Under the pieces are notes generated by a model. That model was given only the letters and a program-made list of their open reading frames with translations. It did no database searches and was not told the DNA's origin. Source: Bacteroidaceae bacterium (GTDB taxonomy: Bacteria > Bacteroidota > Bacteroidia > Bacteroidales > Bacteroidaceae). From it: a stretch of DNA of 50,311 bases. The DNA lies in the NCBI GenBank assembly GCA_017615245.1, contig JAGAAL010000027.1, positions 1-50,311 of the forward strand, in the 5' to 3' direction. Within the stretch, counting starts at the first letter, position 1. Every line of letters starts with the position of its first letter. Both the position numbers and the translations under genes were made by a program. Below, piece by piece: positions 1 to 50,311 of the stretch.

Positions 1-4
1 GATT

Positions 5-517
5 ATGAAGAAGATTATATTAACACTTTGTATCGCCCTCGTAGCTGTAGCTGGCGCACAAGCTCAGGACAGCAAGAAAAGCAAGAAGGACAAAGATAAT
101 AAGTCGGAGATGAACGCTCAGGACGTGTATAAGCAGCAGGCTGAATCATGGGCATCTACGTTCGAACTCGACGACGAAACCAAAGCTAAATTCATCGACC
201 TCTATGTGGAATGGCAGAACAACCGCGGCAACATAGTTGACAAGAACGGTTATGAACAGAAAGCCGGTGAAGACATCAACTTCAAGAAAATCACCGCTGA
301 AGAAGCCGAGAAACTCATTGCCGACGACTTTGAGCGTCAGAAAAAGCAGGCAGAAACCGATGAGGAATACTACCGCAAATTCATGCAGTACCTCACTCCA
401 GGTCGTGCAGCACAGATGGTGATTCAGCAACGTAGTTCTGCAGCAGGCATATCAAACATGTTCCGCCGTGGTATGGGTGGCATGGGAGGTATGGGCGGCA
501 TGATGATGATGTTCTAA
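5..517 (+). CDS. Secreted protein with Gly/Met-rich tail, function unknown
   Basis: This encodes 170 residues starting with a typical Sec signal peptide (MKK, hydrophobic core, AQAQ cleavage region near residue 20). A Lys/Asp/Glu-rich charged stretch follows, then a mostly helical, acidic body. The last 18 residues are almost only Gly and Met (GMGG repeats, then MMMM, final Phe). The helical charged body with an exported N-terminus loosely recalls small periplasmic Spy/LTXXQ or DUF4890-like proteins, but I see no decisive motif and assign no function. The Met-rich tail could bind soft metals; that is speculation. The gene starts four bases into the window, so its promoter is not visible. A strong terminator follows about 30 nt after the stop, so it probably ends its transcription unit. 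Confidence 0.8.
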   Translation: MKKIILTLCIALVAVAGAQAQDSKKSKKDKDNKSEMNAQDVYKQQAESWASTFELDDETKAKFIDLYVEWQNNRGNIVDKNGYEQKAGEDINFKKITAEEAEKLIADDFERQKKQAETDEEYYRKFMQYLTPGRAAQMVIQQRSSAAGISNMFRRGMGGMGGMGGMMMMF

Positions 518-549
518 CATCGTCTTCAAATAGCTACAAAAAAACAGAA

Positions 550-575
550 GGGTCGACTCTCAGGTCGGCCCTTTT
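550..575 (+). terminator. Rho-independent terminator of the first gene
   Basis: An 8-bp stem (550-557 with 564-571, one G-T pair) with a six-base loop is followed by a run of four T. It lies just after the secreted-protein gene and before the convergent zinc-ribbon gene. Confidence 0.8.
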
Positions 576-609
576 GCTTTATGCGCTTGCCAGATTCTGT
601 GTATTGAGG

Positions 610-732
610 TCAGTCCTCAAAATCATAATGATCCAACTTCTTTCCGCAAGTAGGACAGAATATCTGTCGCTTCTCGATGATTCCACCGCATTCTCCGCAA
701 TGGTAAACTCTTTGTTCTTTCTCTTCAGCCAT
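610..732 (-). CDS. Small zinc-ribbon protein, 40 residues
   Basis: This short reading frame begins with ATG at 730-732 and ends with TGA at 610-612. The product has two CxxC pairs, CGEC near residues 12-15 and CPTC near 26-29, separated by about ten residues, which is a classic single zinc-ribbon knuckle, followed by an acidic end (HYDFED). It starts only eight bases after the stop of the DUF554 gene on the same strand, so the two are probably cotranscribed. Such minimal ribbons often mediate protein or nucleic-acid contacts, but the partner is unknown. The cysteine spacing and the tight placement argue that it is real despite its length. Confidence 0.7.
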   Translation of the reverse strand: MAEEKEQRVYHCGECGGIIEKRQIFCPTCGKKLDHYDFED

Positions 733-740
733 GTGTATTG

Positions 741-1463
741 TTATTTAATGATAAAATGCGTTAGGATTTGTAGGAAAAGTCCACGAAACAAGAAGAAGAG
801 GATGGGCACGAATAATGCCGGCAGCAGATTGAGCGTCTTGCAGTCCTTCAGTTTCAATATAGTGATACCACTCGCCATGATGAGCAGTCCCCCAACGATG
901 GAGAGTTCGGTGATGAGGTCGTCGCTGATGGCCGAAGCCGATATCTTGGCGGTGAGGTAGAACATACCCTGCCAACAGAACAAGACGGGAGCAGCCAACA
1001 TGATGCCATAACCATAGGTGGCACTCAAAACCATCGATGTCACGAAGTCGAGCGTGGCGTTAGTGTATAGATACGTATTATCGTCAAGTAGTGCACTATT
1101 AACTGGCCCAAGCATAGAGAACGTACCGATACAGAACAGCAGGATGGCTGTTGACAGGCCTTCAGACAGACGCGGACTGTCATCATCGGCCTTCCGCTTA
1201 CGGTCAACCAAGCGATTGAATCGCTCCGAGAGCCTCAGCATCGCCCCCACTACCCCACCGATAGCCATCGAGAGGATGAACAACACGGGATAATGGCTGC
1301 TGGGCATGAAACGAACAAAGGCGTTCAGTCCCAATGCGATGGAACAAACGCCAAGTGCTATGAATACCACTTCCTGATATTGTGGCTTGATGCCTCGTTT
1401 CAAAGTTGCACCAATCAAACTACCAAGAATGATGGTTGATGTATTAACAATAGTGCCTAACAT
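741..1463 (-). CDS. DUF554 family integral membrane protein
   Basis: This 240-residue protein consists of about seven hydrophobic segments. Its N-terminus (MLGTIVNTSTIILGSLIGA) and the segment with GCVCSIALGLN-like residues around 38-46 (GVCSIALGLN) match the DUF554 family (YdfK/YqgA type). These inner-membrane proteins are proposed transporters, but their substrate is unknown. It starts about 20 nt downstream of the mature 3' end of tRNA-Arg on the same strand with no clear separate promoter, so it may be transcribed through the tRNA. The zinc-ribbon gene follows within 8 nt. The family call is good; the molecular function is open. Confidence 0.85.
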   Translation of the reverse strand: MLGTIVNTSTIILGSLIGATLKRGIKPQYQEVVFIALGVCSIALGLNAFVRFMPSSHYPVLFILSMAIGGVVGAMLRLSERFNRLVDRKRKADDDSPRLSEGLSTAILLFCIGTFSMLGPVNSALLDDNTYLYTNATLDFVTSMVLSATYGYGIMLAAPVLFCWQGMFYLTAKISASAISDDLITELSIVGGLLIMASGITILKLKDCKTLNLLPALFVPILFFLFRGLFLQILTHFIIK

Positions 1464-1484
1464 GGGTACACACTTTCCTTCTCG

Positions 1485-1558
1485 TGATCCCGGCGGGATT
1501 CAAACCCGCGACCTTCAGAACCGGAATCTGACGCTCTATTCAGCTAAGCTACGGGACC
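1485..1558 (-). tRNA. tRNA-Arg (anticodon CCG)
   Basis: The 74-nt sequence folds as a full cloverleaf: a 7-bp acceptor stem with one G-T pair, a D arm, an anticodon stem TCAGA/TCTGA with loop TTCCGGT (anticodon CCG, reading CGG), a 5-nt variable loop and a T arm GCGGG/CCCGC. The 3' CCA is not encoded. It lies between the phosphohexomutase stop and the DUF554 start on the same strand. Confidence 0.95.
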
Positions 1559-1595
1559 AGGAACTTCCTCTCCGAAGAGGGGAAGTCATTATTGT

Positions 1596-3329
1596 TTAGA
1601 GTTTCAAGTCTTGCTTGATGGCGGCTACAGTTTCCTTGGCAGTTGCTACAGCACTGTCGTAGCACTTAGCGCATCCCATCTCGCCTTTCACTTCGATATA
1701 GAACTTAATCTTTGGTTCTGTGCCCGAAGGACGAACGGAAATCTTTGTTCCACTCTCAGTAAACCACTGTAGTACGTTGCTGGTGGCAGGCATATCGATG
1801 GCGCTCTCTACACCATTCTTCACCATCTTGAGTGTTTTGAAATCTTTGACACAAATGACAGGACTTCCGCCAAGAGAAGATGGAGGAGTGTTGCGGAAGT
1901 CTTCCATCATCTGCTTGATTTCGTCGGCACCGCTCTTACCCGGCTTCACTACTGAGACTGCATCCTGATATGCAAAGCCGTACTCAAGGTAGATGTTCAT
2001 AAGCAGGTCGTAGAGGGTCATGCCGTTGTCTTTTGCCCATGCAGCGATTTCGCAAAGCAGACAGATGGATGCTGGTGAATCCTTATCGCGCACCTTGTCG
2101 AATGGCAGATAGCCGAACGACTCTTCACCGCCGCCGATGTATTTCTTCTCGCCTTCTGATATCTTGATTTCACGGGCTATCCACTTGAATCCTGTGTAGC
2201 AGTCGCGAATCTCCACACCGTTCTTCTTAGCAATATCGGCAATGGTCTCGGTGGTCACGATGGTCTTCACCATAAACTCGTTACCCTTCAACTGACCAAG
2301 TTTCTTCTTGTTGGCGATGATATAATAAGAGAGCATGAGTGCGGTCTGGTTACCATTGAGGATGCACCACTCGCCCTTAGGATCGCGGCATACGACTGCA
2401 AGGCGGTCGGCATCAGGGTCGCTGGCCAGCACGAGGTCGGCATTGAGACGGGTTCCAAGTTTCATGCCCAATGTCATAGCCTCAGAGTTCTCCGGATTTG
2501 GAGATACAACCGTTGGGAAGTTGCCATCGATAACCATCTGCTCCTTCACCACATTAATATTCTGGAATCCCCAGCTACGGAGTGCAGCAGGAATGATGAC
2601 ACGACCTGTACCGTGAAGCGGAGAATAAACGATGCAGAGGTCTTTCTGACGCAAGATGACATCCTGATCGACCATTGCCTCGCGTACAGCATTGAGGTAA
2701 TCGATATCCATCTCGCCACCGATAATCTTGATGAGGTCGTCGTTTGCATCGAACTTGACATCGTCGATGGTCACTTTACCCACTTCATCGATAATGCCTG
2801 TGTCGTGTGGAGCAATAACCTGTGCGCCATCGTCCCAGTATGCTTTATAGCCATTGTATTCACGAGGATTGTGGCTGGCAGTAATATTCACACCGGCCTG
2901 AGCGCCCAACTGACGGATTGCAAACGAAATCTCTGGAGTAGGACGAAGGCCCTCGAAGAGAAAGACCTTGATACCATTAGCAGAGAAGATGTCGGCAACG
3001 GTCTCAGCAAACAGACGAGAGTTGTTGCGGCAGTCGTGACCTACAACCACAGCAGGATTCTTACCGGCAAATGCCTTATTGATGTAGTTGGCAAAGCCTT
3101 GAGTAGCCATACCAACGATATACTTGTTCATACGGTTGGTACCTGCTCCCATAATTCCACGGAGACCACCTGTACCAAATTCCAGATTCTGATAGAAAGC
3201 ATCGATGAGCGCACTCTTGTCGTCGGCATCCAACATTGCCTGAACCTCGGCGCGTGTTTCGGCATCAAAAGAAGGAGATAACCACTTGCGGGCTTCTGCT
3301 TCACATTGTTTCAATAATTCCTGATCCAT
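1596..3329 (-). CDS. Phosphoglucomutase/phosphomannomutase (alpha-D-phosphohexomutase)
   Basis: The enzyme interconverts hexose 1- and 6-phosphates through a phosphoserine, linking glycolysis to sugar-nucleotide supply. At 577 residues it has the length of the PgcA/YbbT-type phosphoglucomutases. All family landmarks are present: phosphoserine loop TASHNP (Ser about 152), metal-binding DPDADR (about 304-309), sugar-recognition loop GEESFGY (about 401-407), and phosphate-binding RPSGTEPK near residue 544. The start ATG at 3327-3329 follows a TATCTTTG -7 box (3366-3373) by about 40 nt. It is transcribed towards tRNA-Arg. Whether glucose or mannose is the main substrate cannot be decided from sequence alone. 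It could supply sugar precursors to the exopolysaccharide locus, which is an inference. Confidence 0.93.
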   Translation of the reverse strand: MDQELLKQCEAEARKWLSPSFDAETRAEVQAMLDADDKSALIDAFYQNLEFGTGGLRGIMGAGTNRMNKYIVGMATQGFANYINKAFAGKNPAVVVGHDCRNNSRLFAETVADIFSANGIKVFLFEGLRPTPEISFAIRQLGAQAGVNITASHNPREYNGYKAYWDDGAQVIAPHDTGIIDEVGKVTIDDVKFDANDDLIKIIGGEMDIDYLNAVREAMVDQDVILRQKDLCIVYSPLHGTGRVIIPAALRSWGFQNINVVKEQMVIDGNFPTVVSPNPENSEAMTLGMKLGTRLNADLVLASDPDADRLAVVCRDPKGEWCILNGNQTALMLSYYIIANKKKLGQLKGNEFMVKTIVTTETIADIAKKNGVEIRDCYTGFKWIAREIKISEGEKKYIGGGEESFGYLPFDKVRDKDSPASICLLCEIAAWAKDNGMTLYDLLMNIYLEYGFAYQDAVSVVKPGKSGADEIKQMMEDFRNTPPSSLGGSPVICVKDFKTLKMVKNGVESAIDMPATSNVLQWFTESGTKISVRPSGTEPKIKFYIEVKGEMGCAKCYDSAVATAKETVAAIKQDLKL

Positions 3330-3365
3330 ATTATTCTTCGTTTTTAGTTGTGATCAAATAGTTTG

Positions 3366-3373
3366 CAAAGATA
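3366..3373 (-). promoter_or_regulatory. -7 box for the phosphohexomutase gene
   Basis: TATCTTTG on the minus strand matches the Bacteroidetes -7 consensus TAnnTTTG. No clear -33 TTTG is seen at the expected distance, so the call rests on the -7 box and its position about 40 nt before the start. Confidence 0.55.
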
Positions 3374-3454
3374 GTGATTTTATTCTAAATAGTGAACGTT
3401 TGACGAGGAAAAAAAGTGGGAATTACAGAAAAAAGGCATTTTTAGGAAAAAATA

Positions 3455-3486
3455 TTTGTTGGATAAATAGGAATCATTTATATTTG
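3455..3486 (+). promoter_or_regulatory. Bacteroidetes-type promoter of the 3524 gene
   Basis: A -33 TTTG (3455-3458) and a -7 TATATTTG (3479-3486) are separated by 20 nt, which is the expected spacing. The start codon lies 37 nt further on. It is divergent from the phosphohexomutase promoter. Confidence 0.75.
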
Positions 3487-3523
3487 TAGCGTAAAAATAA
3501 CAAACTTAAAAATCGACACGGTC

Positions 3524-4027
3524 ATGAAAAAACTATTATTTGCATTTTGCATGCTCACATTCTCAATGGGAATGATGGCACAGGAAGAGAAGCCAAAATC
3601 AAATTGGATAGTCGGAGAGCAAGAAAGCAGTTTCCCCGGACAGATGATTAAATATGCAGTATGTCAGTCACCAACCATCATCAAAGGAGAGAAGGGCGAC
3701 ATTACTGTTTCGCTCAATGTCATGGAGTTCCGTGGCAACACCAGCTATTTCTTCAAGTCGACAGGCGAGGACTTCAAGGTTGACTACAACGTAACTCAGC
3801 GTGTATTACTCCAAATGGACGATGAGAGCGAGAACTTCTATGCCCTCGAAGGCTCAAACAACCACACATCGAACACGCTGAAATTCCCAAGCGGCTCATA
3901 CCAGAACAAATTCAGGAAACTCCTTAAGAACGGCAAGAAGCTGAAAGTGGAAATCGAATTTGCCGATGCAGGAACCCACACATTAGAATTCAACGTGGAA
4001 GGTCTCGACCCTTCATATATTAAATAA
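3524..4027 (+). CDS. Small secreted protein, function unknown
   Basis: This encodes 167 residues with a Sec signal peptide (MKKLLFAFCMLTFSMGMMAQ, cleavage after about residue 20). The mature part is beta-rich with alternating hydrophobic residues, such as a segment around ITVSLNVMEFRG, suggesting a small beta-sandwich or barrel. It has only one cysteine after the signal peptide and no catalytic motif I recognise. It is monocistronic: its own promoter lies at 3455-3486 and a strong terminator follows at 4041-4072. I cannot name a family. Confidence 0.75.
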   Translation: MKKLLFAFCMLTFSMGMMAQEEKPKSNWIVGEQESSFPGQMIKYAVCQSPTIIKGEKGDITVSLNVMEFRGNTSYFFKSTGEDFKVDYNVTQRVLLQMDDESENFYALEGSNNHTSNTLKFPSGSYQNKFRKLLKNGKKLKVEIEFADAGTHTLEFNVEGLDPSYIK

Positions 4028-4040
4028 GGTATGATACAAT

Positions 4041-4072
4041 AAAAGGATTGTCAAGCAATTGGCAATCCTTTT
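4041..4072. terminator. Bidirectional rho-independent terminator between convergent genes
   Basis: A 12-bp stem (4041-4052 with 4061-4072, one G-T pair) with an 8-base loop starts with AAAA and ends with TTTT, so it works on both strands. Its right arm overlaps the stop codon of the convergent small membrane protein at 4071. Confidence 0.85.
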
Positions 4073-4259
4073 ATGATTCTTCTGTACCCGGTTTGTCGCT
4101 GACGAAACTATATACCGTATACCCTATCAGCGCCACACCAATGATGGTTGCATAAATCCATATCTCGGGACCTTGGATAGAGGTACTGGCAGACACAAGA
4201 AACACAGCTGCCAAAATGAACGACAAGATGGTCTTAACAACGAATTTCTTATTAAACAT
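4071..4259 (-). CDS. Small two-helix membrane protein
   Basis: This encodes 62 residues: a short basic N-terminus, then two hydrophobic segments (about residues 10-28 and 34-52) with a short polar turn between them, and an acidic C-terminal tail. No family is recognised. Its start overlaps the end of the VanZ-like gene by 8 nt, which implies translational coupling and perhaps a joint function in the envelope. The stop codon sits inside the terminator stem at 4041-4072. Confidence 0.65.
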   Translation of the reverse strand: MFNKKFVVKTILSFILAAVFLVSASTSIQGPEIWIYATIIGVALIGYTVYSFVSDKPGTEES

Positions 4260-4713
4260 TTGCTGCTATCTTTTTACGTATATAATTCTTTGAATAAACA
4301 ATAATAAGCGTTATAACTACTGCCGCAGAGTAACATACAAGGTCCATCATATCATAAGTTCCCGTGAATCCCCAACACATCTGAGCAAGTTCAGAGCCGA
4401 ACGCAACAGCTGGCATGCAGAGATACCAAATAAAAGAGGCTTTGTCGAACTTGTTCCAAATGGCATCAACTAGCAGCAGATAGGACAACAGCCACAAGCC
4501 ATCAGGGAGACTGTAACGTACCCATTGAGGCAGGCTTAATCCACTCCCCCACTCACGCAGGCTATCAACCCACGGACCGGCATGCTCGTACAGACGGAAC
4601 ATGTTTAGCTCCGTCGATCTGAACGTAAGGTAAAGAAGCCCCTCAGCGATGAAGAGCACGAATGCCAATACCAGTTCTATCCTTCTTGCTTTGCTTTTCA
4701 GCAACTCACGCAT
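4252..4713 (-). CDS. VanZ-like family membrane protein
   Basis: This 153-residue protein has about four membrane helices. The segment with SLPDGLW near residues 68-74, a Glu in the third helix (GSELAQMCW, about 107-115) and the following TGTYDMMDLVCYSAA match the VanZ-like pattern (E..Q....GTfD..D...y). VanZ itself gives low-level teicoplanin resistance, but most family members have no assigned role, so no resistance function is claimed. It is the first gene of a two-gene unit with the 62-residue membrane protein. A TATCTTTG box at 4748-4755 lies about 35 nt upstream of the start. Confidence 0.75.
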   Translation of the reverse strand: MRELLKSKARRIELVLAFVLFIAEGLLYLTFRSTELNMFRLYEHAGPWVDSLREWGSGLSLPQWVRYSLPDGLWLLSYLLLVDAIWNKFDKASFIWYLCMPAVAFGSELAQMCWGFTGTYDMMDLVCYSAAVVITLIIVYSKNYIRKKIAANV

Positions 4714-4747
4714 TTACCTACAATATTGGATTTGTACAAAAACAGGG

Positions 4748-4755
4748 CAAAGATA
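4748..4755 (-). promoter_or_regulatory. -7 box for the VanZ-like gene pair
   Basis: TATCTTTG is read on the minus strand 35 nt before the VanZ-like start. No convincing -33 element is visible. Confidence 0.55.
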
Positions 4756-4850
4756 GTAATTTTTCGTGAAATACTGATACGTTTCCAACGTAAAGTTTCA
4801 AGAATTCAGTTTTTTTCAGACTTCGCTCTACAGTTTTCACATATTTTTTG

Positions 4851-4858
4851 TATCTTTG
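4851..4858 (+). promoter_or_regulatory. -7 box for lysS
   Basis: TATCTTTG matches the -7 consensus. It decides the lysS start: the upstream in-frame TTG at 4856 lies inside this promoter element, so it cannot be in the mRNA, and the ATG at 4907 is the first usable start. Confidence 0.7.
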
Positions 4859-4906
4859 CACAGAATTTACGCATTATTCAACGAATATCAAATTATAAAA
4901 ATATAT

Positions 4907-6457
4907 ATGGCAACCGAATTAAACGAACAAGAGATTCAGCGCCGACAGAATTTGCAGGCTATGAAAGATATGGGCATCAACCCCTACCCTGCCGCTGAAT
5001 ATCCAACTAACGCATTTTCAACTGACATCGTAGCTGAGTTCAGCGATGAAGCTACAGAAGTACGACAAGTATGTATCGCTGGACGCATGATGAGCCGCCG
5101 TATCATGGGCAAGGCATCATTCATCGAACTGAAAGACTCGAAAGGAAGAATCCAGGTATATGTGACTCGCGATGATATCTGTCCAGACGAAAACAAAGAC
5201 CTGTATAACGTGGTATTCAAGAAGCTGCTCGACTTGGGTGACTTCATTGGCGTAAAGGGTTTCGTATTCCGTACACAGACAGGACAAATCAGCGTTCATG
5301 CACAAGAGATTACCGTACTATCGAAAAGCTTGAAGCCGCTGCCTATCGTGAAGTACAAGGACGGCGTTGCTTACGATGCCTTCGAAGACCCAGAGTTGCG
5401 CTATCGTCAGCGCTATGTGGACCTGATTGTGAACGAGGGTGTGAAGGAAACATTTGAAAAGCGCACGAAAGTAATTTCAACCCTAAGAAAGGTGCTCGAC
5501 GAAGCTGGCTATACCGAGGTAGAGACTCCTATTCTGCAGTCGATTGCCGGCGGTGCTACGGCTCGTCCGTTCATCACCCACCACAATAGCCTCGACATCG
5601 ATCTCTACATGCGTATCGCGACCGAATTGTACCTGAAGCGCCTCATCGTGGGTGGCTTTGAGGGTGTGTACGAGATTGGAAAGAACTTCCGTAACGAAGG
5701 TATGGACCGCACGCACAACCCTGAGTTTACCTGCGTAGAGCTATATGTTCAGTACAAGGACTACAACTGGATGATGTCGTTCACAGAGAAACTGCTCGAA
5801 ACTATCTGCGTGGCTGTCAACGGTACGACGGAAAGTGTGGTGGACGGCAAGACCATCTCGTTTAAGGCACCATATCGTCGTCTGCCTATCCTCGAAGCCA
5901 TCAAGGAAAAGACGGGCTACGACCTCGAAGGCAAGAATGAGGATGAGATTCGAAAGATTTGCAAGGAACTGAAACTGGAGATTGACGACTCAATGGGTAA
6001 GGGAAAACTGATTGACGAAATCTTCGGCGAGTTCTGCGAAGGCACATACATCCAGCCAACGTTCATCATCGATTATCCTGTCGAGATGTCGCCGCTGACA
6101 AAGATGCACCGCAGCAAACCTGGCCTGACCGAGCGCTTCGAACTGATGGTAAACGGCAAAGAACTGGCAAATGCCTACTCTGAGCTAAATGACCCGATTG
6201 ACCAGGAAGAACGCTTCAAGGAGCAGATGCGACTGGCCGACAAGGGCGACGATGAAGCAATGATTATCGATCAGGACTTCCTGCGTGCGCTGCAATACGG
6301 AATGCCGCCAACAAGCGGTATCGGTATCGGCATCGACCGACTGACTATGCTGATGACGGGCAAGATGACCATCCAGGAAGTACTGTTCTTCCCTCAGATG
6401 AAGCCTCGGAAGGTTCAGACTTCTGAGAATACGGAGGCTGAAGAAGCAGAAAGCTAA
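4907..6457 (+). CDS. lysS: Lysyl-tRNA synthetase (class II)
   Basis: The enzyme charges tRNA-Lys with lysine in the cytoplasm. From the ATG at 4907 it has 516 residues, close to the usual length. An N-terminal OB-fold anticodon-binding domain (about residues 53-140) precedes the class II catalytic core with motif 2 [15 protein letters not shown] (about 261-275) and motif 3 [12 protein letters not shown] (about 478-489). A short Glu-rich tail ends the protein. The frame is open upstream to a TTG at 4856, but that codon lies in the promoter -7 box. lysS heads a plus-strand run with gpsA and pgi. Confidence 0.96.
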
Positions 6458-6520
6458 ATCAAGAACTGTAGTGACTATAGAAGCTATAGTATTAACCACG
6501 AACCATTAATCATCTATCAT

Positions 6521-7525
6521 ATGCAGTTTAACAGTTGCGGAAAAGTAGCAATTATAGGCGGCGGCAGTTGGGCGACAGCTATGGCGAAGATTGTGCTCCA
6601 TCATGAGGAGAAAATCAATTGGTACATGCGTCGCGATGACCGTATTGAGGAGTTCCAGCGCCTAGGTCACAATCCCGCCTACCTCACCGGCTTGCATTTC
6701 GACGTGAGCCGCATCAATTTCTCGTCCGACCTGAACAAGGTGGTGCAGGAGTCTGATACGCTGATTCTCGTGACGCCTTCTCCTTACCTGAAAAGTCACT
6801 TGAAGAAACTGAAGACAAGCATTCGCGAGAAACTGATTGCCATCGCCATCAAGGGTTTGGTGCCCGACGACAACATCACCATTTCGCAGTACTTCCAGCA
6901 AGCGTTCAACGTGCCAGAGGACAATATCACAACCATCGGCGGACCGTCGCATGCCGAGGAGGTCGCTATGGACCGATTGTGTTACCTCACGGTGGGCTGC
7001 CACAGCATCGACAATGCCAAGACTGTAGCGGAGTTGCTGACGAATAAGTATGTGAAGACATCTGTAAGTACTGACATCGAAGGCATCGAATATAGTTCTG
7101 TACTGAAGAACGTCTATGCCATCGCCGCAGGTATTTGCAACGGTTTGAAGTATGGCGACAACTTCCACGCAGTACTTGTGGCGAATGCCGTACAGGAGAT
7201 GGACCGCTTCCTCCAAAGTGTGGAGAAGAGGGACGACCGCAAGGTGACGAACACCGCCTACTTAGGTGACTTGCTGGTGACGATGTACTCGAACTTCTCA
7301 CGCAACCGTACGTTCGGAACGATGATTGGTCGCGGCTACTCGGTGAAGACGGCGCAACTGGAAATGGAGATGATTGCCGAGGGCTACTACGGCACGTACT
7401 GCATGAAACAAATTAACAAACGGTTCCACGTGAATATGCCGATACTCGACGCGATGTACAACATTCTGTATGAGCGCATTTCGCCAAGTGTTGAGATAAA
7501 GATACTGAGCGACTCTTTCAGATAA
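6521..7525 (+). CDS. gpsA: Glycerol-3-phosphate dehydrogenase [NAD(P)+]
   Basis: GpsA reduces dihydroxyacetone phosphate to sn-glycerol 3-phosphate, the backbone for phospholipid synthesis. The 334-residue protein has the N-terminal Rossmann dinucleotide loop GGGSWATA (about residues 14-21), the family segment IGGPSHAEEV near 140-149, and a C-terminal catalytic domain with the conserved EYSSVLKNVYAIAAG stretch (Lys about 197). It follows lysS by 63 nt. That gap contains a 7-bp hairpin (6474-6490) without a T run. pgi follows by 34 nt, so the three genes are likely cotranscribed. Confidence 0.95.
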   Translation: MQFNSCGKVAIIGGGSWATAMAKIVLHHEEKINWYMRRDDRIEEFQRLGHNPAYLTGLHFDVSRINFSSDLNKVVQESDTLILVTPSPYLKSHLKKLKTSIREKLIAIAIKGLVPDDNITISQYFQQAFNVPEDNITTIGGPSHAEEVAMDRLCYLTVGCHSIDNAKTVAELLTNKYVKTSVSTDIEGIEYSSVLKNVYAIAAGICNGLKYGDNFHAVLVANAVQEMDRFLQSVEKRDDRKVTNTAYLGDLLVTMYSNFSRNRTFGTMIGRGYSVKTAQLEMEMIAEGYYGTYCMKQINKRFHVNMPILDAMYNILYERISPSVEIKILSDSFR

Positions 7526-7559
7526 AAACAGAAAATCAAATAACTAAACTTACGACAAT

Positions 7560-8891
7560 ATGAAACTTGAAATCAACAAAGCGGTTCAGTTCCTTGCTGC
7601 CGGCAAGGTAGAATCATACGAAGCCGAGGTGAAGGCTGCGCAACAGGCACTGGAAGACGGTACTTGTGCCGGCAACGATTTCCTCGGATGGCTACACCTG
7701 CCTTCGAGCATCACACCAGCATTCATCGCAGAAATCAACGATACAGCAAACACTTTGAAAGCCAATTGCGATGCAATCGTCGTAGCAGGTATCGGCGGAA
7801 GCTACCTCGGTGCGAAGGCTGTGATTGCTGCACTCGACGATAACTTCACATGGCTCAAGCCTTCGAACGCTCCACGCATTCTCTTTGCTGGCAATAATAT
7901 CAGCGAGGACTATCTCACGGAACTGATTGAGTATCTTAAAGGTGTGAAGTTTGGTGTCATCAATATCTCGAAATCGGGAACCACTACCGAAACCGCCATC
8001 ACGTTCCGACTGATGAAGAAACTCTGTGAGGACCAGATGGGCAAGGATATGGCAAAGAAAGTCATCGTTGCGATTACTGACGCGAAGAAAGGTGCTGCAC
8101 GGACATGTGCCGACAAGGAAGGCTATAAGACATTCGTCATTCCCGACAATGTGGGCGGACGCTTCTCCGTTCTTACTCCTGTTGGTTTGCTGCCGATTGC
8201 CTGTGCAGGCTATGACATCGCTCAACTTGTCAAGGGTGCTCAGGATATGGAAAAGCAGTGCGACATCAACGTTCCGTTCGCAGAGAATCCGTGTGCTGTC
8301 TATGCCGCAACACGTAATGCGCTCTATGCTTCAGGTAAGAAGATTGAAATTCTCGTAAACTACCAGCCGAAGCTCCACTTCGTCAGCGAATGGTGGAAGC
8401 AGCTTTACGGCGAGAGCGAAGGCAAGGACAAGAAGGCAATCTTCCCTGCCAGCGTGGACTTCTCGACCGATCTCCACTCTATGGGACAATGGATTCAGGA
8501 CGGCGAGCGCACTATCTTCGAGACGGTGATATCGATTGACAAGCCTAACAGCTCGCTCACAGTTCCGGCGGACGACGAGAATCTCGACGGGCTGAACTTC
8601 CTGGCAGGAAAGCATATAGACGAAGTGAATCACAAGGCAGAACTGGGAACTCAGCTTGCTCATATCGACGGCGGCGTGCCCAACCTGCGCATCTCGATTC
8701 CGAAGCTCGACGAGTACAACCTGGGGCAGCTCATCTATTTCTTCGAGAAGGGATGTGGCGTGAGCGGCCTGTTGCTCGGAGTCAATCCGTTCAATCAGCC
8801 AGGAGTCGAAGCGTATAAGAAGAATATGTTCGCACTGCTCGACAAGCCGGGTTACGAGGCTGAGAGCAAGGCCATTCAGAGCAGACTGTAA
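7560..8891 (+). CDS. pgi: Glucose-6-phosphate isomerase
   Basis: Pgi interconverts glucose 6-phosphate and fructose 6-phosphate. At 443 residues it is the shorter bacterial form (about 450). It has the SIS-fold motifs [11 protein letters not shown] (about residues 76-86), SKSGTTTET (about 139-147) and the signature [14 protein letters not shown] (about 198-211). The stop TAA shares its last base with the ATG of the downstream deoxynucleoside kinase (8889-8893, TAATG), so translation of the two is likely coupled. It sits in the lysS-gpsA-pgi-dNK-dNK run. Confidence 0.96.
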
Positions 8892-9508
8892 TGCACATCG
8901 CCGTTGCAGGAAATATCGGAAGCGGTAAGACGACGCTGACCACAATGCTTGCCAAGCATTATGGTTGGCGTCCGCAGTTCGAGCCGGTTATCGACAATCC
9001 TTATCTCGAGGACTACTACCGCGACATCCGCCGCTGGTCGCTCAATCTGGAAATCTACTTCCTCAAGGAGCGCTTCAAGGGGATGCTGGAGATTGGCCGT
9101 ACGGACGAAACAATCATTCAGGACCGCAGCATCTTCGAGGGAGTATACGTCTTCGCGTATAATAATAAGGAGCAGGGAAACATGACGGATACGGACTTCC
9201 AGACGTACATGGACTTGTTTAACCTGATGATGTCGTTCACCCGCGTGCCCGACCTCATGATCTATCTCCGCGCATCGGTGCCCCACCTCGTTTCCAACAT
9301 TCAGCAACGGGGGCGCGACTACGAACAGCGCATCGCGCTCGACTATCTGCAGGGGCTGAACGACCGCTACGAGGATTTCATCTATCACCACTATAAGGGC
9401 CGTGTGCTAACGGTCGAGGTCGATAATCTCGACTTCCTGCACCGCCCCGCCGACTTCGAACAGATTACGCGGCGAATAGACGGACTGCTGTTCGGACTGT
9501 TTAACTAA
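8891..9508 (+). CDS. Deoxynucleoside kinase (first of a tandem pair)
   Basis: This enzyme salvages deoxynucleosides by ATP-dependent 5'-phosphorylation. The 205-residue protein has the P-loop GNIGSGKT (residues 7-14), the DRS motif after strand 3 (QDRSIFEG, about 77-84) and the arginine-rich lid RGRDYEQ (about 140-146), all typical of the dCK/dGK-type family. Substrate preference (dA, dG or dC) cannot be read reliably. It overlaps the pgi stop by one base. A clear paralogue follows after 55 nt, with roughly half of the aligned residues identical by eye. In Bacillus and Lactobacillus such pairs have different base specificities, in Lactobacillus acting as a heterodimer. Confidence 0.9.
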   Translation: MHIAVAGNIGSGKTTLTTMLAKHYGWRPQFEPVIDNPYLEDYYRDIRRWSLNLEIYFLKERFKGMLEIGRTDETIIQDRSIFEGVYVFAYNNKEQGNMTDTDFQTYMDLFNLMMSFTRVPDLMIYLRASVPHLVSNIQQRGRDYEQRIALDYLQGLNDRYEDFIYHHYKGRVLTVEVDNLDFLHRPADFEQITRRIDGLLFGLFN

Positions 9509-9563
9509 TTATTCGTTATGTCGTCATGACGTTATAACGTTATTACAAAAAAAAAGAGAAACT

Positions 9564-10196
9564 ATGCACATCGCCATCGCAGGAAACATAGGCTGCGGCA
9601 AAACCACACTGACCCGCATGCTTGCCAAGCGCTACGGATGGATTCCGAAGTACGAATCCGTCGACGTCAACCCATACCTCCAGGACTTCTACGCAGATAT
9701 GAAGCGCTGGTCGTTCAACTTACAAATCTACTTCCTCAACACGCGTTTCAAGGACGTTGTCGAGATTTCGAAAAGCTCGGACAACATCGTGCAGGACCGC
9801 ACCATATACGAAGACGCCTGCATCTTCGCGCCAAACATCCACGCGATGGGTAACATGAGCGACCGCGACTTCCAGACCTACCAGGACCTCTTCGCACTCA
9901 TGATGTCGCTGGTGCGTAAGCCCGACCTCATGATCTACTTGCGCAGCTCCATCCCCCACCTGATTGAGAAAATCCAGAAGCGTGGACGCGAGTACGAACA
10001 GAGTATTCAGATCGACTACCTCACGGGACTCAACAATCGTTACGAAGCGTGGATAGCCGACTACGACGGCGAGCTGCTCATCATCGATGCCGACAAAATC
10101 GACTTCGAGAACCAGCCGCAGGATTTCCAGTCAATTACCGACCAGATCGATGCCCGTCTGTTCGGTCTCTTCCCCTACCAGGAACAGAAGGGCTGA
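9564..10196 (+). CDS. Deoxynucleoside kinase (second of a tandem pair)
   Basis: This 210-residue paralogue of the preceding kinase begins with the same MHIA.AGNIG.GKTTLT sequence; the P-loop here is GNIGCGKT. It keeps the DRT motif (QDRTIYED, about 77-84) and the lid RGREYEQ (about 140-146). The substrate-pocket segment differs between the copies (FEPVIDNPYL in the first, YESVDVNPYL here), which fits divergence of base specificity after duplication. Its own spacer contains an A-rich, purine-rich translation start region. The C-terminus has a short extra polar tail. It is the last gene of the plus-strand run; no strong terminator is seen after it. Confidence 0.9.
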   Translation: MHIAIAGNIGCGKTTLTRMLAKRYGWIPKYESVDVNPYLQDFYADMKRWSFNLQIYFLNTRFKDVVEISKSSDNIVQDRTIYEDACIFAPNIHAMGNMSDRDFQTYQDLFALMMSLVRKPDLMIYLRSSIPHLIEKIQKRGREYEQSIQIDYLTGLNNRYEAWIADYDGELLIIDADKIDFENQPQDFQSITDQIDARLFGLFPYQEQKG

Positions 10197-10319
10197 AAAG
10201 CGGACGGAAGAACGTGGGCAAATTGTTAAAGGTTGTTAAATCTACGGATTTGGCAACTTTTTTTCGTTGGAAAAAAATCTGTGTTAATTCGACGGGAAAA
10301 TCGGGCTAATTAGGCGAAT

Positions 10320-10385
10320 TTCGTAAACTAACTGATTTAGATTCGTAAACTAACTGGTTTTGATTCGTAAACCAACTGGTTTAGA
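10320..10385. repeat. Three 22-bp tandem repeats, family A
   Basis: Three consecutive 22-bp units start at 10320, 10342 and 10364, each beginning TTCGTAAAC. They differ at a few positions. The third contains the perfect dyad AAACCA-AC-TGGTTT, and the second keeps the pairing with a wobble. Confidence 0.85.
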
Positions 10386-10439
10386 TATCTAAGGATATAG
10401 CAAGAAAAAACAGGAGCAAAAAGCGGACTTTTGAGTTTG

Positions 10440-10492
10440 TACTGAAACTCCGCAGAGTTGCTACTGAAACTCGGCGGAGTTACTACTGAAAC
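10440..10492. repeat. 22-bp tandem repeats, family B (two full, one partial)
   Basis: Units start at 10440, 10462 and 10484 (partial), each beginning TACTGAAAC. Every full unit contains AACTC-4 nt-GAGTT, an inverted repeat whose centre differs between copies (CGCA, GGCG). The period equals that of the neighbouring family A although the sequence is different. Confidence 0.85.
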
Positions 10493-10557
10493 AAAAAAGT
10501 CATGTAGTAGCAAGAAAATTCTCGGGTAATAATAACAGCACCGCAAAGGTGTTAATT

Positions 10558-12912
10558 CTACAAAACCGTGAAACGGGCAAACTTCAGCAAGAGTTGCTTC
10601 GTTCCGGCGTTCTGGAACTGGACGGTGGCCTTCATGCTATCGCCCTGCCCCTCTACTTTCAGTACCTCGCCGATGCCGAACCGCTCGTGCTGGATGCGCT
10701 GACCAGCATGGAGGGAATAGTTGGCCTGCGAAGCGGCCGAGGCTTGTGTGCTGACAGATGAAACCACGCGTGTGAACCGCGACGGCGGTTGCTGCTCAAC
10801 GGGCTTTGGCTGCCAAGTGGGGCGCGATGGCTGAACTGGTTGCGGCCGCCATGAATCCACTGTCGGTTTACGTTTGGCCCACGGTAATTCCACATCGCTG
10901 CTGCGACGCAAAAATGAGCCTCCCGAGACAAGAACAAACTTTTTATCTATATCGCTCAAAAAACGACTAGGGGTTTCATACCTTGTTTCTTTATATATTT
11001 GTCGGCGCTTAGCGAACGTAATGAAGCAGTAACGCATGGCCCGAGTAATAGCTACATAGAACAAGCGACGTTCTTCCTCTATCTCACTTGGATTGAAATA
11101 TGATGTCTGGCTGATGAACAAATCATCTTCGAGACCGACTACGAATACCACGGGAAACTCAAGTCCCTTGGCCGAATGAATTGTCATCAGTGATACTTTC
11201 GACTCGCCACCCGATTTATCCTTGTCCACATCACTGAGCAACGACACTTCGGAAAGGTAGTCACTAAGAGAAATATTCAGATTACCCTCCTCCAATCGTA
11301 GCGTATTAAAATCATGTAAGCCGCTCATCAATTCCTCTACGTTCTTTTGCTGCACTAGGTTTTCAAGAGAAGTATCCTTATAAATTTCTTTCGTGATGCC
11401 ACTCTCCTTAATGATATATTGTCCGGCTACGTCGGCGCTTTCCTCGGTGGCCTTCGTCATGAACGTGCTGACGAGCTGCACGAACTCCGCAAGCTTGGTG
11501 TAGGTTGCTTTCGATACGGCAAGCTGGTAGCGACCCGGTTCACAGAGCACTTCCCACAGACTGACGCCGTGATTCGTTGCCGCTTCGACGACCTTGGCCA
11601 GCGTAGTCATTCCGATTCCCCGCACAGGGTAGTTGATGACGCGCTTCAGTGCCTCCTCGTCGTGGGGATTGACCGCTAAGCGGAAGTAAGCAATGATGTC
11701 CTTGATTTCCTTGCGCTGATAAAACGAAAGACCGCCATAAATACAATAAGGAATTCTATTTTTACGAAGATTCTCCTCAAATAATCGGCTCTGAGCATTA
11801 GTGCGATATAAAATCGCAAAACTACTATACTCAAGCCCTTCGCGCTGGTGCAACTCCATGATTTTCTTGATGACAATCTGCGCTTCCTCCATATCAGAAT
11901 ATGCCTCAATGATAGGAATCGGCTCGCCCACATCCTCCTTCGAGAACACGTTCTTGTAGATTTGCCCCGCGTTCTTATGTATCAGACTGTTGGCAGCATT
12001 CACGATGGTCTGCGTCGAGCGGTAGTTCTGCTCCAGTTTGAATAGGCGCGTACCAGGGTAAAGCTCCTGAAACTTCAGGATGTTATCGATGTTTGCCCCG
12101 CGGAACGAATAGATGCTCTGCGCGTCGTCGCCTACCACACACACGTGCTGGTTGTGCTGCGTCAACTGCTGCACGATGCGGTGCTGCGCGTAGTTCGTAT
12201 CCTGATACTCGTCAACAAGCACATAGCGGAAACGCTCCTCGTACTTACTCAATATGTCCGGGCACTGGTCGAACAAACGGAACGTATAGAGCAAGATATC
12301 GTCGAAGTCCATCGCGTCAGCATTCCTGCAACGGTCGCAATACCTTTTGTATATCTGACTCATGGCAGGAATCCGCGCATTCAGGTCGCGCTGAGCACAA
12401 TAACGGTCGAGCGCGTACTCTGACGGACCTTTCAGCGCGTTCTTAGCCTCGCTGATGCGTCCGGCCACCGTGCCCGGCCGATACGTTTTGTCGTCAAGCT
12501 CCATCTCCTTGATGATGGCCTTCACTAAGCTCTTACTGTCAGCGGCATCGTATATCGTGAAGTTCGGCGAGAAACTGCGATCCCCTTCCCGCAACGCAGG
12601 AATCCTGTCGTGTTCCACTCGCAAGATGCGCAGGAAGATGCTGTGAAACGTTCCCATCCAAAGATACCGCGCACGCTCCTCCCCTACTATCCGCGCAATA
12701 CGGGCCTTCATCTCGTTCGCCGCCTTATTCGTAAACGTCAGCGCCAGTATGGTCCAAGGCTCGTAGCCATGCTCCAGCAAGTACGCAATCTTGTAGGTCA
12801 AGACACGCGTCTTACCAGAACCGGCACCAGCCACAACCAACGAAGCGCCGTCGCAATACTCAATCGCGGCACGCTGCGGCTCGTTAAAAGAATCTATCAG
12901 CTTGTCAAACAT
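10558..12912 (-). CDS. UvrD/PcrA-type superfamily 1 DNA helicase
   Basis: This ATP-dependent 3'-5' helicase acts in nucleotide excision or mismatch repair and in clearing replication blocks. At 784 residues it has the full SF1A motif set: motif I GAGSGKT (29-35), motif II VDEYQDTN, motif III GDDAQSIYSFRGA, motif IV around QNYRSTQ, motif V TIHSAKGLEFP and motif VI near VAITRAM. A Pro/Gln-rich linker and a C-terminal Tudor-like segment (GQRIQHERFGIGEVLKVEG), as in PcrA, end the protein. It is the last gene of a minus-strand run behind a small secreted protein (33-nt gap). UvrD and PcrA cannot be separated by sequence here, so no symbol is given. Confidence 0.93.
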   Translation of the reverse strand: MFDKLIDSFNEPQRAAIEYCDGASLVVAGAGSGKTRVLTYKIAYLLEHGYEPWTILALTFTNKAANEMKARIARIVGEERARYLWMGTFHSIFLRILRVEHDRIPALREGDRSFSPNFTIYDAADSKSLVKAIIKEMELDDKTYRPGTVAGRISEAKNALKGPSEYALDRYCAQRDLNARIPAMSQIYKRYCDRCRNADAMDFDDILLYTFRLFDQCPDILSKYEERFRYVLVDEYQDTNYAQHRIVQQLTQHNQHVCVVGDDAQSIYSFRGANIDNILKFQELYPGTRLFKLEQNYRSTQTIVNAANSLIHKNAGQIYKNVFSKEDVGEPIPIIEAYSDMEEAQIVIKKIMELHQREGLEYSSFAILYRTNAQSRLFEENLRKNRIPYCIYGGLSFYQRKEIKDIIAYFRLAVNPHDEEALKRVINYPVRGIGMTTLAKVVEAATNHGVSLWEVLCEPGRYQLAVSKATYTKLAEFVQLVSTFMTKATEESADVAGQYIIKESGITKEIYKDTSLENLVQQKNVEELMSGLHDFNTLRLEEGNLNISLSDYLSEVSLLSDVDKDKSGGESKVSLMTIHSAKGLEFPVVFVVGLEDDLFISQTSYFNPSEIEEERRLFYVAITRAMRYCFITFAKRRQIYKETRYETPSRFLSDIDKKFVLVSGGSFLRRSSDVELPWAKRKPTVDSWRPQPVQPSRPTWQPKPVEQQPPSRFTRVVSSVSTQASAASQANYSLHAGQRIQHERFGIGEVLKVEGQGDSMKATVQFQNAGTKQLLLKFARFTVL

Positions 12913-12945
12913 AAAATGATTCGGGGAAAGCCGTACTCGGACCGA

Positions 12946-13392
12946 CTATTTAGAAAGCACAGCCTTAGGGACAGGCAATTTTGGAAGAGCTAAATCGTGA
13001 AACTCCACCGACTTCGGCAGCTTCACATACTTCCTGTCTGCCACCGTCTTAATATACGCATCCTTCAGCTGACGCATTACCAGCTTCCCATCTTCCAACG
13101 TCAGCTCCACATTCTGCGAATCGCTTCCGTTGTCGCACGAAGCACGGAACACCGCCTTCTCCTTTTCCACACTGATCACTTTCAGTATCACCCACGTTCC
13201 GTTCGTGTTCCCATTGATGTACCCGTAGCACATCTCGTCGTCAATTCCAGGTACCTCAATCGAGTCGGCATACAGATTCAGCACCATCTGAATCTTGAAC
13301 TCGTCGTTCACGAAATGCCCTTTGAATGTCTGAGCAGTGGCAAGCGAAAACACGCCCGCCAGCAATAATATCAGAATTGAAATACGTTTCAT
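12946..13392 (-). CDS. Small secreted protein, function unknown
   Basis: This encodes 148 residues with a Sec signal peptide (MKRISILILLLAGVFSLATAQ). The mature part reads as a single beta-rich domain of about 110 residues with two cysteines that could pair, then a basic C-terminal stretch. The order of strands and the repeated short turns (GNTNGTW) recall small lipocalin-like exported proteins of Bacteroidetes, but I cannot assign a family. It lies 12 nt after a GT2 gene and 33 nt before the helicase on the same strand, so it shares a transcript with functionally unrelated genes. Confidence 0.7.
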   Translation of the reverse strand: MKRISILILLLAGVFSLATAQTFKGHFVNDEFKIQMVLNLYADSIEVPGIDDEMCYGYINGNTNGTWVILKVISVEKEKAVFRASCDNGSDSQNVELTLEDGKLVMRQLKDAYIKTVADRKYVKLPKSVEFHDLALPKLPVPKAVLSK

Positions 13393-13404
13393 AAGCGTTA
13401 TATT

Positions 13405-14163
13405 TTACCTCTTGACAAACATTGCCTGAGCCTGCTTAATAATAAACTTCATGTAAATCAGCGGTCTGCACGTCCAAACTCCAAGTTTCTTGCAAGCATC
13501 TAAATCCTCTTCCGCGCCAACGATTCGAGCCCTGATATTCTGAGTACTGACACCTCCCATGCGCATAGTCACCATATCCCTATGCACATATTTATATGGA
13601 ATCTTATACTTATATAATAAACGAGCAATGATTTCGAAGTCTGCGCTGATCTTATAATTCGCCTCATAGAGTCCGTATTTTTCATATGCAGAACGGCGTA
13701 AATACAATGACGGATGAGGCGGCATATAACCCAGACGAACCATCCAAGGACGGAAAAGGCGTCCAGAATAATAACGAACCCTCTTCTCGTCATCAATACT
13801 TACAAAATGGACATCCCCATAAATGGCATCTATTTCTGGTGAGAAAGTAGTTGCAATCAACTCCAGCACATCTTTTGTCGTATAAAAATCATCACTATTC
13901 AAAAGGCCTATGACATCTCCAGTGCACCTACTCACACCTTTATTCATAGCATCATAGATTCCTTTATCAGGCTCGGAGATCCAATGCATTCGTCCATCAA
14001 ACACAGGCTCATACTTACGAATAACGTCTAACGTACCATCCGTTGAGCCACCATCAATGACCCAATATTCGATATCCTTGTATGTCTGATTCAGAACAGA
14101 TTGAAAAGTTCTTTCAATAGTTTGTGCGCTATTAAATGTAGCGGTTATTATTGATATTTTCAT
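13405..14163 (-). CDS. Family 2 glycosyltransferase
   Basis: This 252-residue GT-A fold enzyme transfers a sugar from a nucleotide donor, presumably onto a lipid-linked or cell-surface glycan intermediate. The N-terminal strand (ISIITATFNSAQTIE), the donor-binding VIDGGSTDGT (about residues 35-44) and the metal-binding NSDD (about 89-92) are typical GT2 features. No membrane helix is present; a basic C-terminus (KRtype) may contact the membrane. It faces away from the AT-rich exopolysaccharide genes but is adjacent to them, so it probably belongs to the same biosynthetic system. Promoter elements lie at 14186-14216. Confidence 0.88.
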   Translation of the reverse strand: MKISIITATFNSAQTIERTFQSVLNQTYKDIEYWVIDGGSTDGTLDVIRKYEPVFDGRMHWISEPDKGIYDAMNKGVSRCTGDVIGLLNSDDFYTTKDVLELIATTFSPEIDAIYGDVHFVSIDDEKRVRYYSGRLFRPWMVRLGYMPPHPSLYLRRSAYEKYGLYEANYKISADFEIIARLLYKYKIPYKYVHRDMVTMRMGGVSTQNIRARIVGAEEDLDACKKLGVWTCRPLIYMKFIIKQAQAMFVKR

Positions 14164-14185
14164 TAACTTGTCTTAATTCAGTTTG

Positions 14186-14216
14186 CAAAATTACACATTT
14201 TTATCTAAACGACAAA
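14186..14216 (-). promoter_or_regulatory. Promoter of the GT2 - secreted protein - helicase run
   Basis: On the minus strand TAATTTTG (14186-14193) serves as -7 and TTTG (14213-14216) as -33, with a 19-nt spacer. The GT2 start lies 23 nt downstream of the -7 box. Confidence 0.65.
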
Positions 14217-14355
14217 GAAAACACCAAGAAAATGAGCCTTTTTGATAGCAGCCTTTTTATTATCACAATTATTTATCATAACTCAGTCATCAAATGCAAT
14301 ATAATGATGTCTCATATTTAATAAGACACAATCCTATTATTTTTTTATTGTTTTT

Positions 14356-14386
14356 TTTGTATCTTCAATGATTATTCGTATCTTTG
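14356..14386 (+). promoter_or_regulatory. Promoter of the interrupted glycosyltransferase and acetyltransferase genes
   Basis: A -33 TTTG (14356-14359) and a -7 TATCTTTG (14379-14386) are separated by 19 nt. The promoter looks intact although its first gene is broken. It also excludes the upstream TTG at 14384 as a start and supports ATG 14420. Confidence 0.78.
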
Positions 14387-14419
14387 CAAAAAATTGATAT
14401 AACGACAAAGAGGTCACCC

Positions 14420-15523
14420 ATGACAAATAAATGCGTCATATATAACTTTGAGCAACGATATCGCGAAGGTATATTTCGACTAATAGAAGAAGAATGGCAT
14501 CCACAGTGGATTTTTGGTGACAGCAATGAGAATATTGCTCCGTTACCCGATGACCTGCTACCATCAGAAAGAGTTAAACACATTCATAATGTTCGATTTG
14601 GTCCTCTCTATTGGCAGCAAGGTGTTGTTTGACAAATCCGGAACTATAACACGCTTCTCATATTAGGCGAACTATATTGTTTGTCTACTTGGGTTATATT
14701 ATTGCTTCGACATACGCTATTTACCAAGAAACGCGTATTCCTATGGAGTCACGGATGGTATGGGAAAGAAAGCCTGATTAAGAGAATCATAAAACAATGG
14801 TTCTTTTCTCTGTCCGACACGACATTCCTTTATGGCCATCATGCAGAGAAGGTAGCACGAGAACAAGGATACAAAAAAGACAACTTACTTGTAATCCACA
14901 ATTCTCTAAACTATGAATTACAACGTAAAATTCGAGACCAGTTGAAACCTTCAGACATCTATACCAAACACTTTGGAAATAACCTTCCTGTATTGATTTT
15001 TATTGGCAGGCTTACTCCAATAAAACGACTTGACCAATTAATCCTAGCTTTGAACCTATTACACAAACGAGGTTCCGATTATAATCTCGTTTTTGTAGGT
15101 GAAGGTTCTGAATACACCTATCTTCAAAGAATGATTCAAGAAAAGGATTTATCGAGCCGTGTATGGTTCTATGGTTCATGTTATGATGAAACCGTGAATG
15201 CCGAATTAATATACAATGCAGACTTATGCATTGCCCCAGGTAATGTGGGTCTAACAGCAATGCATTCAATGGTGTATGGCACTCCTGTAATGACGCATAA
15301 TGATAAAACTTGGCAAATGCCTGAATTTGAAGCGATATCGGTAGGCCACACAGGTGACTTTTTCAATCGGAACGATATTGAAGACATGGCAAACAAAATC
15401 GAATTATGGTTTGAGAAAAATAAAGATACTCGTGAAAGGATAAGAAGTAATTGCTTCAATGAGATTGACACATCCTGGACACCAGCATATCAAATGAATA
15501 TATTGAAAAAGCAAATCAAATAA
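14420..15523 (+). pseudogene. GT4-like glycosyltransferase interrupted by an in-frame TGA
   Basis: One frame runs from ATG 14420 to TAA 15521-15523 (368 codons) but has a TGA at 14630-14632 as codon 71. On both sides the protein reads as one glycosyltransferase: before the stop come a family-like N-terminus and YWQQGVV, after it QIRNYNTLLILGELYCLSTW and the WSHGWYGKE acceptor-side motif. The C-terminal half has the GT-B donor-site pattern (LIFIGRLTPIKRLDQLI near codon 190, then an EG-like segment, and PVMTH near codon 290). A CGA to TGA change would explain the stop. The first 70 residues alone cannot work. A fragment restarting after the stop would lack the N-terminal strand. The promoter upstream and the downstream acetyltransferase (4-nt gap) look intact. 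Confidence 0.82.
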
Positions 15524-15527
15524 AGAA

Positions 15528-16157
15528 ATGAACATCGGATATTTATATGCAAAAGCCTTAAAGAAACTACGTGGCAAGTGTATTTTAAATAGCCACATAG
15601 ATAAAAGTGCCATAGTGTTCTCTGGCTCAGATGTTATTGATTCATCAGTGGGGAAATATACATACATTGGATATGACTGCCACATAGACAAAGCAGACAT
15701 AGGCAGTTTCTGCAGCCTATCCGACCACATATTCATCGGCGGTGCGGAACATCCAATGCAATGGGTATCAACATCGCCAGTCTTTCAAAAAGTTAAAGGT
15801 GTCACAGAAAGAGGCAGTGGGGCATCAATAAAGCTAGCAAATCATGAAGTAGAAGTGTTTAAAAGAACCACTATTGGAAATGATGTGTGGATTGGACATG
15901 CTGCCGTCATTCGAACAGGAATCACAATCGGACATGGCGCAGTCATCGGCAGTGGTGCTGTTGTTACAAAAGACGTTCCTCCATATGCAATAGTAGGTGG
16001 TATTCCTGCCCAAATAATAAGATATCGTTTTGATGAGCAAACGATTGACCGTTTAATTCGTTCACAATGGTGGGAATTACCTTTAGACACATTAAAAACA
16101 TGTGCCAAGCACATTACAGACCCAATACGTTTTCTTGAGGAGTTAGGTATTGATTAA
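15528..16157 (+). CDS. Hexapeptide-repeat O-acetyltransferase
   Basis: This 209-residue left-handed beta-helix acyltransferase probably adds acetyl (or another acyl) groups to a sugar of the exopolysaccharide. Isoleucine-rich hexapeptide turns start near residue 35 (SSVGKYTYIGYDCHID). The GGAEHP segment (about 72-77) carries the putative catalytic His of the CatB/VatD-type family. The C-terminal coils GNDVWIGHAAVI and GAVIGSGAVVTKDVPPYAIVGGIP are diagnostic. It starts 4 nt after the interrupted glycosyltransferase and shares its promoter. It converges on the GH16 gene with a gap of only 4 nt. Confidence 0.88.
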   Translation: MNIGYLYAKALKKLRGKCILNSHIDKSAIVFSGSDVIDSSVGKYTYIGYDCHIDKADIGSFCSLSDHIFIGGAEHPMQWVSTSPVFQKVKGVTERGSGASIKLANHEVEVFKRTTIGNDVWIGHAAVIRTGITIGHGAVIGSGAVVTKDVPPYAIVGGIPAQIIRYRFDEQTIDRLIRSQWWELPLDTLKTCAKHITDPIRFLEELGID

Positions 16158-16161
16158 GTAG

Positions 16162-17004
16162 CTATTTGAGGACGTTGTCACTGTTACTATCTTTCCACTT
16201 ATACATCCTCACCCAGTCAATGTCCATATATGCAGGGAATGATTTAGGGTCAACATGCCCTACCCATGAACCTCCTACCTGCATATCCATCATTAGATAC
16301 ATATCAATACCAAATGGCCATTGCCCTTCTGCTTCGGAAAGGGAATCCTTAGTATAGACACACGTATCATGGCCATTCACACTATATATAATACAATCAG
16401 GAAGAATCTCTACTGCATATACATTCCATTTCCCATAATTGATATCAGCCTTAATCTGATGGCCTTTACTTCCTTGTTGTAGTGTATAATAAGTATGGAT
16501 AGTTTGGTATGCAAATTTATTTCGATTCACATATTCCATAATATCAAGTTCTGCATATCCCTTTTTCCGAGTGTCATTCTTTCCGTCTTCTCGTAAAGTC
16601 CAAATAGCAGGCCAGGTTCCTTGCGCACCCTTGACCCGAACCCTTACTTCAATCTTTCCATAACCGACATAGCGTTTGTTTTGAGTCGTAAGGCCTCCTG
16701 TCAAGTATTGAGCAGTATCATTAGGAGCAATACCATTGTTTCTGCGAGCAAAAATGCGTAGCTTTCCACCACTAACCCGATACAATTTAGCATGATCAGA
16801 CCAGTATCTTCCACAATTGTATGGGATTCGTTTCATAAAAGACCACGAACAAGTGTCAATAGTATTCCCGTTGAAATCATCTTGCCACATTAACTCATAT
16901 TCTCGTTTTGTATCCATCTGCGCATTTATGCATGAACAGATTATTGTGGAACAAAAAAAACTCAAGAATAATATCTTGTATACCATATTATTTCTCTTTT
17001 TCAT
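16162..17004 (-). CDS. Family 16 glycoside hydrolase lipoprotein
   Basis: This 280-residue protein has an N-terminal hydrophobic segment ending in cysteines (STIICSC, about residues 19-25), which suggests a lipoprotein or secreted form. The body is a GH16 beta-jelly-roll with the catalytic signature ELDIME (152-157; Glu nucleophile, Asp, Glu acid/base), flanked by the substrate-cleft Trp residues of GTWPAIWTL (about 129-137). GH16 enzymes cleave or transglycosylate beta-1,3/1,4-glucans and galactans. Its place as the last gene of the exopolysaccharide operon (11 nt after a GT2 gene) suggests that it trims, releases or remodels the polymer made here. It ends with TAG. Confidence 0.88.
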   Translation of the reverse strand: MKKRNNMVYKILFLSFFCSTIICSCINAQMDTKREYELMWQDDFNGNTIDTCSWSFMKRIPYNCGRYWSDHAKLYRVSGGKLRIFARRNNGIAPNDTAQYLTGGLTTQNKRYVGYGKIEVRVRVKGAQGTWPAIWTLREDGKNDTRKKGYAELDIMEYVNRNKFAYQTIHTYYTLQQGSKGHQIKADINYGKWNVYAVEILPDCIIYSVNGHDTCVYTKDSLSEAEGQWPFGIDMYLMMDMQVGGSWVGHVDPKSFPAYMDIDWVRMYKWKDSNSDNVLK

Positions 17005-17015
17005 ATCTTTTCCGT

Positions 17016-17897
17016 CTACATCTCCTTCAATTTGTTCAAAACTCTCTGCAATACTTTCATTCTACAATTATTACCTTTGGTGGTCATCAAAAATCTCTCT
17101 CTCCAATAACGGCAAAGATATATTTGCCGGAAATTGCGTAAAGATTTTTCTAAAGGATAGCCATTCTTGGCATGATGTTTTAAGGCTGCCTGAATAATAT
17201 TCATTTCATAATCGAAATCGGGTTGACGCTCTGATGTGAGATGTAAATAGTGCATAGATTTATCATAACGGAAATTAGCCCCCCAACGATGCATTAATCG
17301 CCAATGTATATCATCTTCTTCACCATACATAAAGACAGATTCGTCAAATAAGCCAACATCTTCGAACATATTGCGTCGTACAAAGAAACATGAACCTGAA
17401 AAGTACTGCCAACGTGGTATATAAAAATCTAAGCGGTTACATACAGCTTCCAGCAGAGTACGCAAATATCCATTCATCATCAGAGTACACATAAATGAGC
17501 TTCTACTCTCACGCTTTTCTGTTAGCATCTGTTTCATTCCATACATACAAAGTTTTGTATCTGATTCAAATGCATTCAAGGGTTTTGCAAAAAAAGGAGA
17601 TGCCAGCCTCACATCTGGATTCATAATCAATATAACAGAAGCCGAACTATGACGGATGCCAATATTATTACCCTGCCCATATCCTCCATTATGGGTGTTT
17701 TTTAACAATACAATATCCTCTCCCCAAAGTTCACACAAGTCGTCAAACATTTTGTCCACTTTGAGACTGCCATTATCAACAACAACAAGTTCTATATCCT
17801 CTAATGGAATATCAGCATATTCTCTGATACTATTAATACAGTCAAATATGTCTTGTTCTGAATTATATGTAACAATAATAACTGATACTCTCTTCAT
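17016..17897 (-). CDS. Family 2 glycosyltransferase (rhamnosyltransferase-like)
   Basis: This 293-residue GT2 enzyme has the N-terminal VSVIIVTYNSEQDI strand, the donor site VVDNGS (about 39-44), NGGYGQGNNIG (about 69-79) and the metal-binding MNPDVRL (about 93-99). The NGGyGxGNNiG pattern with NPD is typical of the rhamnosyltransferase-like GT2 subgroup. The C-terminal third includes GEEDDIHWRL, likely containing the catalytic base. Its ATG overlaps the TGA of the preceding GT2 gene (ATGA, 17894-17897), so translation is coupled. Confidence 0.88.
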   Translation of the reverse strand: MKRVSVIIVTYNSEQDIFDCINSIREYADIPLEDIELVVVDNGSLKVDKMFDDLCELWGEDIVLLKNTHNGGYGQGNNIGIRHSSASVILIMNPDVRLASPFFAKPLNAFESDTKLCMYGMKQMLTEKRESRSSFMCTLMMNGYLRTLLEAVCNRLDFYIPRWQYFSGSCFFVRRNMFEDVGLFDESVFMYGEEDDIHWRLMHRWGANFRYDKSMHYLHLTSERQPDFDYEMNIIQAALKHHAKNGYPLEKSLRNFRQIYLCRYWRERFLMTTKGNNCRMKVLQRVLNKLKEM

Positions 17898-18931
17898 TGT
17901 TTTTTTAATTTATGGATTTTAGTTATTTTGTCTTTTATTCTATGTCTATACTCTATCAAATACGGAACCATCGGAATCTGACGTGCATACTTATTGGGCA
18001 TAATCGTTTGCAAAATCATAGAAGACCTAACTGCTAAACTCAATAACGTACCGTAAAAAACAGAATTCCGTTTTACTGTCTGAACCATCAAACGTGCATA
18101 TTCGACATCTATACCATCAGCCATAACACGGTTATAAAGGAATAACACGCCATTATATAATGCAGAGTTATATTTATCTCCTGAATAGTCCTTATACATT
18201 CTATAATACTTCTCAATGGCATATAGAGTACTGTTCTTGTGAGACAGCGAAGCAAATTTCTTAGAGACAGACTCTTTTCGCAGACCTATTCGATACCCCA
18301 AATCGGCTGGACAATCAAAATAACTATACTTTAGCCCCGCCACTATTGTCTGGACATTAAAGTCCGCATCTTGTAGCGACAATAAATTTTCATCCCACTT
18401 GATATTTGCCATACGCAATGAATCAACACGATATATATTATTCCACACGACGAAAGGCAATTGTCTACGAGCAAATGCATCTAGATCATCTTTATATATA
18501 GGATATCCGTAAGAAGATTGATGAGCGACATCGGTGTAAACATCATCTATAATAACTCCCGTTGGAAAAACCATAAAATCCAACAACGGGTTAGACTCCA
18601 TTGCACCTACTCTCGTTTCGAGGCAATATGGAAGGACATAGTCATCATTGTCAAAGAAAATAATATATTTGCCTTTAGCCTGTTCCATACCAATATTCCT
18701 ACATGTCTGCGCGCCTTTGGGCGAGCGATTACGTCGTATTATCCTAATACGAGAATCCTTGCACGACAATTGGTTTAGTACAGTAATTGTATCCTCATCA
18801 GAACCATCGTCAACCACTAATAATTCCCATAATTGAAAACGATTTGCTCTTATTGATTCTACCATATATAGAGTCTGTTTCAATTTATTATATACGGGCA
18901 TTACTATCGACAACATCGGAAATATAGTCAT
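17894..18931 (-). CDS. Family 2 glycosyltransferase
   Basis: This 345-residue GT2 enzyme has the N-terminal strand LSIVMPVYNKLKQT, the donor site VVDDGSDED (about residues 38-46), and a FFDNDD metal site (about 92-97). A long, mixed C-terminal extension of about 200 residues follows the GT-A core and ends in a basic stretch, which may bind the membrane or acceptor. Its start overlaps the end of the polymerase gene by 4 nt and its stop overlaps the next GT2 start by 4 nt. It clearly belongs to the same polycistron and assembles the repeat unit. Confidence 0.88.
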   Translation of the reverse strand: MTIFPMLSIVMPVYNKLKQTLYMVESIRANRFQLWELLVVDDGSDEDTITVLNQLSCKDSRIRIIRRNRSPKGAQTCRNIGMEQAKGKYIIFFDNDDYVLPYCLETRVGAMESNPLLDFMVFPTGVIIDDVYTDVAHQSSYGYPIYKDDLDAFARRQLPFVVWNNIYRVDSLRMANIKWDENLLSLQDADFNVQTIVAGLKYSYFDCPADLGYRIGLRKESVSKKFASLSHKNSTLYAIEKYYRMYKDYSGDKYNSALYNGVLFLYNRVMADGIDVEYARLMVQTVKRNSVFYGTLLSLAVRSSMILQTIMPNKYARQIPMVPYLIEYRHRIKDKITKIHKLKKQ

Positions 18932-20145
18932 TCTACATCGCTCTCCTTTCTTGCTTCATCCTGCGGAATTGGATATAAATCTGGATAATTATAAATCATC
19001 GCAAATAAATAAAAGACAAAGAACACCTTATAAACCTCAAAACACATCATAAACATAAATGCGACAGTACCGAGTAATAATAAAAGAGCAGTACGATCTA
19101 AATGATCCCAAATACGCTTAATTGCCACAACACAACAATAGACAAACAAAGCGATTCCTATTAGACCTCCATATATAAGAACAGAATAGATAAAGTTATG
19201 AGGCCCTATAGCAAAACTATTCATTTCTGTGACATACCAATCCGCATCGACTCGCCCCCATCCGATTATTGGAGATTCAGCGAACTTTTTGGCTGCAGCA
19301 TCCCACATTTCCGTTCGGTTTGTAAAGGTCATATCTTTTCCTAACACGTCTTGAATTAAATATGCAGCCAATTCGTTATTATGCAATTCTTCCCCTTGAA
19401 AACAAACAAAGCATTGGAATAGCACATAAAAAGCAAAAAAACTGACAAGCGCATATTTCAATAGTTTCTTGGAAGGTATAAGACACAATACACTATATAG
19501 AATTATATTAGCAATAGAATTCATAGAGCCAACCAACAACAATGTTATGACCGAGACCAAAGCTACACCTACAGTATTCAATATCCATTTCTTATTATAT
19601 GGTGTACATAATATAGAAGATATCATCGCACACATCATTCGGCATCCCATCTGGTTACGATTTCCGCCTAATAAAAAAGAATCAAATTCATCTTCTGCCG
19701 CAAACATCCAATCAGGAAAAACAACCATAATCACAAGATTAAGATATACAACCGCCGAGAAGAGTAAACATATCGAATACAACAGAGTTTTCCATTGGTT
19801 AGAATAATAAGCAAAGATACATAGGAGGCTAAATACTTCCATCACATCGTATAACGCAGTTTTTATATCTGTGCCCTGTATTGTCGTAAATACGACTATC
19901 GAAATCATATACATAAACACGGCCAAACCGTATTGTGACATCTTCATTCCTTTAATATACAGCACACTTACCACTACAAAGTTTAAACACATTAGGCCAA
20001 AGATCAGATATGATATCGGCTGCAAAAAGCCAAACACAGTAAACGTAATTACCATGCGTGTAAAAAGAATTACAGAAAACCATATCGGTAATACTTTTGT
20101 ATTTTTTATGTCAAACTTTAGCGGTATTGTCATGACCATAGACAT
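18928..20145 (-). CDS. O-antigen polymerase-like membrane protein (Wzy type)
   Basis: This 405-residue protein has about ten to twelve predicted membrane helices and one larger periplasmic loop (about residues 255-320). The loop carries the segment FTNRTEMWDAAAKKFAESPIIGWGR-like (about 277-302), matching the O-antigen ligase/polymerase pattern (R...W..a...i...PlfGwG). It would polymerise flipped repeat units in the periplasm. The neighbouring Wzx, Wzz-like and export genes support a Wzx/Wzy-dependent pathway. Sequences of this class are highly diverged, so the polymerase call rests on topology, the loop motif and context; a ligase cannot be strictly excluded. Confidence 0.78.
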   Translation of the reverse strand: MSMVMTIPLKFDIKNTKVLPIWFSVILFTRMVITFTVFGFLQPISYLIFGLMCLNFVVVSVLYIKGMKMSQYGLAVFMYMISIVVFTTIQGTDIKTALYDVMEVFSLLCIFAYYSNQWKTLLYSICLLFSAVVYLNLVIMVVFPDWMFAAEDEFDSFLLGGNRNQMGCRMMCAMISSILCTPYNKKWILNTVGVALVSVITLLLVGSMNSIANIILYSVLCLIPSKKLLKYALVSFFAFYVLFQCFVCFQGEELHNNELAAYLIQDVLGKDMTFTNRTEMWDAAAKKFAESPIIGWGRVDADWYVTEMNSFAIGPHNFIYSVLIYGGLIGIALFVYCCVVAIKRIWDHLDRTALLLLLGTVAFMFMMCFEVYKVFFVFYLFAMIYNYPDLYPIPQDEARKESDVE

Positions 20146-20149
20146 AAAA

Positions 20150-21040
20150 CTATAACTTAATCAAACGGCCCAGTATGTTTTGGAATTCTGAAGTATAAAA
20201 ACTATTAAAACCTGCAGAGGCAGTAAATGTCATTTCTCCGAAATAAGGTTTACCGTCTACTTCATAGAAATCAACTCGAATTTCGGGGAATCCCTTCGAT
20301 AAACGAGAAGCGGCATCCAACATAGAATCCAAGCTATATGGACGAGGTAACGGCTGATTGGCAAGTATATAATGAGGCAATGACACAGAATACTCAGGAT
20401 GGAAGTTCCAGTCTAAATCATATACGCCGACCACACAGGATTCTTTTGTCCGATTGTAACATGCCCAAATGTATGCAGGCTTACCATCAAACGACCATAT
20501 CTTATAATCAACCAAAGAAGTTGACTTAATCCGTTGTTTGGTATTGTCAAGTAATTGCTCTGCAATGATACATGGAATTATTTTATCATAATGAGGTTCT
20601 CCCATCGAACGGCCAAACTTAGAATCTAGCAAGCGAGCAAATTCTGCAGTCCAAAAAACAGTATCTAAAGATTGTTTATCTTTACAAATTAAAGCATCAC
20701 CGCTACCATGATTTGTTTTCATTACGAATTGGTTCGGCAACTTATCCCATTCAATATCCGTGGCTTTATCCCACTTTCCAATCAAAGGTACCAACATCTT
20801 CTCAAAGCCACATTTTGCGACATATTCCCGGACTCTGTACTTATCAGCCAATTCCGGCCATCGTGATGTATCACCATAAAACTTCAACCAGTTTATCTTC
20901 TCGTCAAGACTTTGCGGATTTTTCCATTTCAGAAACGTCCCTCTGGAACGTCGGTAATGAAGGCTAACCAAAGTCTTCGGTGATAGCCGTCCCAAAATGG
21001 CATATATAATATTCCAAATATAATTCATCATCAATTGCAT
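20150..21040 (-). CDS. TupA-like ATP-grasp protein
   Basis: This 296-residue protein matches the TupA-like ATP-grasp family found in polysaccharide clusters. Recognisable parts are the N-terminal NPQSLDEKINWLKFY (about 38-52), ADKYRVREYV (about 64-73), the nucleotide-binding FVMKTNHGSGD (about 105-115), YKIWSFDGKP (about 184-193), and the C-terminal EIRVDFYEVDGKPYFGEMTFTASAGF (split around 256-280) that supplies metal-binding Asp and Glu. ATP-grasp enzymes form amide or thioester-type bonds, so it may attach an amino acid or similar group to a sugar; the substrate is unknown. It sits 4 nt upstream of the polymerase gene and 2 nt downstream of the flippase frame. Confidence 0.8.
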   Translation of the reverse strand: MQLMMNYIWNIIYAILGRLSPKTLVSLHYRRSRGTFLKWKNPQSLDEKINWLKFYGDTSRWPELADKYRVREYVAKCGFEKMLVPLIGKWDKATDIEWDKLPNQFVMKTNHGSGDALICKDKQSLDTVFWTAEFARLLDSKFGRSMGEPHYDKIIPCIIAEQLLDNTKQRIKSTSLVDYKIWSFDGKPAYIWACYNRTKESCVVGVYDLDWNFHPEYSVSLPHYILANQPLPRPYSLDSMLDAASRLSKGFPEIRVDFYEVDGKPYFGEMTFTASAGFNSFYTSEFQNILGRLIKL

Positions 21041-21042
21041 TG

Positions 21043-22551
21043 TTATTTTCGTTTTATGATTTCACGTATAGTATAGCGTTCTTTCCTACACAATGATCCG
21101 TACCAGATAACAGGTAAGCATAGAATGGCAGAGACAATCAAAGTATAAATAAACCTATACTCAATGTCTATAAAACGTGTGAATATAAAACATGTCATTA
21201 TTAACATCAAAACCGGTAAAGCGACACGCATACATACATGTCCCACAAAATGTCTGATTGACAATCCTGCTGTATATTTCAAGAATGGCAAACGCAAACA
21301 TGCACAAAGAATTTCCACTCCAAGATAGCAATACATTGTACTCTCAACGGGGAACCCTTGTACCAAACAAATCCAAGCAATAGGTAACGTCAGAAGCTTA
21401 ATAGTATTGATGACTAAAGAATAGTTGCGTATTTTACCTATTGCCTGATTAGCTATTCCCAATCCAATTGTTATTTGATCAATTAAAGCAGCAATCAAGA
21501 CATATTGACAAAATACGACAGAATAATCAGGAACATTCTTCAGCCAACAATCCAAAACATGAGGCATTTCCCATACTAATGGAATAACTACTATCGCCAT
21601 AAGCAAAAAAGCAAACTTGCTCGCTGACTCCGACTTTGACAACATCAAATTACGATTAGCATTACCTTCCGACTTAACGATTTGAGGACTCATAGCATTT
21701 TGTACCGACTGAGCGACAAACTATACAGCGCCAGTCACCTGTATGGCGATTCCGTATGCACTATTAATAACCTCACCAAAGAAATGATTCAATACGACAG
21801 CCAATCCCTGTGTGCGCCCAACTATACAACCTGTACTATAAATGGTCCATCCTGCAAAGCTACTCATCTGACGCATCATTTTGGTGTCGAATCTTCTGGG
21901 AATGAGACAACATTCACTATATTTAAAGATTCCATAACCTGCTAATGCAACTAAATTAAACACAGCTATTCCCGTCACAATTAATGCATACACAACAAGT
22001 CGATCTGAGGGTATCTGATAAAGCGTGAAGACCAAGCCGAGTTTTAAAGCGCCATCAATAACATCAACAATTGAAATAAATACAATATTCTCCCTTGCAA
22101 TAAACAATGCCCTAAATGGAGCGGTAATAAATGACACAAACAACGAAATCACCAATATCAGATATACAGAATTTGCAACAACATGGCGCGACGCTTCAAT
22201 ATTTAAAATACCAGAATTGAACACCAATGGCCGGACAAGAACAAATAGGAGCACCAAAAGGATGCCCCATAAATAGTGAAGCAAAAGACCGCTTGAAAAC
22301 ATCTTATGAACACCATCATTATCTCCTTTACCATAAAGAAAAGAAAGATGACGCTGAGTAGAAACAACCATCGCATTTGTAATAAAGCCCAACATAGAAA
22401 TCACACCTCCAACCAAAGAGAAGATTCCATAATCAGACTCGCCCAAAGCATCAAGTACAATGCGGGCAGAATAAAGCGACATACCGATATTCAGTAATGA
22501 CCGTATATTCTGCGCCAGAGTATTAACTATTACACGCTTCGAGGAACTCAT
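21043..22551 (-). pseudogene. Wzx-type polysaccharide flippase interrupted by an in-frame TAG
   Basis: One frame of 503 codons from ATG 22549-22551 to the stop at 21043 is broken by TAG at 21721-21723 (codon 277). The N-terminal part has about eight helices and the family start NTLAQNIRSLLNIGMSLYSARIVLDALG (split here for reading: residues 9-36); the part after the stop continues FVAQSVQNAMSPQIVKSEGN and about six more helices. The joint length is normal for a Wzx/MATE-fold flippase, which moves undecaprenyl-linked repeat units across the inner membrane. Homologues have SQS.NAMSPQI exactly at this point, so the stop falls within a conserved helix. CAG to TAG is one possible origin. Neither half should be functional alone. 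Confidence 0.82.
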
Positions 22552-22616
22552 TGCAAGGTTTAAAAGCTATGGTTGTTATAAAACTTTGCACTATGCAAGC
22601 TTATTCACAAATTTAC

Positions 22617-23696
22617 TTATATTTTAAACATATCTGCTATTTGTCCTTTTAGTACAACTAAGGAAGTTACTATAACAGAAAGGAACAACATACCGATTAC
22701 GAATATCATACGCTTAGGGCCGGTAGGCTTGATAGGGACAGAAGCACCCTGCAACACAGTAAACGCAGGAACTTTTTCTTGCAACTTTGATTTGGCCGCT
22801 TCAAGCTGAGCTTTCATGGCTGTATATGTCTGATACTTCAATGACATATCGTTTTCCAGTTTGTCGCGTTCGGATATGTATGCCTGCAATATGATGTCTT
22901 TATGTGTATCTGAGTATTCACTATACTTCGCTAATGCCAAATCGTATTCTATTTTGGCATTATCAAGTAATTCCTGATAATGGTCCACATCCACACGAGC
23001 CTTCTCTGTACGATAATCAATAATAAATTGTTGTAACTTCATTCTTACCGAGTCTGCAATCGTTGCAGAAATAAGGGGGTCCTGATCTGTAACAACAATA
23101 CTAATCACATTTGTCTTTTTATCAATATTACACACAATAAGGTCTTTCATTTTCTCCACAATCCTCACTTGATTACGAGACAAAATAAATGACTTTGAGT
23201 GATTCTCCTCTTGATTACTTCCTGCCACATCGACTGGAGGCGACATTAGATTATTTATTTTGCTAATCAACCAGGTAAAAGGAATCTTCCATATTGCTTT
23301 CTTCTGATGCTTTTCGAGATAATCATAATACGATGTGTTTATCTCCCCGTCAAGACTCTTTATCTTAATATCGAATAACTGCACCAAGAAATCATTCGAT
23401 TCAAACAGTTCTGGATATAATAAGGGAAATATTGCATCATTCGATTCCATATTGCTTAAATCAAATCCCAATGAAGAGGCAATAGATCCAAGAGCACTTC
23501 CTGTTGTTGCATTAGCAGCTTCTGGAGCTAACTTCACAGTACATGTATACGTTCTTGGGACACAAAGAATCAATGCACTTGCTATAACAAAAGTTACAAT
23601 AAGAACTTTTACGAAAAGCTTTTTGCGTTGCAACAACAAGCTTATTACTACTCTCAAATCGATTACATCGTTTTTCTTATTATCCATCATACACAA
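22617..23696 (-). CDS. Wzz-like chain-length determinant (polysaccharide co-polymerase)
   Basis: This 359-residue inner-membrane protein has two membrane helices, near residues 30-48 and 330-352, enclosing a large periplasmic domain. The first helix is followed by the Wzz-domain segment YTCTVKLAPE. The periplasmic part includes a coiled-coil stretch around residues 240-310 (repeated Lys/Glu/Leu with A..KLQEK). The Pro-Gly-rich PIKPTGPKRM before the second helix is diagnostic. No C-terminal kinase domain is attached, so polymer length control would not depend on a fused BY-kinase. It sits between the export protein (10 nt) and the flippase (65 nt). Confidence 0.88.
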   Translation of the reverse strand: MCMMDNKKNDVIDLRVVISLLLQRKKLFVKVLIVTFVIASALILCVPRTYTCTVKLAPEAANATTGSALGSIASSLGFDLSNMESNDAIFPLLYPELFESNDFLVQLFDIKIKSLDGEINTSYYDYLEKHQKKAIWKIPFTWLISKINNLMSPPVDVAGSNQEENHSKSFILSRNQVRIVEKMKDLIVCNIDKKTNVISIVVTDQDPLISATIADSVRMKLQQFIIDYRTEKARVDVDHYQELLDNAKIEYDLALAKYSEYSDTHKDIILQAYISERDKLENDMSLKYQTYTAMKAQLEAAKSKLQEKVPAFTVLQGASVPIKPTGPKRMIFVIGMLFLSVIVTSLVVLKGQIADMFKI

Positions 23697-23706
23697 ATGT
23701 ACATTT

Positions 23707-26277
23707 CTATTTTAAGATATTTGCAATCGTTGCGACAACAGCTGCGATGGAAGCTGATGAAGAACCAATACTGAGAATTTCGGCCGTTGACAATTTATTC
23801 CTGTTCTTCTTCGATGGGACGACTATCTGACAGCCTGGTTGAATAACAGAACTGGAATGATGAGATAACAATTGTGCAGAACCATTCATATAAATAGCAT
23901 ATACACGGTTTTTACGGGCATTATCCCCATAACCTCCGGCACGCTTAATATAATAATTCAACGACTCACCCTTCTTATAACTAATAGTCACGGGGAACAT
24001 CACATCACCAACAATTTTAACAGATGCAGAATACTCTGGGACAACCAACTTATCTCCTGGACGGAGTGTAATATCTTCTCCTCCTCCAGGTTTTCGGAGC
24101 GCTTCCTCCAAATCGACAGGAATAGAGCCAATACCTGTCAAATTCATTTTCATATTAAGCAACTCTTCACCTTGTTCGAGGCTAAAACTCTGTTTATTGT
24201 CCCTCATCGACTCCTCATACAGTTCTATCTGTGATGCACGTAAAGAGGCTTCTTGTTGCTTACGTTCTTCTTCTGTCAATGTACGTTCAATATGTGCTCC
24301 TTTGGCATAGGCAATTTTTGACAATCCGCCAGCTGCACGAATCAAGTCACTCAACTTATAATCTCTATTTGTTATCAGATAATTCCCCTCGAAATTCACA
24401 CAACCTGTCACAGATACTGTCTCCATCGGTGAATATGTTGGACTTTTACGTACCACAACTACATCGAATGGCTGAAGAACAAATCCCTGCTCTCCATCAA
24501 CCACAAAACCATCACGAAGTGCAAACGAATAGGTTTCTGAGGTTTCATCAATATACTCCAAAGACTTGGGATCGAAATGACGGCGAAACACATCAACTTT
24601 CGACAAAGATGCAGCATCTGTCAGGCCTCCTGCTTGAAGTACGATATCTTCCAGCGTTGTATTGTCAGCATATTGGTATGTTCCTGGATATAATACCTCA
24701 CCAGAGATAGAAATGGTTTTACTCGTCACATCTTCTGTACGGCTATGAATATACAAAACATCATTTTTCTTGAGAGGAATATCGGGTACACTACCTTCGA
24801 GTAAGCCTTTCACATCAACAGGTATTACTTCAAGAGTCATATCATCACGTTGGCGATGCATGACTGCTCTGTTCAAAAATGCATCATCGCGAACACCTTC
24901 AGCAGCAGTAATAAGATCGCGAACACCACTGATACTTCCACCCATCTGATACATGCCAGGATGATAAACGGCTCCACGGATTTCCACCATATTCGAATAA
25001 CGTTCTACTACAGAATCTACATAAATAGAGTCTCCATCGTTCAGATTAAAGCCATTCATATCGAATTCACCTATGGTATGAATCGAATACTCTGCCCCAC
25101 TCTTTCGAATCAATCGTACATTCTTTTTATATGCATCACCGGTGAACCCTCCCGCGTAACTAAGAATCGTAGACACACTTTCTGAGCTTTTCATCTCATA
25201 GTACATAGGGCGCTTTACTTTTCCCTTGATCCTAACCAGACAATCGTACGATCCAACAACAATGATGTCATTGTCTTGCAAGCGAACGTCACCACTGGAA
25301 TTTCCATTTAAGATATAGTCATATACGTCGATGGAGGCAATTTGTCGGCCAGCTCGATACACTTTAATATCACGCAAAGTTCCGATGTCGCTGATACCAC
25401 CAGCCGTATAGAGTGCGTTGAAAGCGGTTGAAAGGGAATTCAAAGTATAAGTACCAGGCATTCTAACTTCACCCATGACCTGTACCATGATAGAACGAGT
25501 ATCCCCTACGGTGAGATTGATTTGCGAACCTTGATAATACTTACCCATCCTGGACTTCAGCGCACCATTTGCTTGTGCGACCGTCAATCCAGCCAATTTA
25601 ACGGGACCTATACCTTCGATTGTAACAGTACCATCAGGAGAGATTGTACCTTGGAATGTCTGTTGGGATGCTCCCCATACATCAATAATAACGGCATCGC
25701 CTGCACCCAGTCGGTAGTTTGCTGGAGTTGCAATATTCATGCTTGGTTGGAAAGAAAGGAGAGGATTATTGAACAAATTACGTCCAAACACCTGATCCTC
25801 AGTGTTCTCCAATCGACGATAATATGCCAAAGAATCAAGGTCGAAAAACTCTACCGCTTCATTCATTAATTGCTCTTGCTCCTCTGGGGTATAGTTATCT
25901 CGTCCATTGACACCTCGCACTTGGCTACGCACCATGTAGTTGTTCTGCCTCTGATATGACTCGCCGTTCAATTGCTTATCTGTTCGCAGACGATTATCTG
26001 AGACTTTCACGCTTGCACCCTCGAGCGAGACGGCACCTAACTGTTCTTTTTGGGCGGCTACTTTCTTCCTGATTTTCTGAATCTGCTCAAGTGTCACACC
26101 TCGCTTTAAAAGGTTTTGAACGATATCAGCCTGATTCTTGCCTGCTTGTTGCTGTTCGAGCACATACTGAATCACTTGATTATCGGTCATCGACTGTGCA
26201 TACATCTTGGAGCATGCCCCTCCTAAAAGAGCTATTACCATTAAAACCCAAAAACGTTTTATCATCGATTTCTTCAT
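23707..26277 (-). CDS. Outer-membrane polysaccharide export lipoprotein with multiple SLBB domains (Wza-like)
   Basis: This 856-residue protein has a signal peptide with lipobox LLGGACS (Cys about 22), a helical N-terminal region (to about residue 180), the polysaccharide-export domain (NYRLGAGDAVIIDVWG, about 188-203, followed by ISPDGTV), and about six SLBB domains recognisable by V.V.GEV..PGTY.-type repeats (for example around residues 265, 350, 430, 515, 620 and 790). A hydrophobic C-terminal helix (SIAAVVATIANIL) could cross a membrane. It would form the export channel in the outer membrane. The long SLBB-rich form is typical of Bacteroidetes compared with the about 380-residue E. coli Wza. 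Confidence 0.9.
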   Translation of the reverse strand: MKKSMIKRFWVLMVIALLGGACSKMYAQSMTDNQVIQYVLEQQQAGKNQADIVQNLLKRGVTLEQIQKIRKKVAAQKEQLGAVSLEGASVKVSDNRLRTDKQLNGESYQRQNNYMVRSQVRGVNGRDNYTPEEQEQLMNEAVEFFDLDSLAYYRRLENTEDQVFGRNLFNNPLLSFQPSMNIATPANYRLGAGDAVIIDVWGASQQTFQGTISPDGTVTIEGIGPVKLAGLTVAQANGALKSRMGKYYQGSQINLTVGDTRSIMVQVMGEVRMPGTYTLNSLSTAFNALYTAGGISDIGTLRDIKVYRAGRQIASIDVYDYILNGNSSGDVRLQDNDIIVVGSYDCLVRIKGKVKRPMYYEMKSSESVSTILSYAGGFTGDAYKKNVRLIRKSGAEYSIHTIGEFDMNGFNLNDGDSIYVDSVVERYSNMVEIRGAVYHPGMYQMGGSISGVRDLITAAEGVRDDAFLNRAVMHRQRDDMTLEVIPVDVKGLLEGSVPDIPLKKNDVLYIHSRTEDVTSKTISISGEVLYPGTYQYADNTTLEDIVLQAGGLTDAASLSKVDVFRRHFDPKSLEYIDETSETYSFALRDGFVVDGEQGFVLQPFDVVVVRKSPTYSPMETVSVTGCVNFEGNYLITNRDYKLSDLIRAAGGLSKIAYAKGAHIERTLTEEERKQQEASLRASQIELYEESMRDNKQSFSLEQGEELLNMKMNLTGIGSIPVDLEEALRKPGGGEDITLRPGDKLVVPEYSASVKIVGDVMFPVTISYKKGESLNYYIKRAGGYGDNARKNRVYAIYMNGSAQLLSHHSSSVIQPGCQIVVPSKKNRNKLSTAEILSIGSSSASIAAVVATIANILK

Positions 26278-26324
26278 AATTTCCTCGTAAGTATTCTCGA
26301 CTATTTTGAAGTTATTTAATCATT

Positions 26325-26357
26325 ATAATAAAAACACAAAGTCCTCCCAGAGGAGGA
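26325..26357 (-). terminator. Weak hairpin and T-rich stretch between sugar transferase and export genes
   Basis: On the minus strand a 6-bp GC-rich stem (26352-26357 with 26342-26347, loop of 4) is followed by CTTTGTGTTTTTATT. It lies 15 nt after the sugar-transferase stop. It could attenuate transcription into the export gene rather than end the operon. Confidence 0.4.
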
Positions 26358-26371
26358 TTTATGGCATGATA

Positions 26372-27013
26372 TCAGAATTTCTTTCCACCAACCACAGAGC
26401 ACAATGTTTCACCAATAATCCTTGCGTCTCCCCACAGGGTCCGGTGCTTTAAATATTCTAAATCCATGTCTAATCTGATAATCATCTTGTCCATCGTATC
26501 GGTATATCCATTATGCAAAGTTGCATTCGATGTCACGCCTGGACGGCTCATATACAGATTGACATAATCGGGACGGATCTCTAATATCTGATTGATAAAG
26601 TATTCGCGTTCGGGGCGGTATCCTACAAAAGACATCTCACCTTTCAGAACATTTACCAATTGTGGCAGTTCGTCCAAGTGATGTTGTCGAAGGAACTTTC
26701 CAACCTCCGTCAATCTATCATCATGCTCATGAGCTAATTGCGGACCTTCGTCTTCAGCTGTTGTCTTCATTGTCCGGAATTTTATGATTTTGAACATTTT
26801 GCCATCACGGCCGATACGTTCTTGGCAGAAAAATACGGGACCTTCCCCCTCTATTTTCTGAGCAATGATAATAGCAATAAATATTGGACACGTCAAAACC
26901 AATCCTATCAGCGCGCCAAAGAAATCAAAGACTCGTTTAATCGATTTCTCCAATGTACTCATGCCATCTTTTATTGTATATTCCGATTCTCTTGTCATTG
27001 TATTTTGATGCAT
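26372..27013 (-). CDS. Undecaprenyl-phosphate sugar phosphotransferase (priming glycosyltransferase)
   Basis: This 213-residue protein is the catalytic bacterial sugar transferase domain only (WcaJ/WbaP C-terminal type). One membrane segment (GALIGLVLTCPIFIAIIIA, about 33-51) is followed by GPVFFCQERIGRDGK (about 58-72), KFRTMK (about 78-83) and the conserved HHLDELPQLVNVLKGEMSFVG (from about 110, read across). It transfers a sugar 1-phosphate to undecaprenyl phosphate, the first step of repeat-unit assembly. It is the first gene of the minus-strand exopolysaccharide operon and has a leader of about 135 nt. It ends with TGA. Confidence 0.92.
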   Translation of the reverse strand: MHQNTMTRESEYTIKDGMSTLEKSIKRVFDFFGALIGLVLTCPIFIAIIIAQKIEGEGPVFFCQERIGRDGKMFKIIKFRTMKTTAEDEGPQLAHEHDDRLTEVGKFLRQHHLDELPQLVNVLKGEMSFVGYRPEREYFINQILEIRPDYVNLYMSRPGVTSNATLHNGYTDTMDKMIIRLDMDLEYLKHRTLWGDARIIGETLCSVVGGKKF

Positions 27014-27092
27014 TTTGTTAGTGCATACAACTTTTTTCTACGCAATTCATATTATTAAACGTAAACTCTCTTATTTTATTGTGAAAGACCTT

Positions 27093-27136
27093 AAAAAAAA
27101 TTAAAAAAAATCTTCTTCCTTTTCCCAATGGGGAAA
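27093..27136 (-). promoter_or_regulatory. Possible leader attenuator of the exopolysaccharide operon
   Basis: On the minus strand a stem TTTCCC (27136-27131) with GGGAAA (27126-27121) and a 4-base loop is followed, after a purine-rich 10 nt, by two runs of eight T. It lies in the 5' leader between the putative -7 box and the first gene. It resembles an intrinsic terminator, which would make expression of the locus dependent on read-through. The stem is short, so confidence is low. Confidence 0.35.
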
Positions 27137-27154
27137 CTTCCACAAAAAACCGCG

Positions 27155-27162
27155 CAAAGTTA
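27155..27162 (-). promoter_or_regulatory. -7 box for the exopolysaccharide operon
   Basis: TAACTTTG on the minus strand lies about 140 nt before the sugar-transferase start. A -33 TTTG is not clear. Confidence 0.5.
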
Positions 27163-27299
27163 GTAAAAAAAACTCACATAGAACCATTCTTTACGTAAAA
27201 GCTTGTCATAAAACTGCATTTTGAACGAGAATGTGGTCTGTAGAGCACATCGAAAAGCACTTTTACGCCCGAACTAAAACAAAAACTATAAGTTTTTCG

Positions 27300-27307
27300 T
27301 AACTTTG
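27300..27307 (+). promoter_or_regulatory. -7 box for the secreted esterase gene
   Basis: TAACTTTG matches the consensus. It overlaps an in-frame TTG at 27305, so the esterase must start further downstream, at ATG 27335. Confidence 0.6.
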
Positions 27308-27334
27308 CATCGTAATAAAAAACATCATTGCAAG

Positions 27335-28474
27335 ATGAAAATCGACAAACTCATACTTATCGTTATCACATTATTCATGAACAATGTGATGATGGCACAG
27401 CGGCTGACAAAGGCAGAAGCGGAAGCGGCAAGAACCGAACTTATCAATGAATGGAAAGAGCAACTGAAAGAGCAACTCCGAACTACAAATGTGTTTAATT
27501 GTATCACCCAGGGAAACCTGAAGATGAAATATACCGCTCAGGTGTTCGGTGAGAAACCTGCTGACGGGCGGAGTTTGTGGATTTCGATGCATGGAGGTGG
27601 TAATGCTCCTACATCGCTCAACGATAGCCAATGGGAGAATCAGAAGCAGCTATACCAGCCTACTGAAGGGGTGTATGTATGTCCGCGTGCTCCTTGGGAC
27701 GACTGGGACATGTGGTTCAAGAATCCGATTGACAAGATGTTCGAGGAGTTGATTCAAACCATGATGCTCTACTACGATGTCAATCCCGACAAAGTCTATC
27801 TCATGGGCTATTCTGCTGGCGGAGATGGCGTTTGGCGAATGGCTCCGCGCATGGCCGACCACTGGGCAGCGGCTTCGATGATGGCAGGACATCCGGGTGA
27901 TGTCAGTCTGTTGGGCGTTCGCAATTTGCCATTCATGCTCTGGTGTGGCGGCGAGGATGCGGCCTACAATCGTAATAAGGAAGTGGCACAGCGAGGATTG
28001 GAATTGGATTCTTTGCAACGTGCCGACCCTGATGGATACGTCCACGAGACGCATATCGTCGCAGGGAAGCCTCATTGGATGGATCTTGAGGACAAGGCGG
28101 CGCTGCCGTGGATGGCGAAGTACAAACGCAATCCGTATCCGACGACGGTAGTGTGGTGTCAGGGCGATAACGGTCGAACGCATTTCTATTGGCTCGGTGT
28201 CCCGGAATCTGAGACGAAGAAAGGCAATGTGTTGAGGGCTTCCATTAATAATAATACGGTGACCATCACAAAGTGCGATTACTCGCAGGTGACGCTCTAC
28301 CTGAACGACCAGCTCGTCAATCTTGATAAGGCCGTAAAAGTGGTTTATGGGAAGAAGACTTTGTACAAAGGGAAACTCTCCCGGACGGCAGGAAATCTAC
28401 AAAAATCGTTGGAGGAACGCGGCGACCCAAGTTACTGTTTTCCTGCCATTTTGAAAGTAAACATCCCTCAGTAA
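27335..28474 (+). CDS. Secreted alpha/beta-hydrolase (esterase/depolymerase-like)
   Basis: This 379-residue protein has a Sec signal peptide (MKIDKLILIVITLFMNNVMMAQ). A helical lead-in is followed by an alpha/beta-hydrolase core: oxyanion strand ISMHGGGNAP (about 83-92), nucleophile elbow GYSAGGDG (Ser about 160), an acidic residue in GGEDAAYN (about 207-214) and a His in GKPHWMD (about 247-253). This layout fits the polyhydroxybutyrate depolymerase/feruloyl-esterase-like group. The last 100 residues form a beta-rich extension. The start is ATG 27335, because the earlier TTG lies in the -7 box. It probably de-esterifies a plant or surface polysaccharide, which is an inference. Confidence 0.82.
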   Translation: MKIDKLILIVITLFMNNVMMAQRLTKAEAEAARTELINEWKEQLKEQLRTTNVFNCITQGNLKMKYTAQVFGEKPADGRSLWISMHGGGNAPTSLNDSQWENQKQLYQPTEGVYVCPRAPWDDWDMWFKNPIDKMFEELIQTMMLYYDVNPDKVYLMGYSAGGDGVWRMAPRMADHWAAASMMAGHPGDVSLLGVRNLPFMLWCGGEDAAYNRNKEVAQRGLELDSLQRADPDGYVHETHIVAGKPHWMDLEDKAALPWMAKYKRNPYPTTVVWCQGDNGRTHFYWLGVPESETKKGNVLRASINNNTVTITKCDYSQVTLYLNDQLVNLDKAVKVVYGKKTLYKGKLSRTAGNLQKSLEERGDPSYCFPAILKVNIPQ

Positions 28475-28567
28475 CACGCCATTTCGTCACTCCGTTGTGT
28501 CTTTTTGTCTCCTTTCGCTTCTTGGAACAACATTTGATGTTCAGGAAGATGAAAGGAGATTTTTACA

Positions 28568-30664
28568 ATGAATATGAACACAAACAACCAAACAAACGGA
28601 GGCAGCCAAAAGGAATTCAACCTTGAGGCTCTCAAGAAGTATGCAACGAACTTGATTGAGCAGGCGCGGGCCGGAAGGCTCGACCCTGTCGTTGGGCGCG
28701 ACGAGGAGATTCGACGTGTCCTGCAGATACTGAGTCGAAGGACGAAGAACAACCCGATACTTGTAGGCGAGCCGGGAACGGGAAAGACCGCCATCGTGGA
28801 GGGATTGGCTCACCGTATCCTTCGTGGCGATGTGCCCGAGAACCTGAAGGATAAGCAGTTGTATTCGCTCGATATGGGCGCGCTGATTGCCGGTGCTAAG
28901 TATCAGGGTGAGTTCGAGGAACGACTGAAGGCGGTCATCAATGCTGTGGTGCAGAGCGAGGGGAATATCATCCTTTTCATCGATGAAATCCACACGCTGG
29001 TCGGAGCCGGACAGACGCAGGGAGCGATGGATGCGGCGAACATTCTGAAGCCTGCGTTGGCGCGTGGCGAACTGCGCAGCATCGGTGCCACGACGCTCGA
29101 CGAATACCAGAAATATTTCGAGAAAGATAAGGCGCTCGAACGTCGTTTCCAGACGGTGATGGTTGACGAACCGGACGTGCTCAGCAGCATCAGCATACTG
29201 CGTGGACTGAAGGAGCGCTACGAGAACCATCATAAGGTACGTATCAAGGACGACGCCATCATCGCGGCTGTGGAGCTGTCGAACCGTTACATCACCGAGC
29301 GGTTCCTGCCCGACAAGGCCATCGACCTGATGGATGAGGCGGCTGCCAAACTGCGTATGGAGCGCGACTCCGTACCCGAGGAGTTGGACGAAATCAGCCG
29401 TAAGCTGAAACAACTCGAGATTGAGCGTGCAGCCATCAAACGCGAAGGCGACAAGACCAAACTCAACCAACTCAACGAAGAAATCGACAGCCTGAATGCC
29501 CAATACACCGTGCTTCACGACAAATGGCAGGAGGAACGTAATCTCGTCAATAAGATTCAGCAGGACAAGCAGGACATCGAACATCTGAAGTTCGAGGCCG
29601 ACCGTGCCGAACGCGAAGGCAACTACGGACGTGTGGCTGAGATTCGTTATGGAAAGATACAGTCGTTGCAGGACGATATACATAAGGTGCAGGAGCAGTT
29701 GGCAACCACACAAGGCGGAAATGCGATGATCAAAGAGGAGGTAACGAGCGAGGATATTGCCGATGTGGTGAGCCGTTGGACGGGCATTCCTGTGAGCAAG
29801 ATGCTGCAGAGCGAGAAGGACAAACTGCTCCATCTCGAGGAGGAACTCCACCGCCGCGTGGTAGGTCAGGACGAGGCCATCCAGGCCGTGAGCGATGCCG
29901 TGCGTCGCAGTCGTGCGGGACTTCAAGACCCGCGCCGGCCCATCGGCTCGTTCATCTTCCTCGGCCCTACGGGTGTCGGCAAGACCGAACTTGCCAAGGC
30001 GCTGGCCAGCTATCTGTTCAACGACGAATCGCTCATCACGCGAATCGACATGAGCGAGTATCAGGAGAAGTACAGCGTGTCGCGACTCATCGGTGCGCCT
30101 CCAGGCTACATCGGCTATGAGGAAGGCGGTCAGCTGACAGAGGCCGTGCGCCGCAAGCCTTACAGCGTCGTACTGTTCGACGAAATCGAAAAAGCACATC
30201 CTGACGTGTTCAACACCCTCTTGCAGGTGCTCGACGACGGACGTCTGACCGATAACAAGGGACGTACGGTGAACTTCAAGAACACCATCATCATCATGAC
30301 GTCGAACTGCAGCGAAGAGCAGTTGCACGGGCTTATGCGGCCGGAGTTCATCAACCGTATCGATGAGATTATCACGTTCCGTTCGCTCAGCGAAGCCGAA
30401 ATTCTGCAGATTGTGAAACTCCAGATTGCAGGGGTACAGAAGATGATGGCCGACAACGGCATCACGATGACCCTCACCGACCGCGCTCTGCAGTTCCTTG
30501 CACGTGCAGGTTTCGATCCGCAGTACGGTGCACGACCGGTGAAGCGAGCCATCCAGCACCATCTGCTCAACGACCTGTCGAAGCAGATGCTGGCAGGAAC
30601 GGTCAGCCGCGACACGACCATCACGGTCGACGAACAGGACGGAGCGCTCGTGTTCCGCAACTGA
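28568..30664 (+). CDS. ClpB-type AAA+ disaggregase lacking the N-terminal domain
   Basis: This 698-residue double-ring AAA+ ATPase threads aggregated proteins with DnaK help. NBD1 has Walker A GEPGTGKT (67-74) and Walker B ILFIDE (135-140). A full coiled-coil M domain spans about 275-385 ([15 protein letters not shown] onward), which marks ClpB rather than ClpA/ClpC. NBD2 has GPTGVGKT (466-473), [11 protein letters not shown] and sensor residues near GARPVKRAI. The Clp N-domain of about 150 residues is absent. In NBD2 the segment between MTSN and FINRIDE is only about 12 residues, where about 35-40 are usual. No ClpP-binding loop is visible. An AAAGGAG ribosome site precedes the ATG. Usual ClpB is about 860 residues. 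Confidence 0.88.
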
Positions 30665-30741
30665 GAACATTCCATTTAATATAATATATAATAAGGTATG
30701 AAACGTGATAAGCAGGCATCAAGTTCGATGTCCGTTAAACC

Positions 30742-30780
30742 AAAGAGCGGGGAGCTGCATGGCTTCCCGCTCTTTGTTGT
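30742..30780 (+). terminator. Rho-independent terminator after the clpB-like gene
   Basis: A 13-bp stem (30742-30754 with 30763-30775, one G-T pair) closes an 8-base loop and ends in TTT followed by GTTGT. It begins about 80 nt after the stop codon. Confidence 0.8.
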
Positions 30781-30798
30781 AGAGACATTGCGAAATTA

Positions 30799-31069
30799 CT
30801 GATTTTCACTTCTTATACAACAAAAGCAACGCTTCCGCCAACTGGCGGAAACGCTCCAGAAACAAAAGCAACGCTTCCGCCAAGGAGCGGAAACACTTCC
30901 GGGACGAATGTAACGCTTCCGCCAAGTGGCGGAAACGCTCCAGGGACAAAAGTAATGCTTCCGCCAGGTGGCGGAAATGCTCCGGGACAAAAGCAACGTT
31001 TCCGCCAAGGAGCGGAAACGCTCCAGGGACAAAAGTAACGCATCCGACAAGTAGCGGAAACGCTTCATG
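30799..31069. repeat. Array of six 42-bp hairpin units with conserved leader
   Basis: A 22-nt leader (30799-30820) is followed by six tandem units starting at 30820, 30862, 30904, 30946, 30987 and 31029 (41-42 bp each). Each contains TTCCGC-6 nt-GCGGAA or a near match, so each can form a hairpin or cruciform. Unit centres vary (CAACTG, CAAGGA, CAAGTG, CAGGTG, ACAAGTA-like) while the arms stay paired. The same leader and two diverged units recur at 32826-32929. Confidence 0.9.
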
Positions 31070-31182
31070 AAGTAAGTGGAAGGGATTGGTATTGAGAAGG
31101 GAACTCAAAGACCTTCTCGTTCTATTTAGCCTTTATTTGCAAATTATTATCAATTATTCTTTATACATTGTGAATTATTTTG

Positions 31183-31190
31183 TACCTTTG
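31183..31190 (+). promoter_or_regulatory. -7 box for the four-cysteine lipoprotein gene
   Basis: TACCTTTG lies 28 nt before the start codon. No clear -33 TTTG is present at the usual distance. Confidence 0.55.
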
Positions 31191-31218
31191 CACCGTTTTT
31201 TTTAAGAATTAACCAGAA

Positions 31219-32679
31219 ATGAAAAAGAACATTACAATTACCATCCTCCTTGCCCTGCTACTTTCGTTCTCATGCAGCAAAGAAGGCAACGATGAAGAGG
31301 ATGACAAGAATCTGCCTGTTACTACAATGGCGGAGGGCTATTACACCATCCCTACAAGCAAAGAAGGCATTGACCAAACGTTTGTAAGAATGGGCATTAA
31401 GGACATCACGAACATAAAGAACCGATGGTGTGCTTTTGTCGGCGACTCAGTAACCATACTGACAGGAACCAAATATCCCGAAGAAGCCCAATGGTCGTAT
31501 ATTCAAGTTTATGTCTATGTCAATGGCGAGGAACGAGTGAGGGAGGGATTCTTGCAACCGGCTGGCTCAACGGCTAAATTGGTAAAAGAGAAAGCTCTGT
31601 TCTCGTATAAAGGAACAATCTTTATTCCGATGCAGATGGGAGACAGTGAGATGCTCATGGGATTGGGAGCAGATGGCCTCAACTCTTTTAAGGGTGCGAC
31701 CTTCTTCGATTATATTTGGGATGAAGACCTTGACTTGATGGTTTACCATGACCGTAACGGACAGTATTATGTTGAAAACATATTTGGGAGCAATGCTGTC
31801 AAGTTCTTGCCCGAATATAAAGACAATGTGCCCATCGGGTGGCAGTACGGGACATGGAACTCACTTGGTGGTGAGACTGATTTTGAGCAAGACGGGAAAA
31901 TCGTATTCCGTGCTGAAAGTGTGAGCTATAGCGAACCCTATGCATCCTATACAATACACCTGACTCATGAAGCCATGAAAGAACTGGAACTGAACGGCGG
32001 AAAGACGAAACGGAAATATTGGCACATATCCAACAGGGGAGCAAAACCTGCAAGTTATGAATTCGTAGTGGAGTATCCAAATGGACATGAATACAGAATG
32101 GCGTTGAAAACAAATACTTTTGGTGCCCCCCGATTTTATGGGGATGTCATCGTCAGTTATCAAGGGAGCAGTTATTCCACCACACCTGAATACTCAACAC
32201 TACCCTGCCGTTTTGCCACAACATATTTCCAACTGTGGGCTGAGAATAATCCATTTGGAAAGTTCTCTCTTGTGACCTTACAAGAGGGTACTGATGGAAA
32301 GGAGCTACGTTTCACAAGCAGTTATCTGCCAAGGGAGAGCTATCCGGCAGAGTCTGGTTATGACTATCTGCTGGGGCAGAACAACAGTCTTATTTTCGGC
32401 TTCTCCAACTTGTTCGCGAACGTGAACCAGAAGCCTGAACTCGAAGACTACCTTCCCTTTTATTATCTTCTCATCTACGACGGCTCATGTCCAAACTGCA
32501 CTACTACTCGTTTAGATTTGGACTTTGATGAGAGTATCGCCCGATGCAGTAATTGCCAGAGATGGTATGACATGAACAATTACGGCACAATCATACGAGG
32601 CAACGATGGCAAAGCATTAATAAGATATCCTGCAACATATAACGAACATCTTATTCGATTGGAAGTAAGAAATGAATAA
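31219..32679 (+). CDS. Lipoprotein with C-terminal Rieske-like four-cysteine domain
   Basis: This 486-residue protein has a lipoprotein signal (LLSFSCS, Cys 19) and an acidic linker that suggests surface or periplasmic display. Residues about 35-415 form a large beta-rich region with no motif I recognise. The final 65 residues carry CPNC (424-427) and CSNC (443-446), then WYDMNNYG and a Gly-rich turn. The spacing C..C-15-C..C followed by YD...G and a terminal beta-hairpin is the layout of a Rieske-like fold, but with four cysteines in place of the two Cys and two His of a [2Fe-2S] Rieske centre. A zinc or iron site is plausible. It is monocistronic between two repeat arrays. Confidence 0.75.
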   Translation: MKKNITITILLALLLSFSCSKEGNDEEDDKNLPVTTMAEGYYTIPTSKEGIDQTFVRMGIKDITNIKNRWCAFVGDSVTILTGTKYPEEAQWSYIQVYVYVNGEERVREGFLQPAGSTAKLVKEKALFSYKGTIFIPMQMGDSEMLMGLGADGLNSFKGATFFDYIWDEDLDLMVYHDRNGQYYVENIFGSNAVKFLPEYKDNVPIGWQYGTWNSLGGETDFEQDGKIVFRAESVSYSEPYASYTIHLTHEAMKELELNGGKTKRKYWHISNRGAKPASYEFVVEYPNGHEYRMALKTNTFGAPRFYGDVIVSYQGSSYSTTPEYSTLPCRFATTYFQLWAENNPFGKFSLVTLQEGTDGKELRFTSSYLPRESYPAESGYDYLLGQNNSLIFGFSNLFANVNQKPELEDYLPFYYLLIYDGSCPNCTTTRLDLDFDESIARCSNCQRWYDMNNYGTIIRGNDGKALIRYPATYNEHLIRLEVRNE

Positions 32680-32714
32680 GTGTCGCAGTTGATGACGGGG
32701 CAGAATAACATAAG

Positions 32715-32737
32715 CGGGGGTGTAAGCCCCCGTTTGT
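32715..32737 (+). terminator. Rho-independent terminator of the four-cysteine lipoprotein gene
   Basis: CGGGGG (32715-32720) pairs with CCCCCG (32727-32732) across a 6-base loop, followed by TTTGTG. The stem is extended by an upstream A-rich and downstream T-rich pair. Confidence 0.75.
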
Positions 32738-32825
32738 GTTTCATTCTTCTTTGATTAACACGTTGCAAAAAACGGAATAATTCTTCGGATTTCGTCGTTT
32801 TCTTTGGTGAAGCGATATGAAGTTG

Positions 32826-32929
32826 CTGATTTTCACTTCTTATACAAGAAAGCAATGCTCCCGACCTGGGTCGGAAATGCTTCGGGGAAGAAAGAAGCGT
32901 TTCCGACTTTGGGCGGGAATGCAGTGGGA
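32826..32929. repeat. Second, diverged copy of the leader and 42-bp hairpin array
   Basis: The 22-nt leader (32826-32847) is identical to that at 30799-30820. Two units follow (32847-32888 and 32889-32929). In the first, the arm CCGAC pairs with GTCGG, whereas the other array has CCGCC with GGCGG. Both sides changed together, which keeps the hairpin. Confidence 0.85.
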
Positions 32930-32984
32930 AATAAGTGGAAGCGGCAACATAATAATTTGTTCCACCCATTGGACCACGAACGGC

Positions 32985-33005
32985 AAATGCAAACAAAATG
33001 CAAAG
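32985..33005 (+). promoter_or_regulatory. 21-bp operator-like element, copy 1
   Basis: The sequence contains the direct repeat ATGCAAA twice (AAATGCAAAC, AAAATGCAAAG). It is identical over 21 bp to 34161-34181 and ends 7 nt before the -33 box in both cases. The position just upstream of -33 suits an activator site. Confidence 0.7.
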
Positions 33006-33012
33006 TCGGATG

Positions 33013-33044
33013 TTTGGCGGGGTGAGGGAAATTGTGTATCTTTG
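33013..33044 (+). promoter_or_regulatory. Promoter of the membrane-bound HTH regulator gene
   Basis: A -33 TTTG (33013-33016) and -7 TATCTTTG (33037-33044) are separated by 20 nt. The in-frame codon at 33032 lies inside the promoter, so translation begins at 33065 or 33071. Confidence 0.8.
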
Positions 33045-33064
33045 CAGGCAAATTAAAAAATCGA

Positions 33065-34090
33065 ATGGCTATGACGAAGAAATGGTTGATAGTTTTGGCG
33101 ACGCTGCTGTTCGTGGGATGCGGACAGGAGGAAAGCGAGTATGTGATGCAGGGGGTGTGGACGTTGCAGTTCAGGGAATACCCGGGTGGCAAGCGGTCGG
33201 ACATCACGTCGGACGACGAGGGGGCGCATGGGCTTATCTATGACGGCGACAGCACGTTGTACGTGTGCCGACTGATACGGACACCTTCGGGGTTGGTCAT
33301 GACGCCGATGGAACGGGGGAATGTGACGGTGGTGAACAAGGGCGGCGGCGAGTTCCTGTATTTGGAGGAAGGCAATCCGCGTCCGCTGACGATGATTGAT
33401 GACACGACGATGACCATTCAGCGCAATGGGGTGAAGTACGGCTACCATCGGGCAGAGGACATCTGGCGGGAATGGGGCGACGACATGCGCGACATCGTGG
33501 CAGGCGATACGTCGACAATGGACAAAGAGCCTACGAACTATGTGTTTTCGGCCAAGGAACGGGAGCAGGCGAGCACCATCAACTGGCTGGCGTTCATCCT
33601 TGTGGCTGCAGGGCTGGGCATCGTTGTCGTCGTGAACCTGCTGATCAATACGAACAGAAGCCGCCGGAGGTTGCTGGCTCAGTTGCAGCAGATTCGCGAG
33701 GAGCATGAGGAGCGTCCGCAGACGGTGAAGATGGCGATGCGGAATGTGGAGGAGGAGTTCTTTGCTTCGGATGAGTACATCGGGCTGCACCAGCGCATCA
33801 CCTGTGGGGAACGGCTGACGAACGAGGACTGGACGGAGATGGAGGAACGGCTGAAGCGGGTGTATCCGGGTTTCACCAGCCGACTGAGGAACCTGTATCC
33901 GATGTCGGAACTGGAGTATCAAGTGTGCCTGCTGATAAAACTGCGCATCACGCCGACGGAGATGGCGGATGTGCTGTCGCGCGACGGAAGCACCATCAGC
34001 ACCGTGCGCAGCCGCCTATACAAAAAGGTTTTCGGCAGCAAAGGTGGGGCACGCGACTGGGACGAATTCGTGCTGAGCATCGGAGCGTGA
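33065..34090 (+). CDS. Predicted membrane-anchored transcriptional regulator: lipoprotein signal, one TM helix, C-terminal HTH
   Basis: From ATG 33065 the protein has 341 residues. An N-terminal signal with lipobox LFVGC (Cys 19) is followed by an exported domain of about 140 residues that starts QGVWTLQFRE, a lipocalin-like GxW strand. One membrane helix (about 172-194) is followed by positive charges (RSRRR, 199-202 region), which puts the C-terminus in the cytoplasm. A helical linker leads to a HTH (about 281-323; SELEYQVCLLIKLRITPTEM, then STISTVRSRLYKKVFG), like the LuxR/sigma-4-type HTH at the end of Bacteroidetes TPR regulators. It would sense something outside and act on DNA directly. 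Its promoter and that of the next gene share a 21-bp element, a likely target. Confidence 0.78.
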   Translation: MAMTKKWLIVLATLLFVGCGQEESEYVMQGVWTLQFREYPGGKRSDITSDDEGAHGLIYDGDSTLYVCRLIRTPSGLVMTPMERGNVTVVNKGGGEFLYLEEGNPRPLTMIDDTTMTIQRNGVKYGYHRAEDIWREWGDDMRDIVAGDTSTMDKEPTNYVFSAKEREQASTINWLAFILVAAGLGIVVVVNLLINTNRSRRRLLAQLQQIREEHEERPQTVKMAMRNVEEEFFASDEYIGLHQRITCGERLTNEDWTEMEERLKRVYPGFTSRLRNLYPMSELEYQVCLLIKLRITPTEMADVLSRDGSTISTVRSRLYKKVFGSKGGARDWDEFVLSIGA

Positions 34091-34138
34091 GAACAATGTA
34101 ACAATGTAAAAATTAAAAAATGTAAGTTATAGGGAATA

Positions 34139-34181
34139 GTTTGCAAACTGTTTGCATCGAAAATGCAAACAAAATGCAAAG
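34139..34181 (+). promoter_or_regulatory. Operator-like region, copy 2, with extra inverted repeats
   Basis: The 21-bp element (34161-34181) identical to 32985-33005 is preceded here by more TTTGCA/TGCAAA sites: the palindrome GTTTGCAAAC and TTTGCAT...ATGCAAA as an inverted repeat around TCGAAA. The 7-nt gap to the -33 box is the same as in copy 1. Confidence 0.7.
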
Positions 34182-34188
34182 TAAAATG

Positions 34189-34220
34189 TTTGGTGGCTCA
34201 GGAAAAAGGCCGTACCTTTG
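34189..34220 (+). promoter_or_regulatory. Promoter of the secreted lipocalin-like gene
   Basis: A -33 TTTG (34189-34192) inside ATGTTTGG and a -7 TACCTTTG (34213-34220) are separated by 20 nt. ATGTTTGG is shared with the regulator promoter. Confidence 0.8.
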
Positions 34221-34275
34221 CAGCGGTTTTATTAATTATTGATTTTCTAACCCTTAACAAAAAAACTGTAAACTT

Positions 34276-34767
34276 ATGAAGAAAGGAATGTTCATGATGG
34301 CAGTGGTGCTCATGAGTGCCCTCCATGTAAATGCCCAAACGAAAGTGGACGACAAGGAAATCGTAGGCGTGTGGATGATGGAGTCCATGCAATTCGAAGG
34401 CGAGAAGAAAATCGTGTGCGGCAAGGCGAATGGCTACACGCAGTTTAAGTTCTACGGCACCGACGGCGAATATGCTTCAGCGGGCATCACTTTGACAAAA
34501 GATGGCAAGATTGTGGTGATGCCGCAAGAATATGGCAAGTATTCTTTGAAAGATGGCTGGTACATGGAAATGGGACGCAAACCATTGAAAGATGCCGTCA
34601 TTCTGACAGACAAGAACACATACAAAGGTACGTGGCAGAATCGCCACGATATCTGGAAGAAGATTTCCGTCCCGGAAAAGGTCAGGAAGTACATTGTTGA
34701 CTGCTGCAAGATGCAGGAAACGCCATCCGACATCGAGCAGAGCATCAAGCAGACGATGTTTAAATGA
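34276..34767 (+). CDS. Secreted lipocalin-like protein
   Basis: This 163-residue protein has a Sec signal peptide (MKKGMFMMAVVLMSALHVNAQ). The mature part opens with EIVGVWMMESMQF, the G-x-W start of calycin/lipocalin-like small exported proteins, and continues with about eight short beta-strands, ending in a helical segment with two adjacent Cys (DCCK). It resembles DUF4488-type proteins of Bacteroidetes, though I cannot confirm the family. It lies directly behind the membrane-bound regulator but has its own promoter with the same 21-bp element. It may bind a ligand or stress-generated molecule and report to the regulator, whose exported domain starts with a similar GVW strand; this is inference. 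Confidence 0.72.
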   Translation: MKKGMFMMAVVLMSALHVNAQTKVDDKEIVGVWMMESMQFEGEKKIVCGKANGYTQFKFYGTDGEYASAGITLTKDGKIVVMPQEYGKYSLKDGWYMEMGRKPLKDAVILTDKNTYKGTWQNRHDIWKKISVPEKVRKYIVDCCKMQETPSDIEQSIKQTMFK

Positions 34768-34871
34768 TGATAGTATTGGTTAATAATAAATAAGGTTATC
34801 TCAAAATTAAGTATTGACAGATTAGTTAGTAGACAAAAGTAATTTTTTGTTCAAAAGACCTATAGGCACTT

Positions 34872-34908
34872 GACCCCGCTACGTCGTGATGACGTGACGG
34901 GGTCTTTC
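34872..34908 (+). terminator. Terminator of the lipocalin-like gene
   Basis: GACCCCG (34872-34878) pairs with CGGGGTC (34898-34904), and an inner ACGTC/GACGT stem sits within the loop. TTTCT follows on the plus strand. It also separates the convergent aroE end. Confidence 0.7.
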
Positions 34909-34910
34909 TA

Positions 34911-35666
34911 TTATTCATTCCATATCTCCCACGCGGCTTCGGCCTGGCGGAGAAGCATCTCGTAACCGTTCTTGGTGGCAGCTCCTTGCTCCCTACCCTT
35001 CCGCAGGAAAAGGGTTTCCTCAGGATTGTAGACGAGGTCGAAGAGCAGGTGGTCGGGAGTGAGCAAGTGGTATGGGATGGGGGCACACTCATCGACATTG
35101 GGGAAGGTGCCTAGGGGCGTACAGTTGACGATGACCTTATATTCGTTCATCACCTGAGCATCGAGATCATCATAAGTGATGACGGTTAGCGGTGAGCGGT
35201 TAGCGGTGAGCGAGGAGCTGGGAGCGGTGTGACGGGAAACGGACATCGGCTCGATGCCGAGCTGAAGCAGGCCATGTATCACAGCAAGCGATGCGCCACC
35301 TGTTCCGAGCACGAGGGCATGGGTGTGATGGGACTGCAACAGGGGACGGATGGATTCGCGGAACCCGATGACATCGGTATTGAAGCCGCGCATGTCGCGG
35401 ATGCGTATCACATTGACGGCTCCGATGGCTTCGGCATCAGGGTCGAGACTGCGCAGCAACGGGATGACATCCTTCTTGTAAGGAATCGTGACGTTCAGGC
35501 CCACAAGGTCGGGAGTCGATGCAATGAGCTCCACTACCCCATCGGCCGACGGCATCTCATAGTTGTCATAATGTGCATTGATGCCTTCACGGGCGAACTT
35601 CTCCGTGAAGTAACGCTGGGAAAACGAGTGTCCCAAGGTCTTTCCTATAAGTCCGTAGCGGTTCAT
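34911..35666 (-). CDS. aroE: Shikimate dehydrogenase
   Basis: AroE reduces 3-dehydroshikimate with NADPH in aromatic amino acid synthesis. The 251-residue protein has the substrate-binding start YGLIGKTLGHSFSQ (Ser pair about 14-16), the catalytic Lys in LNVTIPYKKDVI (about 64), the NADP-binding GTGGAS (about 120-125), and the C-terminal TKNGYEMLLRQA. Between VSR and ITYDDL (about residues 145-162) it carries a Ser/Thr/Asn-rich insertion of roughly nine residues, made by two copies of a 14-bp repeat; the other parts look normal. It is the last gene of the thioesterase-to-aroE minus-strand run and follows menG by 18 nt. Confidence 0.93.
   Translation of the reverse strand: MNRYGLIGKTLGHSFSQRYFTEKFAREGINAHYDNYEMPSADGVVELIASTPDLVGLNVTIPYKKDVIPLLRSLDPDAEAIGAVNVIRIRDMRGFNTDVIGFRESIRPLLQSHHTHALVLGTGGASLAVIHGLLQLGIEPMSVSRHTAPSSSLTANRSPLTVITYDDLDAQVMNEYKVIVNCTPLGTFPNVDECAPIPYHLLTPDHLLFDLVYNPEETLFLRKGREQGAATKNGYEMLLRQAEAAWEIWNE
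35185..35212 (-). repeat. Two 14-bp tandem repeats inside aroE
   Basis: On the minus strand CGCTCACCGCTAAC occurs twice in tandem (35212-35199 and 35198-35185). It adds an in-frame Ser-Leu-Thr-Ala-Asn-Arg-type insertion to AroE. Related CGCTAA(A)C units occur between aroE and menG. Confidence 0.8.
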
Positions 35667-35670
35667 TTGT

Positions 35671-35698
35671 TTAGCAGTTAGAGGTTAGCGTTTAGCGG
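35671..35698 (-). repeat. CGCTAAAC-type repeats at the menG/aroE junction
   Basis: On the minus strand CGCTAAACGCTAACCTCTAA and CTGCTAAAC follow each other. The TAA stop codon of menG (35685-35687) lies inside this stretch, and the aroE start follows directly. The unit resembles the repeat inside aroE. Confidence 0.65.
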
Positions 35699-36473
35699 AA
35701 TAAAGACAGCACATGTCGAAAGTTAAATACTCGTATTCGACGTCGGTGAATCCTGCCTCGCGGAACTTGGCAGCCATCTCGTCGCCCTGAGACACGGCTT
35801 CCATCGTTCGTGGCAGGTAGCGGTAGGCCTGACGGTCGTGGGAGAAGAGGGTGCCGACAATGGGCATAATCACATGCTGGTAGAACCAGAACACCTGACG
35901 CATGGGGGCGCGGCGCGGAGCGCAGAGGTCGATGACGACGATGCTTCCCTGTGGCTTCAGCACGCGGCGCATCTCACGAAGGCATGCCCCGAGATGCTCG
36001 AAGTTGCGAAGGGCGAAGGCGGATATGACCACATCGAACGTGCCATCGGCAAACGACAGGTGTTCGCAGTCCTCATGCTGAAAGATGATGGTGTCGGAAA
36101 GCCCAAGCTTCTCCACCTTCTCACGACCAATCGCCATCATCCCGTCGCTGATGTCTATGCCCACCACCCTATTGGCATTCAGCTTTTGAGCAGCAAGAAT
36201 AGCGAAATCACCAGTACCCGTTGCAACGTCCAGCATCCTTAGCTCTCCCCCTCGGGATTCCTGTCCCCCGATAACGGGGGAACCGAAGGGGGTGCGGGAA
36301 AGGGACTGTGTCCTTATCTTCTTGATGGCACTACGGCGCCAGAGGCGGTCGATGCCGAGCGAGAGCACATGATTCAGACAATCATAAGTGGGAGCAATGT
36401 TATCAAACATCGCCTCCACCTGCTCATGCTTCGAACCCTGCTGTCCGTATGGTTTTATCGCTTCGACAGCCAT
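35685..36473 (-). CDS. menG: Demethylmenaquinone methyltransferase (MenG/UbiE)
   Basis: This SAM-dependent enzyme makes menaquinone, the respiratory quinone of Bacteroidales. The 262-residue protein starts with the family segment [24 protein letters not shown] (read from about 20) and has the SAM motif [15 protein letters not shown] (about 79-93), GIDISDGMM, and the post-motif [14 protein letters not shown]. Between the helix AIKKIR and strand LRMLDVATG it has an extra segment of about 20 residues ([19 protein letters not shown]), encoded by a GC-rich palindromic repeat. Typical homologues join these elements directly. The start overlaps the purC end by 19 nt. Confidence 0.92.
36241..36305 (-). 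repeat. GC-rich palindromic repeat inserted in frame in menG
   Basis: The segment contains CCCCCG-TTAT-CGGGGG on the minus strand and flanking CCCCTTCGG and CCCGAGGGGG stretches. It is in frame and has no stop, so it adds about 20 residues to the protein. Base composition differs sharply from the surrounding gene. Confidence 0.75.
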
Positions 36474-37402
36474 TCGGTCACGTTCTTTTCGATACGTGCG
36501 GCGATGTCCTCGCAGGTATCCTGCTTCTGGAACTTCTCGCCTGTGATGTGCTCATACAGCTCGATGTAACGGTCGGATACCGACTCGGCATACTCGTCGG
36601 TAATCTCAGGCATCACCTGTCCGGGCTGGTTCATGAAGTTGTGTTCGATGAGCCACTTGCGCACGAACTCCTTTGAGAGCTGGCGCTGAGGTTCGCCCTT
36701 GGCAAACTTCTCCTCGTAGCCTTCGGCATAGAAGTAGCGTGAAGAGTCGGGTGTGTGAACCTCGTCGATGAGGTAAACCTTACCGTCGCGCTTGCCGAAC
36801 TCGTACTTGGTATCGACGAGAATCAGTCCCTTCTCGGCAGCAATCTTCGTACCGATTTCAAAGAGCTTGTAGGTGTACTGCTCCATCAGTTCGTAGTCCT
36901 CCTTGCTCACGAGGCCCTGCGCGATGATTTCCTCTTTCGAGATGTTCTCATCGTGACCTTCGTCGGCCTTGGTTGTAGGCGTGATGATGGGTGTCGGGAA
37001 CTTCTGGTTCTCCTTCATGCCCTCAGGCAGAGCCACTCCGCAAAGTGTGCGCTCGCCTGCCTCGTAGGCACGCCAGGCAGAACCTGTAAGGTAGCCGCGG
37101 ATAATCATCTCGACACGGAAGCCCTCGCACTTGAGGCCCACGGTCACCATCGGATCGGGCGTGGCGAGTTTCCAGTTGGGCACTACGTCGGCCGATGCAT
37201 CGAGGAACTTCGCTGCAATCTGGTTGAGCACCTGTCCCTTGAACGGGATTCCCTTTGGCAGCACTACGTCGAACGCGCTGATGCGATCGGTTGCCACCAT
37301 TACCATAATGTCGTCGTTGATGTCGTACACATCACGCACCTTTCCGTGGTACACGCTGCGCTGTCCAGGAAAGTTAAAGTTTGTCTGAGTTAGCGTCTTC
37401 AT
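36455..37402 (-). CDS. purC: SAICAR synthetase (phosphoribosylaminoimidazole-succinocarboxamide synthase)
   Basis: PurC joins aspartate to CAIR in purine synthesis using ATP. At 315 residues it is the longer form of the family (E. coli PurC 237), as in many Bacteroidetes. It begins [18 protein letters not shown] (read from about 13), followed by [23 protein letters not shown] (split around 33-55), the substrate-binding [11 protein letters not shown], and [28 protein letters not shown] (Lys/Asp active site, in two parts). Its start lies within the last codons of phoH (29-nt overlap) and its end overlaps menG by 19 nt, which indicates coupled translation. Confidence 0.95.
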
Positions 37403-38378
37403 CTTTGTTATCGTTTATTTGTTTAAGTAATTTAGCATCTTCATATTCCTTATAAGCATTCACGATGCGCGTCACGAGCTTGTGGCGCACAATATCCTTG
37501 TCGTTCATCTCGATGAAACTGATACCCTTCACATCGCGGAGAATGGTCATCGCCTCGATGAGTCCCGAACGGGTGGAGCGCGGCAGGTCGATCTGCGTGA
37601 TGTCGCCCGTGATAATCATCTTGGTGTTGTGTCCCATACGCGTGAGGAACATCTTGATTTGCTGCGCCGTGGTGTTCTGCGCCTCGTCGAGTATCACCAC
37701 CGCATCGTTCAACGTACGGCCGCGCATGAATGCCAGCGGCGCAATCTGTATGGTCTGCAACTCCATGTACTCTTGAAGTTTCTGTGCAGGAATCATGTCC
37801 TGCAAGGCATCGTAGAGCGGTTGCAGATACGGGTCGATCTTGTCCTTCATGTCGCCTGGGAGGAAACCGAGCTTCTCGCCCGCCTCGACCGCAGGACGCG
37901 AAAGGATGATGCGTCGCACCTCCTTATTCTTTAACGCACGCACGGCAAGTGCGATGCTGGTATAGGTCTTTCCCGAACCGGCAGGACCGACGGCAAACAG
38001 CATGTCGTGGGTCTGGTAGTCGTCCACCAGCCGCTTCTGGTTTTCGCTCCGCGGCAAAATGGCACGTCCGCTGATGCTGTAGCAGATGGCAGACGGGTTG
38101 CCGCCTTCTTCCTTCTTGCCGACTCCCTCACCCTTGATGATGCTTAGGATGGCCTCCTCGTTGAGCGAGTTGTAGCGCGAACAATAGTCCTGCATCGCCT
38201 GGATGTGCTCTTCGAACCGACACATCTCCTCCTCGTCGCCCAGCACCTTCATCACGTTGCCGCGAGCCACGATGCGCAGTTTGGGGTACAACGCCTTCAC
38301 CATCTGCAGGTTGCAGTTGTTGACACCGTAGAACGTCACTAAATCAATATCTTCTAATATGATATGTTTCTCTATCAT
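37374..38378 (-). CDS. PhoH-like P-loop ATPase
   Basis: This 334-residue cytoplasmic protein has an N-terminal KH-like segment (about residues 12-75) followed by the PhoH ATPase domain: Walker [13 protein letters not shown] (about 132-143), [19 protein letters not shown] (about 161-179), Walker [11 protein letters not shown] (about 227-236), and [11 protein letters not shown] (about 256-266). This is the PhoL/YbeZ-type form, which associates with the RNase YbeY and RNA metabolism in other bacteria; no ybeY is in this window. A polar, Asp/Asn-rich tail overlaps the purC start by 29 nt. Confidence 0.9.
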
Positions 38379-38408
38379 GCTTATAATTTCTTTGTCAAAA
38401 ACCTCTGA

Positions 38409-39899
38409 TTAAAACGGCTTGTAATCCTCGAGCAGGGATGACAGCACTTGATAATAGTTCTCGGGAGCCACTCCCATCAATTCGTTCTCCCACAGTTCAC
38501 CTACAACATTGGGCGTGTACTGACAGGCTTTTTCCAAATTCCCTAGAAAATGGTTACGAAGGCCCAACACATAGTAACAATATGCAATATACGGATAAGC
38601 CTTCACATGCTCAGGATTCCCTGTCTCATGTGTCACCATCTTCAGAAACATCAACGCCGCCATCATATACTGCTTGCCCATCAATTCGGATGCTGCATAT
38701 ACCAATACGCTGATCGGATTCTCTTCTCTCGCCGCAGCCGAAATATACGTCGTCACGGCCTTCGCCACCGCATCCTTGGCCAGATAAATATTTCCTTTCT
38801 GCACCAAGTGTGCAGGTGAGTCAGGCGTTATACGTAGCGCATTATTCACAGAACGCATAGCATCGGCATAATAACCGCCTTCACGATAGATGTCGGAGAT
38901 AAACGACCACATATCGCTTCTCATACCCCTGTCCTTGATAGAATGAACAACAATATTCTGCTTCTCTTTCAACAAATGATAGGCTTCCTCCTTCTTTCCT
39001 GTCTGCATCAAACAGCTGGCCAACATGATACAATAATAGTTGTCGCCCGAGAGGTCTATATACTTCTTGAATGCCTTCTGTGCCTCCTCATAATTGTTGA
39101 GGGTCGCAAAACTCTGACCTTTCACCAGTAACGCTTGCGTGTCGTCAGGATCGATTGCCAATGCGAAATCCACAGAATTGAGAGCTCCTTCAATATCGAA
39201 AGTCAGCATCTGCAACGAGGCCATATAAGTCCACCCTTGCGGCAGATAAGGATTGGCATCGAGAATGTGGGTATATAATTCGATCTCTTTCGCGTACATC
39301 TGATGCTCGTTACACGTTTTGGCTATATCCAAGTCGATATCGTCACCAGGGATAGGTATACATTGTTTAATATAGCTATCTACCCAAAGGGTTAACTGCT
39401 CTGTCACCTTATCGGTTTCCGTCAAATCGGATACCGACATAATGACATGCATGAATGCTTCACGCTTTCGCGTCGCTCCTTCTTCCTGATTCGGCATCTC
39501 GCGACACTCCCCCATTTCGATTTTCAGCCATTTCTTGAACAGTTTGTTTGCACGCTCGTAATCGTGTTCCTTTCCACATGCCAGCTGACCGTAGAAATAA
39601 TACACATCATGGTCTTCTTTGGGATCGAGCTGCGCAAGGATAGCTTCCGCTTCGTCAAACCGACTCAAACTGATGAGCACATTGGCCTTAAGTGCTAAGA
39701 GGGCTTCCTCGTCAGGATGGAACGCTAACCCGTCTTCAATCACCTCAAACGCCTCCTCCAACGGGTTGTGAGTCATGTAGTACTCAGCAAGGTCGATAAA
39801 CGCATCAGAGTCAAAATAGGTGTTCCTACCTTGACGTCTTGTTTGCTGATAGTTCATCAATAGTTCCTGAAATTCTACAGACTCCTCGTAATTCTCCAT
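38409..39899 (-). CDS. Tetratricopeptide repeat protein
   Basis: From ATG 39897-39899 this is a 496-residue, soluble, all-helical protein with roughly ten TPR-like units; good examples are around residues 45-110 (AFEVIEDGLAFHPDEEALLA), 210-275 (ALNSVDFALAIDPDDTQALL) and 345-385 (AMRSVNNALRITPDSPAHL). No signal peptide or catalytic motif is seen. The frame is open a further 22 codons to a TTG at 39965, but that part is encoded by the palindromic repeat at 39930-39950 and overlaps the glnS stop, so I prefer the shorter start. It probably scaffolds a complex; the partner is unknown. Confidence 0.82.
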   Translation of the reverse strand: MENYEESVEFQELLMNYQQTRRQGRNTYFDSDAFIDLAEYYMTHNPLEEAFEVIEDGLAFHPDEEALLALKANVLISLSRFDEAEAILAQLDPKEDHDVYYFYGQLACGKEHDYERANKLFKKWLKIEMGECREMPNQEEGATRKREAFMHVIMSVSDLTETDKVTEQLTLWVDSYIKQCIPIPGDDIDLDIAKTCNEHQMYAKEIELYTHILDANPYLPQGWTYMASLQMLTFDIEGALNSVDFALAIDPDDTQALLVKGQSFATLNNYEEAQKAFKKYIDLSGDNYYCIMLASCLMQTGKKEEAYHLLKEKQNIVVHSIKDRGMRSDMWSFISDIYREGGYYADAMRSVNNALRITPDSPAHLVQKGNIYLAKDAVAKAVTTYISAAAREENPISVLVYAASELMGKQYMMAALMFLKMVTHETGNPEHVKAYPYIAYCYYVLGLRNHFLGNLEKACQYTPNVVGELWENELMGVAPENYYQVLSSLLEDYKPF

Positions 39900-39929
39900 A
39901 TTCGCTAAACGCTCATCGCAAACCCAATT

Positions 39930-39950
39930 CCCCCTAATGGGGTTAGGGGG
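39930..39950 (-). repeat. GC-rich palindrome between glnS and the TPR gene
   Basis: CCCCCTAA and TTAGGGGG form a perfect 8-bp inverted repeat with a 5-nt loop (39930-39937 and 39943-39950), 3 nt after the glnS stop. No T run follows, so a terminator is unlikely. It is in an open frame with the TPR gene. Confidence 0.75.
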
Positions 39951-39952
39951 GC

Positions 39953-41704
39953 TCATTTCTTCCAATTATCTCTCAATCCTACTGTACGATTGAAAATCAG
40001 GTGTTCAGGTGTTGAGTCAGGATCTACGTTATAGTAGCCGATACGCTGGAACTGCAGGTAATCGAGCGGCTTGCGTGTCGTCAGCCACTTCTCCACGTAT
40101 GCTTTCTTCACTTCCAAACTGTCGGGATTGAGGAACGGACGCATCGCCTCGATGCCCTTCACGCCTCCATGTTCGTCTGAGTACTTGGCAATCTCGTCAC
40201 GAGGATTCTCCACCATCCACAGGCGGTCGTAGTTCCTCACTTCGGCTTCGATGCAATGACGGCAGCTCACCCAATGGATGGTCTTGCCCTTGATTTTCAT
40301 ATTGGCATTTGCCTCACCTGTCTTGGTTTCAGGGATGAGTTCGGCATAAATCTCCGTGATATTGCCGTCTGCATCCTTCTTACAGCAGTTCTCCTGCGGA
40401 CAGCGGATGATGTAGGAGTTCTTTAGACGCACTTCCTTGCCTGGTCCCAAACGGAAGAACTTGGCAGGAGCATCCTCCATAAAGTCCTCACGTTCAATCC
40501 ACAACTCGCGGCTGAATTCTATCTCGTGGGTTCCGTCTGCTTCGTTCTCAGGATTGTTCTGAGCCGTATATACCTCCACCTTGTCTTCTGGGAAGTTAGT
40601 GATGATGAGTTTCACAGGATCTACGACAGCACTCACTCGCTGTGCCCGCTTGTTGAGGTCGTCACGAACAGCACTCTCGAAGAGCGACATCTGGTTCAGC
40701 GCGTCGAACTTCGTGTAGCCAATCTTGTCGATGAAGCTCAAGATGCCCTCTGGACTGTAGCCACGACGACGGAAACCGCAGATGGTCGGCATACGGGGAT
40801 CATCCCAGCCGTTGACCACCCCTTCCTTAACCAGAATGAGCAAGTTGCGTTTTGAAAGCAAGATGTGAGTTAGGTTCAACTTATTAAACTCAATCTGGCG
40901 CGGACGATTGTCGTCAAGCGGCTGGTCGTCTCCCCCTACTTGCTTTGCCCAATCCACGAAGAGGTCGTAGAGCGGACGATGGCTCACAAACTCCAACGTA
41001 CAGATGCTGTGAGTCACACCTTCCCAATAGTCACATTGTCCGTGCGTATAGTCATACATCGGGTATGCGTTCCACTTGTGGCCTGTACGCCAATGAGGCA
41101 GATTCAACACACGATACATAATCGGGTCGCGGAAGTGCATGTTCGGGTTCGCCATATCAATCTTCGCGCGAAGCACCATCTTGCCAGGCTCCATCTGTCC
41201 TGAGTTCATTTCCTCGAACAGTCGCAGACTCTCTTCCACAGGACGGTCCCTGTAAGGCGAGTTCACACCAGGCTGCGTGGGTGTACCCTTCTGCTCGGCA
41301 ATCTGCTCAGATGTCTGCTCGTCCACGTAGGCCTTACCTTGCTTGATAAGTTCTACCGCCAAGTCCCACAACTGCTGGAAGTAGTCGCTTGCATAGAGCA
41401 CGTCGCCCCACTTAAAACCCAACCACTCGATGTCGCGCTTGATGGCCTCTACATATTCCGTATCTTCTTTCTGTGGATTGGTGTCGTCCATACGCAGGTT
41501 ACAAACACCACCATATTTCTGCGCCAGACCGAAGTCGATAGCGATTGCCTTTGCGTGTCCGATATGCAGATAGCCGTTCGGCTCTGGAGGGAAACGCGTC
41601 TGCATTCTTCCTCCGTTCTTACCTTCCGACAGGTCGTTCCTTACAATCTCTTCTACGAAGCTTATCGGCTCCGTCCTTACTTCTTCCTTGATTTCTTCTA
41701 CCAT
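39953..41704 (-). CDS. glnS: Glutaminyl-tRNA synthetase
   Basis: This class I synthetase charges tRNA-Gln directly. The 583-residue protein has the catalytic HIGH (47-50, in PPEPNGYLHIGHAK), the KMSKS-like LLSKR (282-286), the MDDTNPQKED acceptor-binding loop (about 72-81), and two C-terminal beta-barrels (about 340-580) including four Cys (CPQENCCKK and the HC of SCRHC) that might bind a metal. GlnRS rather than GluRS is indicated by FPPEPNGYLHIGHAK and the YDYTHGQCD segment. It lies 21 nt downstream of the GH2 gene and 53 nt upstream of the TPR start. Confidence 0.95.
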   Translation of the reverse strand: MVEEIKEEVRTEPISFVEEIVRNDLSEGKNGGRMQTRFPPEPNGYLHIGHAKAIAIDFGLAQKYGGVCNLRMDDTNPQKEDTEYVEAIKRDIEWLGFKWGDVLYASDYFQQLWDLAVELIKQGKAYVDEQTSEQIAEQKGTPTQPGVNSPYRDRPVEESLRLFEEMNSGQMEPGKMVLRAKIDMANPNMHFRDPIMYRVLNLPHWRTGHKWNAYPMYDYTHGQCDYWEGVTHSICTLEFVSHRPLYDLFVDWAKQVGGDDQPLDDNRPRQIEFNKLNLTHILLSKRNLLILVKEGVVNGWDDPRMPTICGFRRRGYSPEGILSFIDKIGYTKFDALNQMSLFESAVRDDLNKRAQRVSAVVDPVKLIITNFPEDKVEVYTAQNNPENEADGTHEIEFSRELWIEREDFMEDAPAKFFRLGPGKEVRLKNSYIIRCPQENCCKKDADGNITEIYAELIPETKTGEANANMKIKGKTIHWVSCRHCIEAEVRNYDRLWMVENPRDEIAKYSDEHGGVKGIEAMRPFLNPDSLEVKKAYVEKWLTTRKPLDYLQFQRIGYYNVDPDSTPEHLIFNRTVGLRDNWKK

Positions 41705-41725
41705 ATATCTATACGTTTTTCAATC

Positions 41726-44956
<3,231 letters not shown>

Positions 44957-44993
44957 CTATATTTTTCGATTCATAATTTCAACTTTCCTATTT

Positions 44994-45467
44994 TTAGTCC
45001 TCCCCCTCGTTCCCTCCCTTGTGGGGAGGGGTAGGGAGAGGCTGGAGGAGCTTCTTACAGAAGTAGATTAATTCACTTTTCGAGCATACCTCAGCCGACA
45101 TATCGATGATTTCGGCATCAATGAAAGCCACGTTCCTCATCATCTTATTCACACGGGCACGGATAGTCAGTTCCTTTTCGCGAGTCGAGATAGGCTTTAG
45201 GTATTGTATGTTCATCTTCGATGTCACACCCGTAGCCTTCAGCTTCGAGGTCACCACCCATCCTGCTACCTCGTCCATCAGCAATGCCTGCACACCTCCG
45301 TGCAACGTATCAATCCACCCTTGGTGGAACTGGGTGGGACTCCATTTCGAAACCACATCGTCACCATCCTCGTAAAACGACAGATGGAAGCCCAAGGGGT
45401 TACCTGGACAGCAGCCTATGCAATTATATCCCTCCTTGTCAAGCCAAGGGTTCGTAATCAGTTTCAT
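44994..45467 (-). CDS. PaaI-like hotdog thioesterase
   Basis: This 157-residue hotdog-fold protein hydrolyses acyl-CoA thioesters in the family. The helix-turn segment GWIDTLHGGVQALLMDEVAGW (about 49-69) has the HGG(V)...DE pattern that marks PaaI-type thioesterases, and the N-terminal CIGCCPGNPLGF contains three cysteines. The last 15 residues (PLPTPPHKGGNEGED) come from the GC-rich palindrome at 45001-45047 and look like an accidental extension. It is the first gene of the run continuing to aroE; its promoter (45505-45535) is nearly identical to that of the YccF gene. Confidence 0.85.
   Translation of the reverse strand: MKLITNPWLDKEGYNCIGCCPGNPLGFHLSFYEDGDDVVSKWSPTQFHQGWIDTLHGGVQALLMDEVAGWVVTSKLKATGVTSKMNIQYLKPISTREKELTIRARVNKMMRNVAFIDAEIIDMSAEVCSKSELIYFCKKLLQPLPTPPHKGGNEGED
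45001..45047 (-). repeat. GC-rich palindrome forming the thioesterase C-terminus
   Basis: CCCTCCC and GGGAGGG (45012-45018 and 45024-45030) form a perfect 7-bp inverted repeat with a 5-nt loop, with further C/G-rich sequence on both sides. It encodes the PLPTPPHKGG-type tail. Such tails recur widely in bacteria where dispersed palindromes invade the ends of genes. Confidence 0.75.
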
Positions 45468-45504
45468 GTCTTACCTTTCGCTAAGCTACATTTTAATTTA
45501 CCTA

Positions 45505-45535
45505 CAAAGGTACAACATCTTTTTGAAACCACAAA
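45505..45535 (-). promoter_or_regulatory. Promoter of the thioesterase gene, near-identical to that of yccF
   Basis: On the minus strand -7 TACCTTTG (45505-45512) and -33 TTTG (45532-45535) have a 19-nt spacer. Over 45501-45537 it matches 45964-46000 with only two differences. Confidence 0.8.
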
Positions 45536-45568
45536 ACTTTTTCGTAGAAAAGTGCAAAAGGAAATCAA

Positions 45569-45940
45569 TTAATTCACGATTTCGCGTCCAAAAGGCGTAA
45601 GAGCTATATGTGCTAATTTGAAATGTTGGTTGCCGAATGGAATACCAATGATTGTGATATAAAACAAAATACCGAACAGCACATGTGTCAAACATATCAG
45701 GATTCCGCCTAAGAAGAACCACAAAATGTTCATTCCCGTACTTAGGCATCCTGTCTTTCCCGATTGTTTTTTCACTTCCGAGCCAAATGGCCATAATGCC
45801 AACACCCCCAGTTTGAAACATTGCAAACCAAAAGGTATACCGATAATTGTTATCAGCAATACTATGCCTGCAAGAAAATACTCAATAGCAATTTCTACGC
45901 CACCAAAGATAAACCAAATTATATTACCCAAGATCTTCAT
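45569..45940 (-). CDS. YccF-type inner-membrane protein
   Basis: This 123-residue membrane protein has two copies of the YccF (DUF307) unit: helix, then IIGIPFG(L/N)QCFKL-type sequence near residues 32-44 and again IIGIPFGNQHFKLA near 97-110, with PFGSEV and PFGREI ending each unit. The duplicated layout is typical of the family, whose function is unknown. It has its own promoter (45968-45998) nearly identical to that of the downstream thioesterase gene, which suggests common control. The gap between the stop and the thioesterase promoter is about 30 nt. Confidence 0.88.
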   Translation of the reverse strand: MKILGNIIWFIFGGVEIAIEYFLAGIVLLITIIGIPFGLQCFKLGVLALWPFGSEVKKQSGKTGCLSTGMNILWFFLGGILICLTHVLFGILFYITIIGIPFGNQHFKLAHIALTPFGREIVN

Positions 45941-45967
45941 ATACTAATAATTGTTAGGATTCACCTA

Positions 45968-45998
45968 CAAAGGTACAACATCTCTTTGAAACGACAAA
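45968..45998 (-). promoter_or_regulatory. Promoter of the yccF gene
   Basis: On the minus strand -7 TACCTTTG (45968-45975) and -33 TTTG (45995-45998) are separated by 19 nt. See the twin promoter at 45505-45535. Confidence 0.8.
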
Positions 45999-46183
45999 AC
46001 AATTTCAGGAAAAAAGTGAAAAAAGTAATGCCTTTACCTCCGCTTCACCTCAAGATTACCTCGCCTTCACCTCTACTATACCTCTATCTGGGTGTATAAT
46101 CTTACCCACAAAGAAACCTTAAGGAAGCTAAAAAGAACTGCGGACACACATTAGAGATTCCCCAGAGTTACCTGCGAAGAACC

Positions 46184-46216
46184 ATAGAGTTGGTATAGAG
46201 TTGATATAGAGTTGGT
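46184..46216. repeat. Three 11-bp tandem repeats
   Basis: ATAGAGTTGGT, ATAGAGTTGAT and ATAGAGTTGGT follow each other without gaps, and a fourth, diverged unit starts at 46217. The 11-bp period is about one helical turn. Confidence 0.8.
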
Positions 46217-46233
46217 ATAGACTTGCTTAATAT

Positions 46234-46268
46234 ATTTGGTGTAGCACTTCATCGATGCTACACCAAAT
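46234..46268 (-). terminator. Terminator of the dockerin-like/FGE-like operon
   Basis: A perfect 13-bp stem (46234-46246 with 46256-46268) with a 9-base loop lies 20 nt after the stop of the FGE-like gene. The arms carry AAAT/ATTT ends, so it may act on both strands. Confidence 0.75.
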
Positions 46269-46287
46269 TTCTATAATGGCATGATTT

Positions 46288-47151
46288 CTATAGTGCAAGA
46301 CGGAAACCATAGAAGCTGTAGCCGCGTCCTGGGTCGGGATTGCCGCGATCAATCACACGACATCCTTTCGATGTGCTGAGATAACCGCCTCCTCGTCCCA
46401 CACGAAACAAACCTCTGTTTGGGCCTGTTGGGTTGTCGGCTGGTGAATTGGCATAGTATTCGCTGTCGTACAAGTCCTGACACCACTCCCACACGTTACC
46501 GCTCATATCGTAGATGCCTAACTCATTTGGTGCTTTCGTTCCCACATCGTGGGTGATACTGTCATTGTTATTGAGATACCAAGCCACCTCATCGACATTG
46601 TTGCTTCCGCTATAGGTATATTCCTTGCTCAGATTGCCTCCCCGAGCAGCAAATTCCCATTCTGCCTCAGTCGGCAAACGGAACTCTTGTCCTGTCAGTT
46701 GGTTCAGTTTTGTGATGAATGCCTGACAGTCGTACCAGCTCACATTCTCAACTGGCAACTTCTGCCCTCTCATACTACTTGGGTTAAACCCCATCACAGC
46801 TTCCCACAGTTCCTGAGTCACCTCTGTCTGACCAATCACGAAGCTATTGAGCGTTACCTCATGTACAGGTTGCTCGTCTGGGTCACCATTCGGGTCTTCA
46901 CCACCCATCTGGAAGGTGCCACCTTCAACTGCAACCATTTCAAACGACACACCTTTCACGGTGTAGGTTCCGCCTTCGGGTTTAGGTTCTTCTCCATAGC
47001 CGTACACTCCCACGCTTTTCACTTCCTCAGCCTTGAAATACAACTTCGTACCATCGGTCTTCGTCACCACAATACCTTGTGCTGATGCAAGCGTGCTGTA
47101 CAAACTAATGCAAACAGCGATTGCTACCTGAGTTAATAATCTTCTTTTCAT
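46288..47151 (-). CDS. Secreted FGE-sulfatase (SUMF1-like) domain protein
   Basis: This 287-residue protein has a signal peptide (about residues 1-24). A short N-terminal KTDGTKLYFKAEEV segment (about 33-46), common in Prevotella secreted proteins, is followed by the SUMF1-like domain from FEMVAVEGGTFQMGG (about 70-84) with QPVHEVTLNSF, IGQTEVTQELWEAVMG, LPVENVSWYDC, RLPTEAEWEFAARGG and MSGNVWEWCQD, ending GFRLAL. The last third lacks an obvious pair of active-site cysteines of formylglycine-generating enzymes, so catalysis is doubtful; many such domains have a structural or binding role. It lies 7 nt behind a dockerin-like gene. The stop is TAG. Confidence 0.87.
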   Translation of the reverse strand: MKRRLLTQVAIAVCISLYSTLASAQGIVVTKTDGTKLYFKAEEVKSVGVYGYGEEPKPEGGTYTVKGVSFEMVAVEGGTFQMGGEDPNGDPDEQPVHEVTLNSFVIGQTEVTQELWEAVMGFNPSSMRGQKLPVENVSWYDCQAFITKLNQLTGQEFRLPTEAEWEFAARGGNLSKEYTYSGSNNVDEVAWYLNNNDSITHDVGTKAPNELGIYDMSGNVWEWCQDLYDSEYYANSPADNPTGPNRGLFRVGRGGGYLSTSKGCRVIDRGNPDPGRGYSFYGFRLAL

Positions 47152-47158
47152 ATCTTTG

Positions 47159-47803
47159 TCACTTATTTGTTGATTGTTTCTTATAGATTGTCAAAACATC
47201 TTGTGAATCGACCTTCCCATCGTGATTCACATCGTAAATGATGGTGGGACTTCTACGTTTCTGAGTACGCATATACTCATAGATGGCAAGTACATCCTGC
47301 GTATCAGCCAAGCCGTCAAGGTTCACATCCTCATCCGTAAAAGCTGCCACATCATCAAGTGTAAATTTCAACACCTGCGCAGCTGGATATTGAACCATAT
47401 GTTTCTGAGTAGTCAGTATAAACAATGAATCGCCTAACGTCACTTCAGGCTTTTCGTCAATACCATATCCCACACATCCTCCATCACGCAACCAGATGCG
47501 GAATACCCACTTGGGTTCCACCCTCTCAAGCGTAAATTTATCAAATTCGTCACGAGACACCTTCAGCATAACGGATTTCGCACTGAGACAAATAGTGTCG
47601 TCAGCATAATAGAACCTTGGCTGGGTTGTCGCCAGGAAATCTGCCTTTGTACCATCCTTGTACCATAGAACCAATTGGTAGAGAGGTATGTCGGGCTGAG
47701 CGGTCTGTGCGTCTGCCTTTGGGACGACAAACAACATCATCAACAAAAGGATGCTGACTGCCTTGATTCTCATGTCGTATGCGGTATCTGAAATCATCTT
47801 CAT
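47159..47803 (-). CDS. Secreted protein with C-terminal dockerin-like repeats
   Basis: From ATG 47801-47803 this has 214 residues; an alternative ATG at 47773 would give 204. Either gives a signal peptide around MRIKAVSILLLMMLFVVPKADAQ (here split by the second start). Two segments of the type LVLWYKDGTKADF and FRIWLRDGGCVGYG (each a Prevotella N-terminal beta unit) precede two calcium-binding F-hand repeats: DVNLDGLADTQDVLAIYEYM and DVNHDGKVDSQDVLTIYK, with Asp at positions 1, 3, 5, 9 and 12. That pair is a type I dockerin-like module, which docks onto cohesins in cellulosomes; no cohesin is seen here. It is in an operon with the FGE-like gene. Confidence 0.8.
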   Translation of the reverse strand: MKMISDTAYDMRIKAVSILLLMMLFVVPKADAQTAQPDIPLYQLVLWYKDGTKADFLATTQPRFYYADDTICLSAKSVMLKVSRDEFDKFTLERVEPKWVFRIWLRDGGCVGYGIDEKPEVTLGDSLFILTTQKHMVQYPAAQVLKFTLDDVAAFTDEDVNLDGLADTQDVLAIYEYMRTQKRRSPTIIYDVNHDGKVDSQDVLTIYKKQSTNK

Positions 47804-47857
47804 AGATTTACATAGTAATTCCTTCGTTGCCCAGCGGGTTTCGGTCTTTTGACACCT

Positions 47858-47865
47858 CAAAGTTA
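47858..47865 (-). promoter_or_regulatory. -7 box for the dockerin-like operon
   Basis: TAACTTTG on the minus strand overlaps an in-frame upstream codon at 47860, so the gene must start downstream of it. A clear -33 is lacking. Confidence 0.5.
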
Positions 47866-48013
47866 CAAATGATTCCCAACATAATCATTGAAGAAATGCT
47901 GCAATTTGAGGGGAGCAGGTTTGAATCACCCACAAACACATCGTTTTGTAAAGTAGGGATTACAATGTGATGTGCCCAAATTCAGCTGTTTACATCATTT
48001 TTTGTTCAATAAA

Positions 48014-48045
48014 TTTGGTGGTGTCAGTTTTTTTTTGTTACTTTG
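48014..48045 (+). promoter_or_regulatory. Promoter of the multidomain esterase gene
   Basis: A -33 TTTG (48014-48017) and a near-consensus -7 TTACTTTG (48038-48045, one mismatch) are separated by 20 nt. They support the start at ATG 48113, since upstream codons are within the promoter. Confidence 0.6.
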
Positions 48046-48112
48046 CGCCAATAAATGGTCACCTAAAAAGGTGAATGGGAAAAAAGCAATCACAATAGTT
48101 AATACAAACGTC

Positions 48113-50098
48113 ATGAAACTGAAACTTTTTACTACTATTCTCCTGCTCTGTACTTTCTTCCAGAGCCAGGCTTACAAGAAACAGAGTATTGACATCACCG
48201 TCAACGGTCAGAAACGTAATATGGTGGTGTTTACACCTAACTCGCTGCCCGACAACTCGCCGCTGTTCATCGTCACTCACGGTATGAACCAAGACCCCGA
48301 GTATCAATACGGCTCTGACAAGATGTACGAAATGATTGATACCGCTAAGTTCGTCATCGCTTACCTCCGCAGCGATGGAAACACATGGGACACAGGCGGC
48401 ACAAAAGACCAGAACTTCGTGCTGAAGACCATCGACGAGATGGCTGCAATGTTCAGCATCGACACCAACCGCGTGTATTGGTCGGGCTTCTCAATGGGTT
48501 CGATGCTCATTCACCATTGTATAGCCAGCATGCAGGACAAGATTGCAGCATTCGCTCCTACGAGCGGCATCCAGTTCAGCGAACAACCTTGGAACAACTG
48601 TAAAAAACCAGTTGTGCTCCTTGAGTGTATCGCCTACGACGACGATGTGTTCGGCTACGAACAATACGGCATTCACGACTACATAGAGAACTATGCAAAG
48701 CACGACAAGCATCCTACCTACAAGAAGACAACGAACTACAAGCCAATCAGCAGCAGTTGGTATAACGGCGACCTGGAGCGTTGGACAGGCGGACCTAACG
48801 GCGGTGAGGTAGCCCTCTATTCGTACCACAATGGTGGTCACTGGCCTATGGACTTGAACCGTCATCTCATCTGGAACTTCTGTAAGCGTTATTCGCTCGA
48901 TCCGAACATTCCAAATGCCCGTATCATCACACCAACGGTCAACGACACATATACTTATCTCGACACTATTCCCGTTAGCTTCCGCGTGAGCGATAAGGAT
49001 GGTACGGTGAAACTGGCTCAACTCTATCTCGACGGAACATTACGTCAGGCATACCGCGACCTCGACGTGCGCGATACGCTCCTCACTTACGACTGGGCGA
49101 ACCCAAAGGCAGGCAGCCACACCATCCGCATCGTGGTGACTGACAACGATAATAAAAAGAAAGAGGTGTCACGCACCATCACCGTAGAAAACCCTGTGCC
49201 CATCGTGATGACTGAGGTTTGCTATGAGAACAACTCGTTTGATATTCCGCTCACGGTCAACTCTTTCCGCTATGCCTTCGACCTCAAAGTAGAGGCAGAA
49301 AACGTTGTTGCCTACCTCTCCGGCTCACCTGGCAGAGTTGATCTCCAAGCCGAAGAAACAGGATTGAGCAACGTTATCACACTGAAACCCGTGGATGGGG
49401 CAGAAATACAGGAAGGCACCTACACGATGTATATCACAAAAGTAAAAGACGAACGTGGAGTGACAGCATCAACCATTAAGTTCACCTACACCTTTGGAGT
49501 GAGCGAGACATCCTCGGCTGCCATCAAGTACAAGAAGCCATTCAACGATGCCCTCCAAACTGGTCAGGCACTCTATGATGCTACAGCTGACGAGCAATAC
49601 TCAACAGCCGAGAAACTACGTGCCTCTTTGAAAGAGGTGCTCGACACGTATGCTTCGTTTGCTTCTACATCACCTACTGAGTACGAAGCAGCTACTGCGG
49701 CCATCATCGCAGTCACAGAGCCACTTGCTGTGCGTAAGCAGAACCTTGACGATTATTACGCTCTATATGCCCAAGTTGACAGCATCATTTCACTCTATGC
49801 CGACAATCCTGCAGTCAACACCAACAGCTACTATACCCGTCTGGTCAAGGCTCGCGATTACTACAGCACAGAGTCGCACATCAAGAACGACACGCAGATT
49901 CTCAACTCCATCAAGCAACTCACCTCGTATTACGAAAAATTCCAAAAAGCTCTGGAGACCATCGATACGAGTATCTACCAAATCGTAAACAGTAAATTGT
50001 CAAATGATAAATACTATGATCTTCAAGGTCATAGGTTGAGTAGTCAACCCAGAAAGGGAATCGTCATTATCGACGGACATAAATATCTCGTCAAGTAA
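48113..50098 (+). CDS. Secreted multidomain esterase with Ig-like and helical repeats
   Basis: From ATG 48113 this encodes 661 residues. A signal peptide (MKLKLFTTILLLCTFFQSQA) is followed by an alpha/beta-hydrolase of the LpqC/depolymerase type: LFIVTHGMNQDP (about 51-62), nucleophile elbow WSGFSMGSM (Ser127), later an acidic segment and YHNGGHWPMD with the catalytic His near 242. An Ig-like domain (about 275-365) with repeated beta-strands, a second beta domain, a helical FIVAR-like segment (about 480-540) and a C-terminal YYDLQGHRLSSQPRKGIVII follow. That last pattern (DLQGrrv...kGi.I..g.K) is common at the ends of Prevotella secreted proteins and resembles a sorting signal. Confidence 0.83.
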   Translation: MKLKLFTTILLLCTFFQSQAYKKQSIDITVNGQKRNMVVFTPNSLPDNSPLFIVTHGMNQDPEYQYGSDKMYEMIDTAKFVIAYLRSDGNTWDTGGTKDQNFVLKTIDEMAAMFSIDTNRVYWSGFSMGSMLIHHCIASMQDKIAAFAPTSGIQFSEQPWNNCKKPVVLLECIAYDDDVFGYEQYGIHDYIENYAKHDKHPTYKKTTNYKPISSSWYNGDLERWTGGPNGGEVALYSYHNGGHWPMDLNRHLIWNFCKRYSLDPNIPNARIITPTVNDTYTYLDTIPVSFRVSDKDGTVKLAQLYLDGTLRQAYRDLDVRDTLLTYDWANPKAGSHTIRIVVTDNDNKKKEVSRTITVENPVPIVMTEVCYENNSFDIPLTVNSFRYAFDLKVEAENVVAYLSGSPGRVDLQAEETGLSNVITLKPVDGAEIQEGTYTMYITKVKDERGVTASTIKFTYTFGVSETSSAAIKYKKPFNDALQTGQALYDATADEQYSTAEKLRASLKEVLDTYASFASTSPTEYEAATAAIIAVTEPLAVRKQNLDDYYALYAQVDSIISLYADNPAVNTNSYYTRLVKARDYYSTESHIKNDTQILNSIKQLTSYYEKFQKALETIDTSIYQIVNSKLSNDKYYDLQGHRLSSQPRKGIVIIDGHKYLVK

Positions 50099-50119
50099 AC
50101 TTTCGATACAAAAACAAGG

Positions 50120-50146
50120 AATGCAGGCCCAACGCCTGCATTTTTT
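50120..50146 (+). terminator. Rho-independent terminator of the esterase gene
   Basis: AATGCAGGC (50120-50128) pairs perfectly with GCCTGCATT (50134-50142) across a 5-base loop and is followed by TTTT. It starts 21 nt after the stop. Confidence 0.9.
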
Positions 50147-50311
50147 GTGGATAAAATTTTGCAGATTCTATATAGATTCCACATGAAGCCAAATCGGTCA
50201 AAACAGACCGAAGAAAAGCACAAAAGAATCGCCATAAATCGCTGTCATACAATTAACTCCGCTTAACGAACCTCGTTAGGCGGCTATTGTCTGTTTGCCC
50301 CGATTAGAGTA
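50147..50311. other. Gene-free window end with two hairpins
   Basis: No gene is supported here. Two inverted repeats occur: CGGTC/GACCG at 50195-50210, and an 11-bp stem with 3-nt loop at 50259-50283 (one T-G pair). The second is strong enough to be a structured RNA or the edge of a repeat, but the window ends 28 bases later. Confidence 0.5.

Follow-up and report, generated by a model that had tools for sequence, protein, structure and literature searches.

Within the window, the whole 50,311-nucleotide stretch of Bacteroidaceae DNA that was analysed, two neighbouring genes on the forward strand encode a membrane regulator and a secreted partner, each behind a predicted operator and a promoter. 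The regulator promoter is one that we take to be of Bacteroidota type, from the -33/-7 consensus. The features are as follows.

32985-33006, + strand: predicted regulator operator, TGCAAA half-sites at 32988-32993 and 32999-33004 with an 11-bp period (repeat searches)
33013-33044, + strand: regulator promoter, presumably Bacteroidota-type, -33 TTTG at 33013-33016 and -7 TATCTTTG at 33037-33044 (sequence; pattern match over 32988-33044)
33065-34090, + strand: regulator gene (open reading frame of 341 aa plus stop)
33065-33121, + strand: lipoprotein signal peptide, lipobox Cys19 at 33119-33121 (lipobox alignment)
33137-33460, + strand: predicted lipocalin-like sensor domain, residues 25-132 (AlphaFold model, fold match, barrel profile comparison)
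33578-33646, + strand: transmembrane helix, residues ~172-194, within a predicted helix at 163-215 (hydropathy, AlphaFold)
33866-34087, + strand: predicted LuxR/GerE-type HTH, residues 268-341 (AlphaFold model, fold match)
34140-34180, + strand: predicted partner operator, a 41-bp palindrome of four half-sites (sequence, repeat searches)
34189-34220, + strand: partner promoter, -33 TTTG at 34189-34192 and -7 TACCTTTG at 34213-34220 (sequence, pattern match)
34276-34767, + strand: secreted lipocalin-like partner, 163 aa plus stop (open reading frame, signal peptide, structure prediction)

The regulator is predicted to be a single-pass membrane transcription factor with an exported domain; its start is ambiguous, a second methionine at 33071 being an alternative. 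The original prediction gave this 341-residue protein a lipobox at Cys 19, an exported lipocalin-like domain, one membrane helix at about 172-194 with positive-inside charges and a C-terminal HTH, and each of these is borne out. The lipobox cysteine is found in 71 of 71 regulators of the regulator alignment (70 in the Cys19 column; the remaining one, L129, is misaligned and reads LLSAC) and in 32 of 32 of a separate set. Hydropathy peaks at residues 176-194 (mean 2.82), against 1.59 for the signal peptide and a maximum of 1.03 within residues 26-149 or past 200, and the charges of the N-terminal KK and of the NRSRRR that follows the helix match a topology with the barrel outside and the HTH inside. 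A cytoplasmic N-terminus is ruled out by the lipobox and the charge pattern. The single-chain AlphaFold model (mean pLDDT 88.6) has ten strand segments spanning residues 30-129 (three only 3 residues long), the helix at 163-215 and further helices to 338. Its predicted barrel opens with a G-x-W strand and has the lipocalin-like structure 4qrl as best match, and its C-terminal HTH takes a GerE fold. Against Pfam and NCBIfam the regulator gives no GerE match at E up to 1, neither protein reaches any family cut-off, and a sequence search of the PDB with both returned nothing credible. Among regulator homologues an exported-part cysteine, C68, is conserved in 63 of 71 and aligns with C68 of the partner in the barrel tree alignment.

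The partner had been proposed as a secreted lipocalin-like protein, which its signal peptide and predicted fold support. The signal peptide (residues 1-20) ends in VNA before a glutamine, Q21, that is invariant across 72 sequences; a barrel at ~27-130 and C-terminal helices at 134-145 and 151-161 follow. The model has eight strand segments, and its top structural match, in a comparison made with VIA-align, is again 4qrl, so that both exported parts are predicted calycins; unrelated folds are ruled out by this common lipocalin-like fold. The partner (P0002) also matches GH43_C, a lipocalin-like family, below the cut-off (E 7.7e-4). Its homologues conserve exported-part cysteines at C48 (70 of 72), C68 (66 of 72; serine in the window) and C144 (72 of 72).

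Conservation of the pair and of its operator

The regulator and the partner are a unit. Among the best 80 of 351 relatives, in which near-identical species are included so that locus counts are not independent, the partner lies downstream on the same strand in 78, and in the other two the contigs end 179 and 212 nt past the regulator. The intervening gap is 123-245 nt in 71 of the 78, shorter in three and longer in four (343-2429 nt), with BlaI- and M56-like genes between the two at L095 and a second partner copy at L153. No other neighbour cluster is present in more than 14 of the 80 loci. The hosts are incomplete Prevotellaceae or Bacteroidaceae bins, mainly from ruminant gut where the source is named. 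A conserved neighbourhood in related genomes, on which the original prediction depended, is thus observed, and an orphan pair confined to one genome is ruled out by these relatives.

A wider survey points the same way. Among the matches listed for 201 family genomes, 37 of 64 regulators are accompanied by a same-strand partner no more than 2.6 kb away, and 38 of 43 tabulated partners lie near a regulator. Not counted in the 64 are rows with the HTH alone, frames with the sensor alone (G128 and G204) and a G154 fragment; the 43 were kept from 58 rows, with ten dropped as matches on the regulators' own sensors, four as fragments (G096, G001 twice, G110) and one as a weak match (G180). No regulator is tabulated for G001 or G180. 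The 27 listed regulators without a partner are group-B members (described below), long-branch members, contig-end rows or, in G053, a case of reversed order. Among 295 genomes of the order, partner-profile matches occur in two further genomes only, both from one genus of another family. Scoring covered the best 18 or fewer candidates per genome in the family and the best 12 or fewer in the order.

The surroundings of the pair vary. M56/BlaR1-like and BlaI-like neighbour clusters occur in 14 and 12 of the 80 loci, respectively, and the two kinds of gene stand together beside the pair in L087, L090, L095, L105, L114 and L126; those of L087 carry M56, TonB_C and Penicillinase_R domains. GLPGLI-type genes directly follow the partner in L086, L098, L100 and L103, the family being confirmed for two. 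In the window a 486-aa putative lipoprotein at 31219-32679 matches nothing in Pfam at E up to 1 and, among 76 loci, is present only there. A tandem array at 30820-31064 comprises about six 42-bp units, apparently with inverted repeats, and by eye the stretch at ~32850-32960 before the regulator resembles it.

The two genes had been said to share promoter architecture. The core promoter is indeed common to both, and the claim fell short in that the operator is shared too: AAATGCAAACAAAATGCAAAGT is identical at 32985-33006 and 34161-34182. Shuffling predicts 0.01 matches to it at up to three mismatches, and at this threshold the window's genome (62% complete) contains the 22-bp operator only before these two genes. 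Chance similarity of the promoters is ruled out by this expectation together with recurrence across 80 loci. In the partner operator, TTTGCA half-sites at 34140-34145 and 34151-34156 are followed, after a 7-bp spacer, by TGCAAA at 34164-34169 and 34175-34180.

Across the 80 loci, an exact TGCAAA-N5-TGCAAA precedes 70 of the 80 regulators and 62 of the 78 partners (77 and 74 if one mismatch is allowed), against means of 0.05 and 0 in shuffled controls. Other periods from 7 to 16 yield at most one exact match each, and 317 other upstream regions contain no exact repeat and six with one mismatch. At up to two mismatches the repeat is absent before the regulator in L092 and L132 and before the partner in L121, L152 and L153. 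The first half-site stands at a distance of 49 from the TAnnTTTG box in 70 of 74 partner promoters; among the regulator promoters, 73 of 77 have a distance of 49 or 50. Upstream, an inverted pair (up to two mismatches) is found in 52 of 74 partner promoters versus 5 of 77 regulator promoters, with the 7-bp spacer in 43 of the former. Could the regulator be a repressor that is released by its signal? Autoregulation is also compatible with repression, but the half-sites lie just upstream of the -33 box at a fixed distance, clear of the core promoter, an arrangement that suggests activation and makes a repressor improbable.

The regulon is wider than the pair. Across 17 genomes of the genus, the exact operator-plus-promoter pattern has 11 matches, 10 of them at this pair, and in the 201 family genomes it has 52, where the reversed control has none; 35 of the 52 are at regulator or partner promoters and 17 elsewhere, three of these in genomes without a tabulated regulator. 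The bare repeat without a promoter gives 18 matches in the genus, six off the pair, and four control matches; with two mismatches allowed (25 genomes), many further sites appear, along with three control matches. Among the additional targets are genes of outer-membrane type (by eye) in G110 and, in G030, G077, G094 and G126, a DUF4369/thioredoxin-like gene, so identified by a Pfam run on the homologous gene of G124.

Some of these sites have further features. The three large outer-membrane-type proteins of G110 (by eye; L220, L221 and L251) are encoded downstream of the repeat; the promoter pattern is exact for two and has one mismatch for L221, and the L220 protein starts with a partner-like signal peptide. 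At L246 (G126) the gene behind an exact operator looks by eye like one for a sigma factor. The same repeat geometry with the half-site TGTAAA precedes genes for mostly exported-looking proteins at L210-L216 (G004, G012, G016); a longer HTH paralogue, L021, has a TGTAAA site downstream as well, and the L210-L216 sites may be the regulon of a paralogue.

Ancestry of the two barrels and relatives without a partner

Profile comparison identifies the sensor and partner barrels as homologous. Restricted to the barrels, profile-profile E-values are 2.5e-22 for group-A (the window's type) versus group-B sensors, 2e-18 for partners versus group-B sensors and, weakest, 8.6e-6 for partners versus group-A sensors; this weakest true pair scores 35.2, against a top score of 19.2 in 60 column-shuffled controls. 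Whole-protein hhalign of partner against regulator gives E 1.3e-4 and probability 53. In a tree of 83 barrels, built on only 106 columns, all 30 partners form one clade (support 99/95), 30 of 31 group-A sensors group together, and so do 20 of 22 group-B sensors (support only 90/84). Three long-branch rows (the L017 sensor, L271 and L272) are placed oddly and break otherwise clean groups; they were excluded from the profile-profile and identity comparisons. Partners have a mean identity of 0.239 to group-B sensors versus 0.159 to the sensors of their own regulators, and of 47 conserved columns they have 15 in common with the former versus 8 with the latter. On this unrooted tree, the simplest reading is a duplication, after which the copies specialised.

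The tree input comprised 25 of 71 rows of the regulator alignment and 25 of 72 of the partner alignment (each the window plus 24 random rows), 22 group-B sensors and 11 rows from other loci. The regulator alignment holds 70 of 77 offered rows plus the window (L077, L103, L110, L114, L126, L140 and L147 removed by hand), and the partner alignment 71 of 75 plus the window (L110, L126, L140 and L145 removed by hand). L092 and L124 (start unresolved) and L097 and L109 (partial or frame-broken partners) were excluded beforehand.

The 22 group-B regulators, several of them near-copies, come from 20 loci and show no partner on inspection, which reflects selection, as the loci were chosen for absence of an adjacent partner match. 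All 22 match the partner profile (E 1e-18 to 2e-8), and about half lack a lipobox by eye. Three of the genes downstream of them, scanned with Pfam, are thioredoxin-like, and others look by eye like outer-membrane proteins; these thioredoxin-like genes and the conserved exported cysteines hint at thiol chemistry. Downstream of 20 of the 22 lies a period-11 repeat, 48-51 bases before the -7 box (other periods, 0-1 of 22; controls, 14 of 311), and only one of the 22 has a repeat before the regulator itself. These partnerless relatives tie the repeats to regulator and target rather than to the partner, and indicate that the regulator chassis can do without a separate partner.

Could the repeats be sites of another transcription factor, linked to the regulator by accident? 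Such a reading could point to the 19 regions downstream of longer paralogues that share the HTH, two of which contain a perfect repeat of another half-site. However, the sites track the presence of the regulator, and the half-site varies by regulator group (TGCAAA, TGCCAA, TGTAAA or TGCAAG-like), leaving accidental linkage very improbable.

A candidate circuit

The anatomy, predicted folds, homology, linkage and repeats with their geometry come from sequence and computation, and from them we infer how HTH binding, activation, a ligand, sensor-partner contact and partner action might fit together. It is probable, if by no means certain, that the regulator is a one-component activator that senses the envelope and switches on a secreted paralogue of its own sensor, and that the partner feeds back. 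The lipidated N-terminus and the lipocalin-like barrel would lie in the periplasm, the helix would cross the inner membrane and the LuxR-type HTH would be cytoplasmic. A ligand or envelope state sensed by the barrel would alter HTH pairing, allowing the HTHs to bind the tandem half-sites, spaced by 11 bp, just upstream of the -33 box. The regulator would activate its own gene through two half-sites and the partner gene, probably more strongly, through the four-half-site palindrome. The partner, as a free secreted paralogue of the sensor and a main product of the circuit, would most likely bind the same kind of ligand and act on it in the envelope, so damping the signal.

An effector with feedback is ranked first for two reasons: regulators related to this one seem to use the same chassis to drive effector genes, and in 5 of 75 loci an outer-membrane barrel gene starts 15-21 nt after the partner. 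That the partner acts only as an effector, such as a scavenger or a potempin E-like protease inhibitor, and does not feed back on the regulator is a tentative reading; it leaves unexplained why the effector should be a paralogue of the sensor. Alternatively, the partner could be an obligate ligand input that docks on the regulator barrel, the latter having lost its own ligand site, as in a co-component system like VtrA/VtrC; this is a tentative possibility. About as tentative is an independently evolved Bacteroidota co-component class, convergent with ToxR/ToxS, in which the barrel was duplicated, the copy secreted as ligand input and the original turned into the docking site, with the one-protein form kept in relatives. 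Both are rated slightly lower because in G127 and G166 a partner-like sensor is present alongside a partner. The activator that induces a paralogue of its own sensor remains the preferred reading.

Relation to known systems

Among the Bacteroidota lipobox-TM-HTH regulators, the one in the window is a variant in its sensor. Those with longer sensors, of TPR type and near Pfam DUF6377, have a homologous TM-linker-HTH half (matches start at residue 169-251 and end at 335-339, within frames of ~400-680 aa); among seven scanned, TPR and DUF6377 were each found below cut-off in three. In place of a TPR sensor the window regulator has a predicted barrel of ~110 residues. The lipid anchor, first proposed as a special feature, is not one: a lipobox-like cysteine is found in 13 of 15 longer HTH-sharing paralogues inspected, and its novelty was dropped for that reason. 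The fold of both barrels is that of BACUNI_01346 (4qrl) and potempin E (8ehc), at 11-15% sequence identity, but in those entries the lipocalin-like proteins are not part of a regulator.

In BlaR1/MecR1 too the sensor domain is homologous to the kind of effector that the system induces, but BlaR1 signals via proteolysis of a separate repressor. We know of no described operator site for this class of Bacteroidota membrane regulators, for which the half-site, the 11-bp period and the distance of ~49 bases to the -7 box provide a predicted operator code. No description of this system was found in titles and abstracts of the open-access literature. Transmembrane transcription regulators are one-component systems of the inner membrane that are enriched in Bacteroidota (Demey et al. 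2023, PMC10269533); the window regulator is like them in its mode of control, and the accessible part of that paper describes no lipocalin-sensor type with a paralogous partner.

The closest parallel in gene organisation is offered by the co-component systems VtrA/VtrC and ToxR/ToxS, in which a membrane transcription factor is encoded next to an exported lipocalin-like protein (Kinch et al. 2022, PMC9214523); the stem "Bacteroid" is absent from that paper. The window pair is likewise a two-gene cassette of a membrane-spanning factor and an adjacent exported lipocalin-like partner. However, as far as that source describes them, VtrA and ToxR have an N-terminal CadC/ToxR-type HTH and a C-terminal periplasmic domain, whereas the HTH here is C-terminal and LuxR-type, and the periplasmic domain of VtrA is alpha-beta, whereas here it is a predicted lipocalin-like beta barrel homologous to the partner. 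Since HTH position and type and the exported fold of the regulator differ, the pair is not filed as a member. Other differences from these systems are that the two genes are non-overlapping and that the partner has a predicted operator to itself, a signal peptide that looks cleavable and no further membrane helix. One-gene and two-gene forms of the same sensor coexist here, which makes the origin of co-component from one-component signalling directly testable.
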